Source of the DNA: an uncultured Lachnospiraceae bacterium
Lineage (GTDB): Bacteria > Bacillota > Clostridia > Lachnospirales > Lachnospiraceae
Length of the DNA: 50,833 nucleotides
Reading direction: 5' to 3'
Assembly: GCA_902781455.1 (NCBI GenBank)
Contig: CACZJF010000024.1
Coordinates: 1-50,833, forward strand
How positions within the stretch are numbered: position 1 is the first letter of the stretch; every line of letters begins with the position of its first letter. The position numbers and the translations under genes were made by a program. Positions 1-50,833 of the stretch are shown here, piece by piece. The notes under the pieces were generated by a model. It saw nothing but the letters and a program-made list of their open reading frames with translations. It ran no database searches and had not been told where the DNA came from.

Positions 1-2
1 AT

Positions 3-59
3 TATTTCTTTAAACCCATGCCGGTTGAGGAATTTGAGAAGTTGAGTGAAGAAATCTGA
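3..59 (+). pseudogene. C-terminal tail of an EAL-domain protein (partial at window edge)
   Basis: The reading frame entering from the left edge reads YFFKPMPVEEFEKLSEEI and stops at 57-59. This matches the end of EAL phosphodiesterase domains, where the last strand reads QGYYFSKPMP; the intact EAL protein ending at 6085 finishes the same way (GYYFSRPLPASEFEK). Only the last 18 codons are visible, so it cannot be said whether the gene is complete outside the window. It is in the same orientation as the c-di-GMP genes that follow. Typed as partial/pseudogene only because the body lies outside the window. Confidence 0.6.
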
Positions 60-73
60 AAGAAGGACTGTTT

Positions 74-241
74 ATGCATTCGATTAAAACCAAGATAACC
101 GCTATGACAGTCTGCGTCATCGTGATAGCAAGGAAACCATAACGATTCAGCACCCTGAAAAAATGGACAAAAGATGAATGGGAGCTTGCTCACCGGACAA
201 TGATGAAAAAATGGATGGAAAGTATAAAGGAAGTGAATTGA
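74..241 (+). pseudogene. Remnant of a membrane signalling gene: N-terminal segment joined to a C-terminal tail
   Basis: An ATG at 74, preceded by AGAAGGA, opens a frame that reads MHSIKTKITAMTVCVIVIA and then meets a stop at 140-142. The start looks like the first membrane helix of a Cache/HAMP-type sensor or diguanylate cyclase. The same frame continues after the stop (KKWTKDEWELAHRTMMKKW...) to a TGA at 239-241, directly before the next ATG at 242. The whole remnant is 55 codons, far too short for such a sensor, so I read it as the two ends of a gene whose middle was deleted. The identity of the C-terminal piece is unknown. Confidence 0.45.
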
Positions 242-3141
242 ATGGGAAGATACAGCTTTGACAAGTATACAAAGGCAGCTTTAGAAAACTCTGTAGTACC
301 CATTGGAGTATACCAGATAGTGGATGGACAGGTGGTGACCCTGATTGCATCGGATGGATTATGCGATCTGTTCGGATGTCTGCAGAGTCAAGGTAGAAAA
401 CCGTTACCGCCTCATCCACACAAGGGGCAGGCATATTGTGACCGAAACAGGTGAACGACTTGCGGTGGTATGGTACATCGATGAAGGCGCGGTCGTATTG
501 GATGCGGCGATAGCGGAGGAAGAGATAAAAATCGAAGAACTGAAAACATCCATGAATTCCCTCCTTAACAACATGCCTGCCATGGCATTTACCAAGAATG
601 TTGAAAATGGTACTTACCTGGCCTGCAACCAGATGTTTGCCGAGTATGCGAAACGGAAAAACCCGGAAGCTGTGGCAGGGCTCACAGACCATGATATTTT
701 TGATAATAAAACGGCGGATCATTTTGTGACCGATGATAAGATTGCCCTGTCCATGGATGAACCTTACATCTTTTTTGAGGATGTACCGGACGCGGCCGGG
801 AATCCGCACCGTCTTCAGACGACAAAGCTGAAATTCATTGACACAGCAGGCAGGCTTTGTCTGCTCGGGATGTCAATGGACGTCACGGAGATGATGAATG
901 CGCAAAAAGAAAAAGATCAGGCAAAGGCGGCTTATCAGAAAGCTCTGAATACAAGCGCGATTTATGAGGGAATACTTGATGCCCTGTCCGGGGATTATTT
1001 TGATCTGTATTATGTCGATTTGGAGACGGGTGAATATACCGAATACGGATCCTGGACCGAGGAGGGCCAGAGGTCGACAGAAAAACGAGGGGCTGATTTC
1101 TTCGCGGAAAGCATGGAAAATTCCAAGAATTTTATTTATGAGGAAGATCTGGAACTGTTTACGTCGGCGCTTAATAAAGAGAAACTGCTGGAAGGAATCA
1201 GGAAACACAGGACATGCATTTATTATTACCGTTTGCTAATAGACGGGATTCCGACCTATGTCAGCATGAAGGTTACACGGGTCGTGGGGGATGACAGACA
1301 TATCATCATAGGCATCAGTAACGTGGATACACAGATGAAGGACCGGATCGCTGCGGCGCGTGCGCTGGAGGACAGGAAATCTTATCTGCGCCTTTCCGCT
1401 CTGAACGGAAACCTGATTGTACTGTATTATGTTGACCCTGAAACGGGAGAGTACACAGAGTTCAGCTCTTCAAGGAGCTACAAGGATCTTGGAATTGCAA
1501 ATCATGGAACTGATTTCTTCAAAGAAACATATCAGAACAGCCTGAAGACGGTTCATCCTGAAGACCTGGCCATGTTTCATGCACAGGTCAGCAAAAAGAA
1601 CATCCTTGCGGCTATTGAGCGGGACGGGGTGTTTATCCTGGACTACCGCTTGCTGAACGACGAGCTTCCGACTTATGTGAGACTGCGTGCAGCAAAGGTT
1701 GAGGAAAACGGAAAATCTCTGCTGATCATCGGCCTGCTCGATGAAGACGCGCAGGTGAGGCAGGAACAGGAATATGCACGAAATCTCTCAGCCGCCAGAA
1801 AAATGGCGACCATCGATTCCCTGACAGGAGTCAAAAACAAAAATGCCTATGTGCAATGGGAAGAGATAATAAATGAGAGAATTAATGAGGGGACACAGGA
1901 ACCGTTTGCAGTCGTGGTCTGCGATATCAACAACCTGAAAGCAGTCAACGATCTGTACGGGCATAAAGAAGGAGATGTATGTATAAGGGATGCCTGTATA
2001 AAAATCTGCAGGGTTTTCAGCCACAGTCCTGTATTCCGAATAGGGGGAGATGAGTTCATTGTCATTCTGTCCGGGGAAGACTATTACCGGCGGGATGACC
2101 TGCTGAATCAGATCAATGCCATTCCGAAAGACCGCTCGAAGATCAGGATCGGAGAAACCGTGTCTGCGGGCATGTCGGAATATGACAGGGATAAGCACCG
2201 TTCTTTTCTGAATGTTGCTGAAGAAGCAGACAAAGCCATGTATGCGAGAAAGCAACATCTGAAAGAGACCATACTGAAAAAAGATGATAAGTCTGACAAC
2301 GAAGCAGGCTCAGATTACATTCCGGTTATCCATGCCCGAAAGCACGTTTTGATCGTCGACGATATCGAAATGAACCGCGAGCTCATGGGGGACCTTCTTG
2401 CCGAAGAGTATGACATTTCCTATGCTTCGGATGGTGTAGAAGCCCTGAAGACATTGCGGAGTCACAAGGATAGGATCGATCTCGTTCTACTTGATCTGCA
2501 GATGCCGAACATGAATGGGCGGGAGGTCATCGCCCAGATGCAGATCGATGAACAGAATGGGCGCGATGGATTTCATCCCGAAGCCGTTTCCGGATATTGA
2601 GATCGTCAAAGCCCGCATCGCCAAGTGCATCGAATTGGCGGAGGATCGTGAGCTGATCCATTACACGGAGCGTGATAAAATTACCGGACTGCTGAATAAG
2701 GATTATTTCTTCCGCTATGTCGGCAGGCTGGATTATCTGTACAGAGAGACTTCTTTGGACGCGGTGGCCTGTGTTGTGAACAAATTCCATTCTGTCAACA
2801 AACAATATGGGCGGCAATTTGGTGACCAGGTGCTGCGGAGCATAGGTACAGGCTTGAGAAAACTCGCTAGGGAAACCGGTGGTATCAGTTGCAGAGAGGA
2901 AGACGACACCTTCCTGTTATACTGCCCGCATCAGGAAGACTATGAACGGCTGTTTACAGAGTTCTTGTCTAAGGCGTTTGCCGAGGAAGAAACTGCTGAC
3001 AGAATCAAGATAAGGTTTGGAGTATTTGTTAATGCGCAGCAGGAGCCGGAGATGGATGAAAGGTTTGAACGAGCGAGAATTGCAGCGGACCGAGTCAAAA
3101 ATGATCCGGAAAAGATTTGTGGCTTCTACGATTTAACTTAA
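242..3141 (+). pseudogene. Broken PAS / GGDEF / receiver / GGDEF signalling gene
   Basis: The gene starts at 242 (MGRYSFDKYTKAALENSV) with a PAS-like segment that leaves frame near 380. The downstream frame resumes with RYRLIHTRGRHIVTETGERL, material that in this family lies roughly 50 residues further on, so a piece is missing as well as the frame. It then carries a PAS domain (about 550-900), two related domains beginning near 960 and 1380 (YDLYYVDLETGEYTEY-like), an intact GGDEF domain (RIGGDEF near 2036-2056, without the RxxD I-site) and a receiver domain (VLIVDD near 2350; LVLLDLQMP phospho-acceptor near 2490). Near 2555 the frame shifts again: the receiver's central part is missing and the other frame resumes at MGAMDFIPKPFPD, leading into a degenerate GGDEF domain (CREEDDTF in place of GGDEF). 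The last piece ends abruptly after GFYD at 3141. Translation as one protein is impossible. Confidence 0.75.
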
Positions 3142-3160
3142 AAAAGGTGGTGGATATGTG

Positions 3161-6085
3161 ATGAAAAATGATGCATTTACTCGGATAAAGCGGTCTTCGG
3201 CTTTTCTTCTATGCCTTATTATCGCTGCTTCTTTGCTGATGCCATTATCTGCGCACGCACAGGAGACCGGAAAGACCGTGCGTGTGGGTTGGTACGAGTC
3301 CGCTTTCCACCACGCGGATGGATTCGGAAGGCGTTCAGGCTATGGCTATGAATACCAGCAGCGGATCGCCACCTTTACCGGGTGGAACTATGAATATGTG
3401 GAGGGCAGCTGGTCAGAATTGCTTGAAATGCTGATCGCTGGAGAGATCGATCTGCTCAGTGACGTGTCGTATACCGAGGAGCGCGCAGAGAAGATCCTCT
3501 ATTCCGCTCTGGTGATGGGCTCGGAGGACTACCACGTCTTTATCAGGCCGGACAATACGGAGATACGACCGGATGATTTCTCAACCCTTAACGGAAAGCG
3601 GGTCGGCGTCAACAAAAACAGCATTCAGGAAAAACAATTTGTAGAATGGGCGGAGGAATACGGCGTCCATCCTGAAATTGTAGAGCTGACAGAAAAGACC
3701 CCTGAACTGCTGGCCATGCTGGAGCGCGGCGAGATCGACGCTCTGGTGACGCTGGACACCTATGGAAATACGGCGGATGTGCTGCCTGTATGCAAGGTGG
3801 GGTTTGCGGAATCCTATTTTGGCATCAACAAGAACCGCCCGGATCTCAAGCAGGAACTGGATGCGGCCATGAACCGCATCATGGAAGATAACCGGAATTT
3901 CAACGAGCAGATGACCGCTCAGTACAATAAAGCCAGCGGGCTCACCGGCTTTCTGACCGCTGAAGAGCTGGAATGGTATCAAACGCATGGGAAAATCCGC
4001 GTGGGGTATCAGACAAATTATTTACCCTTCTGCGATGTCGATGAGGAGACGCAGTCTCTTGAAGGGACTCTCTCGGATATCCTGACATTTGCTGAGACTT
4101 GCGAGAAGAATGCGGAGCTCAGTTTTGAAACCAGGGGCTTTCGTACCACGGAGGAGGCTGTGCAGGCTCTGGTTCGCGGCGAGATCGACTGCGTGTTCCC
4201 TGTCAATTTAAGCTCCTACGACGGTGAACAGCTTGGGATCATCATCACGGACCCCTATGCTACGACGGAGCTGTATGCGGCAGTCCGGACCGCAGACCGG
4301 CAGGGTCTGTCACCGGAACAGGATATGACGATCGCCATCACAAAGGGCAATTTGAACTACGAATCCTTTGTAATGGATTATTTCCCGCATTGGAAAGCAG
4401 CGTATTATGACGAAAGAGAGGACGTCTTCAAAGCGGTATCAAAAGGAGAGGCAGACTGCATCCTGGTCAGCAATTACCGGCTCAACCGCATGCGCGATCT
4501 GTGTGACAGATACGAGCTTTCCACCCTTGCCACGGGGAATGTCATGGATCTGTCCTTTGCAGTCAGGCGGGAGGATGACTGCCTGTACTCCATTCTCAAT
4601 AAGATCAGCCGTCTCATCCCCGATTCGCTGATCAACTCTTCGCTTACAACGTACACCTTCGTTGACGAACGGGTGACGTTCCTTGATTTCATCAGAGATA
4701 ACGTGGTCAGCGTTCTTGCCGTTGTGGCAGCCATCGCATTGGTCATCATCCTGCTTCTTGTTCGGAACATACGGGCAGAAAGGAGGGCCAACTCAGAGAG
4801 AAAGCTGATTTCGGCCGTGGAAACGGATGCATTGACCGGGCTTTATAACCGGAACTTCTTCTTTGAGTACGCGAATCGTATACACCGGGAAACTCCGGAG
4901 CCCAAAATGGATGCCGTGGTCCTGAATATTGAGCAGTTCCACTCCGTGAACGAACTGCACGGCAGAGAATTCGGCGATAAGGTGCTCAAGTCCCTTGGAG
5001 AAGAGATCCGGGGCTTTCTCCGCCAGACAGACGGGATCGGCGGCAGATTTGAAGGCGATCGTTTCGATATCTTCTGCAGGCCGCAGGAAGACTACCGGCT
5101 TCTGCTGGGCCGCTTCCAGAGCAGCCTTCGGAATCTGTTTCCGAACGCAAGCATCCGGCTGCGTATGGGCGTGGCTCCGTGGCAGGAGGGCGTGGAACCG
5201 ATGCAGCTGTTTGACCGGGCAAGAGCCGCCAGCAGTATTATCCGCGGCAGCGAAAAGCATCTCATGGTCTATGATGAAGATATGCGCGTGAAGGAGGATC
5301 TGAACCAACGGCTGATCAACGACCTTGACCGTGCGCTGCGGGACCATGAGTTTGAGATCTATTATCAGCCAAAGTACGATATCCAAAACGATCCGCCGCG
5401 TTTTCATAGCGCGGAAGCACTGATCCGCTGGCATCATCCCGAGATTGGAGTGATCACTCCAAACGATTTTATCCCCCTGTTCGAGGCAAACGGGCAGATC
5501 AGCGAGATAGACAAGTATGTGTGGCGGGAAACAGCCCGACAGATTGCCGAATGGCGGGAGAAGTACGGCATCACGATACCTGTGTCTGTCAACCTGTCCC
5601 GTGTGGATGCCCTTGACCCCACTCTGGAGCAAACGCTGGATGCGCTGGTGGAGAAATTCTCCCTTGATTATCAGTACCTGCATCTGGAAGTGACGGAGTC
5701 CGCTTATACAGAGGACGCTGAGCAGCTGCGGCGTGTCATCCAGCAACTGCGTGCAAAGGGCTACAAAATCGAGATGGATGACTTCGGTTCCGGTTATTCC
5801 TCCCTGAATATGCTATCATCCATCCCCATCGACGTGCTGAAGATGGATATGGCATTTATTCAAAACATAGAATACGATGAAAAGGATGTCCGGCTTGTCG
5901 AATTGATCCTTGATATCGCAGCAAACCTGAAGGTTCCCGTCATCGCCGAGGGCGTGGAAACGGAAACCCAGATGCAGCTGCTCAAAAAAATGGGATGCGA
6001 GTTGGTTCAGGGGTATTATTTCTCACGTCCGCTCCCTGCATCTGAATTTGAAAAGAGCATAATCAAAGATTGCATCGATCGCTGA
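3161..6085 (+). CDS. Membrane sensor phosphodiesterase: tandem solute-binding domains, degenerate GGDEF, EAL
   Basis: A 974-residue protein predicted to sense a small molecule outside the cell and hydrolyse c-di-GMP inside. A signal peptide (about residues 1-34, ending SAHAQE) is followed by two bacterial family 3 solute-binding domains (about 38-265 and 275-500), one transmembrane helix (about 517-538), a GGDEF domain (555-705) and an EAL domain (725-965). The GGDEF signature is replaced by EGDRF near residue 630, so cyclase activity is unlikely. The EAL domain keeps its hallmarks: EALIRW near 752, VNLS, LEVTES, MDDFGSGYSS near 873, LKMD and AEGVET. ATG at 3161 was preferred over the GTG at 3158 because it sits 7-10 nt after GGTGGTGG. 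It follows the broken signalling gene by 19 bp and precedes a diguanylate cyclase. Confidence 0.88.
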   Translation: MKNDAFTRIKRSSAFLLCLIIAASLLMPLSAHAQETGKTVRVGWYESAFHHADGFGRRSGYGYEYQQRIATFTGWNYEYVEGSWSELLEMLIAGEIDLLSDVSYTEERAEKILYSALVMGSEDYHVFIRPDNTEIRPDDFSTLNGKRVGVNKNSIQEKQFVEWAEEYGVHPEIVELTEKTPELLAMLERGEIDALVTLDTYGNTADVLPVCKVGFAESYFGINKNRPDLKQELDAAMNRIMEDNRNFNEQMTAQYNKASGLTGFLTAEELEWYQTHGKIRVGYQTNYLPFCDVDEETQSLEGTLSDILTFAETCEKNAELSFETRGFRTTEEAVQALVRGEIDCVFPVNLSSYDGEQLGIIITDPYATTELYAAVRTADRQGLSPEQDMTIAITKGNLNYESFVMDYFPHWKAAYYDEREDVFKAVSKGEADCILVSNYRLNRMRDLCDRYELSTLATGNVMDLSFAVRREDDCLYSILNKISRLIPDSLINSSLTTYTFVDERVTFLDFIRDNVVSVLAVVAAIALVIILLLVRNIRAERRANSERKLISAVETDALTGLYNRNFFFEYANRIHRETPEPKMDAVVLNIEQFHSVNELHGREFGDKVLKSLGEEIRGFLRQTDGIGGRFEGDRFDIFCRPQEDYRLLLGRFQSSLRNLFPNASIRLRMGVAPWQEGVEPMQLFDRARAASSIIRGSEKHLMVYDEDMRVKEDLNQRLINDLDRALRDHEFEIYYQPKYDIQNDPPRFHSAEALIRWHHPEIGVITPNDFIPLFEANGQISEIDKYVWRETARQIAEWREKYGITIPVSVNLSRVDALDPTLEQTLDALVEKFSLDYQYLHLEVTESAYTEDAEQLRRVIQQLRAKGYKIEMDDFGSGYSSLNMLSSIPIDVLKMDMAFIQNIEYDEKDVRLVELILDIAANLKVPVIAEGVETETQMQLLKKMGCELVQGYYFSRPLPASEFEKSIIKDCIDR

Positions 6086-6131
6086 ATAGTATTAGCTGCC
6101 TTCACCTATGAAGCAGAAAAGAGGAAGAACT

Positions 6132-7478
6132 ATGCCGAAACAAGATAAAGAAAAGGGTATCTCTCTACGGACGATCCATTTATGGCTGATCATTGGGGCT
6201 GTGATTATCTCAGGTCTGATGATTCTGTTTACATTTCAACTGACGACCAGTTTTCATGCCCTGACTCATGTGTCAGAACAGCAGGTGGAGCTGGCACAGG
6301 CAGCCCGTGAATTGATGGATGCTTCCGATTATTTAACGGAAAAAGTACAGAGATTTACTGTTCAGGGAGAGATGCGATTCTTGGAAGAATACTTCACGGA
6401 GGCACTCGAATCAAAGCGCCGGGAAGAGGCAATCGACAGGATGTCGGAAGGAAGTGGCAGCGAGGAAGCCTTGCAGAGTCTTCAGAATGCTATGAATTAT
6501 TCTCTGGAGCTGATGAATCAGGAATACTATGCGATGCGACTCGTGATTGAAGCCAAAGGGTATAAGGACTATCCTGAGATTCTTCACTCAATAGAACTGT
6601 CCTCAGAAGATCAGGCGCTTGCTCCGGAAGAAAAGATGCGAAAGGCCACCGAGCTTGTTCTCAATGATGATTACTATACTCTGAAAGATCAGATTCGGGA
6701 GAATATGAAGGCCAGTCTTGATAAACTGGAGCAGACGGTATATGTTGAAAATGCTTCTGCGCTGGAATCTCTTCACGGAAAGATCGTGTTTGGGCGCATT
6801 GCAATTGTGATTCAAACTATCATCATCCTGTTTATGGTTTGGATCACTTCCCGTCTCGGTATCAACCCAATCCTGAATGCGGTGAACCACATCAAGTCTG
6901 ACAGTCCTATTCCTGAGGTTGGTGCAAATGAATTCCGCTATCTGGCCCGCGCTTATAACAAGATATATGAGGTCTATAAGAGCAGTCTGGAACGTCTGAA
7001 TTTCAAAGCGTCTCACGATGAACTGACCGGCGCTTACAATCGCGCCGGATATGACCTGCTTCTTTCCAGTATCGATCTTAACAGTACATATATGCTGCTC
7101 TTTGACATCGATAACTTTAAGGCCATCAATGACACCTATGGACATGAAACGGGAGACAAAGTCCTGATCAAGCTGGTAGAGGTTTTAAGAAACAATTTCA
7201 GGTCTGACGATTATATCTGCCGCATCGGCGGTGATGAATTCGTTGTCTTTATGGTTCACTCGCCTCAAATACAGCGTGAGCAGATCACTTCGAAAATCGA
7301 GAAAATCAACCTTGCACTGGATGAGACCGCCGACGGCCTGCCGCGTGCTTCTATTAGCGTCGGTATCACCCATGGGACGGATGTCAACAATGTAAAAGAA
7401 CTGTTTGAAAATACTGATGCGGCGATGTATCAGGCAAAGCAAAGCGGAAAACGCACATATAGGTTTCATAAGAAGTAG
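6132..7478 (+). CDS. Membrane-bound diguanylate cyclase
   Basis: A 448-residue protein that should make c-di-GMP from two GTP. Two transmembrane helices (about residues 15-37 and 222-243) frame an extracytoplasmic helical sensor region of about 185 residues. A short linker leads to a GGDEF domain with intact RIGGDEF near residue 364. The preceding residues fit RxxDxxxRxGGDEF, so the inhibitory I-site is present. The start at 6132 is preferred over the ATG at 6108 because AGAGGAAG lies 5-7 nt upstream. It lies 46 bp after the EAL protein, so cyclase and phosphodiesterase probably share a transcript and act as an opposed pair; that is inference. No terminator is evident after its stop. Confidence 0.88.
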   Translation: MPKQDKEKGISLRTIHLWLIIGAVIISGLMILFTFQLTTSFHALTHVSEQQVELAQAARELMDASDYLTEKVQRFTVQGEMRFLEEYFTEALESKRREEAIDRMSEGSGSEEALQSLQNAMNYSLELMNQEYYAMRLVIEAKGYKDYPEILHSIELSSEDQALAPEEKMRKATELVLNDDYYTLKDQIRENMKASLDKLEQTVYVENASALESLHGKIVFGRIAIVIQTIIILFMVWITSRLGINPILNAVNHIKSDSPIPEVGANEFRYLARAYNKIYEVYKSSLERLNFKASHDELTGAYNRAGYDLLLSSIDLNSTYMLLFDIDNFKAINDTYGHETGDKVLIKLVEVLRNNFRSDDYICRIGGDEFVVFMVHSPQIQREQITSKIEKINLALDETADGLPRASISVGITHGTDVNNVKELFENTDAAMYQAKQSGKRTYRFHKK

Positions 7479-7520
7479 TTTTGCTGAATACGATAATCTG
7501 TTTTTCAGGCTTGCTTTCTC

Positions 7521-7598
7521 GACATGTTCCCCTGCGCGAGATAATACGCTGACATGTTCCCCTGCGCGTTTGGAACGGTAGATATGTTCTTTTCGCAA
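7521..7598. repeat. Three 18-bp repeats at an exact 30-bp period (possible IS21-type end)
   Basis: GACATGTTCCCCTGCGCG occurs at 7521-7538 and again at 7551-7568. A degenerate third copy (GATATGTTCTTTTCGCAA) occurs at 7581-7598, so the period is exactly 30 bp. Multiple short repeats near the terminus are a known property of IS21-family insertion sequences, and these copies resemble such ends. No transposase is left in the window, so this would be a solo end or remnant. Confidence 0.45.
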
Positions 7599-7732
7599 AG
7601 TGGATGCGCGTGCTTGGGAGTATGAGTATGCAAAAGCACGACTCGTGCCACTTGGTGTAGGGGAAAAGATCATACTCCAGCTATGTGGATTAATCTGGTT
7701 GAAAAACCCGAATATGGATCAATAGAAATAAG

Positions 7733-7756
7733 AAGTGAGTGACCAAGTGAGTGACC
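7733..7756. repeat. Adjacent 12-bp direct repeats, possible recombinase arm-type sites
   Basis: AAGTGAGTGACC occurs twice head to tail (7733-7744 and 7745-7756). A partial GGTGACC follows at 7761, and a variant CAGTGAGTGATC lies at 7933-7944. Tn916-like integrases bind short direct repeats of about this length through their N-terminal arm-binding domain, and such an integrase is encoded 950 bp away. Their role is inferred. Confidence 0.4.
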
Positions 7757-7804
7757 TACGGGTGACCATCTAAAATTCTCTTTATTTGCAAGGGTTTTTC
7801 GGTG

Positions 7805-7863
7805 AAGTGTCCGCCTCCTAAACGGTAGGTCGGTTGGAGGCTATAGAGTCCACCTATGATGCA
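7805..7863 (+). other. Degenerate tRNA-Arg(CCU) 3'-part, possible attachment-site remnant
   Basis: The segment contains GTCCGCCTCCTAAACGG, which matches the anticodon arm of tRNA-Arg with anticodon CCU (CTCCTAA loop). AGGTCGGT and, after an insertion-like GAGGCTATA, GAGTCCACC follow, resembling a variable loop and a decayed T arm. There is no 5' half and the stems no longer pair properly, so it is not a functional tRNA. Tyrosine recombinases often integrate into the 3' half of tRNA genes, which would explain such a fragment beside an integrase gene. Confidence 0.4.
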
Positions 7864-7966
7864 CTAAATTGTTCTGTGGTTACGGTTGTTCCTTCCATGG
7901 AGATTGAGCAGGAACTGTTTTGTATGAGAAATCAGTGAGTGATCTAATACAGAATTAGAAAATAGA

Positions 7967-8000
7967 AGGAAGAAAGACGCCTAATAACGTCCTTCTTCCT
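7967..8000. other. Strong hairpin in the intergenic island
   Basis: Arms at 7967-7979 and 7988-8000 form 13 pairs including one G-T, around an 8-nt loop CCTAATAA. No T-tract follows on either side, so it is not a standard intrinsic terminator. The rest of 7600-7960 holds no gene I can support. Confidence 0.5.
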
Positions 8001-8043
8001 GGCTATCGTAGAGTATGAAGATTGTTATCATAGATGAGGGGCA

Positions 8044-8093
8044 AGATCGCCTGACGCTAACAACACTTGTTAGTAAAGGTGATCTGTTTTTTT
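8044..8093 (+). terminator. Intrinsic terminator, plus strand
   Basis: AGATCGCCT pairs with AGGTGATCT, and inside it CTAACAA pairs with TTGTTAG. A run of seven T follows at 8087-8093. The T-run is on the plus strand, so it would stop rightward transcription from the island before it enters the convergent minus-strand gene whose stop codon lies at 8092. Confidence 0.65.
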
Positions 8094-8571
8094 AGAATAT
8101 GTCTTCAACAACGTATTCTTCATATCGTCTTCCATTGACGAGTTCTTGTATTTCATTATATGCTTCGAGATCAGACATATCGATTTCATTTTTATTGTAA
8201 TGAACTCTTATAGGTTCGTTCGTATACATATCGGTCATGTTGATGATATCCGGCACAACAGGATCCTGAATACCATAATACTCGTTTACATTTAAAATTG
8301 TTGTAAGACGAGAGTCTTTTAAGAATTTATCGGAGAAACGTGTGACGGAATATTCATTTTTTAATTGTGATTTGATTGTTGTATAGAGTTCTTTGTGAAT
8401 GTGATCTGAGAATATATTAAATCTTTCAGCATCAATGTAAATAGGTACGTTGTTGATTGACAATGGATATGAATATCCATCTACTTCAATATCGTATTTG
8501 ACGATCATATTTGAGTAGTCGTCGCGAGAAAGATCGAAATCCGAGTTGATGCAATCAAGCAATTTCGACAT
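8092..8571 (-). CDS. Hypothetical protein of the AT-rich island
   Basis: I do not recognise this 159-residue protein. The start (MSKLLDCINSDF) was chosen because AAAGGAG lies 5 nt upstream of the ATG at 8571; a longer frame to 8622 has no such site. The product is acidic and rich in Tyr, Asn and Ile, has no signal peptide or membrane helix, and ends in EEYVVEDIF. Base composition is clearly more AT-rich than the neighbours, which with the divergent recombinase suggests horizontally acquired cargo. Its start faces the recombinase start across 123 bp, so both promoters must lie in that gap. It could be a cargo or control protein of the element; nothing in the sequence decides. Confidence 0.6.
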   Translation of the reverse strand: MSKLLDCINSDFDLSRDDYSNMIVKYDIEVDGYSYPLSINNVPIYIDAERFNIFSDHIHKELYTTIKSQLKNEYSVTRFSDKFLKDSRLTTILNVNEYYGIQDPVVPDIINMTDMYTNEPIRVHYNKNEIDMSDLEAYNEIQELVNGRRYEEYVVEDIF

Positions 8572-8627
8572 ATTAACTCCTTTCATTATGGTGATGTATT
8601 TTTGACCACGGGAAAACAGCAAAAATG

Positions 8628-8656
8628 CTGATATATCAGTTGATTTGTGTTATAAT
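8628..8656 (+). promoter_or_regulatory. Promoter of the recombinase gene with a 10-bp palindrome
   Basis: A perfect -10 box TATAAT at 8651-8656 lies 17 bp after CTGATA (4 of 6 matches to TTGACA) at 8628-8633. The -35 region is covered by the perfect palindrome TGATATATCA (8629-8638), a plausible operator in the divergent region. The recombinase start lies 39 bp downstream of the -10. Confidence 0.55.
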
Positions 8657-8694
8657 CGTCTCTACTGTAATTCATTACAAGAGAGGACGTTATT

Positions 8695-10065
8695 ATGGCA
8701 GATGAAGTGAGAAAGGATCCAAAAGGGCGGAAACTTCGGACTGGTGAAACATACGATGAGAAAACAGGTCGCTACAGATATTCATACTTTGATGCAAAGG
8801 GGAAGCGTTGCCAACTCTATTCGTGGACATTGACGAAAAATGATCCGGTTCCGGCGGGCAAAAAGCAGAAGCGTGGTGAATCGCTACGAGAAAAGATCGA
8901 CAAAGCACTTGCAGACAAGGCAAATGAAGTTGACACACAAGGCGGTAACATGAGTGTATATTCGCTATTGGAGCGGTATGTTGCTGTAAAGTCGCCTGAT
9001 GTAAAGCAGACTACACGAAATGGGTATAGGACACAACTGCATTTCATGCAGACGGATCCGATGGGCAGACGGAGGATTCGGACTGTCACGGAAGATGAAG
9101 CGATATTGTGGTTCGACAGTCTTCACCATGATCAAGATAAAAGTTACTCAACTCTTCACACCTTGCGAGGCATGCTTCGTCCGGCTTTTGTGATGGCAAA
9201 GAAAAACAGATGGGTTGTGTCAAATCCGTTTGATTTTCCGATGTTGAAAAAAAGATACGGCGGAACGAAGACAAGAGATGCATTGAGCAGAAAGGATATG
9301 CGTAGGTTTCTTGACTTTGTAAGAACAGACAAACATTTTAGCAAGTATTTTAACGGCATATATATCCTTTTTAATACTGGATTGAGAATTTCAGAGTTTT
9401 GCGGATTGACACCGGAAGATATTGATTTTGATAATCATGTAATCCATGTCCGTTGGCAGTTGCTGAGGAACCACAACGGGGATACGAATCAATATTACAT
9501 TGAAGAAGGTAAAACGGTGAATGCGATCCGTGATATCCCGATGCTGCCTGATGTTGAGTCCGCTTTTCGGGAAGTGATAGCGTCAAGACCGAGCCTGCCG
9601 GATGAGATGGTAGTGTGGGACGAAACGCATACAGTTAGCAAGACTGGCTTTTTGTGGTTGGACAAGGAGCAGCACGTGGAAGTCGCACAGCATTGGGAAA
9701 ATCATTTACGATGGGCAAGAACAAAGTATAATCGGATATACAAGGAAGAGATGCCGCCTGTAAGTCCGCATATCTGTCGGCATACTTTTTGTTCCAATTG
9801 TGCTTCTGCTGGGATAAGTCCTAAAGTTTTACAGATGATCATGGGACATTCAAGCATTGAGTTTACATTAAATGTTTACACTCATGTGGAAGCCGGAGAC
9901 GTGAAAGCGCAGTTTTTTGAAGTTAATGGTGATTCAGGACAGTATAAATATGGTTTCTATCCTCTTGACAGGAAACCTGATGTCGTTTCTTTGGCGGAGG
10001 ACAGTCCCGATGATGAGGGCGAGCCGGATTTAGACGCACCTGCTGATGATGATGAAGATGATTGA
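8695..10065 (+). CDS. Tyrosine recombinase / integrase (Tn916-like)
   Basis: A 456-residue site-specific recombinase that should integrate or excise the element. The N-terminus (about residues 8-60, KGRKLRTGETYDEKTGRYRY onward) resembles the arm-type DNA-binding domain of Tn916 integrase. A SAM-like core-binding domain (about 85-170) and the catalytic domain (about 190-400) follow. The catalytic residues are all visible: Arg231 in NTGLRISEF, His359/Arg362 in SPHICRHTF, His385 in MGHSS and Tyr395 in NVYTHV. An acidic tail (ending DAPADDDEDD) is unusual. The start is supported by AGAGGA and the promoter upstream. It appears intact, although no complete partner functions of a mobile element are present here. 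Confidence 0.9.
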   Translation: MADEVRKDPKGRKLRTGETYDEKTGRYRYSYFDAKGKRCQLYSWTLTKNDPVPAGKKQKRGESLREKIDKALADKANEVDTQGGNMSVYSLLERYVAVKSPDVKQTTRNGYRTQLHFMQTDPMGRRRIRTVTEDEAILWFDSLHHDQDKSYSTLHTLRGMLRPAFVMAKKNRWVVSNPFDFPMLKKRYGGTKTRDALSRKDMRRFLDFVRTDKHFSKYFNGIYILFNTGLRISEFCGLTPEDIDFDNHVIHVRWQLLRNHNGDTNQYYIEEGKTVNAIRDIPMLPDVESAFREVIASRPSLPDEMVVWDETHTVSKTGFLWLDKEQHVEVAQHWENHLRWARTKYNRIYKEEMPPVSPHICRHTFCSNCASAGISPKVLQMIMGHSSIEFTLNVYTHVEAGDVKAQFFEVNGDSGQYKYGFYPLDRKPDVVSLAEDSPDDEGEPDLDAPADDDEDD

Positions 10066-10124
10066 AAATGGGTGTGTGTTATGGAGAGGAAAATAACACA
10101 GTTTATAACACAAAAACCCGAAAC

Positions 10125-10154
10125 AAAAAAATCATTATGGCATAACGATTTTTT
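10125..10154. terminator. Bidirectional intrinsic terminator after the recombinase
   Basis: AAAAAAATCATTA and TAACGATTTTTT flank the loop TGGCA, giving an A-run on one side and a T-run on the other. It lies 60 bp after the recombinase stop and isolates it from the phosphatase gene at 10238. Confidence 0.65.
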
Positions 10155-10237
10155 GAATTTTGGCGATATTTTACAAAAAATAAGGCAACTACATATAGAC
10201 AAATATCAAAAAATGCTTATCAATAAAGGAGATTTTG

Positions 10238-10759
10238 ATGTATAGAATACTTTTCGTTTGCCACGGCAATATCTGCCGCAGCCCGATGGCTGAGTTTGTC
10301 CTGAAGGACATGGTCCGGAAGGCGGGAATGGGAAACAGGTTCCATATCGAGTCCCGCGCGACTTCTTCCGAGGAAATCTGGGGCGGCAGGGGCAATCCTG
10401 TCTATCCTCCGGCGAGAACGATTCTGGCGCAGCATGGGATTTCCTGCGAGGGGAAGGAAGCGCAGCGCCTGACAAAAGCGGACTATCAGGATTATGATTA
10501 CATAATCGGCATGGACGCGGAGAATATGAGGTCGATGCATCGGATGCTGGGCGGCGATCCGGACGGAAAACTGTCTTTGCTGATGGATTACACGGACCGA
10601 CCGCGTTCTGTTGCAGATCCGTGGTATACGGGAGATTTTGAAACAACCTGGAATGATGTGACAGAAGGCTGTGACGGACTGCTGTCCTTTTTGGAACGGC
10701 AAGGTGAAATCGGCAAGACTGAAAAACAGACGGCCGGGCGATGGAAAGGAAATGGCTGA
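10238..10759 (+). CDS. Low-molecular-weight protein-tyrosine phosphatase
   Basis: A 173-residue cytosolic phosphatase. The N-terminal catalytic loop is textbook: VCHGNICRS with Cys8 and Arg14 (the CX5R motif), and the general acid lies in SVADPWYTGDFE near residue 127. The length fits the family of about 150-170 residues. ATG at 10238 is preferred over the in-frame TTG at 10235 because AAAGGA lies 7 nt upstream. It stands alone between the recombinase terminator and a WYL regulator, so its substrate is not indicated. In Firmicutes such enzymes often dephosphorylate tyrosine kinases of polysaccharide synthesis or arginine-phosphorylated proteins; the sequence does not tell which applies. Confidence 0.9.
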   Translation: MYRILFVCHGNICRSPMAEFVLKDMVRKAGMGNRFHIESRATSSEEIWGGRGNPVYPPARTILAQHGISCEGKEAQRLTKADYQDYDYIIGMDAENMRSMHRMLGGDPDGKLSLLMDYTDRPRSVADPWYTGDFETTWNDVTEGCDGLLSFLERQGEIGKTEKQTAGRWKGNG

Positions 10760-10916
10760 AACTTTATGGGTTTCAGAATCACGCGAAACAGGTGTATAAT
10801 ACATCTTCATGGGGCTGATCCGGTCTTTTTCAGGCGGTGGTCAGCCATATCAATTTCAGTGGCGGACCGGAAGGGCTGACTGACCGGAAAGCAGAACCTG
10901 CAGGAGGATCGTTATC

Positions 10917-11942
10917 ATGAAATATGGAGATCCGGGCCTGAAAACGTTATATCTTCTTGAGATCCTCATGGAGCGGACGGACGAAGCACACCCTGTCAGC
11001 GTATCCGCTTTGATCAGGATCCTTGAGGAAGACTACCAGATTGGGATCAACCGGACCACGGTATATTCAGAGCTTCGGAAGCTTGAGGACGCGGGGGTGG
11101 ACGTTGTCCGGAAGGAAGCACAGCCTTTCGGTTACTATGTGGGATCAAGGGAATTTGAACTGGCAGAGTTAAAGCTTCTGGTGGACGCGGTGCAGTCCTC
11201 GAAGTTCATCACCCAGAAGAAATCGGCTCAGCTGATCCGGAAGCTGGAAACACTGTGCAGCCGGGATGAGGCAAAGCAGCTGAGCAGTCAGGTTACCATC
11301 TGCAACCGGTCGAAGACGCCGAATGAGACCATTTACTATAATGTGGACAGAATCCACAGCGCGATTTTCCAGAATCATCAGATTACGTATCAGTATGTCG
11401 AGTGGACCATGGATAAAAAAACAGTACCACGGCACGGCGGTTCCTATTATAATGTAAGTCCGCTCCATCTGATCTGGGACGATGAGAACTATTATCTGAT
11501 CGCGTATGACGAGCAGACGAGGATGGTCCGGCATTACCGCGTTGACAAGATGAGAGATCTGGTGATCCAGGAGGATACACGAAGTTTGCAGGCACTGGAA
11601 CAGGAGATTGATGTCGGCGCATTTTCCCGAAAAACCTTCGGCATGTACAGTGGCGTCGATGTGAAGGTGCAGCTGCAGGGAACCAAAAAACTTGCGGGAG
11701 TGGTTCTGGACCGTTTCGGGACGGATATCTGGATGCACCCGCTGGACGAGGAGCATTTTTCGGCGGCAGTGACGGTTACGGTCAGCAGGCAGTTTTTCGG
11801 CTGGCTGACAGCGATCGGGAAAGAACTCAGAATTACCGGGCCTGAGGACGTCGTGGAGCAGTACAGACAGTATCTGGAGGAGATCCTGCGCAGTATGGAC
11901 GCAGGAAAAGCTCCGGAGGCAGGAAAGAAGAAACAGAGATAA
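10917..11942 (+). CDS. HTH/WYL-domain transcriptional regulator
   Basis: A 341-residue DNA-binding regulator. An N-terminal winged helix (about residues 1-75, with the recognition segment INRTTVYSELRKLEDAGV) is followed by a WYL ligand-binding domain (about 140-230, with YYLIAYDEQTRMVRHYRVDKM, so the name-giving triplet is YYL here) and a C-terminal WCX-like extension. WYL domains sense nucleic acid or small ligands in several defence and stress regulators. The start follows AGGAGG by 9 nt. A TATAAT box lies at 10795-10800, giving a leader of more than 100 nt. The target is unknown; a small conserved gene and a MATE exporter follow within 40 bp steps and may be controlled by it. Confidence 0.85.
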   Translation: MKYGDPGLKTLYLLEILMERTDEAHPVSVSALIRILEEDYQIGINRTTVYSELRKLEDAGVDVVRKEAQPFGYYVGSREFELAELKLLVDAVQSSKFITQKKSAQLIRKLETLCSRDEAKQLSSQVTICNRSKTPNETIYYNVDRIHSAIFQNHQITYQYVEWTMDKKTVPRHGGSYYNVSPLHLIWDDENYYLIAYDEQTRMVRHYRVDKMRDLVIQEDTRSLQALEQEIDVGAFSRKTFGMYSGVDVKVQLQGTKKLAGVVLDRFGTDIWMHPLDEEHFSAAVTVTVSRQFFGWLTAIGKELRITGPEDVVEQYRQYLEEILRSMDAGKAPEAGKKKQR

Positions 11943-11978
11943 GAGTTTTGTAAGGAAGGACAGGAAAGGAGACAGAAT

Positions 11979-12212
11979 ATGGCATTGAATCCGATGGCAT
12001 TGCTGAAAATGAAGGATCGTCTGAAAATGTTTAATCAGGAGCACCCGAGAGTGCATCCGTTTTTTCACATGATAAAAGAGGGAGGACTGCCTGAAGGATC
12101 GATTCTTGAGATGAAGGTGAAACTTCCGGACGGGAAAGAGCATGTTACGAATATCCGGCTGACGGAAAATGACATCGAAACTTTGCGGATGATCAGCAGC
12201 TTAAAGGGGTGA
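11979..12212 (+). CDS. Small conserved hypothetical protein
   Basis: A 77-residue protein (MALNPMALLKMKDRLKMFNQ...) with AAGGAG about 7 nt before the ATG. The N-terminal 40 residues should be helical and the second half reads like two strands and a helix (LEMKVKLPDGKEHVTNIRL). It has no signal peptide or cysteine. It lies 36 bp after the WYL regulator and its stop is 12 bp before the exporter start, so the three are probably one transcript. I believe similar small proteins are common in Lachnospiraceae, but I cannot assign a function. Confidence 0.7.
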   Translation: MALNPMALLKMKDRLKMFNQEHPRVHPFFHMIKEGGLPEGSILEMKVKLPDGKEHVTNIRLTENDIETLRMISSLKG

Positions 12213-12224
12213 CGGAGGCTTCTC

Positions 12225-13592
12225 GTGTCTCAGAGACAGGAAAACAAGATGGGCGTTATGCCCGTAAAGAAACTGATTATAACCATGTCACTGCCAATGA
12301 TGGTGTCTATGCTGGTACAGGCACTGTACAACATCGTTGACAGTATCTTTGTATCGCAGATCAATGAGCAGGCGCTGACGGCCGTGTCCCTGGCATTTCC
12401 GCTGCAGAGCCTTATGATCGCGGTCGGATCGGGAACGGGAGTCGGAATCAACGCGCTCCTGTCCAGATCCCTGGGAGAGAAGGATTATGACCGTGCGGAT
12501 GCGGCTGCGAACAACGGGCTGCTTCTGATGGTCTTTTCATGGCTGTTCTTTGTTCTGCTTGGTCTGTTTGCGGCAGGTCCTTTCTTTCGCACGCAGACGC
12601 AGAACGGGACAATCACAGAATATGGATCGACATACCTGCGTATTGTCTGCTGTCTGTCATTTGCCCTGCTGTACCAGATGACTTTTGAGCGTCTGCTGCA
12701 GTCTACAGGCCAGACGGTATATTCCATGATTTCGCAGATTTCCGGAGCGCTTACCAACATCATCTTTGATCCGGTCATGATATTTGGCCTGTTTGGATTC
12801 CCGAAGCTGGGCGTAGCCGGCGCTGCTTATGCCACCGTGCTGGGCCAGTGTGTCGGAGCTTCATGCGGCCTGATCCTGAACCTGAAGAAGAACCGGGAAC
12901 TGCATCTGAGCTTTCAGAGAATGTTCCGGCCTTCTGCTGATGTGATCCGGAAGATTTATTTTGTCGGTGTACCGTCGATTATGATGATGTCCATCGGATC
13001 GGTCATGAGTTACCTGATGAACCGGATTCTGGTTGGATTCTCAGAGACGGCAGCAGCTGTGTTCGGGGTATACTTCAAGCTGCAGAGTTTCTTCTTCCTG
13101 CCGGTTTTCGGACTGAACAACGGTCTGATTCCTGTGCTTGCATATAATTACGGAGCAAAGAGGAAGGACCGGATCGATGAAGCGCTGAAGTTTTCCTTCA
13201 TGCTTGCCTTCATCATACTGTGCTGCGGTACGCTGTGCTTTGAGCTGTTCCCGCGCCAGCTGCTGAGCCTGTTCAATGCGTCGGAGAACATGATGGCGAT
13301 GGGCGTAGTCGCGATGCGCAAGATCGGACTTCACTATCCGCTGGCAGCGCTCGGGATCATCCTTGGATCGGTGTTCCAGGCCTTTGCCAAGAGTTATTAT
13401 TCCCTGATTGTGTCTTTGTGCAGGCAGCTGGTGGTGCTGATTCCGGCTGCATGGGTTCTGGCACGGGTGACGGGGGATGTGAATCAGGTCTGGTGGTGTT
13501 TCCTGATTGCAGAGGTTGTTTCGGCTGTGATCTCGGTCCTGTTCTTCCGGAAGGTATACCGGGATGTGGTGGTGCCGCTCTCCGCAAACTAA
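12225..13592 (+). CDS. MATE-family multidrug/solute exporter
   Basis: A 455-residue membrane protein with about 12 helices in two related halves, typical of MATE exporters, which pump drugs or metabolites out using a Na+ or H+ gradient. The first half begins PVKKLIITMSLPMMVSMLVQALYNIVD, a very typical MATE start. The GTG at 12225 is chosen because GGAGG lies 6 nt upstream; an ATG at 12249 is a weaker option. It ends the WYL regulator transcript. The next gene encodes a double-glycine-leader protein, but MATE proteins lack the C39 peptidase needed to cut such leaders, so a transport link is not implied. Confidence 0.9.
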   Translation: MSQRQENKMGVMPVKKLIITMSLPMMVSMLVQALYNIVDSIFVSQINEQALTAVSLAFPLQSLMIAVGSGTGVGINALLSRSLGEKDYDRADAAANNGLLLMVFSWLFFVLLGLFAAGPFFRTQTQNGTITEYGSTYLRIVCCLSFALLYQMTFERLLQSTGQTVYSMISQISGALTNIIFDPVMIFGLFGFPKLGVAGAAYATVLGQCVGASCGLILNLKKNRELHLSFQRMFRPSADVIRKIYFVGVPSIMMMSIGSVMSYLMNRILVGFSETAAAVFGVYFKLQSFFFLPVFGLNNGLIPVLAYNYGAKRKDRIDEALKFSFMLAFIILCCGTLCFELFPRQLLSLFNASENMMAMGVVAMRKIGLHYPLAALGIILGSVFQAFAKSYYSLIVSLCRQLVVLIPAAWVLARVTGDVNQVWWCFLIAEVVSAVISVLFFRKVYRDVVVPLSAN

Positions 13593-13745
13593 GAAACGGA
13601 CAGATGCTTCGCCAATAAAGATTTTATTAAAAATCGCTGCCGGAGAATAGCTCTCTTGCAGATTCCTGCGTATAATAAAGCAACGGACGAAAAACAAGTC
13701 CGATAGAAATGATTTCAAAATGAATTTATAAGGGAGGAATCAAAT

Positions 13746-14042
13746 ATGTCAGAAGAGAAGAAAGTCATCAACAACGAAGAGCTGGAGAACGTCAATGGCG
13801 GATACGGATCAGGTGCCGGATTCTATATGACCGTCGGCAACTGCAACGGCGGCTACCTTGCTCTGAGACCGCAGCCGTACTGGGATCAGTATCATGAGCT
13901 CGCACAGCTGTATCCGGGATATCAGGTATTCACCTATGGTGCAACCACGAACGGCACCGGGCTGAATGGCGTCCCCTGCACCTACCGTTATGTCAACTAC
14001 AACGGTGTCTGGGGCTGGGCGAATGCATCTTTCCTGTATTAA
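13746..14042 (+). CDS. Secreted small protein: double-glycine leader plus SH3-like domain
   Basis: A 98-residue protein. Residues 1-19 (ending EELENVNGG) are a classic double-glycine leader, as used by C39-peptidase ABC transporters to export bacteriocins and other RiPP-like peptides. The 79 residues after GG look like a bacterial SH3 domain: YLALRPQPY at the first strand, GYQVFTYG in the middle and GVWGWANASFLY at the end. SH3b domains normally bind cell wall. Two cysteines (GNCNG and VPCTY) could form a disulfide. GGGAGG lies 8 nt upstream; a TATAAT at 13671-13676 and a small hairpin (CGGAC/GTCCG) precede it. A very strong hairpin follows. No C39 transporter is in the window. A radical SAM gene lies 262 bp downstream on the same strand. 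Confidence 0.8.
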   Translation: MSEEKKVINNEELENVNGGYGSGAGFYMTVGNCNGGYLALRPQPYWDQYHELAQLYPGYQVFTYGATTNGTGLNGVPCTYRYVNYNGVWGWANASFLY

Positions 14043-14070
14043 TATCTGTATGGATCCTTCAGATGGATCC

Positions 14071-14112
14071 TGACAGTAAAGGAGCTGCCGGATGGCAGCT
14101 CCTTTACTGTCA
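14071..14112 (+). terminator. Perfect 19-bp hairpin with 4-nt loop
   Basis: Arms 14071-14089 and 14094-14112 are fully complementary, with loop GGAT. It starts 28 bp after the stop of the leader-peptide gene and almost surely folds in its mRNA, as a 3' stabiliser or terminator. There is no T-tract directly after it, so termination may rely on the next hairpin at 14142. Confidence 0.6.
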
Positions 14113-14141
14113 GGAGAGGGCAGCACATCATCTGCCGGTGT

Positions 14142-14167
14142 CACCTCCTGTGGAGGTGTTTGGTTTT
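14142..14167 (+). terminator. Intrinsic terminator
   Basis: CACCTCC and GGAGGTG pair around a 3-nt loop and are followed by TTTGGTTTT. It lies between the leader-peptide gene and the radical SAM gene, so these are probably separate transcripts. Confidence 0.6.
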
Positions 14168-14304
14168 GCAATACAATTGGTCCTGTTTGTTTATATTACA
14201 GGGATGTTTCGGTTGCGCGATACAGGATTCTGCTTTAAGATGGTTCGGTAGATTTCGCATACGAACATAGATACACAGAATCTTTGTGTTGGGAGAGTAC
14301 AAGA

Positions 14305-15669
14305 ATGAATATCAAAGAAAGCCTTGGAAAATTCGGATTGAACCAGGCAGTCAATTTCGTCTATAAGAATCCGGAAAAAAATATGATGAAGGTCATGGAA
14401 GCTGTTGACAAGTTTGCCGGCGGTCAATTCCCGGGCCAGATCAAGACGATCAAGGATGCGATCAATAATCCGGAGCATCCCTATTATCCGTATGTCAGGC
14501 ATGTGCTGTTTGACGTAGACCGTGAAGTAGTCAAGACCGTCATCAACAACTTCTTCTTCAACGTGAACCTGAAAGGGTGGAAGACGCAGGAAGAACTGCG
14601 TGAGAAGTATAACTGCAATATTCCGTGGGCGATCCTTCTGGATCCTACATCTGCGTGCAATCTTCACTGCACCGGGTGCTGGGCTGCGGAGTACGGCAAC
14701 AAGCTGAACCTTTCCTATGAGGAGATCGATGACATCATCCGTCAGGGCAAGGAGCTTGGCATTTACATGTATATCTATACCGGCGGTGAGCCGCTGGTTC
14801 GCAAGAAGGATATTATCAGCCTGTGCGAGAAACACAGCGACTGCATCTTCCTGTGCTTCACGAACGGTACGCTGATCGATGATGCGTTTGCCGATGACAT
14901 GCTTCGTGTGAAGAACTTCGTGCCGGCGATTTCTCTGGAAGGCTTTGAGGAAGCCACGGACAGCCGCCGCGGTGAGGGCGTCTATAACCGTGTCATAGAA
15001 GCGATGGAAAGACTCCATCAGAGGAAGCTGTTCTATGGAATTTCTGCCTGCTACACCAGCCAGAACTATGACTCCATTACTTCGACTGATTTCCTGAATA
15101 AGCTGATCGAGTTCGGCGTTTTCTTCATCTGGTACTTCCACTACATGCCGGTAGGGAACGACGCGGATGTATCCCTGCTTCCGAATCCGGAGCAGAGAAT
15201 GGAAGTATACCGCCGCATCAACGCGTTCCGTGACAATCACTCTCTGTTCATGATGGACTTCCAGAATGACGGAAGGTATGTCGGTGGATGTATCGCGGGC
15301 GGCCGCAGATATCTGCATATCAACGCGAACGGCGATGTTGACCCGTGTGTCTTCATCCATTACTCGGATTCCAACATCCGTGAGAAGTCTCTTCTGGACT
15401 GCCTGCGCAGCCCGCTGTTCATGGCTTACCATGACGGACAGCCGTTCAACGACAATATGTACCGTCCCTGCCCGATGCTGGAGAATCCGGATGTTCTGCC
15501 GGGCCTGGTTGAAAGAACAGGCGCTCATTCCACAGATCTCCAGTCTCCTGAGACAGCGCAGCATCTGTGCGACAAGTGCACAAAGTATGCTGAGAACTGG
15601 ACTCCTCATGCCAACGAGATGTGGGAAAAGGAAGTCGAGAGAAGGGAAGCGAAGAAGGCACAGGCCTGA
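14305..15669 (+). CDS. Radical SAM protein with SPASM-like C-terminal cysteines
   Basis: A 454-residue enzyme. TSACNLHCTGCWA near residue 117 supplies the CxxxCxxC motif that binds the SAM-cleaving [4Fe-4S] cluster. YIYTGGEPLVRK follows as the GGE motif. The C-terminal part has further cysteines (GGCIAGGRRYLHINANGDVDPC, RPCPML and CDKC), arranged like a SPASM or twitch domain that holds auxiliary clusters. ATG at 14305 is preferred over TTG at 14284: GGGAGAG lies 8-9 nt upstream. From memory this is a widely conserved Clostridia family of unknown reaction, often found without any peptide gene nearby, so pairing it with the leader peptide gene upstream is only a possibility. It converges with the DUF5702 gene. 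Confidence 0.85.
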   Translation: MNIKESLGKFGLNQAVNFVYKNPEKNMMKVMEAVDKFAGGQFPGQIKTIKDAINNPEHPYYPYVRHVLFDVDREVVKTVINNFFFNVNLKGWKTQEELREKYNCNIPWAILLDPTSACNLHCTGCWAAEYGNKLNLSYEEIDDIIRQGKELGIYMYIYTGGEPLVRKKDIISLCEKHSDCIFLCFTNGTLIDDAFADDMLRVKNFVPAISLEGFEEATDSRRGEGVYNRVIEAMERLHQRKLFYGISACYTSQNYDSITSTDFLNKLIEFGVFFIWYFHYMPVGNDADVSLLPNPEQRMEVYRRINAFRDNHSLFMMDFQNDGRYVGGCIAGGRRYLHINANGDVDPCVFIHYSDSNIREKSLLDCLRSPLFMAYHDGQPFNDNMYRPCPMLENPDVLPGLVERTGAHSTDLQSPETAQHLCDKCTKYAENWTPHANEMWEKEVERREAKKAQA

Positions 15670-15717
15670 CAGGGTGATTCCCGGTTCTTTGCCGCGGCGT
15701 CATCTGAGTGATGGATG

Positions 15718-17298
15718 TCAGCGGTAAGCGAACCCCCCTTCAACTAATATATCAGTGGAAAGGTCTCCGGTCCCGAGCAGGGCAGCGGGGACCTTTCCAA
15801 ATACAGACGGAATGGTCCAGTTCGTCTTTACTGTCATACCGATGACGCAGTTGTCCGCACGGAAAGAGGGGCAGCCGCATACAGTTCTCATATTCAGATC
15901 AATCATATCCAGCGATCTTTGCCTGAGTTTCGACATCCCCGTCAGATTCAGCAGCAGTCTCAGATAATCCTCATACTGCAGCCCGGTTGTCCCGGACGCG
16001 GCAGCCTTGTCTGCTTTCGTCAGATATTTCTTCATCTTCATCAGGGCTTTCAATGGCACATGCCAGCTGCCGGCAGACTTTTTCAGAGGAATCCGTCCGC
16101 CGTGAAGCAGAATCCTTGCGTCAAACAGGCTCTCCGCATAAGCCCATTCCAGTAAAAGCACATGCTTCAATGCTGCGATCAGAAGCGGTTTGCCGGTCCA
16201 GCCGAGGACGAGCGCGGCGAGTGCGGATGCCTCCTTGTTTTTTGCAGGATCTGAGACCAGATACATATAGTTGAATCCCTCCCTCAGGAACAGCAGGCTT
16301 CGGATGGTTTTCTTCAGATTATCCTGGTCCTTGTACTTTCCGCCGATCAGGTATTCCGCCTGATACAGGAGGGCTTCATCTCCGGGGCCGTCCTTGAAGC
16401 TTCGGAAATGATCCAGCAGGTATTCCCGGAACAGCAGGTTGTCCACCATACCTCCGCGCGGGGTGTCCAGGCTCAGGACTCCTTTGTTGCCGCGCCGCTT
16501 TGACAGCAAATCCTTGCTGCTGATGGACTTCTGTGAAAGCTTGATGTTTCCGCAGGTGAGCTTCAGCAGGTTTCCGTTCTTGAGCTGCGCCATCTTTTCC
16601 CGCGGATCATGTTTCTTCCCTTCCTTCTGGGCTTTTTCGACCCTTTTCGCAGCCTTCTTGTCCGTGACGGTTGTTTCGGTTCCGTCCTCCTCCGTGATCG
16701 TATAGGTGGACTGTTCCTTCTTTGCCTCCTTTATCCCGCCGGCTTCCTTCCGGCTTTCCTTGTCTGCCTCCTTGCGTCCGCTTTCAAACTCGCTTTCGGC
16801 CTGCCGGATGCCCTGTGCATCCTGATATGCATCCTTCAGCTTGCCGATTGCGCCGGACCACGCGGTTTTTTTCATATATTCTACAGCCTGCTGATAATAG
16901 TATTCTCCGCCTCTGTCTGTGAGAAGCGCATACTGGTTGATCGATGCGTCCCGGGCGGAGACCTTCCACGGATCCAGCAGAAGCCCCGGAAGGGAGCTGA
17001 CCAGGTCCGAGGCCGGCTTATCGTTCTCTTCGATGTATCCGGTCAGTTTCCCTTTGATCTTCTCCTTGGAGATCAGGTCGCCGCCATAAGCAGCATCAAC
17101 GGCAAACAGGCCGTAATCCTCAAGCAGGATATTGTCATATTCTGAAAACACCGACCACAGGCCCAAAGACGTGACATTCCTGCACTGCGCGCGGGCACCC
17201 GAGAAGCGCACGGCTTCCAGAATGGTAAAGCAAAACGCCAGAAATACGACGCTCAGAAGACAGAAGAAAACCGTGATGACAGCGCGTTGTCTTTTCAT
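15718..17298 (-). CDS. DUF5702 membrane-anchored protein (TadE/Flp-pilus associated family)
   Basis: A 526-residue protein. The N-terminus RAVITVFFCLLSVVFLAFCFTILEA is a single membrane helix, followed by EAVRFSGARAQ and EYDNILLEDYGLFAVD, which I recognise as the DUF5702 pattern found in Clostridia tight-adherence pilus loci. The rest would be outside the membrane and includes a charged coiled-coil-like stretch (about residues 185-260, rich in Lys and Glu). The start at 17298 (MKRQRAVIT) is chosen because the helix then begins at residue 5; a longer frame to 17400 adds unconvincing residues. No other tad genes are near. A terminator upstream (17497-17524) separates it from the phospholipid operon, so it needs its own promoter. 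Confidence 0.65.
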   Translation of the reverse strand: MKRQRAVITVFFCLLSVVFLAFCFTILEAVRFSGARAQCRNVTSLGLWSVFSEYDNILLEDYGLFAVDAAYGGDLISKEKIKGKLTGYIEENDKPASDLVSSLPGLLLDPWKVSARDASINQYALLTDRGGEYYYQQAVEYMKKTAWSGAIGKLKDAYQDAQGIRQAESEFESGRKEADKESRKEAGGIKEAKKEQSTYTITEEDGTETTVTDKKAAKRVEKAQKEGKKHDPREKMAQLKNGNLLKLTCGNIKLSQKSISSKDLLSKRRGNKGVLSLDTPRGGMVDNLLFREYLLDHFRSFKDGPGDEALLYQAEYLIGGKYKDQDNLKKTIRSLLFLREGFNYMYLVSDPAKNKEASALAALVLGWTGKPLLIAALKHVLLLEWAYAESLFDARILLHGGRIPLKKSAGSWHVPLKALMKMKKYLTKADKAAASGTTGLQYEDYLRLLLNLTGMSKLRQRSLDMIDLNMRTVCGCPSFRADNCVIGMTVKTNWTIPSVFGKVPAALLGTGDLSTDILVEGGFAYR

Positions 17299-17496
17299 AG
17301 CCTGTTCCCATATCCTTTCCTGGCTGTTCTTCCCTCCGCCATCGGTGGAATCTGTGTCCGTTTGTTCCGTGCGGCAGAGACGCTGATGGCATTCTGGCAA
17401 GATTCGTGTCCGGGTACCGCCTTTATAACACAGTTCATTCTACGGAGAACCGGAAAAAGCGAAGGACGGTTCATTTTTGGCCAGGTGCACAAAGAC

Positions 17497-17524
17497 AAAA
17501 AAAGACCAGAGCGAAAAGCCCTGG
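17497..17524 (-). terminator. Intrinsic terminator of the phospholipid operon (minus strand)
   Basis: Read on the minus strand, CCAGGGC pairs with GCTCTGG around TTTTC, followed by TC and seven T. It lies 75 bp after the psd stop and ends the PAP2-flippase-pssA-psd transcript. Confidence 0.7.
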
Positions 17525-17598
17525 CCGGTTCGTCAGATTATGAAGCTGTGTCACACATTCTGTGCGAAGCGCAGATCAGCCTTGTCTCCGTTGGCTGC

Positions 17599-18414
17599 TC
17601 AGTCTGCCTCAGCAGGTACACTTATCCCGATCATCTGGCCCATGCAAACCGGTACTTCCTCTGAAACACAGAAAGATTCCGGAATCCGGACCCGGTCTTT
17701 TTGCAGCAGCAGGATGATGGTGGATCCGCCATACTGGAAACAGCCTTTTTCCTCACCGCGCCTGACGCGGGAAGGGGCAGGCGGATTACAGATCCGGCCG
17801 ACCAGCATCGCGCCGACTTCCATCTGGACGACGGTTCCGAAGGCACGGGTTTTGAGAAGGCAGTACTCACGTGCATTTTCCAGGAAAACAGGGAACGATT
17901 CCAGCGCCACAGGACGTACCGTGTGATAGATGCCGTCGATCCTGACCTCACGGCTTCTGTGGGCATCATCCGGATAGCAGTAGCGATGATAGTGATTCAC
18001 GCACAGACGAAAGACCATGCAGTATCCGCCTTCGAATTTCCGCGCGAGCGCTTTGCTGCGGAGCAGGGAGGAAATGGAATAGCCGGACTGTTTGACGGGG
18101 AGTACGAGGTCTTCCGAAATGGGATAGACACGCAGCAGTCCGTCACAGGGTGAGATGAGATGTGCCGGATCCGGATCGACCGGCCGAAGCTGCGGCCGGA
18201 TCTTTCTGCAGAAGAAATCGTTGAAGCTGCCATAGGAGGTATCCTGATACTCCTCCAGACGAATGTGATTGCGGGAAACAAATCCGGGAATCAGGATTCT
18301 GGAAGCAGGATGATCGAGCAGACGCCCGGCCAGATGGGACAGGCCGGGGGCTGTGAGGGGCTTCAGAAGGATTCTTCCGGGAACAGTACCGTACAGGAAT
18401 CTGAGCAGATCCAT
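17599..18414 (-). CDS. psd: Phosphatidylserine decarboxylase
   Basis: A 271-residue enzyme that converts phosphatidylserine to phosphatidylethanolamine at the membrane. The self-cleavage site is FQYGGSTIILLL near residue 230: the chain is cut between Gly and Ser and the serine becomes the pyruvoyl cofactor. Other family landmarks are SFNDFFCRK, SPCDG and VNHYHRYCYP, the last carrying the conserved His residues. Length fits the short bacterial form. It is the last gene of the operon PAP2-UPF0104-pssA-psd, directly after the synthase that makes its substrate, so the pathway CDP-diacylglycerol to PS to PE is complete here. An 87-bp gap to pssA holds 26-bp tandem repeats. Confidence 0.93.
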   Translation of the reverse strand: MDLLRFLYGTVPGRILLKPLTAPGLSHLAGRLLDHPASRILIPGFVSRNHIRLEEYQDTSYGSFNDFFCRKIRPQLRPVDPDPAHLISPCDGLLRVYPISEDLVLPVKQSGYSISSLLRSKALARKFEGGYCMVFRLCVNHYHRYCYPDDAHRSREVRIDGIYHTVRPVALESFPVFLENAREYCLLKTRAFGTVVQMEVGAMLVGRICNPPAPSRVRRGEEKGCFQYGGSTIILLLQKDRVRIPESFCVSEEVPVCMGQMIGISVPAEAD

Positions 18415-18441
18415 ACACAGCTCCTTTCTTCTTCGGAGAAT

Positions 18442-18519
18442 ACAGGCCGTCAGCGGAGCTTCCGGATACAGGCTGTCAGCGATGCTTCAACATACAGACC
18501 GTCAGCGGAGCTTCATGAT
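18442..18519. repeat. Three 26-bp tandem repeats between pssA and psd
   Basis: Units 18442-18467, 18468-18493 and 18494-18519 share ACAG(G/A)C(C/T)GTCAGCG followed by GCTTC. The third unit covers the last codons and stop of pssA (stop at 18502-18504), so the array looks like repeated duplication of the gene's own 3' end into the intergenic space. Confidence 0.75.
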
Positions 18520-19200
18520 GTAGAGCCACAGCATGGTAACAAAGTCTATGCTTCCGATCGCGATCATGACCAGGATCGAGCGGGTGCCCGGCTTCCTGAC
18601 CGGGATCGGCATGATGAAGAGGCATGAGACGATGAGCATGGCCACGAAATACAGGTATGTAATGTCGAAGGGCGTGATGTACTGGAAGGAAAGCAGGATC
18701 GGAAAGATCAGGGACGCGGAGGTTACCGGCAGGCCGGTATAATACTTTCGGACTCCCTCATGCTTCTCATTGCGCATTTCCTCTTCCACATTAAAGTAAG
18801 CAAGCCTGACCAGCGCTGCCAGAACATAGATCACCATGATCGTATAGAACAGACTGACGAAGGGCCAGCCGGTCATGCGTGTGATGTAGGTCCTCTTGAC
18901 TTCCGGAATGGAAGGAAGCACACGGAGCATCGAATTGCCGATACAGGCCGGCAGCACACCGAAGGCGACAAGATCCGCGAGGGAGTCGATCTGGATGCCG
19001 TAGCGCTGTTCCTGGATCGTGCGGTTCTTCTTTGTCCGGGCTACCTTTCCGTCGAAAGCGTCGCACAGGCCGGAAAGCATCAGAAAGAAAACGCCGATAA
19101 ACGGGTGGCCCTGTCCGTCCATACAGATCAGGATCCCCAGTGTTGCCGAGATCAGTGAAGTGTAAGTCAAAAGAACAGTATAGTCATAAAATCCGATCAT
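18502..19200 (-). CDS. pssA: CDP-diacylglycerol-serine O-phosphatidyltransferase
   Basis: A 232-residue integral membrane enzyme that joins CDP-diacylglycerol and serine to give phosphatidylserine and CMP. The CDP-alcohol phosphatidyltransferase motif is visible near residues 45-76: DAFDGKVAR, then GIQIDSLADLVAFG. The spacing between the AR and G elements is 12 residues rather than the usual 8, an insertion I recall from other Firmicutes PssA proteins. About six further hydrophobic helices follow. Its start overlaps the upstream flippase-like gene by 4 bp, showing translational coupling, and psd follows. Confidence 0.92.
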   Translation of the reverse strand: MIGFYDYTVLLTYTSLISATLGILICMDGQGHPFIGVFFLMLSGLCDAFDGKVARTKKNRTIQEQRYGIQIDSLADLVAFGVLPACIGNSMLRVLPSIPEVKRTYITRMTGWPFVSLFYTIMVIYVLAALVRLAYFNVEEEMRNEKHEGVRKYYTGLPVTSASLIFPILLSFQYITPFDITYLYFVAMLIVSCLFIMPIPVRKPGTRSILVMIAIGSIDFVTMLWLYIMKLR

Positions 19201-20228
19201 TTTGCTTTCCTCCCTACCCGTCCGATAAAGTATCCGATGATTACGATGATCAGTCCGACAGAAACACTCCCGTAGAAGGTGACACCCCTGCAGAGCATTT
19301 CCATTGCCACTGCGTTTTCCTCATTCAGGATCTGGCCAAAGCCATCCAGCAGCATATAATCAGCCGCTCCCATGGCGCCGGGAATCGGGATGCAGTTGGA
19401 ACCCACACAGGACAGGCACTGGACTACAGTTGCCTTGACAGCCATGCCGCTTCCTCTGCCTACAGCCATAAAGAGCAGGAAAGTTACCATAAAATAAGAC
19501 AGCCTCTGGCACAGATTCCAGAAGAAAGATTCCAGAAGAACCCCACCCTTGCCAAGGAGCATTCTCGAACAGAGGGTGTATTCCTCCATGACGGTTCCAA
19601 GTTTCCCGCGCAGCCTCTTCGCGCCGCGCATCAGGTGGATCTTTTCCAGAAAATGCAGAAACCCGTCACAGATGTGGTAGAGGATCCTCGGCTTTGCCAG
19701 GAGCATCAGGAAGAACAGTCCCAGAAACAGGAGGATCACAGAACCCAGTCCGATCATCAGCTTTGCCAGATTCGAAAATGCCATAAATGCCGGGAAGAAA
19801 AACAGCAGGGTAAAGATGCCTGACAGCAGCAGCGACAGTGTGTACATGACAAGCGTGATCAGGAGCGTCACGGTCGTGGTGGCGGCCGGAATCCCGTCAC
19901 GAATCATGAACCACGCACAGACCGGCTGTCCGCCTGTCGCGGACGGCGTGATGGCGGAGAAATAAACATCCGAAGCACCATACAGGGTTCCGTTCAGGGG
20001 AGACTTCCTGTATCCGAGGCGGGCGGTGACGCGGATGATCGCCATTCCTTCAAAGAAAATAAAACCGAACATCGCGCAGAGGGCTGCCGTAAGCCAGCCT
20101 TTGTGCGCGCCCTTGATCAGCTTCCACAGGTCGGCAGGAGAAAAGCTGCGGCTCTGGGAAGCGACGGCCCAGATGGTCAGGCCTGCAATAATAAGAGACA
20201 GACAGGCCCACAGAAGCTTTTTTTTCAT
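19197..20228 (-). CDS. UPF0104/YbhN-family flippase-like membrane protein
   Basis: A 343-residue membrane protein with about eight helices. It belongs to the lysylphosphatidylglycerol synthase transmembrane region / UPF0104 family; SAITPSATGGQPVCAWFMIRDG and PIPGAMGAADYMLL are characteristic. In MprF the equivalent module flips aminoacylated lipids, but this protein lacks the cytoplasmic aminoacyl transferase domain. Placed between a PAP2 protein and pssA with 4-bp overlaps at both ends, it may move a lipid related to PE synthesis; that is inference. The start MKKKLLWACL follows directly from the overlap ATGA. Confidence 0.85.
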   Translation of the reverse strand: MKKKLLWACLSLIIAGLTIWAVASQSRSFSPADLWKLIKGAHKGWLTAALCAMFGFIFFEGMAIIRVTARLGYRKSPLNGTLYGASDVYFSAITPSATGGQPVCAWFMIRDGIPAATTTVTLLITLVMYTLSLLLSGIFTLLFFFPAFMAFSNLAKLMIGLGSVILLFLGLFFLMLLAKPRILYHICDGFLHFLEKIHLMRGAKRLRGKLGTVMEEYTLCSRMLLGKGGVLLESFFWNLCQRLSYFMVTFLLFMAVGRGSGMAVKATVVQCLSCVGSNCIPIPGAMGAADYMLLDGFGQILNEENAVAMEMLCRGVTFYGSVSVGLIIVIIGYFIGRVGRKAK

Positions 20229-20869
20229 TGGGTACCTGCTTTCTTCAGGATCTTTCCGGAGAGGAAAAGACCGATTTCAACCACTGCAACACCCCCCGCG
20301 ATATCAATCAGCACGTGCTGCTTGCACAGCACGGTGGAAGCAAAGACGAGGAATGTAAAGATCAGATTGGCACCGTTAAACCAGCCGGGCAGTCTGGTGT
20401 TCACCAGCTTTCTGCAGCCTCTCCAGCACATCCAGCTTTCCAGACAGTGAATGGAAGGGAAGAGGTTGTCCGCCGCGTCGAGCGAATAGACAAAGGCCAG
20501 CAGCCGTTCGAAGATGCCGCCTCCTGTCAGCTCGGGCCGGTTCAGCGTGGTCGGAAAGACAAGGAAGATCACAAGACACATGGCCTTGGCGATGATTTCT
20601 CCGATAAAGATCCTCATGCAGACATCTTTCTCTTCCCGGCCGATCATCAGATAACAGATGATCCACTGCGCAAATGCCAGAACATAGAAAACAACAAAGA
20701 ACGGAACGACCGGAAGCATCTTGTCCAGAGCGGATTCAATGTTGTAATGGTAACGGCTGGTCGTAATTAATCTCGTCCCCATATACGCGATCATGTTCAT
20801 GCAAAGCATGGCAGCGATGAGCACGATGGAATACTTTGGATAGGAGAGAATGTTTTTTTTCAGATTCAA
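20225..20869 (-). CDS. PAP2-superfamily membrane phosphatase/transferase
   Basis: A 214-residue membrane protein with about six helices. The C-terminal half has the PAP2 elements NLFPSIHCLESW (the SxxH motif) and KQHVLIDIAGG (the HxxxD motif). The first motif of canonical PAP2 (KxxxxxxRP) is not clear; RPELTGG is at most a weak counterpart. Such proteins dephosphorylate lipid phosphates or transfer head groups. It is the first gene of the phospholipid operon; a TATGAT (minus strand, 20975-20970) could be its -10, which would put the 37-bp repeats in its leader. Confidence 0.8.
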   Translation of the reverse strand: MNLKKNILSYPKYSIVLIAAMLCMNMIAYMGTRLITTSRYHYNIESALDKMLPVVPFFVVFYVLAFAQWIICYLMIGREEKDVCMRIFIGEIIAKAMCLVIFLVFPTTLNRPELTGGGIFERLLAFVYSLDAADNLFPSIHCLESWMCWRGCRKLVNTRLPGWFNGANLIFTFLVFASTVLCKQHVLIDIAGGVAVVEIGLFLSGKILKKAGTQ

Positions 20870-20900
20870 GTTTCTGCCCTCAAAACACCGGGTACATCAT

Positions 20901-20974
20901 CTATGGGTCATGGCCTGAAGTGGCCGTCTGTTTCCTGCTATGGGTAATGGCCTGAAATGGCCGTTTGTTATCAT
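20901..20974. repeat. Two 37-bp direct repeats in the divergent intergenic region
   Basis: Units 20901-20937 and 20938-20974 both read CTATGGGT, then ATGGCCTGAA, then TGGCCGT. Each contains two GGCC boxes. They lie upstream of the PAP2 operon, probably in its untranslated leader. I see no other feature in 20975-21196 apart from the ribosome site of the XRE gene. Confidence 0.7.
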
Positions 20975-21196
20975 ACCACAAACCAGAGGGGATCGGTAGC
21001 GTGTTCTTGAGAATGCCTCTCGAATCAGATGCACAGATGTGGTAAACTGTCTGCGGCGCGATCTTCTGCGCCGGATCCATTTCAGAAGAGAAGGAACCGG
21101 ATGCCGCTTGCGGGCGCCGGCTGACATGAGTCAATGGGTCATGCGGACGAACAGACTGTGGCTGATTACGGGATCATCTACGAAGGAGGAAGGAAC

Positions 21197-21736
21197 ATGG
21201 CGGGGAAGAAAGTTGGAACACTCATTAAAGAGGCCAGAACCCAGGCGGGTATGACACAGGAAGCACTCGCGAAGAAAGTAAAGGGCGTATCCGCCGGCGA
21301 CATCAGTCTTGCGGAGCGTGGTGAAAAGGAGCTCTCACAGGCTGCGCTGAAGGAGATTGCGAAGGCAACCGGTGTTACGCAGAAGTCCCTGCTCGACGCA
21401 GCGAAGGGTGCATCGGGAAGCGCGAAGAAGACGACAGCGGGCAGCACGAAGAAAACCACGTCGGGCAGCACGAAGAAGACCACGTCAGGCAGTACAAAGA
21501 AGACAGCTTCGGGGGCTGACCTGAAACTGAGCGCGGAGGAAAAGAAGCTGATTCAGGCATACCGTGAAGCAGACGAGAAACAGAAGGCGGCAGTCCGGAT
21601 GCTGCTTCTCAAAGCAGACGGCATTGTTTCCGCGTCCGGCCTGGCAGGACATACCGCAGGTGCCTTTGGTGAACTGCTTGGATCAGGTGACCTTCTCGGT
21701 TCCCTGGTCGGATCTGTCAAGGATCTGCTGAAATAA
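21197..21736 (+). CDS. XRE-type helix-turn-helix protein with KKTTSGST repeats
   Basis: A 179-residue DNA-binding protein. Residues 4-60 form a HTH_3 domain (VGTLIKEARTQAGMTQEALA, then GVSAGDISLAERGEKELS). A basic low-complexity linker follows with repeats of KKTTSGST (about residues 77-106), then a helical C-terminal part (LSAEEKKLIQAYREADEKQK) and a glycine-rich tail. The start at 21197 is chosen because GGAGGAAGGAA precedes it; a longer frame to 21134 has no such site. The Lys/Thr/Ser/Gly linker resembles the unstructured basic tails of nucleoid proteins and could bind DNA without specificity. Target unknown. Confidence 0.82.
   Translation: MAGKKVGTLIKEARTQAGMTQEALAKKVKGVSAGDISLAERGEKELSQAALKEIAKATGVTQKSLLDAAKGASGSAKKTTAGSTKKTTSGSTKKTTSGSTKKTASGADLKLSAEEKKLIQAYREADEKQKAAVRMLLLKADGIVSASGLAGHTAGAFGELLGSGDLLGSLVGSVKDLLK
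21425..21514 (+). repeat. 24-bp in-frame tandem repeat coding KKTTSGST
   Basis: Three full units (21425-21448, 21449-21472, 21473-21496) and a partial fourth encode KKTT(A/S)GST. The DNA differs slightly from unit to unit, so the array is not brand new but is prone to length change. Confidence 0.85.
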
Positions 21737-21747
21737 CTCGTCGCCCG

Positions 21748-21843
21748 GAAAGACCGGCTGCGCGCCGCTCTGAAGGACCGGCGCTGTTTCACCCGGAAGG
21801 ACCGGCGCCGCTTCACTCTGAAGGACAGGCGCTGTTTCACGGA
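21748..21843. repeat. Four 24-bp tandem repeats between the XRE gene and the HAD gene
   Basis: Units start at 21748, 21772, 21796 and 21820. The consensus begins GAAGGACCGGCGC and ends TTCAC. They fill the space between the XRE stop (21736) and the HAD ribosome site. They have the same 24-bp period as the array inside the XRE gene but unrelated sequence, and I find no ribosome site to support translation. Confidence 0.8.
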
Positions 21844-21880
21844 AGCGCATGATAGTAAGGAAGAGGAATCGGGACAACGA

Positions 21881-22666
21881 ATGATACGACTGATTGCAAC
21901 TGATCTGGATGACACCGTACTGCCGGAGGGGACCTTTGACCTGCATCCGGACTATCCGGAAGTGATCCGTGAACTGAAAAAGAAGGGGATTCTGTTTGTC
22001 GCGGCGAGCGGAAGGCATTCCACCAGCATACGCCGGCTGCTGAAGGAAGTGCAGGATGATGTGGTGATTCTTGCCGGAAATGGCTCCGTATGCGCGTATC
22101 AGGGAAAGACGATTGACGTAAGAGCGCTTGACCATGGGTTTTACCTGGAGATGCTCCTGGCCATGCGGCAGATTGATACAAGCCTGATCCTGACTGACCA
22201 TGCCGAGTGTGTCTGGACGGATTCCGTCCGGGAGGATCTGGTATCGTGGATCAGAGACGGATACCGTGTCTGGCTTGAACGGTGTGAGGATCTGTCAAAG
22301 ATTGCGCCGCCTGTGCTGAAGACCGCGATGCACGTGGAAAAGGACGCAGCCGTGATTGCCGCCCGCCTTCGTGAGCAGTTTCCGGGAAGGGCTAATATCG
22401 TGGCGGCCGGAGCGAAGTGGGTGGATGTCGTCGCGAACGGGGCGGACAAGGGATCCGCGCTGGGCAGAATCCAGGAGATCTTCGGCATCAGTCCGGAAGA
22501 AACCGCCGCGTTTGGGGACAATGAGAATGACATCGGCATGCTGCAGCGCGCCGGCTATAGTTTCGCGGTCGACAATGCCAGGCAGCAGGTGAAGGACGCC
22601 GCCCGGGAAGTCATCGGCCCCATGAAGGAAGACGCGGTCCTGAAGGTGCTGAAAAGCTGGTTGTAA
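21881..22666 (+). CDS. HAD-superfamily (Cof-type, IIB) phosphatase
   Basis: A 261-residue cytosolic hydrolase, probably a sugar-phosphate or nucleotide phosphatase. ATDLDDTVL gives the nucleophile Asp8 and acid Asp10; VAASGRH is motif II; the Lys of motif III lies in the cap-to-core return; GDNENDIGML near residue 212 is motif IV. The cap between about 85 and 180 is the type IIB alpha/beta cap, and the overall length fits Cof/YidA relatives. The substrate cannot be read from sequence. It is followed at 32 bp by a Gx-type transporter, so the two may be cotranscribed. Confidence 0.9.
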   Translation: MIRLIATDLDDTVLPEGTFDLHPDYPEVIRELKKKGILFVAASGRHSTSIRRLLKEVQDDVVILAGNGSVCAYQGKTIDVRALDHGFYLEMLLAMRQIDTSLILTDHAECVWTDSVREDLVSWIRDGYRVWLERCEDLSKIAPPVLKTAMHVEKDAAVIAARLREQFPGRANIVAAGAKWVDVVANGADKGSALGRIQEIFGISPEETAAFGDNENDIGMLQRAGYSFAVDNARQQVKDAAREVIGPMKEDAVLKVLKSWL

Positions 22667-22698
22667 AGCAGCAGACAGAAGGAGGACGACAGGAAGGA

Positions 22699-23202
22699 AT
22701 GGCACAAAAAACAGCGTATCTGGGACTCTTCAGTGCAGCGGCGCTGATCCTTTCCTATATAGAATCCCTGATTCCGTTTTTTACAGGAATCCCAGGCATG
22801 AAGCTGGGACTTCCGAATGCCGCGATCGTCACCGTTCTGTATCTGTATTCCTGGAAGGAAGCTGCTCTTGTCAACCTGGTGCGCATCCTTGCAGTCGGCT
22901 TCCTGTTCGGAAATGCATTCAGCATTGCATTTTCAGCTGCAGGGGCGGCGCTCAGCCTTGTGTGCATGCAGCTGCTGAAACGAAGCGGACTCTTTTCACC
23001 CGCGGGTGTGAGCGTGGCCGGCGGTCTGGCCCATAACGCGGGACAGGTCCTCGTAGCGGTCATGGTGGTGGAAAATGTCCGGATCGGGTATTATTTTCTG
23101 CCGCTGGCGGTTGCCGGTGTCATCACAGGCGCATTGATCGGCGTCATCGCCGAACTGCTGATCCCGCGGCTGCTGCCGCTGAAAGAGAAGATGCAGCGAT
23201 AG
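22699..23202 (+). CDS. Gx transporter family protein (annotated elsewhere as heptaprenyl diphosphate synthase component I)
   Basis: A 167-residue membrane protein with five or six helices. The start (MAQKTAYLGLFSAAALILSY) and PFFTGIPGMKLGLPNAA are typical of the Gx/HepI family, which resembles the substrate-binding S components of ECF vitamin transporters. The old name heptaprenyl diphosphate synthase component I rests on weak evidence. No ECF ATPase is nearby. AGAAGGAGG and a second GGAAGG precede the ATG. Confidence 0.8.
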   Translation: MAQKTAYLGLFSAAALILSYIESLIPFFTGIPGMKLGLPNAAIVTVLYLYSWKEAALVNLVRILAVGFLFGNAFSIAFSAAGAALSLVCMQLLKRSGLFSPAGVSVAGGLAHNAGQVLVAVMVVENVRIGYYFLPLAVAGVITGALIGVIAELLIPRLLPLKEKMQR

Positions 23203-23340
23203 ATGAGCTGATATCAAACATCGTTTTATAGAGGAGCTGAATACCGTTAGCGAATGCCGAAGGAATGAGGTTACGGTATTCGCATCCGACCGGCGTTTGT
23301 TGGATAAAACGGATACTTATAGAGGAGAGGAAAGATTGAC

Positions 23341-24144
23341 ATGGCTTTGGTACAGAACAGAATCGTAGTAAAGGTCGGCACGTCCAGTCTGACAAATGAC
23401 GCTGGAAACACAAACCTGCGCGCATTTGACCAGATCGCGCTGGTGCTCAGTGATATCGCGAACCTGGGGTATGAGGTGATCCTTGTTTCTTCAGGAGCGA
23501 TCGCGGTGGGAAGCAGCAAGATGGGGCTGAAGGAAAAGCCGAAGAGCATGCGGATGAAACAGGCGGCAGCGGCTGTCGGCCAGTGCCAGAACATGTTTCT
23601 GTATGATAAGTTCTTCGGAGAATACGGTCACACCATCGCGCAGATTCTGCTGAACGCGGCAGATATTGAGCAGGAGGAGAAGAAGGAGAATCTGACCAAT
23701 ACCTTCAACGCACTCCTGGAGTGCGGCATTATTCCGATCGTGAATGAAAACGACTCTGTCAGCTATACGGAGATTGAGTCGAAGGATCTCCTGTTTGGTG
23801 ACAATGACATGCTGTCCGCGGTCGTCGCTGTTCTTGTCCAGGCAAAGCGGCTGGTGATTCTTTCCGATATCGATGGGCTGTATGAAGCCGATCCCCGATT
23901 CCATCCGCAGGCAAAGCTGATCAGGAGAATCGATCAGATCGATGAAGAACTCTATCATCTGGCAGGCGGCGCGGGTTCACGGCGTGGGACCGGCGGCATG
24001 CGGACCAAGCTGCAGGCAGCCGAGCTTGCGACCAGGCAGGGAATCGATGTGACGATCTGCAACGGAAAGCGGCCGGAAGCTTTGTATGACATTGTGAAGG
24101 GCGTGCAGGCAGGCACCTTGTTTGCAGGCCGTCTCAACGTGTAA
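23341..24144 (+). CDS. proB: Glutamate 5-kinase, short form without PUA domain
   Basis: A 267-residue enzyme that phosphorylates glutamate to glutamyl 5-phosphate, the first step of proline synthesis. The amino acid kinase fold is shown by VVKVGTSSL at residue 9, VSSGAIAVG, VNENDSVS, FGDNDMLSA and RRGTGGMRTKLQAAELA. The RNA-binding-like PUA domain present in longer ProB proteins (about 370 residues) is absent, as in several Clostridia. proA is not next to it. GGAGAGGAAAG precedes the ATG. The 138-bp leader contains GAATACCGT paired with ACGGTATTC (about 23239-23281), a possible regulatory hairpin. Confidence 0.93.
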   Translation: MALVQNRIVVKVGTSSLTNDAGNTNLRAFDQIALVLSDIANLGYEVILVSSGAIAVGSSKMGLKEKPKSMRMKQAAAAVGQCQNMFLYDKFFGEYGHTIAQILLNAADIEQEEKKENLTNTFNALLECGIIPIVNENDSVSYTEIESKDLLFGDNDMLSAVVAVLVQAKRLVILSDIDGLYEADPRFHPQAKLIRRIDQIDEELYHLAGGAGSRRGTGGMRTKLQAAELATRQGIDVTICNGKRPEALYDIVKGVQAGTLFAGRLNV

Positions 24145-24167
24145 CACAGGAAACTTGCTTCTGTTTT

Positions 24168-24208
24168 CCCCGTATGCAGCAGCCCTCCGGGCAGAGCATA
24201 GGCGGGGG
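24168..24208 (+). terminator. First of two similar hairpins after proB
   Basis: CCCC...GGGG, TATGC/GCATA and an inner GCCC-TCC-GGGC nest in one hairpin 20-60 nt after the proB stop. It has the same inner AGCAGCCCT(C/T)CGGGCAG as the following terminator but lacks a T-tract, so it looks like a decayed duplicate. Confidence 0.5.
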
Positions 24209-24229
24209 ATTTACCAACTTGCGTATCAC

Positions 24230-24276
24230 CTCCCCGTAACAAGCAGCCCTTCGGGCAGCTGTCAACGGGGAGTTTT
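24230..24276 (+). terminator. Intrinsic terminator after proB
   Basis: CTCCCCGT (24230-24237) pairs with ACGGGGAG (24265-24272), with an inner GCCC-TTC-GGGC hairpin, followed by TTTT. It separates proB from the aromatic amino acid module. Confidence 0.72.
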
Positions 24277-24321
24277 CTGATTTGTTATGCACATCCCCGT
24301 GCACTTTAACACTTTAACCGG

Positions 24322-24350
24322 TTTACTTTAAAGCATGAAAGTGGTAAGAT
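24322..24350 (+). promoter_or_regulatory. Promoter of the aromatic amino acid module with operator-like sequence
   Basis: TTTACT (24322-24327) and TAAGAT (24345-24350) are 17 bp apart. The -35 is overlapped by TTAACCGGTTTA, a near-perfect palindrome, and preceded by the doublet CTTTAACACTTTAAC. These would suit autoregulation by the YerC-like protein encoded immediately downstream, which is inference. Confidence 0.5.
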
Positions 24351-24433
24351 AAATAGCAATGCAGAATTCCATGCAGTACATGACAGAAGAAAACCCGTTG
24401 AAGAAACAGTGAAAGGATGGTGTGTAGGACAGA

Positions 24434-24721
24434 ATGAGAGTCAGACAGCGCAGACGCGCCATGTACGATATGATCGTGACGCTCAGTACCTATGAGGAGT
24501 GCTGCGATTTTTTTGATGACCTGTGTACCGGCAAAGAGCTGGAAGCGCTGGAACAGCGGTTTGAAGTGGCGAAGATGCTCAGCCAGGATAAGGTCTACCT
24601 GGATATTATGAAAAGCACGGGGGCAAGCTCGGCGACGATCAGCCGTGTGAAGCGTATGCTCTCGGACGGTACCGGCTGCCTCAGGGACAGAATTAAAGCA
24701 TCATTGGAGGAAGAGACATGA
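24434..24721 (+). CDS. YerC/YecD-type TrpR-related regulator
   Basis: A 95-residue helical DNA-binding protein of the TrpR superfamily. LSTYEECCDFFDDLCTGKEL, then FEVAKML and STGASSATISRVKRML (the helix-turn-helix) are typical of the YerC/YecD branch. TrpR of enterobacteria binds tryptophan; whether the YerC branch binds a ligand is not known to me. Its stop overlaps the iorA start by 4 bp (ATGA), so it is translationally coupled to the enzyme that oxidises indolepyruvate, which makes an aromatic ligand attractive. ATG 24434 is used; an internal ATG at 24461 is possible. Confidence 0.85.
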   Translation: MRVRQRRRAMYDMIVTLSTYEECCDFFDDLCTGKELEALEQRFEVAKMLSQDKVYLDIMKSTGASSATISRVKRMLSDGTGCLRDRIKASLEEET

Positions 24722-26541
24722 AGGAGCTGATGCTGGGCAATAAAGCCCTTGCACGCGGTCTGTATGAAGCCGGCTGCAGTGTAGCCTCCAGCTATCCGGG
24801 TACGCCGAGTACAGAGGTGACGGAAGAGATCGCGAAGTACAGGGATATCTACAGTGAGTGGGCGCCGAATGAAAAGGTTGCCATGGAAACAGCGTATGGC
24901 GCGGCCCTCGCCGGGAAGCGGAGCATGTGCGCGATGAAGCATGTCGGCATGAATGTGGCGGCGGATCCGATGTATACAGCGTCCTACACCGGCGTCAATG
25001 CAGGCATGGTGATTGTTGTCGCGGACGACGCGGGAATGCATTCCTCACAGAATGAGCAGGACTCCCGCCATCATGCCATCGCGTCGAAGCTTCCGATGCT
25101 GGAGCCGTCGGATTCCGCCGAGGCAATTGCATTTGCGAAGGCAGCCTACGGAATCTCGGAAGCGTACGACACGCCGGTCATCATCAAGATGTGCACCAGG
25201 ATCGCGCACTCGCAGAGTGTCGTGGAAACAGGCGAGCGCGTCTGCCCTCAGCAGAAGCCGTATGAGAAGAATCCGGCCAAGTACCTGATGACGCCGGCCA
25301 ACGCGATCCGCCGTCATCCGATTGTGGAGGAGCGTACGAAGGCTCTGGTGCAGCTGGGAAATGAGTGCATGTTCGGCGATATCAGGCTGAACCGGATTGA
25401 GTGGGCCGAGGACAGAGATCTTCCGGGGGAGGACGTGCCCAATGCGCCTATGCCGGTGGAAGAGGGAATGGGCAGGATCGGTGTCATCTGTGATTCCACC
25501 TGCTATCAGTATGTGAAAGAAGTCTATGGAGACAGCATCGATGTGCTGAAGATCGGACTTGTGAATCCGCTGCCCACTACGCTGATCAAAGATTTTGCGG
25601 CCAGTGTGGATGAGGTCTGGGTGATCGAAGAACTGGACCCGATCATAGAGAATCACTGCAGGATGATGGGGATTCAGGTTCACGGCAAGGATATCCTGCC
25701 GATGGAAATGGAATACAGCCAGAACCTTCTGCGTGAAGCGATGGGAATGGACGTTCCTGCTTCTGCGGCTCTGGAAGAAGCGATTCCGCCGCGCCCGCCG
25801 GTGATGTGCGCAGGATGTCCGCACAGAGGCCTGTTCTATACGCTTCACCAGCACAATGTGCGTGTCATGGGCGATATCGGCTGCTACACGCTCGGAGGAG
25901 CGCCGCCTCTTTTCGCGATGGACAACAACCTCTGCATGGGCGCTTCGGTCAGTATGCTCCACGGGTTCAACAAGGCCTGCGGAAAGGAGTCCGAGCAGAA
26001 TACAGTTGCAGTGATCGGTGATTCCACCTTCCTGCATTCAGGCATGACGAGCCTTGCGGACATTGCTTACAACCGCAGCAACTCCACGGTCATTATCCTG
26101 GACAATTCCATTACGGGAATGACCGGGCATCAGCAGAATCCCGCGACCGGGTTCGACATCCATGGGGACCCTGCAGGAAGGATCGACCTTGAGAGCCTTG
26201 TCAGATCGATGGGGATCGATCGGGTAAGAGTAGTGGATCCGTATGACCTGGCACAGTGTGATGAGGCCATCACCCAGGAGCTGGCGGCTGAAGCACCTTC
26301 CGTCATCATATCGAGACGGCCATGCGCACTGCTCAAGACAGTCGGCGGACAGAAGGTTGTACACAGCAGACCGCTGGTAAATGACCCGGCCAAATGTGTT
26401 GGCTGCAAGTCGTGCATGCGGATCGGATGTCCTGCCATCAGCATGAAAGAGAAGAAGGCAGTGATTGACCGGACCCAGTGCATTGGCTGCGGTGTATGCC
26501 AGCAGCTGTGCAGGTTTGACGCGCTGGTGAGCGGGAGCTGA
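24718..26541 (+). CDS. iorA: Indolepyruvate:ferredoxin oxidoreductase, alpha subunit
   Basis: A 607-residue subunit that oxidatively decarboxylates aryl-2-oxoacids (indolepyruvate, phenylpyruvate, hydroxyphenylpyruvate) to arylacetyl-CoA, passing electrons to ferredoxin. The N-terminal pyruvate-oxidoreductase domain starts GNKALARGLYEAGC and has SSYPGTPSTEV. The thiamine diphosphate domain contains CAGCPHRG near residue 363, GDIGCYTLG, GDSTFLHSGM and the ligand loop ILDNSITGMTGHQQ. The C-terminus carries two [4Fe-4S] ferredoxin motifs: CVGCKSCMRIGCP near residue 560, then CIGCGVCQQLC. Full length and intact. It is followed by its beta subunit, an aminotransferase and an acyl-CoA ligase. Confidence 0.95.
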   Translation: MKELMLGNKALARGLYEAGCSVASSYPGTPSTEVTEEIAKYRDIYSEWAPNEKVAMETAYGAALAGKRSMCAMKHVGMNVAADPMYTASYTGVNAGMVIVVADDAGMHSSQNEQDSRHHAIASKLPMLEPSDSAEAIAFAKAAYGISEAYDTPVIIKMCTRIAHSQSVVETGERVCPQQKPYEKNPAKYLMTPANAIRRHPIVEERTKALVQLGNECMFGDIRLNRIEWAEDRDLPGEDVPNAPMPVEEGMGRIGVICDSTCYQYVKEVYGDSIDVLKIGLVNPLPTTLIKDFAASVDEVWVIEELDPIIENHCRMMGIQVHGKDILPMEMEYSQNLLREAMGMDVPASAALEEAIPPRPPVMCAGCPHRGLFYTLHQHNVRVMGDIGCYTLGGAPPLFAMDNNLCMGASVSMLHGFNKACGKESEQNTVAVIGDSTFLHSGMTSLADIAYNRSNSTVIILDNSITGMTGHQQNPATGFDIHGDPAGRIDLESLVRSMGIDRVRVVDPYDLAQCDEAITQELAAEAPSVIISRRPCALLKTVGGQKVVHSRPLVNDPAKCVGCKSCMRIGCPAISMKEKKAVIDRTQCIGCGVCQQLCRFDALVSGS

Positions 26542-26639
26542 ATACCGTCTGCGGACACCGCTGTCCATCAGGTGCAGATGGGTGTGGGCTGACAGGTAAG
26601 TGAGACGGAAAAACGGACCAGAAAGGGAACCTTTGATAT

Positions 26640-27209
26640 ATGGAAACGAAGAACATCATGATCGTCGGCGTCGGAGGACAGGGAAGCCTGCTGGCCAGCA
26701 AGCTTCTGGGCTATCTCCTGCTGAAGGAAGGGTATGACGTTAAGGTCTCGGAGGTTCACGGCATGAGCCAGAGAGGCGGATCGGTTGTGACATATGTGCG
26801 CTTCGGGGACAAGGTTTACTCACCGATCATCGACAGAGGTGAGGCAGACTATATTGTATCCTTCGAGGAAATGGAAGCGGCCAGATATCTTCCGTATCTG
26901 AAGGAAGGCGGACGCATCGTGACCAATACACAGCAGATCGATCCGATGCCCGTGATCACCGGCGCGAGCGCGTATCCGGAGAAACTGATCGAAAAACTGG
27001 AGGAAAAGGGCGCACAGGTCGACGCGATGGACTGCCTGACACTGGCGGAGGAAGCCGGTTCATCGAAGGCAGTAAACATCGTCCTGATGGGCAGGCTGTC
27101 GAAGTATTTTGACATCCCTGCCGAGAAGTGGCAGCAGGCGATAGAAGCCCTGGTCCCGGAGAAATTCCGGGAAGTGAATCTGAAAGCATTTGCGCTCGGA
27201 CGGGGCTGA
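26640..27209 (+). CDS. iorB: Indolepyruvate:ferredoxin oxidoreductase, beta subunit
   Basis: A 189-residue partner of IorA, the gamma-type domain of 2-oxoacid oxidoreductases that binds CoA. IMIVGVGGQGSLLASKLLG at the N-terminus and EVHGMSQRGGSVVTYVRFG are hallmark stretches. The length fits the family. It starts 98 bp after iorA with AAAGGGA upstream. Both subunits are present and intact, so an active complex is expected in an anaerobe. Confidence 0.94.
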   Translation: METKNIMIVGVGGQGSLLASKLLGYLLLKEGYDVKVSEVHGMSQRGGSVVTYVRFGDKVYSPIIDRGEADYIVSFEEMEAARYLPYLKEGGRIVTNTQQIDPMPVITGASAYPEKLIEKLEEKGAQVDAMDCLTLAEEAGSSKAVNIVLMGRLSKYFDIPAEKWQQAIEALVPEKFREVNLKAFALGRG

Positions 27210-27313
27210 CTTATTCGAAAGCCGGTTATAAAGACCGCCTTGCAGCCCATCGGCCGGCAAGGCAGGGCATCTCACCGGGAGATACGGTATCACCAGAAAG
27301 AAGGAAATAAAAA

Positions 27314-28504
27314 ATGGCAAATGTCAACAAAACAGCGCTGGGTCTCGGCACGCAGCGCTCAGTGATCAGAGAACTCTTTGAGTTCGGGAAGAAGCGGATC
27401 GCGGAAGTCGGCGCGGAGAATGTATTTGATTTTTCCATCGGCAATCCGTCGGTTCCGGCGCCGGAGATGGTCAATGAGACAGCTGTCCGGCTCCTGCAGG
27501 AAATGGATCCGGTGCTGATTCACAGCTACACCAGCGCGCAGGGAGACGCGCAGGTGAGAGAGAAGATTGCGCAGTCCATCCGGAAAAGATTTGATTACCC
27601 GGCAGAGGCTGACAGCCTGTACATGTCGACCGGTGCCGCGGGCGCTCTGTGCTGCTGCCTGAACGGCCTGCTGAACCCGGGAGAAGAAGTGATCGTGTTT
27701 GCGCCGTTCTTCCCCGAATACAAGGTGTTTATTGAAGGCGCGGGCGGCGTCATGAAACTCATACCGGCGGATGTCGATGCATTTCAGATTGATTTTGATC
27801 GATTTGAAGAAGCGCTCAGCCCGAACACGAAGGCGGTGATCGTCAACTCCCCGAACAACCCGTCCGGTGCGGTGTATTCGGAGGAAACCGTGCAGCGCCT
27901 TGCCAAAGTGCTCACGGATAAGAGCGCCGCGTACGGCCATGTGATCTATCTGATCACAGACGAACCTTACAGAGAAATTGCATTTTCTGGAGTCAAAGTG
28001 CCCTACGTGCCGAAGTACTATCCGAACACGCTGGTCTGCTATTCCTGGTCAAAGTCGCTCTCCCTTCCCGGAGAACGTATGGGCTATGTGCAGGTCGCGG
28101 AAGACATGGAAGAGAAAGAGATGGTATACGCGGCGGTGGCCGGTGCCGGCAGATTTCTCGGTTATGTGAGCGCGCCCAGCCTGTTCCAGAGAGTCTGCGC
28201 GCAGTGCGTGGATGAGACCAGCGATATCTCCGTCTATGAGCGGAACAAAGACATCCTGGTAAAGGGACTTCGTGAGATCGGATTCACCGTGGTCGAGCCG
28301 CAGGGAACCTTCTACATGTTCCCGCGCACGCTGATTGAGGACGACGTTGCCTTCTGTGAGAAGGCAAAGGATTTCAATTTGCTGATCGTCCCGGGAACCG
28401 GCTTCGGCTGCCCGGGCCATACCCGCATCAGCTACTGCGTGCCGACCGAACGCGCCGAGCGCTCGCTGGAAGCCTTCGCGAAACTGGCGGCGTTCTATCG
28501 ATAA
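27314..28504 (+). CDS. Class I PLP-dependent aminotransferase (probably aromatic)
   Basis: A 396-residue aminotransferase. The PLP lysine is Lys247 in SWSKSLSLPGERMGYV. Other landmarks are NSPNNPSGAVYS, ITDEPYREIAF and the C-terminal Arg that binds the substrate carboxylate (GHTRISYC). It follows iorB by 104 bp with AGAAAGAAGGA upstream. Given its neighbours, it most simply converts Trp, Phe or Tyr to the 2-oxoacid used by IorAB; that specificity is inferred from context and not from residues. Aspartate or branched-chain substrates remain possible. Confidence 0.9.
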   Translation: MANVNKTALGLGTQRSVIRELFEFGKKRIAEVGAENVFDFSIGNPSVPAPEMVNETAVRLLQEMDPVLIHSYTSAQGDAQVREKIAQSIRKRFDYPAEADSLYMSTGAAGALCCCLNGLLNPGEEVIVFAPFFPEYKVFIEGAGGVMKLIPADVDAFQIDFDRFEEALSPNTKAVIVNSPNNPSGAVYSEETVQRLAKVLTDKSAAYGHVIYLITDEPYREIAFSGVKVPYVPKYYPNTLVCYSWSKSLSLPGERMGYVQVAEDMEEKEMVYAAVAGAGRFLGYVSAPSLFQRVCAQCVDETSDISVYERNKDILVKGLREIGFTVVEPQGTFYMFPRTLIEDDVAFCEKAKDFNLLIVPGTGFGCPGHTRISYCVPTERAERSLEAFAKLAAFYR

Positions 28505-28667
28505 ACGAATGATAGCAGTCACATTCGGGCTTGCCGCGCCTGCTGCAGGCACATAACTCCTTCGCTTCGCCCCCAAAAGTCTACGCTCAGGAGCTCTGTG
28601 CTCTTTGCAGGTGACCGGAGGGATGCGTATGACTGGCTGCAAATATAATAAATGAGAGGAAAACAAC

Positions 28668-30311
28668 ATGCCTGTTACAGAATTGCTTGAGAGAAATGCG
28701 AGAGAACATGGAGATGAGGTCGCGCTGATCGAACTCAACCCGACGATGGAGGATCCGCGCAAGCTGTCCTTCAAGGAATTTGATCTGGTCCAGCAGACCG
28801 TTCCGCACCCGTACCGGAGGCAGATTACCTGGCAGACTTTCGATGAGAAGGCAAACCGGGTCGCGAATATGCTGATCGACCGCGGCATCAAGAAGGGCGA
28901 CAAAGTCGCGATTCTAATGTTCAACTGCCTGGAATGGCTGCCGATCTATTTCGGCATACTGAAAACCGGTGCAGTCGCGGTGCCGTTCAATTTCCGGTAT
29001 ACCTCGAATGAGATCTCTTACTGCCTGAACCTTGCGGAAGTCAGTGTCCTGTTCTTCGGGCCGGAATTCATCACACGTCTGCAGATGAATGTGGACGGGA
29101 TCGAAATGGGCCGTCTGCTGTTCTATGTCGGAGACGGCTGTCCGGACTTTGCCGAGAGCTACTGGGAACTCGTGTCGGATTATCCGAGCACGTCACCGGA
29201 GATTCCGCTGTCCAATGACGATGACGGCGCCATCTATTTCTCTTCCGGCACCACAGGCTTCCCGAAGGCAATTCTGCATAAGCATCTGTCCCTGTATCAG
29301 GCGGCAGAGATGGAAGCGGTCCATCACAAGACCGGAAAGGACGACTGCTTCTTATGCATTCCGCCCCTGTACCATACCGGCGCGAAGTTCCACTGGATGG
29401 GATCTCTGTGGACCTGCAGCAAGGCAGTGCTCCTGAAGGGCACCAAGCCCGAAATCATCCTGAAGGCAGCCTCCGACGAACAGTGCACGATCGTATGGCT
29501 GCTGGTTCCGTGGGCGCAGGATATTCTGGACGCGCTCGACAGAGGCGACCTGAAACTCTCTGATTACAAGCTGGATCAGTGGAGACTTATGCACATCGGC
29601 GCACAGCCGGTTCCGCCGTCCCTGATCCGACACTGGAAAGAGTATTTCCCGAACCATCAGTATGACACCAACTACGGCCTGTCCGAATCGACCGGCCCCG
29701 GCTGTGTGCATCTGGGCCTCGAGAACATCCATAAAGTTGGCGCGATCGGCGTGCCGGGCTATCGTTGGGAATGCATGATCGCGGACGAAAACGGCAACAA
29801 AGTAAAGCAGGGAGAAGTGGGCGAACTGTGCGTCAAAGGTCCAGGCGTCATGACCGAGTATTACAACAATCCGGAAGCAACCGCCGAGGTACTGAAGAAC
29901 GGATGGCTGTTCACAGGCGACATGGCCATGCAGGATCCGGATGGCTTTATCTTCCTGGTAGACCGCAAGAAAGACGTCATCGTCTCTGGCGGTGAGAACA
30001 TCTATCCGGTCGAGATCGAGAACTTCATCTCCGAACATCCGAAGGTCAAGGACGTAGCCGTCATCGGCATGCCCGACAAGCGCCTCGGAGAAATCACCGG
30101 CGCCATCATCGAAATCAAAGAAGGCATGAAGTGCACGGAAGAAGAAATCGAACGCTTCTGCCACGCACTGCCCCGGTACAAGAGACCAAGGAAGATCATC
30201 TTTGAAGATGTACCACGCAACGCCACCGGCAAGATCGAAAAACCGGCACTGAGAAAACGCTACGGTGTAGAGAACCTCGTTGCAAAAGAAAATCAGCTCG
30301 AAGGACACTGA
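28668..30311 (+). CDS. AMP-forming acyl-CoA synthetase/ligase
   Basis: A 547-residue adenylate-forming enzyme. The P-loop is FSSGTTGFPK near residue 195; YGLSESTG is motif A5; FTGDMAMQDPDGF and DRKKDVIVSGGENIYPVEIE are A7/A8; the catalytic lysine of A10 is in NATGKIEKPALRKRY. The insertion of about 30 residues before TWQTFDEKANRVANML is somewhat unusual. Next to iorAB it could activate arylacetates to CoA esters, or in the reverse sense capture ATP from arylacetyl-CoA; most IOR pathways instead use ADP-forming synthetases. A 163-bp gap precedes it, with AGAGGAAAAC before the ATG. Confidence 0.88.
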   Translation: MPVTELLERNAREHGDEVALIELNPTMEDPRKLSFKEFDLVQQTVPHPYRRQITWQTFDEKANRVANMLIDRGIKKGDKVAILMFNCLEWLPIYFGILKTGAVAVPFNFRYTSNEISYCLNLAEVSVLFFGPEFITRLQMNVDGIEMGRLLFYVGDGCPDFAESYWELVSDYPSTSPEIPLSNDDDGAIYFSSGTTGFPKAILHKHLSLYQAAEMEAVHHKTGKDDCFLCIPPLYHTGAKFHWMGSLWTCSKAVLLKGTKPEIILKAASDEQCTIVWLLVPWAQDILDALDRGDLKLSDYKLDQWRLMHIGAQPVPPSLIRHWKEYFPNHQYDTNYGLSESTGPGCVHLGLENIHKVGAIGVPGYRWECMIADENGNKVKQGEVGELCVKGPGVMTEYYNNPEATAEVLKNGWLFTGDMAMQDPDGFIFLVDRKKDVIVSGGENIYPVEIENFISEHPKVKDVAVIGMPDKRLGEITGAIIEIKEGMKCTEEEIERFCHALPRYKRPRKIIFEDVPRNATGKIEKPALRKRYGVENLVAKENQLEGH

Positions 30312-30324
30312 GGGACACAACAGG

Positions 30325-30566
30325 CTTCTGACCGCAGATTTTTAGAGATCCTCCGAGGGAGGCGTAAGACTTCTGACCGCAGATTTTTAGAGATCCACCG
30401 AGGGAGGCGTAAGACTTCTGACCGCAGATTTTTAGAGATCCACCGAGGGAGGGGAGGCGTAAGACTTCTGACCGCAGATTTTTAGAGATCCTCCGTGGGA
30501 GGCACAGGGCTTCTGAGCGATGACTTTTGGGGGTCAGAGCGAAGAAGCCCTGTGCCCCCCACGGAG
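30325..30566. repeat. 45-bp tandem repeat array ending in a 24-bp-arm hairpin
   Basis: Units beginning CTTCTGACCGCAG start at 30325, 30370, 30415 and 30465; the third is lengthened by 5 bp (extra GGGAG). A divergent fifth starts at 30510. Each unit also holds CTCCGAGGGAGG or CACCGAGGGAGG. The last unit is the left arm of a large hairpin: 30491-30514 pairs with 30543-30566 at 23 of 24 positions around a 28-nt loop. The array starts 14 bp after the ligase stop. A minus-strand frame repeats 15 residues through it but has no start context, so I treat it as non-coding. Confidence 0.85.
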
Positions 30567-30589
30567 AAAACAAACAATACGAATTCATT

Positions 30590-30618
30590 CAACCCTCAAT
30601 CGAGGGTTGATTTTTATT
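30590..30618 (+). terminator. Intrinsic terminator after the ligase
   Basis: CAACCCTC and GAGGGTTG pair around a 4-nt loop, followed by ATTTTTATT. It ends the YerC-iorAB-aminotransferase-ligase unit, so the symporter downstream has its own promoter. The rest of 30619-30816 holds no gene. Confidence 0.75.
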
Positions 30619-30816
30619 GGAAGTATGATATGATTACTTCAATGCTTTAAAGCTTCCATGCATGAAACAGATAAAGCAGATGTATAAACATGATGCGCAA
30701 CCTGTTCAAATATGGGTTCCCCGGACAAAGCACCGGGTAAGCCGTCAGCGCCCTTGCATGAGGGAAGAAGGGAGCGCGTCAGAGCAGATACTTTCAAGGA
30801 GAGGGGATTCAGAAGT

Positions 30817-32367
30817 ATGGCAGTCAAGGTTTTATTTCTCATCATCTTTTTCGCGGTCATGATCCTGATCGGGGTCATGACGAGAAGAAAGGCACGCAGC
30901 GTGGACGGATTCGTCCTGGGCGGAAGAACAGCAGGTCCGTGGCTGACCGCGTTTGGTTACGGCACATCCTATTTCTCGGCGGTTGTGTTCGTCGGCTATG
31001 CGGGTCAGTTCGGTTATAAGTATGGTGTCTCCGCGACATGGGCCGGCATCGGCAACGCGGTGCTCGGATCCCTGCTCGCATGGATCGTGCTGGGCCGCCG
31101 TACCCGCGTCATGACCAAGCATCTGAATTCGCGCACCATGCCGGACTTCTTCGGAAAGCGTTTTGATTCCGACAGCCTGAAGGTGGCAGCAGCGCTGATT
31201 TCATTTGTCTTCCTGATCCCCTATACTTCTTCGGTTTACAATGGTCTGTCGAGGCTGTTCCGCATGGCCTTTGACATTCCGTACACAGTCTGCGTCATCG
31301 TCATGGCGGCGCTCACCTGTGTGTATGTCCTGCTTGGCGGTTATATGGCGACTGTCGTCAATGACTTCGTGCAGGGAATCATCATGCTGTTCGGCATCAC
31401 GGCGGTGATCCTGGCGGTGCTCAAGAGCAACGGCGGATTCCTGCAGGCGCTGACAACCCTGTCGCAGTATGAGAGCGACCTGCCGGTGACGACTGGAATG
31501 AAGGGCGCATTTACCTCGTTCTTCGGACCGGATCCCATGAATCTTCTCGGCGTTGTGGTTCTGACTTCTCTGGGAACCTGGGGCCTGCCGCAGATGGTCG
31601 GCAAGTTCTATGCGATCAAGGACGAGCGTTCGATCAAAGCCGGTACGGTGATCTCGACTTTCTTCGCGATTGTAGTGGCGGGCGGCTGCTATTTCCTGGG
31701 CGGCTTCGCGAGACTGTACAGTGAAAACCCGACGATCACGAATCCGGACGGAACCATTGCCTATGACGCGATTATCCCGGCCATGCTGGCAGGTCTGCCG
31801 GACATTCTGATCGGCATTGTGGTGGTGCTGGTTCTGTCAGCGTCCATGTCAACGCTTTCATCGCTGGTGCTGACCTCGTCCTCTTCGGTCACACTTGACC
31901 TGATCGCGCATTTCAAGAAGGACATGGAAGAGGACAGAAAGCTTCTGATCATGAGAGTGCTGCTTGTTATCTTCATCATCGTCTCCGTGGTTCTGGCGCT
32001 GAATCCGCCGACCTTCATCGCGCAGCTGATGGGCTACTCCTGGGGCGCGCTGGCCGGCTCCTTCCTGGCACCGTTCCTGTATGGCCTGTACTGGAAGAAG
32101 ACAACAAAGCTGTCCGTCTGGGCCAGTTTCATCGCCGGTGTGGGCATCACGCTGAGCAACATGTTCCTTCACTATATCAAGAGCCCGATCAACGCCGGCG
32201 CGCTTACCATGCTGGCGGGCCTTGTGATTGTTCCGGTTGTCAGCCTCGTTACACCGAAGCTTCAGCAGAGCAAGATCGATGACATTTTCTCAGGATATGA
32301 AGAGACGGTTACGATCCAGAAGCGCTACAGCCTGAAAGAAGAGGATGATGAGGCTTCGGAAAACTGA
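30817..32367 (+). CDS. Sodium:solute symporter (SSS family)
   Basis: A 516-residue transporter with about 13 helices that uses the Na+ gradient for uptake. After the first helix, KARSVDGFVLGGRTAGPWLTAFGYGTSYFSA is the typical SSS segment around the sodium site. LVLTSSSSVTLDLI lies where the second sodium-site serines occur. The start MAVKVLFLI (30817) is chosen because it directly precedes the first helix and GAGGGGA lies 9 nt upstream; a longer frame to 30712 has no supporting site. Substrates of this family include proline, pantothenate, sugars and short carboxylates. The position after the aromatic acid module suggests an organic acid, but a terminator separates them, so this is weak. Confidence 0.88.
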   Translation: MAVKVLFLIIFFAVMILIGVMTRRKARSVDGFVLGGRTAGPWLTAFGYGTSYFSAVVFVGYAGQFGYKYGVSATWAGIGNAVLGSLLAWIVLGRRTRVMTKHLNSRTMPDFFGKRFDSDSLKVAAALISFVFLIPYTSSVYNGLSRLFRMAFDIPYTVCVIVMAALTCVYVLLGGYMATVVNDFVQGIIMLFGITAVILAVLKSNGGFLQALTTLSQYESDLPVTTGMKGAFTSFFGPDPMNLLGVVVLTSLGTWGLPQMVGKFYAIKDERSIKAGTVISTFFAIVVAGGCYFLGGFARLYSENPTITNPDGTIAYDAIIPAMLAGLPDILIGIVVVLVLSASMSTLSSLVLTSSSSVTLDLIAHFKKDMEEDRKLLIMRVLLVIFIIVSVVLALNPPTFIAQLMGYSWGALAGSFLAPFLYGLYWKKTTKLSVWASFIAGVGITLSNMFLHYIKSPINAGALTMLAGLVIVPVVSLVTPKLQQSKIDDIFSGYEETVTIQKRYSLKEEDDEASEN

Positions 32368-32368
32368 T

Positions 32369-32387
32369 CCGGTCAGACTGGTTTTTT
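32369..32387 (+). terminator. Weak terminator after the symporter
   Basis: CCGG and CTGG pair around TCAGA, followed by six T at 32382-32387. The stem is only four pairs including a G-T, so it may be inefficient. Confidence 0.35.
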
Positions 32388-32517
32388 ATCCGGCCATGTC
32401 AGACGTGAGGAGGAAGCGACGGCGCGGAAATGAGCCGGAAATGCCTGTTTTATTGGAGAGACCGACATAATAAAGTTGGTTTTGGAAGTTTTTTACTGCA
32501 ACTTGCACAAAAACCTA

Positions 32518-32546
32518 TTGAAATCTGATTCTGAGTGCGCTATACT
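32518..32546 (+). promoter_or_regulatory. Promoter upstream of a non-coding structured region
   Basis: TTGAAA (32518-32523) and TATACT (32541-32546) are spaced by exactly 17 bp. No open reading frame with a ribosome site starts within the next 500 bp, so the transcript would be non-coding or a very long leader of the binding-protein gene at 33112. Confidence 0.55.
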
Positions 32547-32552
32547 GCAGAC

Positions 32553-32757
32553 AGAGTAGCAGTACGGGTGACAGAAGCGGGTGGTTATATCTGTTTTTCA
32601 GATCGGAGGATCCTTGTATTTCTATTTGACCGGATCTTCTGTGATGGGAAGAGCTTTCTGGGGGCAGTACTGGCTGCCCCCACTTTATTCTCCCACCCAC
32701 TGCTTCTGTGTTGGCGGCTTCGGCTGTCAGCGCAGAAGCGCCGGCGGGTGGGAGACT
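32553..32757 (+). ncRNA. Candidate structured RNA of unknown class
   Basis: The segment has successive hairpins and no credible gene. ATCTG/CAGAT encloses five T near 32598-32612. CGGAGGATCC pairs with GGATCTTCTG over ten positions (about 32605-32642, competing with the first). GGGGGCAG (32660-32667) pairs with CTGCCCCC (32674-32681). Most striking, 32689-32755 folds into one long hairpin: TCTCCCACCC/GGGTGGGAGA, GCTTCTG/CAGAAGC and TGTTGGCGGC/GCTGTCAGCG (with G-U pairs), capped by a UUCG tetraloop. A promoter lies just upstream. I cannot match it to 6S, tmRNA, RNase P, SRP or a riboswitch. The 3' end is unknown. Confidence 0.4.
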
Positions 32758-32997
32758 TGAAAAGCGCGTCAGCTCTCAGAGCCTGATTCGCGCGCGCGTG
32801 GAGTCCGGTTGTGGACACATATGCGGATGCATGTGTTAAGCAGCCGGACTCTTATGTTAAAAAACCGAATACGTTTTCGAAAGTCCTTCAAACCACTTTA
32901 TTACAAAGAATAAAATCACCGCGGAAAATGTTGATGAAAAACCTGTTTTGTGAAAAATGTACAAAAAACCGGTGCCTAATTTGTGAAAAGGTGCTTG

Positions 32998-33046
32998 TTG
33001 ACAGTGACATGCAACCGCGTTATATTTAAACCACGAAAACGGTTTA
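32998..33046 (+). promoter_or_regulatory. Strong promoter and LacI/CcpA-like operator of the first sugar-uptake locus
   Basis: TTGACA (32998-33003) and TATATT (33021-33026) are 17 bp apart, a near-consensus promoter. The palindrome TAAACC-N8-GGTTTA (33027-33046) covers the expected start point. Its core CGAAAACG is the complement of CGTTTTCG at 32872-32879, further upstream. Such A/T-flanked CG centres are typical of LacI-family or catabolite-control sites. The binding-protein start is 86 bp after the -10. Confidence 0.6.
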
Positions 33047-33111
33047 GTGATCGAGATGAAAACGCTGAACCGGAACTATAGGTCATTTTTAAACAAAAGG
33101 GAGGCAACAAC

Positions 33112-34446
33112 ATGAAGAAACGTATGATGAGCCTGGTCAGCATGGCACTGATCGGCGCAATGGTTCTGCCGAACGCTGCATTCGCAGAGGCTGCGGATGA
33201 GGGCAAGGTCCTGAATATTCAGGTATGGAACGAGGAGTTCAAGAGCCGCATCACGGATCATTATCCGGGATATGAAGCGGTTGATGAGACTCACGGCAAG
33301 ATCGGCGATGTCGATGTCGTATGGACCATCACTCCGTCTGATGACAATGCGTATCAGAACAACCTTGACAGCATTCTTCCTGGCAACGCTGACGCGGCTG
33401 CGGATGACAAGGTTGACATCTTCCTGATCGAGGCTGACTACGCTCTGAAGTATGTTGACGCTGATGCGAACGTTGCGATGACCATGGCTGATCTGGGCAT
33501 CAACGAAGAGGATCTTGCAAAGCAGTACACCTACACGCAGGATATCGTCAAGGATGCGAACGGCATGATCCGTGCTTCTTCCTGGCAGGCTTGCTCTGCT
33601 GGCCTGATCTACAACCGTGAGATCGCGAAGGCTGTCCTTGGAAGCGATGATCCGGCTGATGTGCAGGAAGCTGTTAAGGATTGGGCAACCTACAACGAGA
33701 CCGCTGCGAAGATGGCAGAGGCTGGCTACAAGATGGCTGCGACCGTTAACGATACATATCGTGTATATTCCAACAACGTCGCTGGTCCGTGGGTACAGGA
33801 CGGCAAGGTTGTTCTTGATGACAACATCAAGGCATGGGTTGATGATTCCAAGGCTGCTGTAGACGCTGGCGAGACCACCACTGCTGAGCTGTGGAGCGAT
33901 GACTGGTCCAAGGGCTTCTTCAAGGATCCGGGTGATGTATTCTGCTACTTCGGGCCGGCATGGTTCTTCAACTTCTGCATGCATGAAGGCGAAGAAGAAG
34001 CGATCGCGACTGACGGTGGCTGGGGCTACTGCGAAGGACCGCAGGGCTTCTACTGGGGCGGCACATGGATCTGCGCAGCACAGGGAACCGACAACCCGAC
34101 GCTTGTAAAGGATATTATCCTGACCATGACCACCGACAACGATGTCATGAAGGAAATCGCTCAGAACGATGCTGACTGCGTCAACAACAAGGAAGTCCTT
34201 GCTGAGCTGGCAGCTGATGAGTCCGGAAACCTTGCTCTTCTTGGCGGACAGAATCCGTATGAGTTCCTGGCAGCAGGTGCTGAGAATGTTGACATGAGCA
34301 ACACCAGCCCGTACGATCAGGGCTGCAACGAAGAGTTCCAGGGTGCGATGAAGAACTACTTCGACGGCAACGCGACCTACGAAGAGGCTCTTGCTCAGTT
34401 CAACACCGCGATCGTTGAGAAGTATCCGGAGCTGGTAGTCGAGTAA
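33112..34446 (+). CDS. Extracellular sugar-binding protein (family 1), without lipobox
   Basis: A 444-residue solute-binding protein of an ABC importer. A signal peptide (residues 1-26, ending NAAFAEAA) leads to a family 1 fold with WNEEFKSRITDHYPGYEAV and TITPSDDNAYQNNLD. There is no cysteine at the cleavage region, so it should be cut by signal peptidase I and not lipid-anchored, unusual for a Gram-positive importer. Codon use is highly biased, suggesting strong expression. Two permeases follow after a hairpin terminator; no ATPase is encoded, so a shared MsmX-like ATPase is expected. The GH3 genes nearby suggest a beta-linked oligosaccharide. Confidence 0.9.
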   Translation: MKKRMMSLVSMALIGAMVLPNAAFAEAADEGKVLNIQVWNEEFKSRITDHYPGYEAVDETHGKIGDVDVVWTITPSDDNAYQNNLDSILPGNADAAADDKVDIFLIEADYALKYVDADANVAMTMADLGINEEDLAKQYTYTQDIVKDANGMIRASSWQACSAGLIYNREIAKAVLGSDDPADVQEAVKDWATYNETAAKMAEAGYKMAATVNDTYRVYSNNVAGPWVQDGKVVLDDNIKAWVDDSKAAVDAGETTTAELWSDDWSKGFFKDPGDVFCYFGPAWFFNFCMHEGEEEAIATDGGWGYCEGPQGFYWGGTWICAAQGTDNPTLVKDIILTMTTDNDVMKEIAQNDADCVNNKEVLAELAADESGNLALLGGQNPYEFLAAGAENVDMSNTSPYDQGCNEEFQGAMKNYFDGNATYEEALAQFNTAIVEKYPELVVE

Positions 34447-34490
34447 TTCAAACCGGCATAAGTGAAACTTCATAGAAAATGATTCACCAG

Positions 34491-34528
34491 GGGGCCTGCC
34501 CGCCGTAGGCGGACAGGTTCCCTTTTTT
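34491..34528 (+). terminator. Intrinsic terminator/attenuator between binding protein and permeases
   Basis: CCTGCCCGCC and GGCGGACAGG pair around GTA with flanking GGG/CCC, followed by six T. Placed inside the operon, it would let the binding protein be made in excess over the permeases. Confidence 0.8.
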
Positions 34529-34635
34529 AGGCCAAAAAGACGCGCAACCCAAACCCTTTCGCTGTGCGGATAGGGGAAAAGTCATCACAATCAATTGCGT
34601 TTCACGTTCATCACAGGCAAATGGAGAAAACCAAC

Positions 34636-35550
34636 ATGAAAGGAAAGAAAAAGAGCGCGGTCGTCAGATATAACCGCTGGGGCTATATCTTTCTGATCCC
34701 GTTTATGGTCGTATTCGTTATCTTCCAGCTGATTCCGCTGGTGACAACCGTATACAACAGCTTCTTTGAAAACTATATGTCCGGACTGAAACAGATCGGC
34801 CCGAACTTTGTAGCACTGCAGAATTATATTCAGCTGCTGACACAGGGAGACCTGCTGAAGTATTTCCAGAACACCATGATCATGTGGGTGCTGGGCTTTA
34901 TTCCGCAGATTGTTCTGTCCCTGCTGCTTGGATCCTGGTTCACGAATCCGCAGCTGAAACTGAAGTGCCAGAGATTCTTCAAGACAGTCATTTATCTGCC
35001 GAACCTGATCATGGCTTCCGCTTTCGCCATGCTGTTCTTTACCATGTTTGCAAAGACCGGTCCGATCAACTCGATCCTGGTCAGCATGCACATTTTCAAA
35101 GAACCGTACGATTTCATGGCGCATATCGGATCGGTGAGAGGCCTGGTCGCCTTCATGAACTGCCTGATGTGGTTTGGTAATACGACAATCCTTCTGATGG
35201 CAGGTATGATGGGAATTTCGGATTCTCTGTATGAGGCAGCCGAAGTGGACGGCGCGACGCCGACCCAGATCTTCTGGAGAGTAACGATCCCGCTGCTGAA
35301 GCCGATCTTCATCTATGTGGTCATCACGTCTCTGATCGGTGGTCTGCAGATGTTCGATGTTCCGCAGATTTTGACAAACGGAACCGGCGATCCGATGAGA
35401 TCTTCGATGACACTGATCATGTACCTGAACAAGCATCTGTACAGCAAGAACTTTGGTCTGGCCGGTGCACTGTCTGTCCTCCTGCTGATCCTGACCGCGA
35501 TCCTGAGCGCGATCGTGTTCCGGGTGACGGCTAAGGACGAAGTAAAGTGA
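34636..35550 (+). CDS. Sugar ABC transporter permease (MalF-type)
   Basis: A 304-residue membrane permease with six helices. The ATPase-contact EAA loop reads EAAEVDGATPTQIFWRVTIPLLKP. The start at 34636 (MKGKKKSAVV) is preferred because TGGAG lies 9 nt upstream; ATG 34621 and a longer GTG frame from 34564 are alternatives with weaker sites. It is the first permease of the locus served by the binding protein at 33112, and is 13 bp from the second permease. MalF- and MalG-type pairs import oligosaccharides with a separate ATPase. Confidence 0.9.
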   Translation: MKGKKKSAVVRYNRWGYIFLIPFMVVFVIFQLIPLVTTVYNSFFENYMSGLKQIGPNFVALQNYIQLLTQGDLLKYFQNTMIMWVLGFIPQIVLSLLLGSWFTNPQLKLKCQRFFKTVIYLPNLIMASAFAMLFFTMFAKTGPINSILVSMHIFKEPYDFMAHIGSVRGLVAFMNCLMWFGNTTILLMAGMMGISDSLYEAAEVDGATPTQIFWRVTIPLLKPIFIYVVITSLIGGLQMFDVPQILTNGTGDPMRSSMTLIMYLNKHLYSKNFGLAGALSVLLLILTAILSAIVFRVTAKDEVK

Positions 35551-35563
35551 GGAGGTGTGGACT

Positions 35564-36415
35564 ATGAGAGAAGAAAAGATGAAAAATACCGTTCACGCCA
35601 GAAGAGCGATCGCCTATACCGTGCTGATCATCATCTCGTTCCTGTGCCTGTTCTGGTTCTATGTACTGTTTATCAATGCAACCCGCTCCAATGGTGAGCT
35701 GGGAAAGGGATTTACAGTCGTACCGAGTACACACCTGATTGAGAACCTGACGAATCTGTTCAAGGGTACGCTTCCGGTTCTGAGAGGTATGCTGAACTCC
35801 CTGATCATCGCGTCGCTGAGCGCAGCCTGCTGCACTTACTTCTCCACGATGACAGCGTATTCGATCCACGCGTATGACTACGCAGGAAGAAAGGCGATCT
35901 TCACCTTCATCCTGACGATCATGATGATCCCGACGCAGGTGACCGCGCTTGGTTTTGTCAAGTTGGTTCAGTCCCTGAATCTGGAGAACAATTACATTCC
36001 GCTGATCATACCGTCCATCGCGGCGCCGGTTACGTTCTTCTACCTGAAGCAGTACATGGATTCCAACCTGCCGGGTGAGTTGATCGAGGCGGCGAGAATC
36101 GACGGCGCGGGAGAGCTTCGCATCTTCAATACGGTTGCGCTTCCGCTGATGCGTCCGGCCATCGCCGTACAGGCAATCTTCACCTTCGTGGCGAGCTGGA
36201 ACAATTACTTCACTCCGTCCCTGATTCTTCACGAGGACAAGTCGAAGACGCTTCCGATTCTGATCGCCCAGCTGCGTGCGGCTGACTGGCTGAAGTTTGA
36301 CATGGGCCAGGTTTACGCGATGATCGCGTTCTCCATCTTCCCTGTCATCATCGTCTATCTGATTCTGTCCAAGAACATCGTCGGCGGTGTTTCCGCAGGC
36401 GCGGTCAAGGGCTGA
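35564..36415 (+). CDS. Sugar ABC transporter permease (MalG-type)
   Basis: A 283-residue permease with six helices. The EAA loop is EAARIDGAGELRIFNTVALPLMRP and the end (VGGVSAGAVKG) is typical for MalG-type partners. The ATG at 35564 lies 8 nt after GGAGG; the GTG at 35555 overlaps that site and is rejected. It completes the heterodimeric channel with the preceding permease. The next gene in the same direction, a GH3 enzyme, is 482 bp away and has its own promoter. Confidence 0.9.
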   Translation: MREEKMKNTVHARRAIAYTVLIIISFLCLFWFYVLFINATRSNGELGKGFTVVPSTHLIENLTNLFKGTLPVLRGMLNSLIIASLSAACCTYFSTMTAYSIHAYDYAGRKAIFTFILTIMMIPTQVTALGFVKLVQSLNLENNYIPLIIPSIAAPVTFFYLKQYMDSNLPGELIEAARIDGAGELRIFNTVALPLMRPAIAVQAIFTFVASWNNYFTPSLILHEDKSKTLPILIAQLRAADWLKFDMGQVYAMIAFSIFPVIIVYLILSKNIVGGVSAGAVKG

Positions 36416-36585
36416 TCAGTCTGAAATGTGGCAACCATAAACCTTTTGTTTGTGATGACCGCGGTCCGGGTAGAGGTCGGGAAACCGGCCCCTATCCGGC
36501 AGCGGTCGGAAAATGCGCGGCGGGGCAGTTCATCTGCTCCGCCGCTTTCGTATGCGCCGGCTCCTGCGGCTGGCTCCGGCCCGAT

Positions 36586-36762
36586 GCGTAAGGCCTCCCC
36601 ACTTCGAGGCATAAGCAGGAGCGACGACGAGATCTACTGCCTACGCAGACTTCGTGTTCGGGGCATGAATGATACGCGATATGAATGCCCCGAACACTTA
36701 GTCGAAGTTGGCAGTCAGCTCGGCAGGAGCGGGCTTTGTCCTCGAAAGGGGAGGCCTTACGC
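36586..36762. repeat. 177-bp palindromic element (MITE-like)
   Basis: The ends are perfect 15-bp inverted repeats: 36586-36600 and 36748-36762 (GCGTAAGGCCTCCCC and its complement), extended inward by TTCGAGG/CCTCGAA. Inside, ACTGCC/GGCAGT, ACTTCG/CGAAGT and a perfect 13-bp pair (36654-36666 with 36685-36697, GTGTTCGGGGCAT) form a central hairpin with an 18-nt loop. No gene lies inside. The form fits a miniature inverted-repeat element or a large bidirectional hairpin. I could not see target-site duplications with confidence. Confidence 0.65.
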
Positions 36763-36814
36763 TTAGGGAAGGAGTAGTCCGCAGGCGACGCGCAGGTATT
36801 CTGCGCTCCGGTAC

Positions 36815-36842
36815 TTGCCTGCCGGTGCGCTTGTGTTACAAT
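36815..36842 (+). promoter_or_regulatory. Promoter of the permuted GH3 gene
   Basis: TTGCCT (36815-36820) and TACAAT (36837-36842) are 16 bp apart, about 55 bp before the GH3 start. It lies just after the palindromic element, so that element is upstream of, not inside, the GH3 transcript. Confidence 0.45.
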
Positions 36843-36897
36843 ACTATAGGTTTTGCATACAGGTTTTTGCGTATTGGATGGATAAGGAGGAAGAGGT

Positions 36898-39333
36898 ATG
36901 GCAAGCCACTGGAACCGGCTCCGGTATACCCCGGTCCTGCCGCTGGGAAGAGACGGCAGAAGAGCCACTGCGTCGAAGGAGCATCTGGAACTGTCGCGCT
37001 CTGCCGCGAGCGAGGGCATGGTTCTACTGAAAAATGACAGTCATGTGCTTCCGCTGAAGAAGGGGGCGAAGGTTGCACTGTTTGGAAAAGCGACGGCAGA
37101 CTATGTGAAGGGCGGCGGCGGAAGCGGAGATGTCACCGTGCCATACCTTCGGAATCTGCACGAAGGGATGCAGATCAAGCAGAAGGAAGGAAAGGTCGAG
37201 ATTCTGGAATCTCTGGCAGACTTCTATGAAAAAAACGTTGCCCAGCAGTATGAAGACGGTGCCGCGCCGGGTATGACGGTGGAACCGGAAGTCCCAACCG
37301 CGCTTCTTGAGGAGGCGAAGGCGTTCACGGATACCGCCATCATCTCGATCTGCCGCTTCTCCGGCGAGGGGTGGGACCGCAAGACGGTTCTGAATGACAA
37401 CTATGTGCTCTCGACTGATGAACAGCGCATGTTTGATCTTTCCTCAAAGCTTTTTGAGAACGGCGATTTCTGCCTGACACGTGCAGAGCAGAAGATGGTG
37501 GATCTGGTGACAGCGCATTTCGCGAAGGTGATCGTGGTCCTGAACGTCGGCGGTGTGATGGACGTGGAGTGGTTCCGGGAAAATGACCGCATCCAGGGCG
37601 CTTTACTTGCCTTCCAGGGCGGCGTGGAGGGCGGCCTGGCCGCGGCGGATATCCTCACGGGAGATGTGAACCCGTGCGGTCACCTGTCGGATACCTTCGC
37701 CAAAACACTGGAAGACTACCCGTCGACAGCGCATTTTCATGAATCGGCTGACTACGTGGAATATACCGAGGATATCTATGTCGGATACCGGTATTTCGAG
37801 ACAATTCCGGGGGCAAAGGACAGGGCCAGCTATCCTTTCGGGTATGGTCTGTCCTATTCGGAGTTCCTGATTGTTCCTGTCTACTGCGCGCATGCCGGGG
37901 ATGAGATCGTTCTGTCGGTGAAGGCGACAAATCTGTCTGAGATGCCGGGCAAAACGGTGATCCAGATTTACGCGAAGTGCCCGCAGGGGAAACTTGGAAA
38001 GAGTGCGCTCACGCTTGTGTCATTTGCGAAGACGGGAATGCTCGGAAGCGGTGTATCTCAGACGATCGATATGACATTTCCGGTGAGCTGCCTTGCTTCT
38101 TACGACGATACGGGCAAGGTGAAGAAGTCGGCGTGGGTGCTGGAAAAGGGCGATTACACGTTCTATGCCGGGGACAGCATCAGGGATCTGACCAAGGTGC
38201 TGTATACCTGGACGCTGGAAGAGGATCTGATTCTGGAACAGCTAAAACAGCGGTGCAAGCCGGAGAAGCTTTCCAGGCGGCTGCTTGCGGACGGAAGCTT
38301 TGAAGCGCTTGCGGCAGGCGAATACCCGGAGCGTGTTCTGGGGCTGGAGCCGATCCCGGATCTGATGAATGACTATCCGACGCCCGGAAGAGAGGCCGTT
38401 CCTGCAGGGCAGGCAGTGTGGTCTCCGAAGAGAGACAGGCATCCGGAGCGGATTCTGTTTGATGATGTCGCGGACGGAAAGCATTCGCTCGACGCGTTTA
38501 TGGAGCAGCTGTCGGTTGACGAGCTGATCTCCCTGACCGGAGGACAGCCGAATACCGGCGTGGCAAACACATATGGCTGGGGCAATCTGGAGAAATGGGC
38601 CGTGCCGAACGCGATGACAGCAGACGGAGGTGCAGGCCTGCGTGTTGAGGAGAAGACCGGTGTGACGGCAACCGCGTGGCCGTGCGCGACGATGCTCGCG
38701 TGCACGTGGGACCAGGATCTGCTGGAGCGGATCGGCCGGGCACTCGCGCTCGAGGTGAAAGAGAACAACTGCTGCGTCTGGCTGGGACCGGCGATCAATA
38801 TGCACCGCAGTCCGCTCTGCGGCAGAAACTTTGAATACTATTCCGAGGATCCGCTCCTGGCCGGCCTGTGCGCGGGCGCGGTGGTGCGCGGACTGCAGTC
38901 CCAGGGGATCGGTGCCTGCGTCAAGCATTTCTGCGTCAACAACAAGGAGACGAACAGAAAAGACAGCGACTCCAGAGTCAGTGAGAGAGCGCTCCGCGAG
39001 ATCTATCTGCGCGCGTTTGAACTGATCGTCAGGCGGGAGAAGCCCTGGTCTGTCATGTCCTCCTACAATCTTCTGAACGGAACGCATACCTCGGAAAACA
39101 AGGAACTGCTGACGGGGATCCTGCGGGAAGAATGGGGATTCGACGGAGCCGTCACCACGGACTGGTGGACGAGCGGTGAGCACTATCTGGAGCTGAAAGC
39201 CGGCAATGATATCAAGATGGGCGCAGGCTATCCGGAACGTGTGAAGGAAGCGTATGAGAAGGGACTCATCACCCGGGAAGAGATTGCCGTAAATGCCAGA
39301 CGTGTTCTGGAACTGATTCTGAAACTTGCATAA
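36898..39333 (+). CDS. Glycoside hydrolase family 3 with permuted domain order (beta-glucosidase type)
   Basis: An 811-residue cytosolic glycosidase with no signal peptide. The order is reversed from normal GH3. The protein starts with the C-terminal alpha/beta domain (about residues 30-310: ASEGMVLLKNDSHVLPLKKG, and YPFGYGLSYSEF at its end), then a fibronectin-like domain (about 320-420), then the TIM-barrel domain (about 535-811: GPAINMHRSPLCGRNFEYYSEDP, KHFCVNNKE). The nucleophile is Asp755 in VTTDWW. Reversed GH3 enzymes are known from Butyrivibrio and Ruminococcus albus. It probably hydrolyses oligosaccharides imported by the upstream ABC system. AAGGAGG lies 7 nt before the ATG; an AAA+ gene follows at 14 bp. 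Confidence 0.92.
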   Translation: MASHWNRLRYTPVLPLGRDGRRATASKEHLELSRSAASEGMVLLKNDSHVLPLKKGAKVALFGKATADYVKGGGGSGDVTVPYLRNLHEGMQIKQKEGKVEILESLADFYEKNVAQQYEDGAAPGMTVEPEVPTALLEEAKAFTDTAIISICRFSGEGWDRKTVLNDNYVLSTDEQRMFDLSSKLFENGDFCLTRAEQKMVDLVTAHFAKVIVVLNVGGVMDVEWFRENDRIQGALLAFQGGVEGGLAAADILTGDVNPCGHLSDTFAKTLEDYPSTAHFHESADYVEYTEDIYVGYRYFETIPGAKDRASYPFGYGLSYSEFLIVPVYCAHAGDEIVLSVKATNLSEMPGKTVIQIYAKCPQGKLGKSALTLVSFAKTGMLGSGVSQTIDMTFPVSCLASYDDTGKVKKSAWVLEKGDYTFYAGDSIRDLTKVLYTWTLEEDLILEQLKQRCKPEKLSRRLLADGSFEALAAGEYPERVLGLEPIPDLMNDYPTPGREAVPAGQAVWSPKRDRHPERILFDDVADGKHSLDAFMEQLSVDELISLTGGQPNTGVANTYGWGNLEKWAVPNAMTADGGAGLRVEEKTGVTATAWPCATMLACTWDQDLLERIGRALALEVKENNCCVWLGPAINMHRSPLCGRNFEYYSEDPLLAGLCAGAVVRGLQSQGIGACVKHFCVNNKETNRKDSDSRVSERALREIYLRAFELIVRREKPWSVMSSYNLLNGTHTSENKELLTGILREEWGFDGAVTTDWWTSGEHYLELKAGNDIKMGAGYPERVKEAYEKGLITREEIAVNARRVLELILKLA

Positions 39334-39347
39334 AAGAGGAGAAAACT

Positions 39348-41270
39348 ATGGCGAAAGCCAGAACAATTGAACAGATACTTGCCGAGAACGGGCTCGCATT
39401 TGCGCCGAACATGGAACAGCATTACATGGACGAGCTGGAGGGCATCTGGAACGAAGCATGCGAGGAGAGCGGTGGAGAGATCACGGACGCCAGAATCGAT
39501 GAGTACCTGGATGTGCTCAGGAAGATGGGGCTTGCGATCCCGGTGCACCGCGAGACCATGGAGCGTGAGCGTTCCAGACGCCGGTCGGATGCACCTGATC
39601 CGGAGGTGGTCCGGATGCGGAAGCTGATCTCGGAGGAGAAGGCGAGCGAACGCTCGAAAAAAGCGGAGAGAAAGGCAGCGCAGAAGGCGCACGCGAAAGC
39701 GGGGAAAAAGCCGGACCTTTCCCGCAAGGCGCACGGGAAGCTGACAGGTCCGGGCATCTCCGGCTGCGGCCCGGCTCTTTCCTGGGAGGATCCGGACGCA
39801 CTGCATCCTTCTGATGCCGGACCGGATCCCGATGAGGTTTACCGGATCTTTCCTGCCCAGCCGAAGACGGATCTGGGGCACCGGATCTTTCTGATTCTGA
39901 CGGTTCCCGCGGGACGTGACATACCGCACCGGATCGCAGGCGGATTCACGAATCCGGACAGAAGACTCGCCTTTGAGTACTATGACGGCGGGGAACGCCA
40001 TCACATGTCACGGCTGGATATGAACGGAGCGGATATCCGGTTCAGAAAGCTGTTCTCCTGGCTTGGGACGCACCACATCTCTGTCCGCCTGAGCGGGACG
40101 AGAGACGGGAATTCCTTCTATGTATACCGGATCAAGGCGGTGGATCCGCCCATGGACGGCGGAAGCCTGCAACCTTTTGAGGACCAGTTTCTGCAGTATA
40201 TGATCGAGCGGCTGCGCACGTCCATTCTGCAGGCCGGAGATGAGGAGATCCCGGAGCAGATGAGCATGACGACGCTGCCCGAGATCATCAATTTCATGGA
40301 CTGCTGCGCGGACACATTGCCGGCCAATATCCGGCAGTGGGCGAGGAAAAACATCATCACTGCAGGCCAGGACGGCGGAAATGCGGACGAGAAGCGCCAT
40401 GCGCAGAGGGCGCTTTCCATGATGCTGCAGGTGCGCTGGAGAAGCTCTTACTTTGACCCGATTGATCCGGTGGAGGCCAGAAAAATTCTGGACGAGGAGT
40501 TGTATGGCCTTGAGAACGTGAAGCAGCGTGTCATAGAGACCATCATTCAGATCAACAGGACCCATACTCTGCCAAGCTATGGCCTGCTGCTGGCCGGACC
40601 GGCCGGAACGGGGAAGAGCCAGATCGCGTATGCGGTCGCGAGAATCCTGAAGATTCCTTCTGCTGTCTTCGATATGAGCACGGTCCGTGATCCGGAGGCG
40701 CTCACGGGGACGCCGCGCATCTATACGAATGCCAGACCGGGGAGAATCATGGAAGCATTTTCCCAGACAGGCAGCTCAAACATCGTGTTCGTGATCAATG
40801 AGCTGGATAAGGCGGACCACAGGGGGCAGAACGGCAATCCTGCGGATACGCTGCTGTCGCTGCTGGACAATCTGGGATTCACCGACAATTACATGGAATG
40901 CCAGATTCCGACACAGGGCGTCTATCCCATCGCGACGGCAAACAAAAAGGACCGGATCTCAGAGCCGCTGATCACGCGGTTCGCCGTGATTGACATCCCG
41001 GATTACACGAGCGAAGAAAAGAAGATCATCTTCAGGGATTACTCGCTGCCGAAGGTTTTCCGGCGCATGGGAATGAATCCGGAAGAGTGCCGGATCACGC
41101 CGGAGGCAGTAGATTCGATCATCGATCTGTACAAGGACAGGCCCGGATGCCGGGACCTGGAGCAGGCGGCCGAACACCTGGCAGCCCACGCACTCTTCGA
41201 GATTGAGACGGGCGGCGCGGCGTATGTGGAATACGACGCGGTGAAGGCAAGACAGCTGCTGAAGGCATAA
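39348..41270 (+). CDS. Lon-type AAA+ ATPase lacking the protease domain
   Basis: A 640-residue protein. Residues about 385-635 match the ATPase module of Lon: LDEELYGLENVKQRVIETI, Walker A GPAGTGKS (417-424), then IATANKKDRISEPLITRF (sensor 1 and arginine finger region), YTSEEKKIIFRDYSLPK, and PGCRDLEQAAEHL (sensor 2). The chain ends there, with no Ser-Lys protease domain. Walker B reads VFVINELDKA: the usual Asp before Glu is Asn484, while Glu485 is kept. The N-terminal 380 residues (a Lys/Ala-rich charged segment near 95-140, then a region of strands and helices) are not Lon-like and I do not recognise them. It lies 14 bp after the GH3 gene, with AGAGGAGAAA before the ATG. Its substrate is unknown. 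Confidence 0.82.
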   Translation: MAKARTIEQILAENGLAFAPNMEQHYMDELEGIWNEACEESGGEITDARIDEYLDVLRKMGLAIPVHRETMERERSRRRSDAPDPEVVRMRKLISEEKASERSKKAERKAAQKAHAKAGKKPDLSRKAHGKLTGPGISGCGPALSWEDPDALHPSDAGPDPDEVYRIFPAQPKTDLGHRIFLILTVPAGRDIPHRIAGGFTNPDRRLAFEYYDGGERHHMSRLDMNGADIRFRKLFSWLGTHHISVRLSGTRDGNSFYVYRIKAVDPPMDGGSLQPFEDQFLQYMIERLRTSILQAGDEEIPEQMSMTTLPEIINFMDCCADTLPANIRQWARKNIITAGQDGGNADEKRHAQRALSMMLQVRWRSSYFDPIDPVEARKILDEELYGLENVKQRVIETIIQINRTHTLPSYGLLLAGPAGTGKSQIAYAVARILKIPSAVFDMSTVRDPEALTGTPRIYTNARPGRIMEAFSQTGSSNIVFVINELDKADHRGQNGNPADTLLSLLDNLGFTDNYMECQIPTQGVYPIATANKKDRISEPLITRFAVIDIPDYTSEEKKIIFRDYSLPKVFRRMGMNPEECRITPEAVDSIIDLYKDRPGCRDLEQAAEHLAAHALFEIETGGAAYVEYDAVKARQLLKA

Positions 41271-41301
41271 TCTGATGCACTGCTGCCTGCCGGAAAAAGA
41301 A

Positions 41302-42186
41302 TCACTCGGGCTGAGAGGAATATGCCCCCGGATGCGGAGAATACATTCTCCGGAATTCGGAGGGGGTACAGCCCTTCATAATCTTGAACATCCGTATGAA
41401 GGCAGACATGCTGGTGAAACCGCTGGTCATCGCCACATCTGTTACGGACAATGACATGTCAGACAGGGATCGCTCCGCGCGGGTGATCCTTTTCTGATTC
41501 AGGTATTTATAGAAGGTCGAGCCGGTAAACTGCTTGAACAGACGGGTGAAATGATACTTTGAGAAGCCGGAATAGGAGGCAACATCGTCAAGCGTCAGGT
41601 TTTCGGTGCAGTGTTCGTCAATGTAGCTGCAGACATCCATGAACTTCTCGACATATTTCTTCTGCCGGACTTCATCTGACGCAAACCGCTGCGTGGTCTG
41701 GGTGCGGCTTCTGCCGATCAGAACAAAGATCTCAGCCAGCATGGAGTAGATGGAGGTCTCGAAGAAGGCATCTTCCTTCAGGTATTCCTGTTCAATCTTT
41801 ACCACCAGTTCACGAATCCTGCTGTAGACGTCCGGGAACCGGTCCTTTGTAATCAGCAGTGCCGGCTGGATCATCGTCAGGATGGAATCAAGCTCTCTGA
41901 GATGCAGAACGGGAGTGATTTCGGCCTGTATGATAAACCGTTCTCCTTCACAGGCATAGAAATGATGCAGGACCCCGGGGCAGATCATCAGGATGTCTCC
42001 CTCCTGCAGAGTTGCCGCGCTGTCGGCGTACTCTACCCTGTAATCCTGCCTGACAGGCATGACAATCTCAATCGGAGAGTGCCAGTGCATCGGGTACTCT
42101 TCATACTGGATGTTATCGTAGATTCTCAGGTTTGTATTCTTCCGGTAGTTGACGGTTTCGTGCGTTCCTTCCAGATGCTCGATCAT
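41302..42186 (-). CDS. AraC-family transcriptional regulator
   Basis: A 294-residue regulator. The N-terminal cupin (about residues 20-100; MHWHSPIEIVMPVRQ and LMICPGVLHHF) probably binds a sugar, and the C-terminal pair of helix-turn-helix motifs (about 185-285; LTLDDVASYSGFSKYHFTRLFK and SVTDVAMTSGFTSMSAFIRMFK) binds DNA. It is convergent with the AAA+ gene and divergent from the second binding-protein gene. The shared upstream region has a 21-bp-spaced direct repeat suited to an AraC protein, so it most likely controls that uptake locus. Confidence 0.92.
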   Translation of the reverse strand: MIEHLEGTHETVNYRKNTNLRIYDNIQYEEYPMHWHSPIEIVMPVRQDYRVEYADSAATLQEGDILMICPGVLHHFYACEGERFIIQAEITPVLHLRELDSILTMIQPALLITKDRFPDVYSRIRELVVKIEQEYLKEDAFFETSIYSMLAEIFVLIGRSRTQTTQRFASDEVRQKKYVEKFMDVCSYIDEHCTENLTLDDVASYSGFSKYHFTRLFKQFTGSTFYKYLNQKRITRAERSLSDMSLSVTDVAMTSGFTSMSAFIRMFKIMKGCTPSEFRRMYSPHPGAYSSQPE

Positions 42187-42485
42187 AGTCCGGTCCTCCC
42201 CACCATTGGGTTTTTACATGTCAGCCAGGCGGATGCCGCTGTTCGGATGCCTTCCTTCCATGTCTCTGATGCCATTCTTCTGAATCAAGTGTGCCAGCGC
42301 CTGAAAAAGACAAAATTTCGTACTGTTAATTTAGAATAGAATAATTGCGATTCGCTGTCAACAAAAATGAAGCAAAGAGCACCTATTTTTTTGTAAAAAC
42401 AGGCTATTTGACAGTGATCAGGATCTTGTTTAGGTAATATTAGATAAAAATCAGCCAAAAACTTTGTAGAAAATAAACAAAACGA

Positions 42486-42495
42486 TGTCGCGACA
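42486..42495. promoter_or_regulatory. 10-bp perfect palindrome in the AraC/binding-protein intergenic region
   Basis: TGTCGCGACA lies 11 bp upstream of the direct-repeat pair. It may be a separate operator. Apart from this, the direct repeats, one inverted half-site at 42340-42348 and a short leader hairpin, the 476-bp region 42187-42662 holds no gene. Confidence 0.3.
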
Positions 42496-42505
42496 GAAAA
42501 ACAAG

Positions 42506-42541
42506 AAGCAATAATTCGGAAACATAAAGCAATAATTGTGA
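42506..42541 (+). promoter_or_regulatory. AraC-type direct-repeat operator at a weak promoter
   Basis: AAGCAATAATT occurs at 42506-42516 and 42527-42537, exactly 21 bp apart (two helical turns), in the same orientation. This is the usual layout of AraC-family sites. The second copy runs into TTGTGA (42536-42541), a possible -35, with TCTGAT 17 bp later as a weak -10, which fits an activator-dependent promoter. A related half-site on the other strand, GCAATTATT, lies at 42340-42348 near the regulator's own start. Confidence 0.55.
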
Positions 42542-42662
42542 AGAGTATAGCGCATATATCTGATATGGTTATATCAACAAATTGCGTCCCGTACGCTTGG
42601 GAGACGAGGACGCTGGTTCCGGCAGGGAGGCTGCCGGTGGTTTCCGAAAAGGAGGAAGGAAT

Positions 42663-43970
42663 ATGAATAGAAAAGCTGTTTCTGTATTGCTGTCGCTCAC
42701 GATGGGAGCCAGCCTGCTGGCCACCGCTCCCATGACGGCCATGGCAGATGACGAAGTGCAGGAGATCACCTGGATGTTCTGGGATGAACTGGACACCACC
42801 ACAGACCTGATCTCGCTGGGATTCAAGGATGTGATCGACCGCTTTAATGAAGATTATGAAGGTGTGTATCATGTCACCCCGATTACCACACAGCTGGAGC
42901 CGTATTACACTGAGCTGAATGCGATGATCGCTGCGGGTGAGACCCCGGATGTCTTCATCGTCAGCCCGGGCCCGAACCTGACCGACTATGTGGCACCTGG
43001 CGTTGCCGCGCCGCTGGATGAGTACCTTGAGGCCGATGGCTGGAAGGACACCTTCTCCAGTGACGCTGTTTTCTCACAGCAGACCTATGACGGAAAGATC
43101 TACGCAGTTCCGCTGAACATCGCGGCTGCCTGCTGCTATTACAACAAGGACATCTTCGAAGAAGCAGGTGTGGAAGTTCCGACTACATATGACGAGCTTC
43201 TGGATGCCTGCGCGAAGATCAAGGAAGCCGGCTATACCCCGATTACCATCAGCGCCGGTACCGCATGGTGCCTGTCCATGCTGGCCGGTTATCTCTGCGA
43301 CAGAGAGGGTGTCGACCTTGCGGCCATCAACTCCGGTGAGGAAAGCTGGGTACAGGATAAGACCATCGCAGCCGGAGAGAAGCTGCTTGAGCTGAGCCAG
43401 TACTTCCAGGAGACCGCAGCGGGCGATTCCAACGATGACGCGACTCTGGCATTTGCGATGGGTGATGCGGCGATCCTGATCCAGGGTTCCTGGGCGATCG
43501 GCCAGATGAATGGTCTTGATGACGAGATCGAGAACAAGTGCGGCGTGTTCCAGTTCCCGGCTATCGAGGGCGGAAATGATCCGAACAGGGTTATCGCAAA
43601 GTCTGACTCTCTGGCGATGAGCTCCAGCACCGAGCATCCGGAAGCGGCTATTGCCCTGATGAAGTACTTCACGGATGACGAAGCGCAGAAGTACACTGCG
43701 GAAGTCGGCGGAAAAATCCCGGTCACCAATGTTGAGTTTGACCTTTCTGTAGCACCGGCACAGCTGGCGGAAGTTATGGAGATCTTTGGAAACGCGACCG
43801 GAACCTTCGGATTCTATAATGAGTCCCTGGTATCCTCCGATGCGGGATCTGAGTTCGACAACCAGATGGTTTCGATCTTCCAGCAGGAGAAGACTCCGGA
43901 AGAAGCATTCCAGGCTGTAGAAGACTGGTATGTGGATAACGGCTACAGAAGCGCTGAAGAGACAGAGTAA
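42663..43970 (+). CDS. Extracellular sugar-binding protein (family 1), second locus, without lipobox
   Basis: A 435-residue solute-binding protein. Residues 1-29 form a signal peptide ending PMTAMADDE, again with no lipobox cysteine. The mature part has ITWMFWDELDTTTD, FNEDYEGVYHVTPI and MIAAGETPDVFIVSPGP, typical of family 1 oligosaccharide binders. ATG 42663 is set by AAGGAGG; a longer frame from 42582 is rejected. The leader contains a small hairpin (CCGGCAG-GGAGG-CTGCCGG near 42618-42636). A strong terminator follows before the permeases. Probably activated by the divergent AraC protein. Confidence 0.9.
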   Translation: MNRKAVSVLLSLTMGASLLATAPMTAMADDEVQEITWMFWDELDTTTDLISLGFKDVIDRFNEDYEGVYHVTPITTQLEPYYTELNAMIAAGETPDVFIVSPGPNLTDYVAPGVAAPLDEYLEADGWKDTFSSDAVFSQQTYDGKIYAVPLNIAAACCYYNKDIFEEAGVEVPTTYDELLDACAKIKEAGYTPITISAGTAWCLSMLAGYLCDREGVDLAAINSGEESWVQDKTIAAGEKLLELSQYFQETAAGDSNDDATLAFAMGDAAILIQGSWAIGQMNGLDDEIENKCGVFQFPAIEGGNDPNRVIAKSDSLAMSSSTEHPEAAIALMKYFTDDEAQKYTAEVGGKIPVTNVEFDLSVAPAQLAEVMEIFGNATGTFGFYNESLVSSDAGSEFDNQMVSIFQQEKTPEEAFQAVEDWYVDNGYRSAEETE

Positions 43971-44003
43971 CTCTTCTGACTTAGAATTGGAGCTATATAG
44001 TCC

Positions 44004-44040
44004 AAAGGTGGGACTGCCTTCGGGCAGTCCCACCTTTATT
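44004..44040 (+). terminator. Strong hairpin terminator/attenuator after the second binding protein
   Basis: A 15-bp perfect stem (AAAGGTGGGACTGCC and its complement) is capped by TTCG and followed by a short T-rich end. As in the first locus, it sits between binding protein and permeases and would lower permease expression. Confidence 0.8.
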
Positions 44041-44131
44041 CAAAAACGGAGGGTCTGTATCGTACCCGCTGCCCGGACTGCTGTGCACTTCACGATAAAA
44101 TAAACCGGGCGGGTATCATGGAGAAAGAATT

Positions 44132-45031
44132 ATGGATAAACTGCTAAGAGATAAGAAGGCAATCATCCTGTTTGTCGCGCCGGCACTGGTCCTGTTTACG
44201 GCGATCCTGTTCGTTCCGATCGGAACTTCCTTCTACTATGCGCTGTGCGATTATGACAAAAAGACGATGACCTATAATTTCATCGGGTTAGGGAACTTTG
44301 TAAGACTGTCAAAGGACCCGGATATGGCGATCGCGTTGAAGAATTCGCTCTTCTTCCTGGTGTTCTCGTGTGTATCACAGCTGATCTTCGGTCTGCTGTT
44401 CGCAGCGCTTCTGACAAATATCAACAAAGGCAGGAACCTGTTTAAGAATGTCATCTATCTTCCCTGTGTCCTGTCCTCTGCGGCACTGGGTCTTCTGTGG
44501 GCATTCCTGTTCCATGCGAAGGTTGGTATCAACAATGTGCTTGGCGCCATGGGGCTCCCGCAGCCGGCCTGGCTGTATTCGACGGCCGGATTCATTACGC
44601 TTCCCATGTGGGTCATCGCTTTCGTTGCTCTGTGGCAGTACGTCGGCCAGTCCATGATGCTCTATATGGCGCAGATCTCCGGTATCAGCAAGTCCCTTTA
44701 TGAGGCATCCTACATTGACGGTGCAAGCAAGGTTCAGGCGTTCCGGTATATCACGCTCCCGCTGGTCAAACCGATGATCGGAACAGCCATGAGTCTGAAC
44801 GCGATCGGCTCTCTGAAATTCTTCGATCTGATCTACTCCATGCTTGGCGATAAGACGGAGAATCTGAAGATGGACGTTCTTGCCACTTACCTGTACAGGA
44901 CCGGCTTCTCCAGCAAGGGCGGAAACCATTACGGCAGGGCGAGTGCGATCGGCGTGATTCTTGTCGTCCTGTGTCTGTTGGCAACAGCCATCATCAACAA
45001 GCTGTTCAAATCAGAGAATTATGAGATGTAA
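44132..45031 (+). CDS. Sugar ABC transporter permease (MalF-type), second locus
   Basis: A 299-residue permease with six helices; the EAA loop reads EASYIDGASKVQAFRYITLPLVKP. Upstream, TACCC/GGGTA and GCCCGG/CCGGGC (44063-44076 with 44105-44115) can form a hairpin ending just before the ribosome site GGAGAAAG, which may tune translation. It is 13 bp from the second permease. As in the first locus, no ATPase gene is present. Confidence 0.9.
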   Translation: MDKLLRDKKAIILFVAPALVLFTAILFVPIGTSFYYALCDYDKKTMTYNFIGLGNFVRLSKDPDMAIALKNSLFFLVFSCVSQLIFGLLFAALLTNINKGRNLFKNVIYLPCVLSSAALGLLWAFLFHAKVGINNVLGAMGLPQPAWLYSTAGFITLPMWVIAFVALWQYVGQSMMLYMAQISGISKSLYEASYIDGASKVQAFRYITLPLVKPMIGTAMSLNAIGSLKFFDLIYSMLGDKTENLKMDVLATYLYRTGFSSKGGNHYGRASAIGVILVVLCLLATAIINKLFKSENYEM

Positions 45032-45044
45032 GGGGGGAGTAAAG

Positions 45045-45884
45045 ATGGAAAAGAATAAAAAACCTGTCAAAGCCTCAACCGTACTGATCTATGTTTTCTT
45101 CTGTTTGATGATGGTGCTTTATCTTGCACCGCTCGCCTGGATTGCCCTGACATCCGTGAAAGACAGGGCAGAGATCTATAAGTCCCCGTTCGGATGGCCG
45201 ACAGAGTTCCATTGGGAAAACTATGTGATAGCCTGGACAAAAGGCAAGCTGGGGATTGCCATGCTGAACTCACTGATCGTCTGCGTGGTTACTTTGATCC
45301 TGACCCTTATTATAGGCTCCATGGCGGCATTTGCCATCGCAAGAATGAAGTGGAAACTGTCCGGAGCTGCGATGATCTACATTCTAATCGGCATGATGAT
45401 TCCGGTTCACTGCGTTCTGATCCCGCTATTCGTGCGCTTCGCGGGTTGGCACCTGAATAACAATCTGATTGGTCTGATCCTGCCCTACCTGACGTTCTCG
45501 CTGCCGACCTGTGTGTTTATCATGTCGGGCTTTTTCCGAAGTATACCGAATGAGCTTCTGGAGTCGGCCTGCATGGATGGCTGTTCAATCTATCAGATCT
45601 TCTTTAGCATCTGCTTTCCTCTGGCGAGAACCGGGCTCTTTGTTACCGGCCTGATGACCTTCATCGGAAACTGGAACGAGCTGCTGCTGGCTCTGGTTTT
45701 TATGTCAGACGGAAACAAAAAAACCTTGCCGGTTGCACTGACGAAATTTGTTACGCCCTACCAGACAAACTATCATTTCATGTTCCCGGCAATCGTGATC
45801 GCGATTATTCCGACCATTATTGTTTACTGCCTGTTTAGTAACCAGATCGTTGATGGTCTGACGACCGGTGCTGTCAAGGGCTGA
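45045..45884 (+). CDS. Sugar ABC transporter permease (MalG-type), second locus
   Basis: A 279-residue permease with six helices. The EAA-like loop reads ESACMDGCSIYQIFFSICFPLAR, and the end VDGLTTGAVKG is typical. The start at 45045 (MEKNKKPVK) is set by GGGGGGAG 5-8 nt upstream; the in-frame extension back to 44961 lies inside the previous gene and is rejected. It forms the channel with the preceding permease. The GH3 gene follows 76 bp later. Confidence 0.9.
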   Translation: MEKNKKPVKASTVLIYVFFCLMMVLYLAPLAWIALTSVKDRAEIYKSPFGWPTEFHWENYVIAWTKGKLGIAMLNSLIVCVVTLILTLIIGSMAAFAIARMKWKLSGAAMIYILIGMMIPVHCVLIPLFVRFAGWHLNNNLIGLILPYLTFSLPTCVFIMSGFFRSIPNELLESACMDGCSIYQIFFSICFPLARTGLFVTGLMTFIGNWNELLLALVFMSDGNKKTLPVALTKFVTPYQTNYHFMFPAIVIAIIPTIIVYCLFSNQIVDGLTTGAVKG

Positions 45885-45960
45885 CATCATCGATCCATCA
45901 TCGCCCGGGCGATATAAAAATGAAAACAGATGCTGATTGACTTGCAAAAGAGGTGTCAAC

Positions 45961-48069
45961 ATGAACAGACAGCAAGCTAGAGAGTGCGCCAGAGCGCTGG
46001 TATCAAAGATGACCATCGCGGAGAAGATGAGTCAGCTTCGCTATGATTCCCCGGAGATCGCAAGACTGGGAATACCGGCTTACAACTGGTGGAATGAAGG
46101 CCTGCACGGTGTTGCCAGGGCAGGCACGGCGACCAGCTTCCCGCAGGCAATCGGCATGGGAGCAACCTTTGACGAAGAGCTGTTGGGTAAGATCGGCGAT
46201 GTGATCGCGACGGAAGGCCGGGCGAAGTACAATACATACAGCGCATTCGGCGACAGAGACATCTACAAGGGACTGACCTTCTGGTCGCCTAACGTCAATA
46301 TCTTCCGTGATCCCAGATGGGGACGCGGGCAGGAAACCTACGGTGAAGACCCTTATCTGACGGGTACGCTTGGTGTTTCTTTTGTAAAGGGGCTTCAGGG
46401 GGACGGCGAATATATGAAAGCCGCTGCCTGCGCCAAGCACTTCGCGGTCCATTCCGGACCGGAAGCGATCCGTCACAGCTTTGACGCCAGAGCAGACGCG
46501 AAGGATATGGCGGAGACCTATCTGCCTGCCTTCCGGCGCCTGGTGGAAGAAGCAGATGTGGAAGCTGTCATGGGCTGCTACAACCGCGTCAACGGTGAGC
46601 CGGCGTGCGGCAGCCATACCTTGCTTGCGGACATCCTGCGCGGAACCTGGAATTTCCAGGGGCATGTCGTGTCAGACTGCTGGGCAATCCGGGATTTCCA
46701 CGAGAACCATCATGTGACAGAGGATGCTGCGCACAGCGCGGCACTGGCCATCAACGAGGGCTGCGACCTGAACTGCGGAGACACCTATCAGGTGCTTCCG
46801 GAAGCATACGGCAAGGGCCTGATCTCGGAGGAGAGAATTACGGAGGCTGCCGAGCGGCTGTTTACGACAAGATTCCTCCTTGGCCTGTTCGATGAGACAG
46901 AGTACGACGAGATTCCGTACAGCGTCGTGGAATGTGAAGAACATCTTCAGCTTGCGCAGCGCTGCGCGGAGGAATCGATTGTTCTTCTGAAGAATGACGG
47001 CGTTCTTCCGCTGGATCCCGGATCCATCAGGACGCTGGGCGTTGTCGGGCCGAACGCGGATTCCAGAGCCGCGCTGATCGGAAACTATCATGGAACCAGC
47101 AGTGAGTACATCACGGTGCTGGAAGGTCTTCGCAGAGTTCTGCCGGATTCTGTCAGAATCCTTTACTCCGAAGGCTGCGCGCTGAACGCAGACAAGGTGG
47201 AGCATCTTGCTTTCGAAAATGACCGCCTGAGCGAGGCGATGATCGTGACGGACCAGTCGGACGTGACCATCGTCGTGGTCGGTCTGAATGAGACGCTGGA
47301 GGGAGAAGAGGGGGACACCGGAAACAGTGCCGCCTCGGGAGACAAGACGGATCTGTCCCTTCCACAGTCACAGATTGCCCTGATACACGCGGTGGCTTCC
47401 CAGGCAAAAGAGGCGGGGAAGAAGACCATCCTCTGCCTGATGGCAGGCAGTGATCTGGATCTGTCCTTTGCGCAGGAAAACTTTGACGCTGTCCTGATGC
47501 TCTGGTATCCGGGCGCGAGAGGCGGACTTGCGGCGGCAAGAATCCTGACCGGCGCGGTGTCACCGTCCGGCAAGCTGAATGTAACCTTCTATGATCCGGA
47601 TCGTCCGCTTCCGGCGTTTACGGATTACTCGATGAAAGACCGCACCTACCGTTATCTCGGAGGGAAACCGCAGTATCCGTTCGGATACGGTCTGACCTAT
47701 GCGGATGTGGAGGTGACCGGGGCAAGTCTGGAGCAGGATGGTCCTGCCGCGCTCATGTATGTCAGCTTTGCCAATCACAGCGCAGTACCGACATCGGAAG
47801 TGATTCAGATCTATGTGGATGCAGTAGAATCTCCTGACAGGACGCCGAATCCAAGGCTGTGCGGATTCCTCAGGGTGGACGCTCCTGCGCACCAGGAAGC
47901 GGAATGCACCATAACGCTGGACGCTGATGTGTTCCGCGTTGTCAACAAGAAGGGCGAAACCGTGCCGGGAGGGGACAGATTTGTGCTCTACGCCGGAACC
48001 TGCAGCCCGGGGGAAAGAGCCGGAGAGCTGACAGGCAGGGAGCCTGTAACGGTTGAGATCAATTTGTAA
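45961..48069 (+). CDS. Glycoside hydrolase family 3, canonical order (beta-xylosidase/beta-glucosidase type)
   Basis: A 702-residue cytosolic enzyme with no signal peptide. The TIM barrel comes first (about residues 15-300): YNWWNEGLHGVARAG, SPNVNIFRDPRWGRGQETYG and KHFAVHSGPE, with nucleophile Asp239 in VVSDCWAI. The alpha/beta C-terminal domain (about 330-560: AEESIVLLKNDGVLPL) and fibronectin-like domain (about 590-690) follow, ending near YPFGYGLTYADVEV. The NWWNEGLHG and SDCWAI patterns resemble the beta-xylosidase branch of GH3, so xylo-oligosaccharides are a fair guess for this locus. ATG 45961 lies after AGAGGTG; a TTG extension to 45937 is rejected. Confidence 0.93.
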   Translation: MNRQQARECARALVSKMTIAEKMSQLRYDSPEIARLGIPAYNWWNEGLHGVARAGTATSFPQAIGMGATFDEELLGKIGDVIATEGRAKYNTYSAFGDRDIYKGLTFWSPNVNIFRDPRWGRGQETYGEDPYLTGTLGVSFVKGLQGDGEYMKAAACAKHFAVHSGPEAIRHSFDARADAKDMAETYLPAFRRLVEEADVEAVMGCYNRVNGEPACGSHTLLADILRGTWNFQGHVVSDCWAIRDFHENHHVTEDAAHSAALAINEGCDLNCGDTYQVLPEAYGKGLISEERITEAAERLFTTRFLLGLFDETEYDEIPYSVVECEEHLQLAQRCAEESIVLLKNDGVLPLDPGSIRTLGVVGPNADSRAALIGNYHGTSSEYITVLEGLRRVLPDSVRILYSEGCALNADKVEHLAFENDRLSEAMIVTDQSDVTIVVVGLNETLEGEEGDTGNSAASGDKTDLSLPQSQIALIHAVASQAKEAGKKTILCLMAGSDLDLSFAQENFDAVLMLWYPGARGGLAAARILTGAVSPSGKLNVTFYDPDRPLPAFTDYSMKDRTYRYLGGKPQYPFGYGLTYADVEVTGASLEQDGPAALMYVSFANHSAVPTSEVIQIYVDAVESPDRTPNPRLCGFLRVDAPAHQEAECTITLDADVFRVVNKKGETVPGGDRFVLYAGTCSPGERAGELTGREPVTVEINL

Positions 48070-48131
48070 AATAATGTGAAGACAGGATGTAATAATGCAC
48101 TATTCCGCGCAGAAAACCACGGGATCATTGG

Positions 48132-48159
48132 TTGATCTGTTCAGAAAAAATGATATAAT
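48132..48159 (+). promoter_or_regulatory. Promoter of a candidate small RNA
   Basis: TTGATC (48132-48137) and a perfect TATAAT (48154-48159) are 16 bp apart. The transcript should begin near 48166 and would reach an intrinsic terminator at 48262-48305 without passing a gene. Confidence 0.65.
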
Positions 48160-48165
48160 GTGCTT

Positions 48166-48305
48166 GGGTGGGATGCAACGAGAAAGGTTGCCTGAGATGT
48201 TTCCTTGGGTGCCCGGTTTGATGTAGGGGTGCAGCAAATTAAGATACGTAGATTCCACCTGCGATCCGGCGAGGGACGGTAAAGTCACCGCCGGATCGTT
48301 TTTTT
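48166..48305 (+). ncRNA. Candidate free-standing small RNA (about 140 nt)
   Basis: The segment lies between its own promoter and an intrinsic terminator (CGATCCGGCG at 48262-48271 paired with CGCCGGATCG at 48289-48298, then seven T). It contains a GCAAC/GTTGC hairpin near 48175-48191 and G-rich stretches that can pair with CCACC. A second promoter lies after the terminator for the next gene, which argues for an independent RNA over a leader. I compared it with TPP, T-box, c-di-GMP, purine and SRP/6S consensus cores from memory and found no convincing match. The 5' and 3' ends are estimates. Confidence 0.5.
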
Positions 48306-48317
48306 GACCTGAAAATC

Positions 48318-48345
48318 TTGTAAATGCGGCAGGGAATGGTATGAT
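48318..48345 (+). promoter_or_regulatory. Promoter of the YitT gene
   Basis: TTGTAA (48318-48323) and TATGAT (48340-48345) are 16 bp apart and lie after the small-RNA terminator, 57 bp before the YitT start. Confidence 0.5.
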
Positions 48346-48401
48346 GAATCAAACGATTTATGGTAACGATGACTGGACCAGAAGGGAAGGGCAGCTTGTA
48401 T

Positions 48402-49277
48402 ATGGAATCCATCCGAAACATTCATTTTGGAAAAGACGATATCAGGAGAATCATCCTTTGTATCCTTTCGGGAATCATCATATCGCTGAATCTGCAGCTT
48501 TTGGTTCAAAGCGGCAGGATGTATCCGGGCGGGCTTTCAGGAACGACGATTCTGATTCAGGACATCTGTGACAAGTTTGCCGGGCTTCAGATTCCATACG
48601 GTCGTCTGTACCTGCTGCTCAATCTGCCGCCGATCTGGCTTGGATTCAAAAAGATCGGAACAAAGTTCACGCTTTATACCCTGATCACAGTCGGAACGGT
48701 CACATTTCTGACGGAGCTGATCCCGCAGAGCACAATTACGACAGATCCCCTTCTGGTCGCTGTGTTCGGTGGAATCATCAATGGTGCATCTATCGCGGTT
48801 GCCCTGTCGGCCGGCGCGACGACAGGAGGAACGGACTTCATCTCCATCTTTGTAACAGAGAACACCCCTGTAGACGGTTTTACAGTTATTCTGGGTTTCA
48901 ACGCGGTCATGCTGAGCATAGCCGGATTTCTGTTCGGCTGGGAAAGAGCTCTGTACTCGATCATATTCCAGTATGTATCGACAGAGGTGGTGCATTTCCT
49001 GAATACGCGTTATAAAAAGGATACTGTCTTTGTGGTCACGGATCATCCGGAGGAGATTGTCGCGAGCCTGAGAACCTGTATCAGGCATGGTGTCACGGAG
49101 ATGAAGGTACTTGGGACCTATGAAGGCCAGCAAAGAACATTGATTTATACCGTGATTTCATCGCCGGAGCTGAAGATGGTCCTGAAGGCGCTCAGAGATA
49201 CGGACCCGCAGGCTTTCGTGAATGTGGTACGGACAGAGCGGGTCACGGGAAGGTTTTATATCAAGCCCAACGATTAA
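48402..49277 (+). CDS. YitT-family membrane protein
   Basis: A 291-residue protein with five or six membrane helices in two DUF161-like repeats (SGIIISLNLQLLVQSGRMYPGGLSG and GATTGGTDFISIFVTEN). A cytoplasmic C-terminal DUF2179 domain of about 80 residues follows (KDTVFVVTDHPEEIVASL). YitT proteins are widespread in Firmicutes; their transport substrate is not settled. ATG 48402 is chosen because GGAAGG lies about 11 nt upstream and the length then fits the family; an ATG at 48360 has no ribosome site. It has its own promoter and ends in a GC-rich hairpin. Confidence 0.88.
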   Translation: MESIRNIHFGKDDIRRIILCILSGIIISLNLQLLVQSGRMYPGGLSGTTILIQDICDKFAGLQIPYGRLYLLLNLPPIWLGFKKIGTKFTLYTLITVGTVTFLTELIPQSTITTDPLLVAVFGGIINGASIAVALSAGATTGGTDFISIFVTENTPVDGFTVILGFNAVMLSIAGFLFGWERALYSIIFQYVSTEVVHFLNTRYKKDTVFVVTDHPEEIVASLRTCIRHGVTEMKVLGTYEGQQRTLIYTVISSPELKMVLKALRDTDPQAFVNVVRTERVTGRFYIKPND

Positions 49278-49279
49278 GA

Positions 49280-49302
49280 ACAGCCGGGGGCGGCCCGGCT
49301 GT
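49280..49302 (+). terminator. GC-rich hairpin after YitT
   Basis: ACAGCCGGG and CCCGGCTGT form a perfect 9-bp stem with loop GGCGG, 3 bp after the stop codon. There is no T-tract. A second inverted repeat, ACGGTACC/GGTACCGT (49316-49323 with 49346-49353), follows. Confidence 0.5.
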
Positions 49303-49355
49303 ATCTGATCCGGATACGGTACCACTGCCGGACGGTTCTTCTGAAGGTACCGTGA

Positions 49356-49466
49356 TTTCATAAGCTTCCCACAGGGATTCCAGTTATCGCCCGTCAGCAG
49401 AAGCTCTCTTTCGGGAACATAGAGGACAGCAGAGCGGACTCTGTCCCTGTCAACAAAGTCATGCAT
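49356..49466 (-). pseudogene. Fragment of an MBL-fold hydrolase gene
   Basis: On the minus strand the segment reads AVLYVPERELLLTGDNWNPC within a 37-residue stretch. This resembles the metallo-beta-lactamase-fold segment just after GHTPGS-type motifs, where proteins of this type read PERxLLxTGDxWNPC. The metal-binding HxHxDH motif and the rest of the domain are missing on both sides, and it lies between genes of opposite orientation. I read it as a relic. The rest of 49278-49738 holds only hairpins (for example GCATCTTT/AAAGATGC near 49472-49493). Confidence 0.35.
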
Positions 49467-49738
49467 ACACCCAGTGCATCTTTTATATGAAAGATGCCAG
49501 GAAATGTTCCCATACCTGAAAAGACATGTTTTTTACCTCCGGCATGCTGATATCTCTCATGGTAACCTGCTTTTTTTGCTGAAACAAGTGATGGTCCGGC
49601 GATATTTCTTTGATATTTCTTTCGGGTTTTCATTTCATCCATTGATGATGTGTGCTAAACTGTCACGCAGGTAACGCCGCATCCGGCGGCGGAATACCGG
49701 ATCAGTGATTTACAGGCTTGTGAAAAGGAGGAATGAGA

Positions 49739-50728
49739 ATGGACATGGTTCGCAGACCCGACGCAATGGAACGGATTACGACGACAGAACAGGCGCTTGC
49801 ATTTATTGAAGAGCAGGTAACGGCAATACGCAGTCAGGTGGGAGACGGCAAGGTTCTTCTGGCGCTTTCAGGAGGCGTGGATTCCTCAGTTGTCGCTGCG
49901 ATTCTGATCCGTGCGATCGGACAGCAGCTCGTATGCGTACACGTCAATCATGGTTTGCTTCGCAAGGGAGAGCCGGAGCAGGTCATCCGTGTTTTCCGTG
50001 ATGAGATGAAGGCGAATCTGATCTATGTTGACGCTGTGGATCGTTTCCTGGACAAGCTGGCCGGTGTCGCAGAGCCTGAAAAGAAGCGCCATATCATCGG
50101 TGAGGAATTTATAGATGTCTTTGCCGATGAGGCAAGAAAGCTGGAAGGGATCGGCTTCCTCGCGCAGGGAACCATCTGGCCGGATATTCTGGAGAGTGAA
50201 GCAGGCATCAAGGCGCATCACAACGCCGGAGGACTTCCCGAGGATATCGCTTCCCGGTTTGAGCTTGTCGAGCCGGTCCGGATTCTCTTCAAGGATGAAG
50301 TCCGCGTCGTAGGCAAGGCACTTGGCCTTCCGGACAGCATGGTATACCGTCAGCCATTCCCAGGCCCGGGACTTGGCGTACGCTGCCCCGGCGCCATCAC
50401 AAGAGACCGTCTGGAAGCAGTGCGGGAATCAGACGCGATCCTGAGAGAAGAATTTGAGAAGAATGGACTGGCCGGCAAGGTATGGCAGTACTTCACGGTT
50501 GTTCCGGACTTCAAGTCCACCGGCGTAAAAAACGGGAAAAGAACATTTGACTGGCCCTGCATCATCCGGGCGATCAATACAACCGATGTCATGGAAGTGA
50601 CAGTAGAACATCTGCCGGATCAGCTGATCGATCATCTCGTGCAGCGCATCATCGCGGAAGTACCGGGCATCAACCGTGTGCTGTATGATTTCACGCCGAA
50701 GCCGCCCGCAACGGTGGAGTACGAATAA
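49739..50728 (+). CDS. guaA: GMP synthase ATP-pyrophosphatase subunit, without glutaminase domain
   Basis: A 329-residue enzyme that activates XMP with ATP and aminates it to GMP. The PP-loop LALSGGVDSSVVA lies near residue 43, and QGTIWPDILES, HHNAGGLPED, RQPFPGPGLGVR and the end KPPATVEYE are GuaA landmarks. Usual bacterial GuaA has an N-terminal class I glutamine amidotransferase domain of about 190 residues; here it is absent and no such gene is in the window, so ammonia must come from a separate subunit or be used free. Split GMP synthases are typical of archaea and some bacteria. ATG 49739 is preferred over 49733, since AAGGAGG ends at 49731. Confidence 0.9.
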   Translation: MDMVRRPDAMERITTTEQALAFIEEQVTAIRSQVGDGKVLLALSGGVDSSVVAAILIRAIGQQLVCVHVNHGLLRKGEPEQVIRVFRDEMKANLIYVDAVDRFLDKLAGVAEPEKKRHIIGEEFIDVFADEARKLEGIGFLAQGTIWPDILESEAGIKAHHNAGGLPEDIASRFELVEPVRILFKDEVRVVGKALGLPDSMVYRQPFPGPGLGVRCPGAITRDRLEAVRESDAILREEFEKNGLAGKVWQYFTVVPDFKSTGVKNGKRTFDWPCIIRAINTTDVMEVTVEHLPDQLIDHLVQRIIAEVPGINRVLYDFTPKPPATVEYE

Positions 50729-50741
50729 TCCAAAATATTTC

Positions 50742-50789
50742 AGGGCAAACCATTTTATCCTGAAAAGGGCAAAATCTTTTATCCTCGAA
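50742..50789. repeat. Two 24-bp direct repeats after the GMP synthase gene
   Basis: AGGGCAAA...TTTTATCCT occurs at 50742-50765 and again, slightly diverged, from 50766, with a period of 24 bp. TTTCAGG (50738-50744) can also pair with CCTGAAA (50759-50765). No gene starts before the window ends at 50833. Confidence 0.55.
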
Positions 50790-50833
50790 ATATAAAACAA
50801 AACGTATCTGTTCTGGTTCGCTATGGCAGAAAC

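Follow-up and report, generated by a model that had tools for sequence, protein, structure and literature searches.

The gene at 39348..41270 on the forward strand of the window (the whole stretch of 50,833 nucleotides analysed here, from an uncultured Lachnospiraceae bacterium) encodes a protein of 640 amino acids that carries a Lon-related AAA+ ATPase and no protease, and the question raised by this locus is whether such a protein is a broken Lon, a one-off, or a member of a family with work of its own. The open reading frame starts with ATG, is supported by profile and structure matches, and is preceded by a ribosome-binding site (aagaggag, 39334..39341, +) that can be read directly and ends 6 bases before the start codon. 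Its product divides, with all parts on the forward strand, into a helical N-terminal extension found in long forms only (residues 1-110, 39348..39677); a variable linker with insertions and deletions (residues 111-160, 39678..39827; model confidence is low at 120-149); a conserved N-domain of predicted strands and one helix (residues 161-268, 39828..40151); a helical region (residues 269-385, 40152..40502), of which residues ~324-385 are homologous to the helical linker before the AAA+ core of Lon; and the AAA+ core and lid (residues 386-640, 40503..41267), which end after sensor 2 with no protease domain.

The relationship to Lon is evident from both profile and structure searches. The Lon equivalog profile TIGR00763 matches residues 324-621 (profile positions 267-566 of 795, E 2e-52), in agreement with the first-pass annotation, which had called the ATPase module Lon-like through sensor 2; since nothing beyond profile position 566 is matched, the protein has no Ser-Lys protease domain in cis, as that annotation had also claimed. 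The closest solved structure by sequence is Lon 3m6a (residues 325-609), Foldseek alignments of the predicted model to Lon chains span 322-375 columns (best E 2e-23, among the best 50 matches), and identity to the ordinary Lon of the same genome is ~34% over ~290 residues. Shared with Lon (LonA, TIGR00763) are the AAA+ core, lid, sensor 2, helical linker, pore-loop Tyr and catalytic Glu, whereas the protease domain is missing, Walker A has Ser for Thr and Walker B Asn for Asp, the N-domain is unmatched to that of Lon in the searches run, and the loop that leads from the Walker B helix to sensor 1 is shorter. The TIGR00763 score (178.6 bits) does not reach equivalog level (curated cut-off 608); this, the lack of a protease domain and the altered Walker B exclude the protein, on sequence, from Lon proper. 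Pfam AAA matches residues 413-547; the only Pfam models above cut-off are the broad AAA families PF00004 and PF07728, none specific, so that domain searching assigns the protein to no narrower known family. The comparisons indicate a variant form of the Lon AAA+ module that spans the lineage and apparently has no name. The earlier suggestion of something new holds to that extent, although "new type" is too strong for a protein whose AAA+ module is that of Lon and whose remodelling activity is putative.

Loss of the protease is a property of all the relatives sampled, only 155-160 residues following Walker B in 102/102 loci, which answers in the affirmative the question of whether the loss is conserved among homologues. 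A PF05362 profile search found no Lon protease domain on the contig carrying the gene, no protease gene was found beside it in the window, and the neighbours of relatives were compared by clustering (see below). Elsewhere in the same genome (81% complete) the sole PF05362 match above cut-off is the ordinary Lon, whose frame of 862 codons lies on a different contig; one more match, on a third contig, falls below cut-off (20.5 of 21.1 bits). One relative's genome (G028) has the final 119 codons of such a protease domain at a contig edge, ~9 kb from the family gene, which we interpret as the tail of an ordinary Lon.

Degradation might instead be divided between two proteins, with the present one acting as an unfoldase that docks on a partner protease, for example ClpP or HslV, an arrangement that we regard as very unlikely. 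It would draw on the retained Lon-type unfolding module and on the tripeptide LGF (residues 509-511), which resembles those of ClpP-docking loops and lies within a low-confidence stretch of the model. However, the Phe of this tripeptide aligns with a Phe that is invariant in 30/30 ordinary Lons, which work without ClpP, and is replaced by Tyr in 10/52 family members, and no Lon protease domain is present on the contig; a docking loop at 509-511 is considered doubtful because its Phe is common to Lons. ClpX/ClpA-type unfoldases remain comparable in that they unfold proteins by an AAA+ ring without a protease of their own, as the family may do, but no ClpP-docking loop is recognised in the family and the NCBIfam matches are partial and far weaker than that to Lon (ClpA 7e-6, ClpX 1.5e-4).

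The N-terminal region had been described as 380 residues that match nothing. This holds for residues ~1-320, which no search run here assigns (for 161-268 there is no convincing match in Pfam, in PDB or among the viral structure models of BFVD), but not for residues ~324-385, which align with the helical linker of Lon. Ahead of the AAA core, the 640-residue protein has no Pfam match above cut-off, and Pfam searches with the N-domain of 52 members gave at best E 0.0075 (Gemin6_C, two members); an N-domain profile run against PDB sequences returned nothing significant (best E 0.52). Residues 160-343 are modelled with confidence (mean pLDDT 87, pTM 0.74; the pTM of the whole-chain model is low, 0.51) in the predicted order strands, helix, two further strands and then helices, and Foldseek searches with this model found no fold match at E <= 0.001 in either PDB (best 0.094) or BFVD (best 0.011). 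Lon possesses an N-terminal substrate-binding domain; no domain of that type was matched at Pfam cut-offs or among PDB folds at E up to 0.001. The N-domain looks, as far as the predicted model can indicate, like a fold not yet described or a strongly diverged known one; it may also be a cellular fold that is known but has no solved structure. An OB-fold interpretation of residues 182-265, suggested by the order of the strands, was set aside, no fold match supporting it. This domain (161-268) was seen only joined to the protease-less Lon-related ATPase: it occurs in 42/150 Lachnospiraceae genomes, every time on a contig with a member of the protein family and in open frames of 495-748 amino acids, and in 2/249 genomes of the phylum, both Lachnospiraceae.

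The extension bears on the proposal that the protein is a DNA or RNA motor with a winged-helix nucleic-acid binder at its N-terminus, to which we assign a low probability. Residues 33-64 give a sub-threshold match to MCM_C, a winged-helix family (E 4e-4, 20.5 bits against a cut-off of 27; E 0.0079 in the whole-protein scan), and a precedent exists in BrxL of BREX systems, described as a Lon-annotated AAA+ protein that lacks the Lon protease residues and binds DNA (PMC10164562). Against this, the extension is missing from the short forms that make up 58/71 loci outside the genus, the weak MCM_C match recurs in only one of five other long-form segments scanned, and the pore-loop Tyr is conserved as in protein translocases. 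The winged-helix reading of residues 1-65 was itself rejected, the match being below cut-off. BrxL further differs in retaining a Lon/RadA-like C-terminal domain, whereas the family ends after the AAA+ lid. PADLOC returned only weak matches to the AAA core (best E 9e-5), BrxL not among them; membership of BREX or another defence AAA+ system thus has no PADLOC support, nor is there a neighbour common to the whole family.

Whether the protein is a one-off was addressed through its distribution. A first search of 61 genomes gave high-scoring matches in 17/19 of the same genus (source genome included) and in 5/18 other Lachnospiraceae, and an even draw of Lachnospiraceae genomes gave matches at E <= 1e-60 in 82/299. 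Beyond the family level, an order-level draw was positive in 8/196 genomes, all of them Lachnospiraceae, and a phylum draw gave 4/398 at E <= 1e-55, three of which were Lachnospiraceae; the fourth proved to be an ordinary Lon, with Asp-Glu in Walker B and a protease motif. No member outside Lachnospiraceae was confirmed in the order and phylum draws, whose strict thresholds could miss very distant members. A contig scan with two patterns taken from conserved AAA+ stretches, the loci from which favour typical members, yielded at least 559 stretches encoding relatives, of which 80 of 559 were retained. Most record titles refer to Lachnospiraceae or to genera usually assigned to it (Blautia, Mediterraneibacter, Fusicatenibacter, Oribacterium and others), and some name Clostridium, Eubacterium, "Clostridia" or "Firmicutes". 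No description of a protease-less Lon family appeared among the papers listed in searches of the open-access literature.

Two forms can be distinguished. Short members, of ~495 amino acids, start just before the N-domain, and this form (<=280 residues before the conserved NRTHTLP or a variant of it) accounts for 58/71 loci outside the genus. More than 280 residues precede the motif in the remaining 13/71 and in 17/17 loci of the genus, mostly as an extra helical extension, although two of the 13 longer loci (L095 and L106) look like short forms whose start was called too early. Six sampled genomes (G104, G112, G132, G250, G280 and G308) have two copies; in G308 and G112 these are one long and one short copy on different contigs, which suggests old paralogues with separate clients. 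Two members are interrupted, one by an in-frame TAA (G065:C1:4226-5647) and one by a split into two frames (G246:C6:85363-86708), each being a possible pseudogene or assembly error.

A decayed and functionless Lon paralogue would account for the absent protease domain and the changed catalytic residue, and also for the member with the in-frame stop and the split member, yet we consider it highly improbable. The other matches of the 299-genome search contain no internal stop. Across 17 congeneric sequences (121/136 pairs, the others left out mainly as saturated) the median dN/dS of the whole gene is 0.089, a rough value given dS medians of 1.2-1.6, which denotes purifying selection and therefore also argues against a chance open reading frame; by part, the medians are lowest in the AAA+ region (0.052), followed by the N-domain (0.117), the extension (0.15) and the linker (0.259). 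In a tree of half the members (26 of 52) and 30 Lons, the two groups are separated by a single, fully supported and very long branch, with the attendant warning of long-branch effects; on sequence evidence this looks like an old split and not a recent loss. These protease-less Lon-related proteins are accordingly a family, neither broken Lons nor a one-off.

The family gene is not tied to Lon. Two genomes (G018, 94% complete, and G027, 96%) contain it with no other Lon match at E <= 1e-20, and the protein is therefore not simply a Lon subunit; relatives such as G019-G023 have Lon and lack the family gene, though assembly gaps could explain single absences. Among 150 Lachnospiraceae genomes, drawn alike for each marker, there was no positive co-occurrence with flagellin, bacterial microcompartment (BMC) shell proteins or Spo0A, the respective counts being 15/42, 8/42 and 28/42 genomes with the gene vs 66/108, 32/108 and 75/108 without it. 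The association with flagellin is negative (P 0.006, not corrected for ancestry), and the under-representation of the gene in flagellin-bearing genomes probably reflects shared ancestry.

The catalytic site was compared between 52 family members, thinned below 88% BLAST identity, and 30 ordinary Lons, one per locus. The Lons were picked with a pattern requiring DE, so that their Walker B invariance is partly built in. Walker A (GPAGTGKS, residues 417-424, 40596..40619, +) has its Lys (K423) in 52/52 members and 30/30 Lons, followed by Ser (S424) in 52/52 members vs Thr in 30/30 Lons. Walker B (VFVINELD, 40785..40808, +) has Asn484 (40797-40799) in the place of the Asp and retains Glu485, as had been noted at the outset, and reads FVINELDKA; the Asn is present in 52/52 members vs Asp in 30/30 of the Lons so chosen, and the earlier question of its conservation can be answered positively, whilst the catalytic Glu is common to 52/52 members and 30/30 Lons of the same selection. 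The broader set of 102 open reading frames, one from each of 102 loci and chosen by patterns that include NELDKA or NRTHTLP, is uniformly Asn-Glu (NELDKA 98, NELDKS 4); 14 of these loci (L043-L056) are contigs already sampled, and 87 distinct proteins remain.

The other residues of ATP turnover and threading are kept. Sensor 1 Asn (N532, 40941..40943, +), sensor 2 Arg (R602, 41151..41153, +), the pore-loop Tyr (Y459, 40722..40724, +, located by alignment column) and the candidate arginine finger R544 (40977..40979, +), at what is presumably the classical arginine-finger position, are each found by alignment in 52/52 members and 30/30 Lons. A second candidate finger, R457, is Arg in 52/52 members, the Lons having Arg (19) or Lys (11), and occupies the position of a trans-acting arginine named for yeast Lon in PMC8913295. 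With respect to the functional residues listed there (K638, R672, Y674, E700, N750 and R820), the spacing agrees fully for the first four, and for N750 and R820 after one common shortening of 3 residues. The pore loop differs beyond its Tyr: the next residue is Ala, Ser or Thr in 50/52 members vs Ile, Val or Leu in 30/30 Lons, and the second is Asn in 52/52 members vs Gly in 30/30 Lons. In yeast Lon the hydrophobic partner of the pore tyrosine is Ile675, and the grip on the chain may therefore differ in the family.

Since the family retains its catalytic Glu, both sensors, the pore Tyr and the candidate arginine fingers, we infer a working ring motor, and put at roughly even the chances that the protein is a stand-alone, ring-forming remodeller of other proteins, driven by ATP, that uses the Lon ATPase module. 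The N-domain, together with the extension in long forms, would grip a client; the AAA+ ring would tug it by the conserved pore-loop tyrosine; and the client would be remodelled or unfolded and then released, release and not degradation being expected because there is no protease chamber. With Ser/Asn replacing Thr/Asp, the ATPase would be active, though probably slow or tightly controlled by the client. Retention of the catalytic Glu, sensor 1 and the pore Tyr would not be expected of an inactive enzyme.

The Walker B Asn is nevertheless the weak point of reading the protein as an active motor. According to PMC9599734, Asp-to-Asn mutants of P-loop enzymes bind NTP and hydrolyse it very poorly, which is ascribed there to loss of a proton trap in the Ser/Thr-Asp pair. 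The protein might thus be a switch or clamp whose ring binds ATP and closes on a client, hydrolysing very slowly or not at all for want of the Walker B Asp, so that work is done by ATP occupancy and not by threading. This is a possible but distinctly less probable reading. It would fit the contrast of Asn in every member with Asp in every Lon compared, the catalytic incompetence of such NTP-binding variants elsewhere (PMC9599734), and the small or polar residue at the pore-loop hydrophobic position in 50/52 members; it has to contend with the invariance of the catalytic Glu, both sensors, both candidate arginine fingers and the pore Tyr, and with Rubisco activase, which has Asn at the same position.

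Rubisco activase is an ATP-hydrolysing, non-proteolytic remodeller, and chains 4w5w and 3t15 of it combine GKS with LFINDLD, the same Ser/Asn pairing as in the family; for this reason the active remodeller is preferred over the ATP switch. The likeness extends to its being a protease-less AAA+ protein with Walker A GKS and Walker B Asn, but the second Walker B position is Asp in activase and Glu in the family, and the client of activase is Rubisco. Activase was not among the best 60 of 108 PDB sequence matches, which were to Lon, p97 and related AAA proteins, and no natural case of a Walker B Asn was found in the literature searched. With the Ser-Asn pair fixed and the other catalytic parts kept, we tentatively propose that the family either hydrolyses ATP and threads clients without the Asp, or represents a natural ATP-locked Lon ring that clamps them.

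In either event, common bacteria of the gut and rumen conserve in this family an ATPase in which the Lon motor has been separated from the Lon protease, and its fixed Asn offers a natural test of the requirement for the Walker B Asp in ATP hydrolysis. Hydrolysis without this Asp, if true, would contradict the proposal, as set out in PMC9599734, that it is required as a proton trap.

The upstream neighbour of the gene is conserved within the genus only. The gene lies 14 bp after a GH3 glycosidase gene (36898..39333, +, identified by Pfam; stop codon 39331-39333), as originally noted, and GH3 adjoins the family gene in 14/17 genus loci and lies ~480 bp away in a fifteenth (L037); it was not found in the available sequence of L026 and L038. 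Outside the genus the adjacency is seen in 0/71 loci, 63 of them with at least 400 bp upstream, and the suggestion in the first-pass annotation of action on proteins of this locus, here a sugar locus, does not hold as a general function. Clustering the neighbours of these 71 loci, many of which are truncated by the end of a contig, at 35% identity over 60% of the longer sequence revealed no gene common to the whole family: no cluster occurs in more than 7 of 71 loci, on which ground a conserved operon was rejected, and the shared neighbours among those listed look like local synteny or ABC-type genes.

A phage or mobile origin was likewise rejected, only 2 of 123 pattern matches in viral contigs encoding a relative, one a fragment at 70% identity and one a weak match at 30%. 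The former, an AAA+ part in a viral-collection contig (L157:2-721), is probably host DNA. The best PHROGs match is an unnamed profile of 793 positions (residues 323-610), the others being weak and confined to the AAA part.

Some features of the surrounding genes may be recorded in their own right. In one congener (L025:164-2835) genes for a RelA/SpoT-type synthetase, a response regulator and a histidine kinase stand just upstream of GH3, and several other congeners have genes of the same three clusters there; in the window, no gene of these three kinds was called in the interval from the permease gene to GH3. The GH3 at 36898-39333 has its Pfam domains reversed, the C-terminal domain coming first and the N-terminal domain last, whilst a second GH3 in the window, at 45937-48069, is without this reversal.
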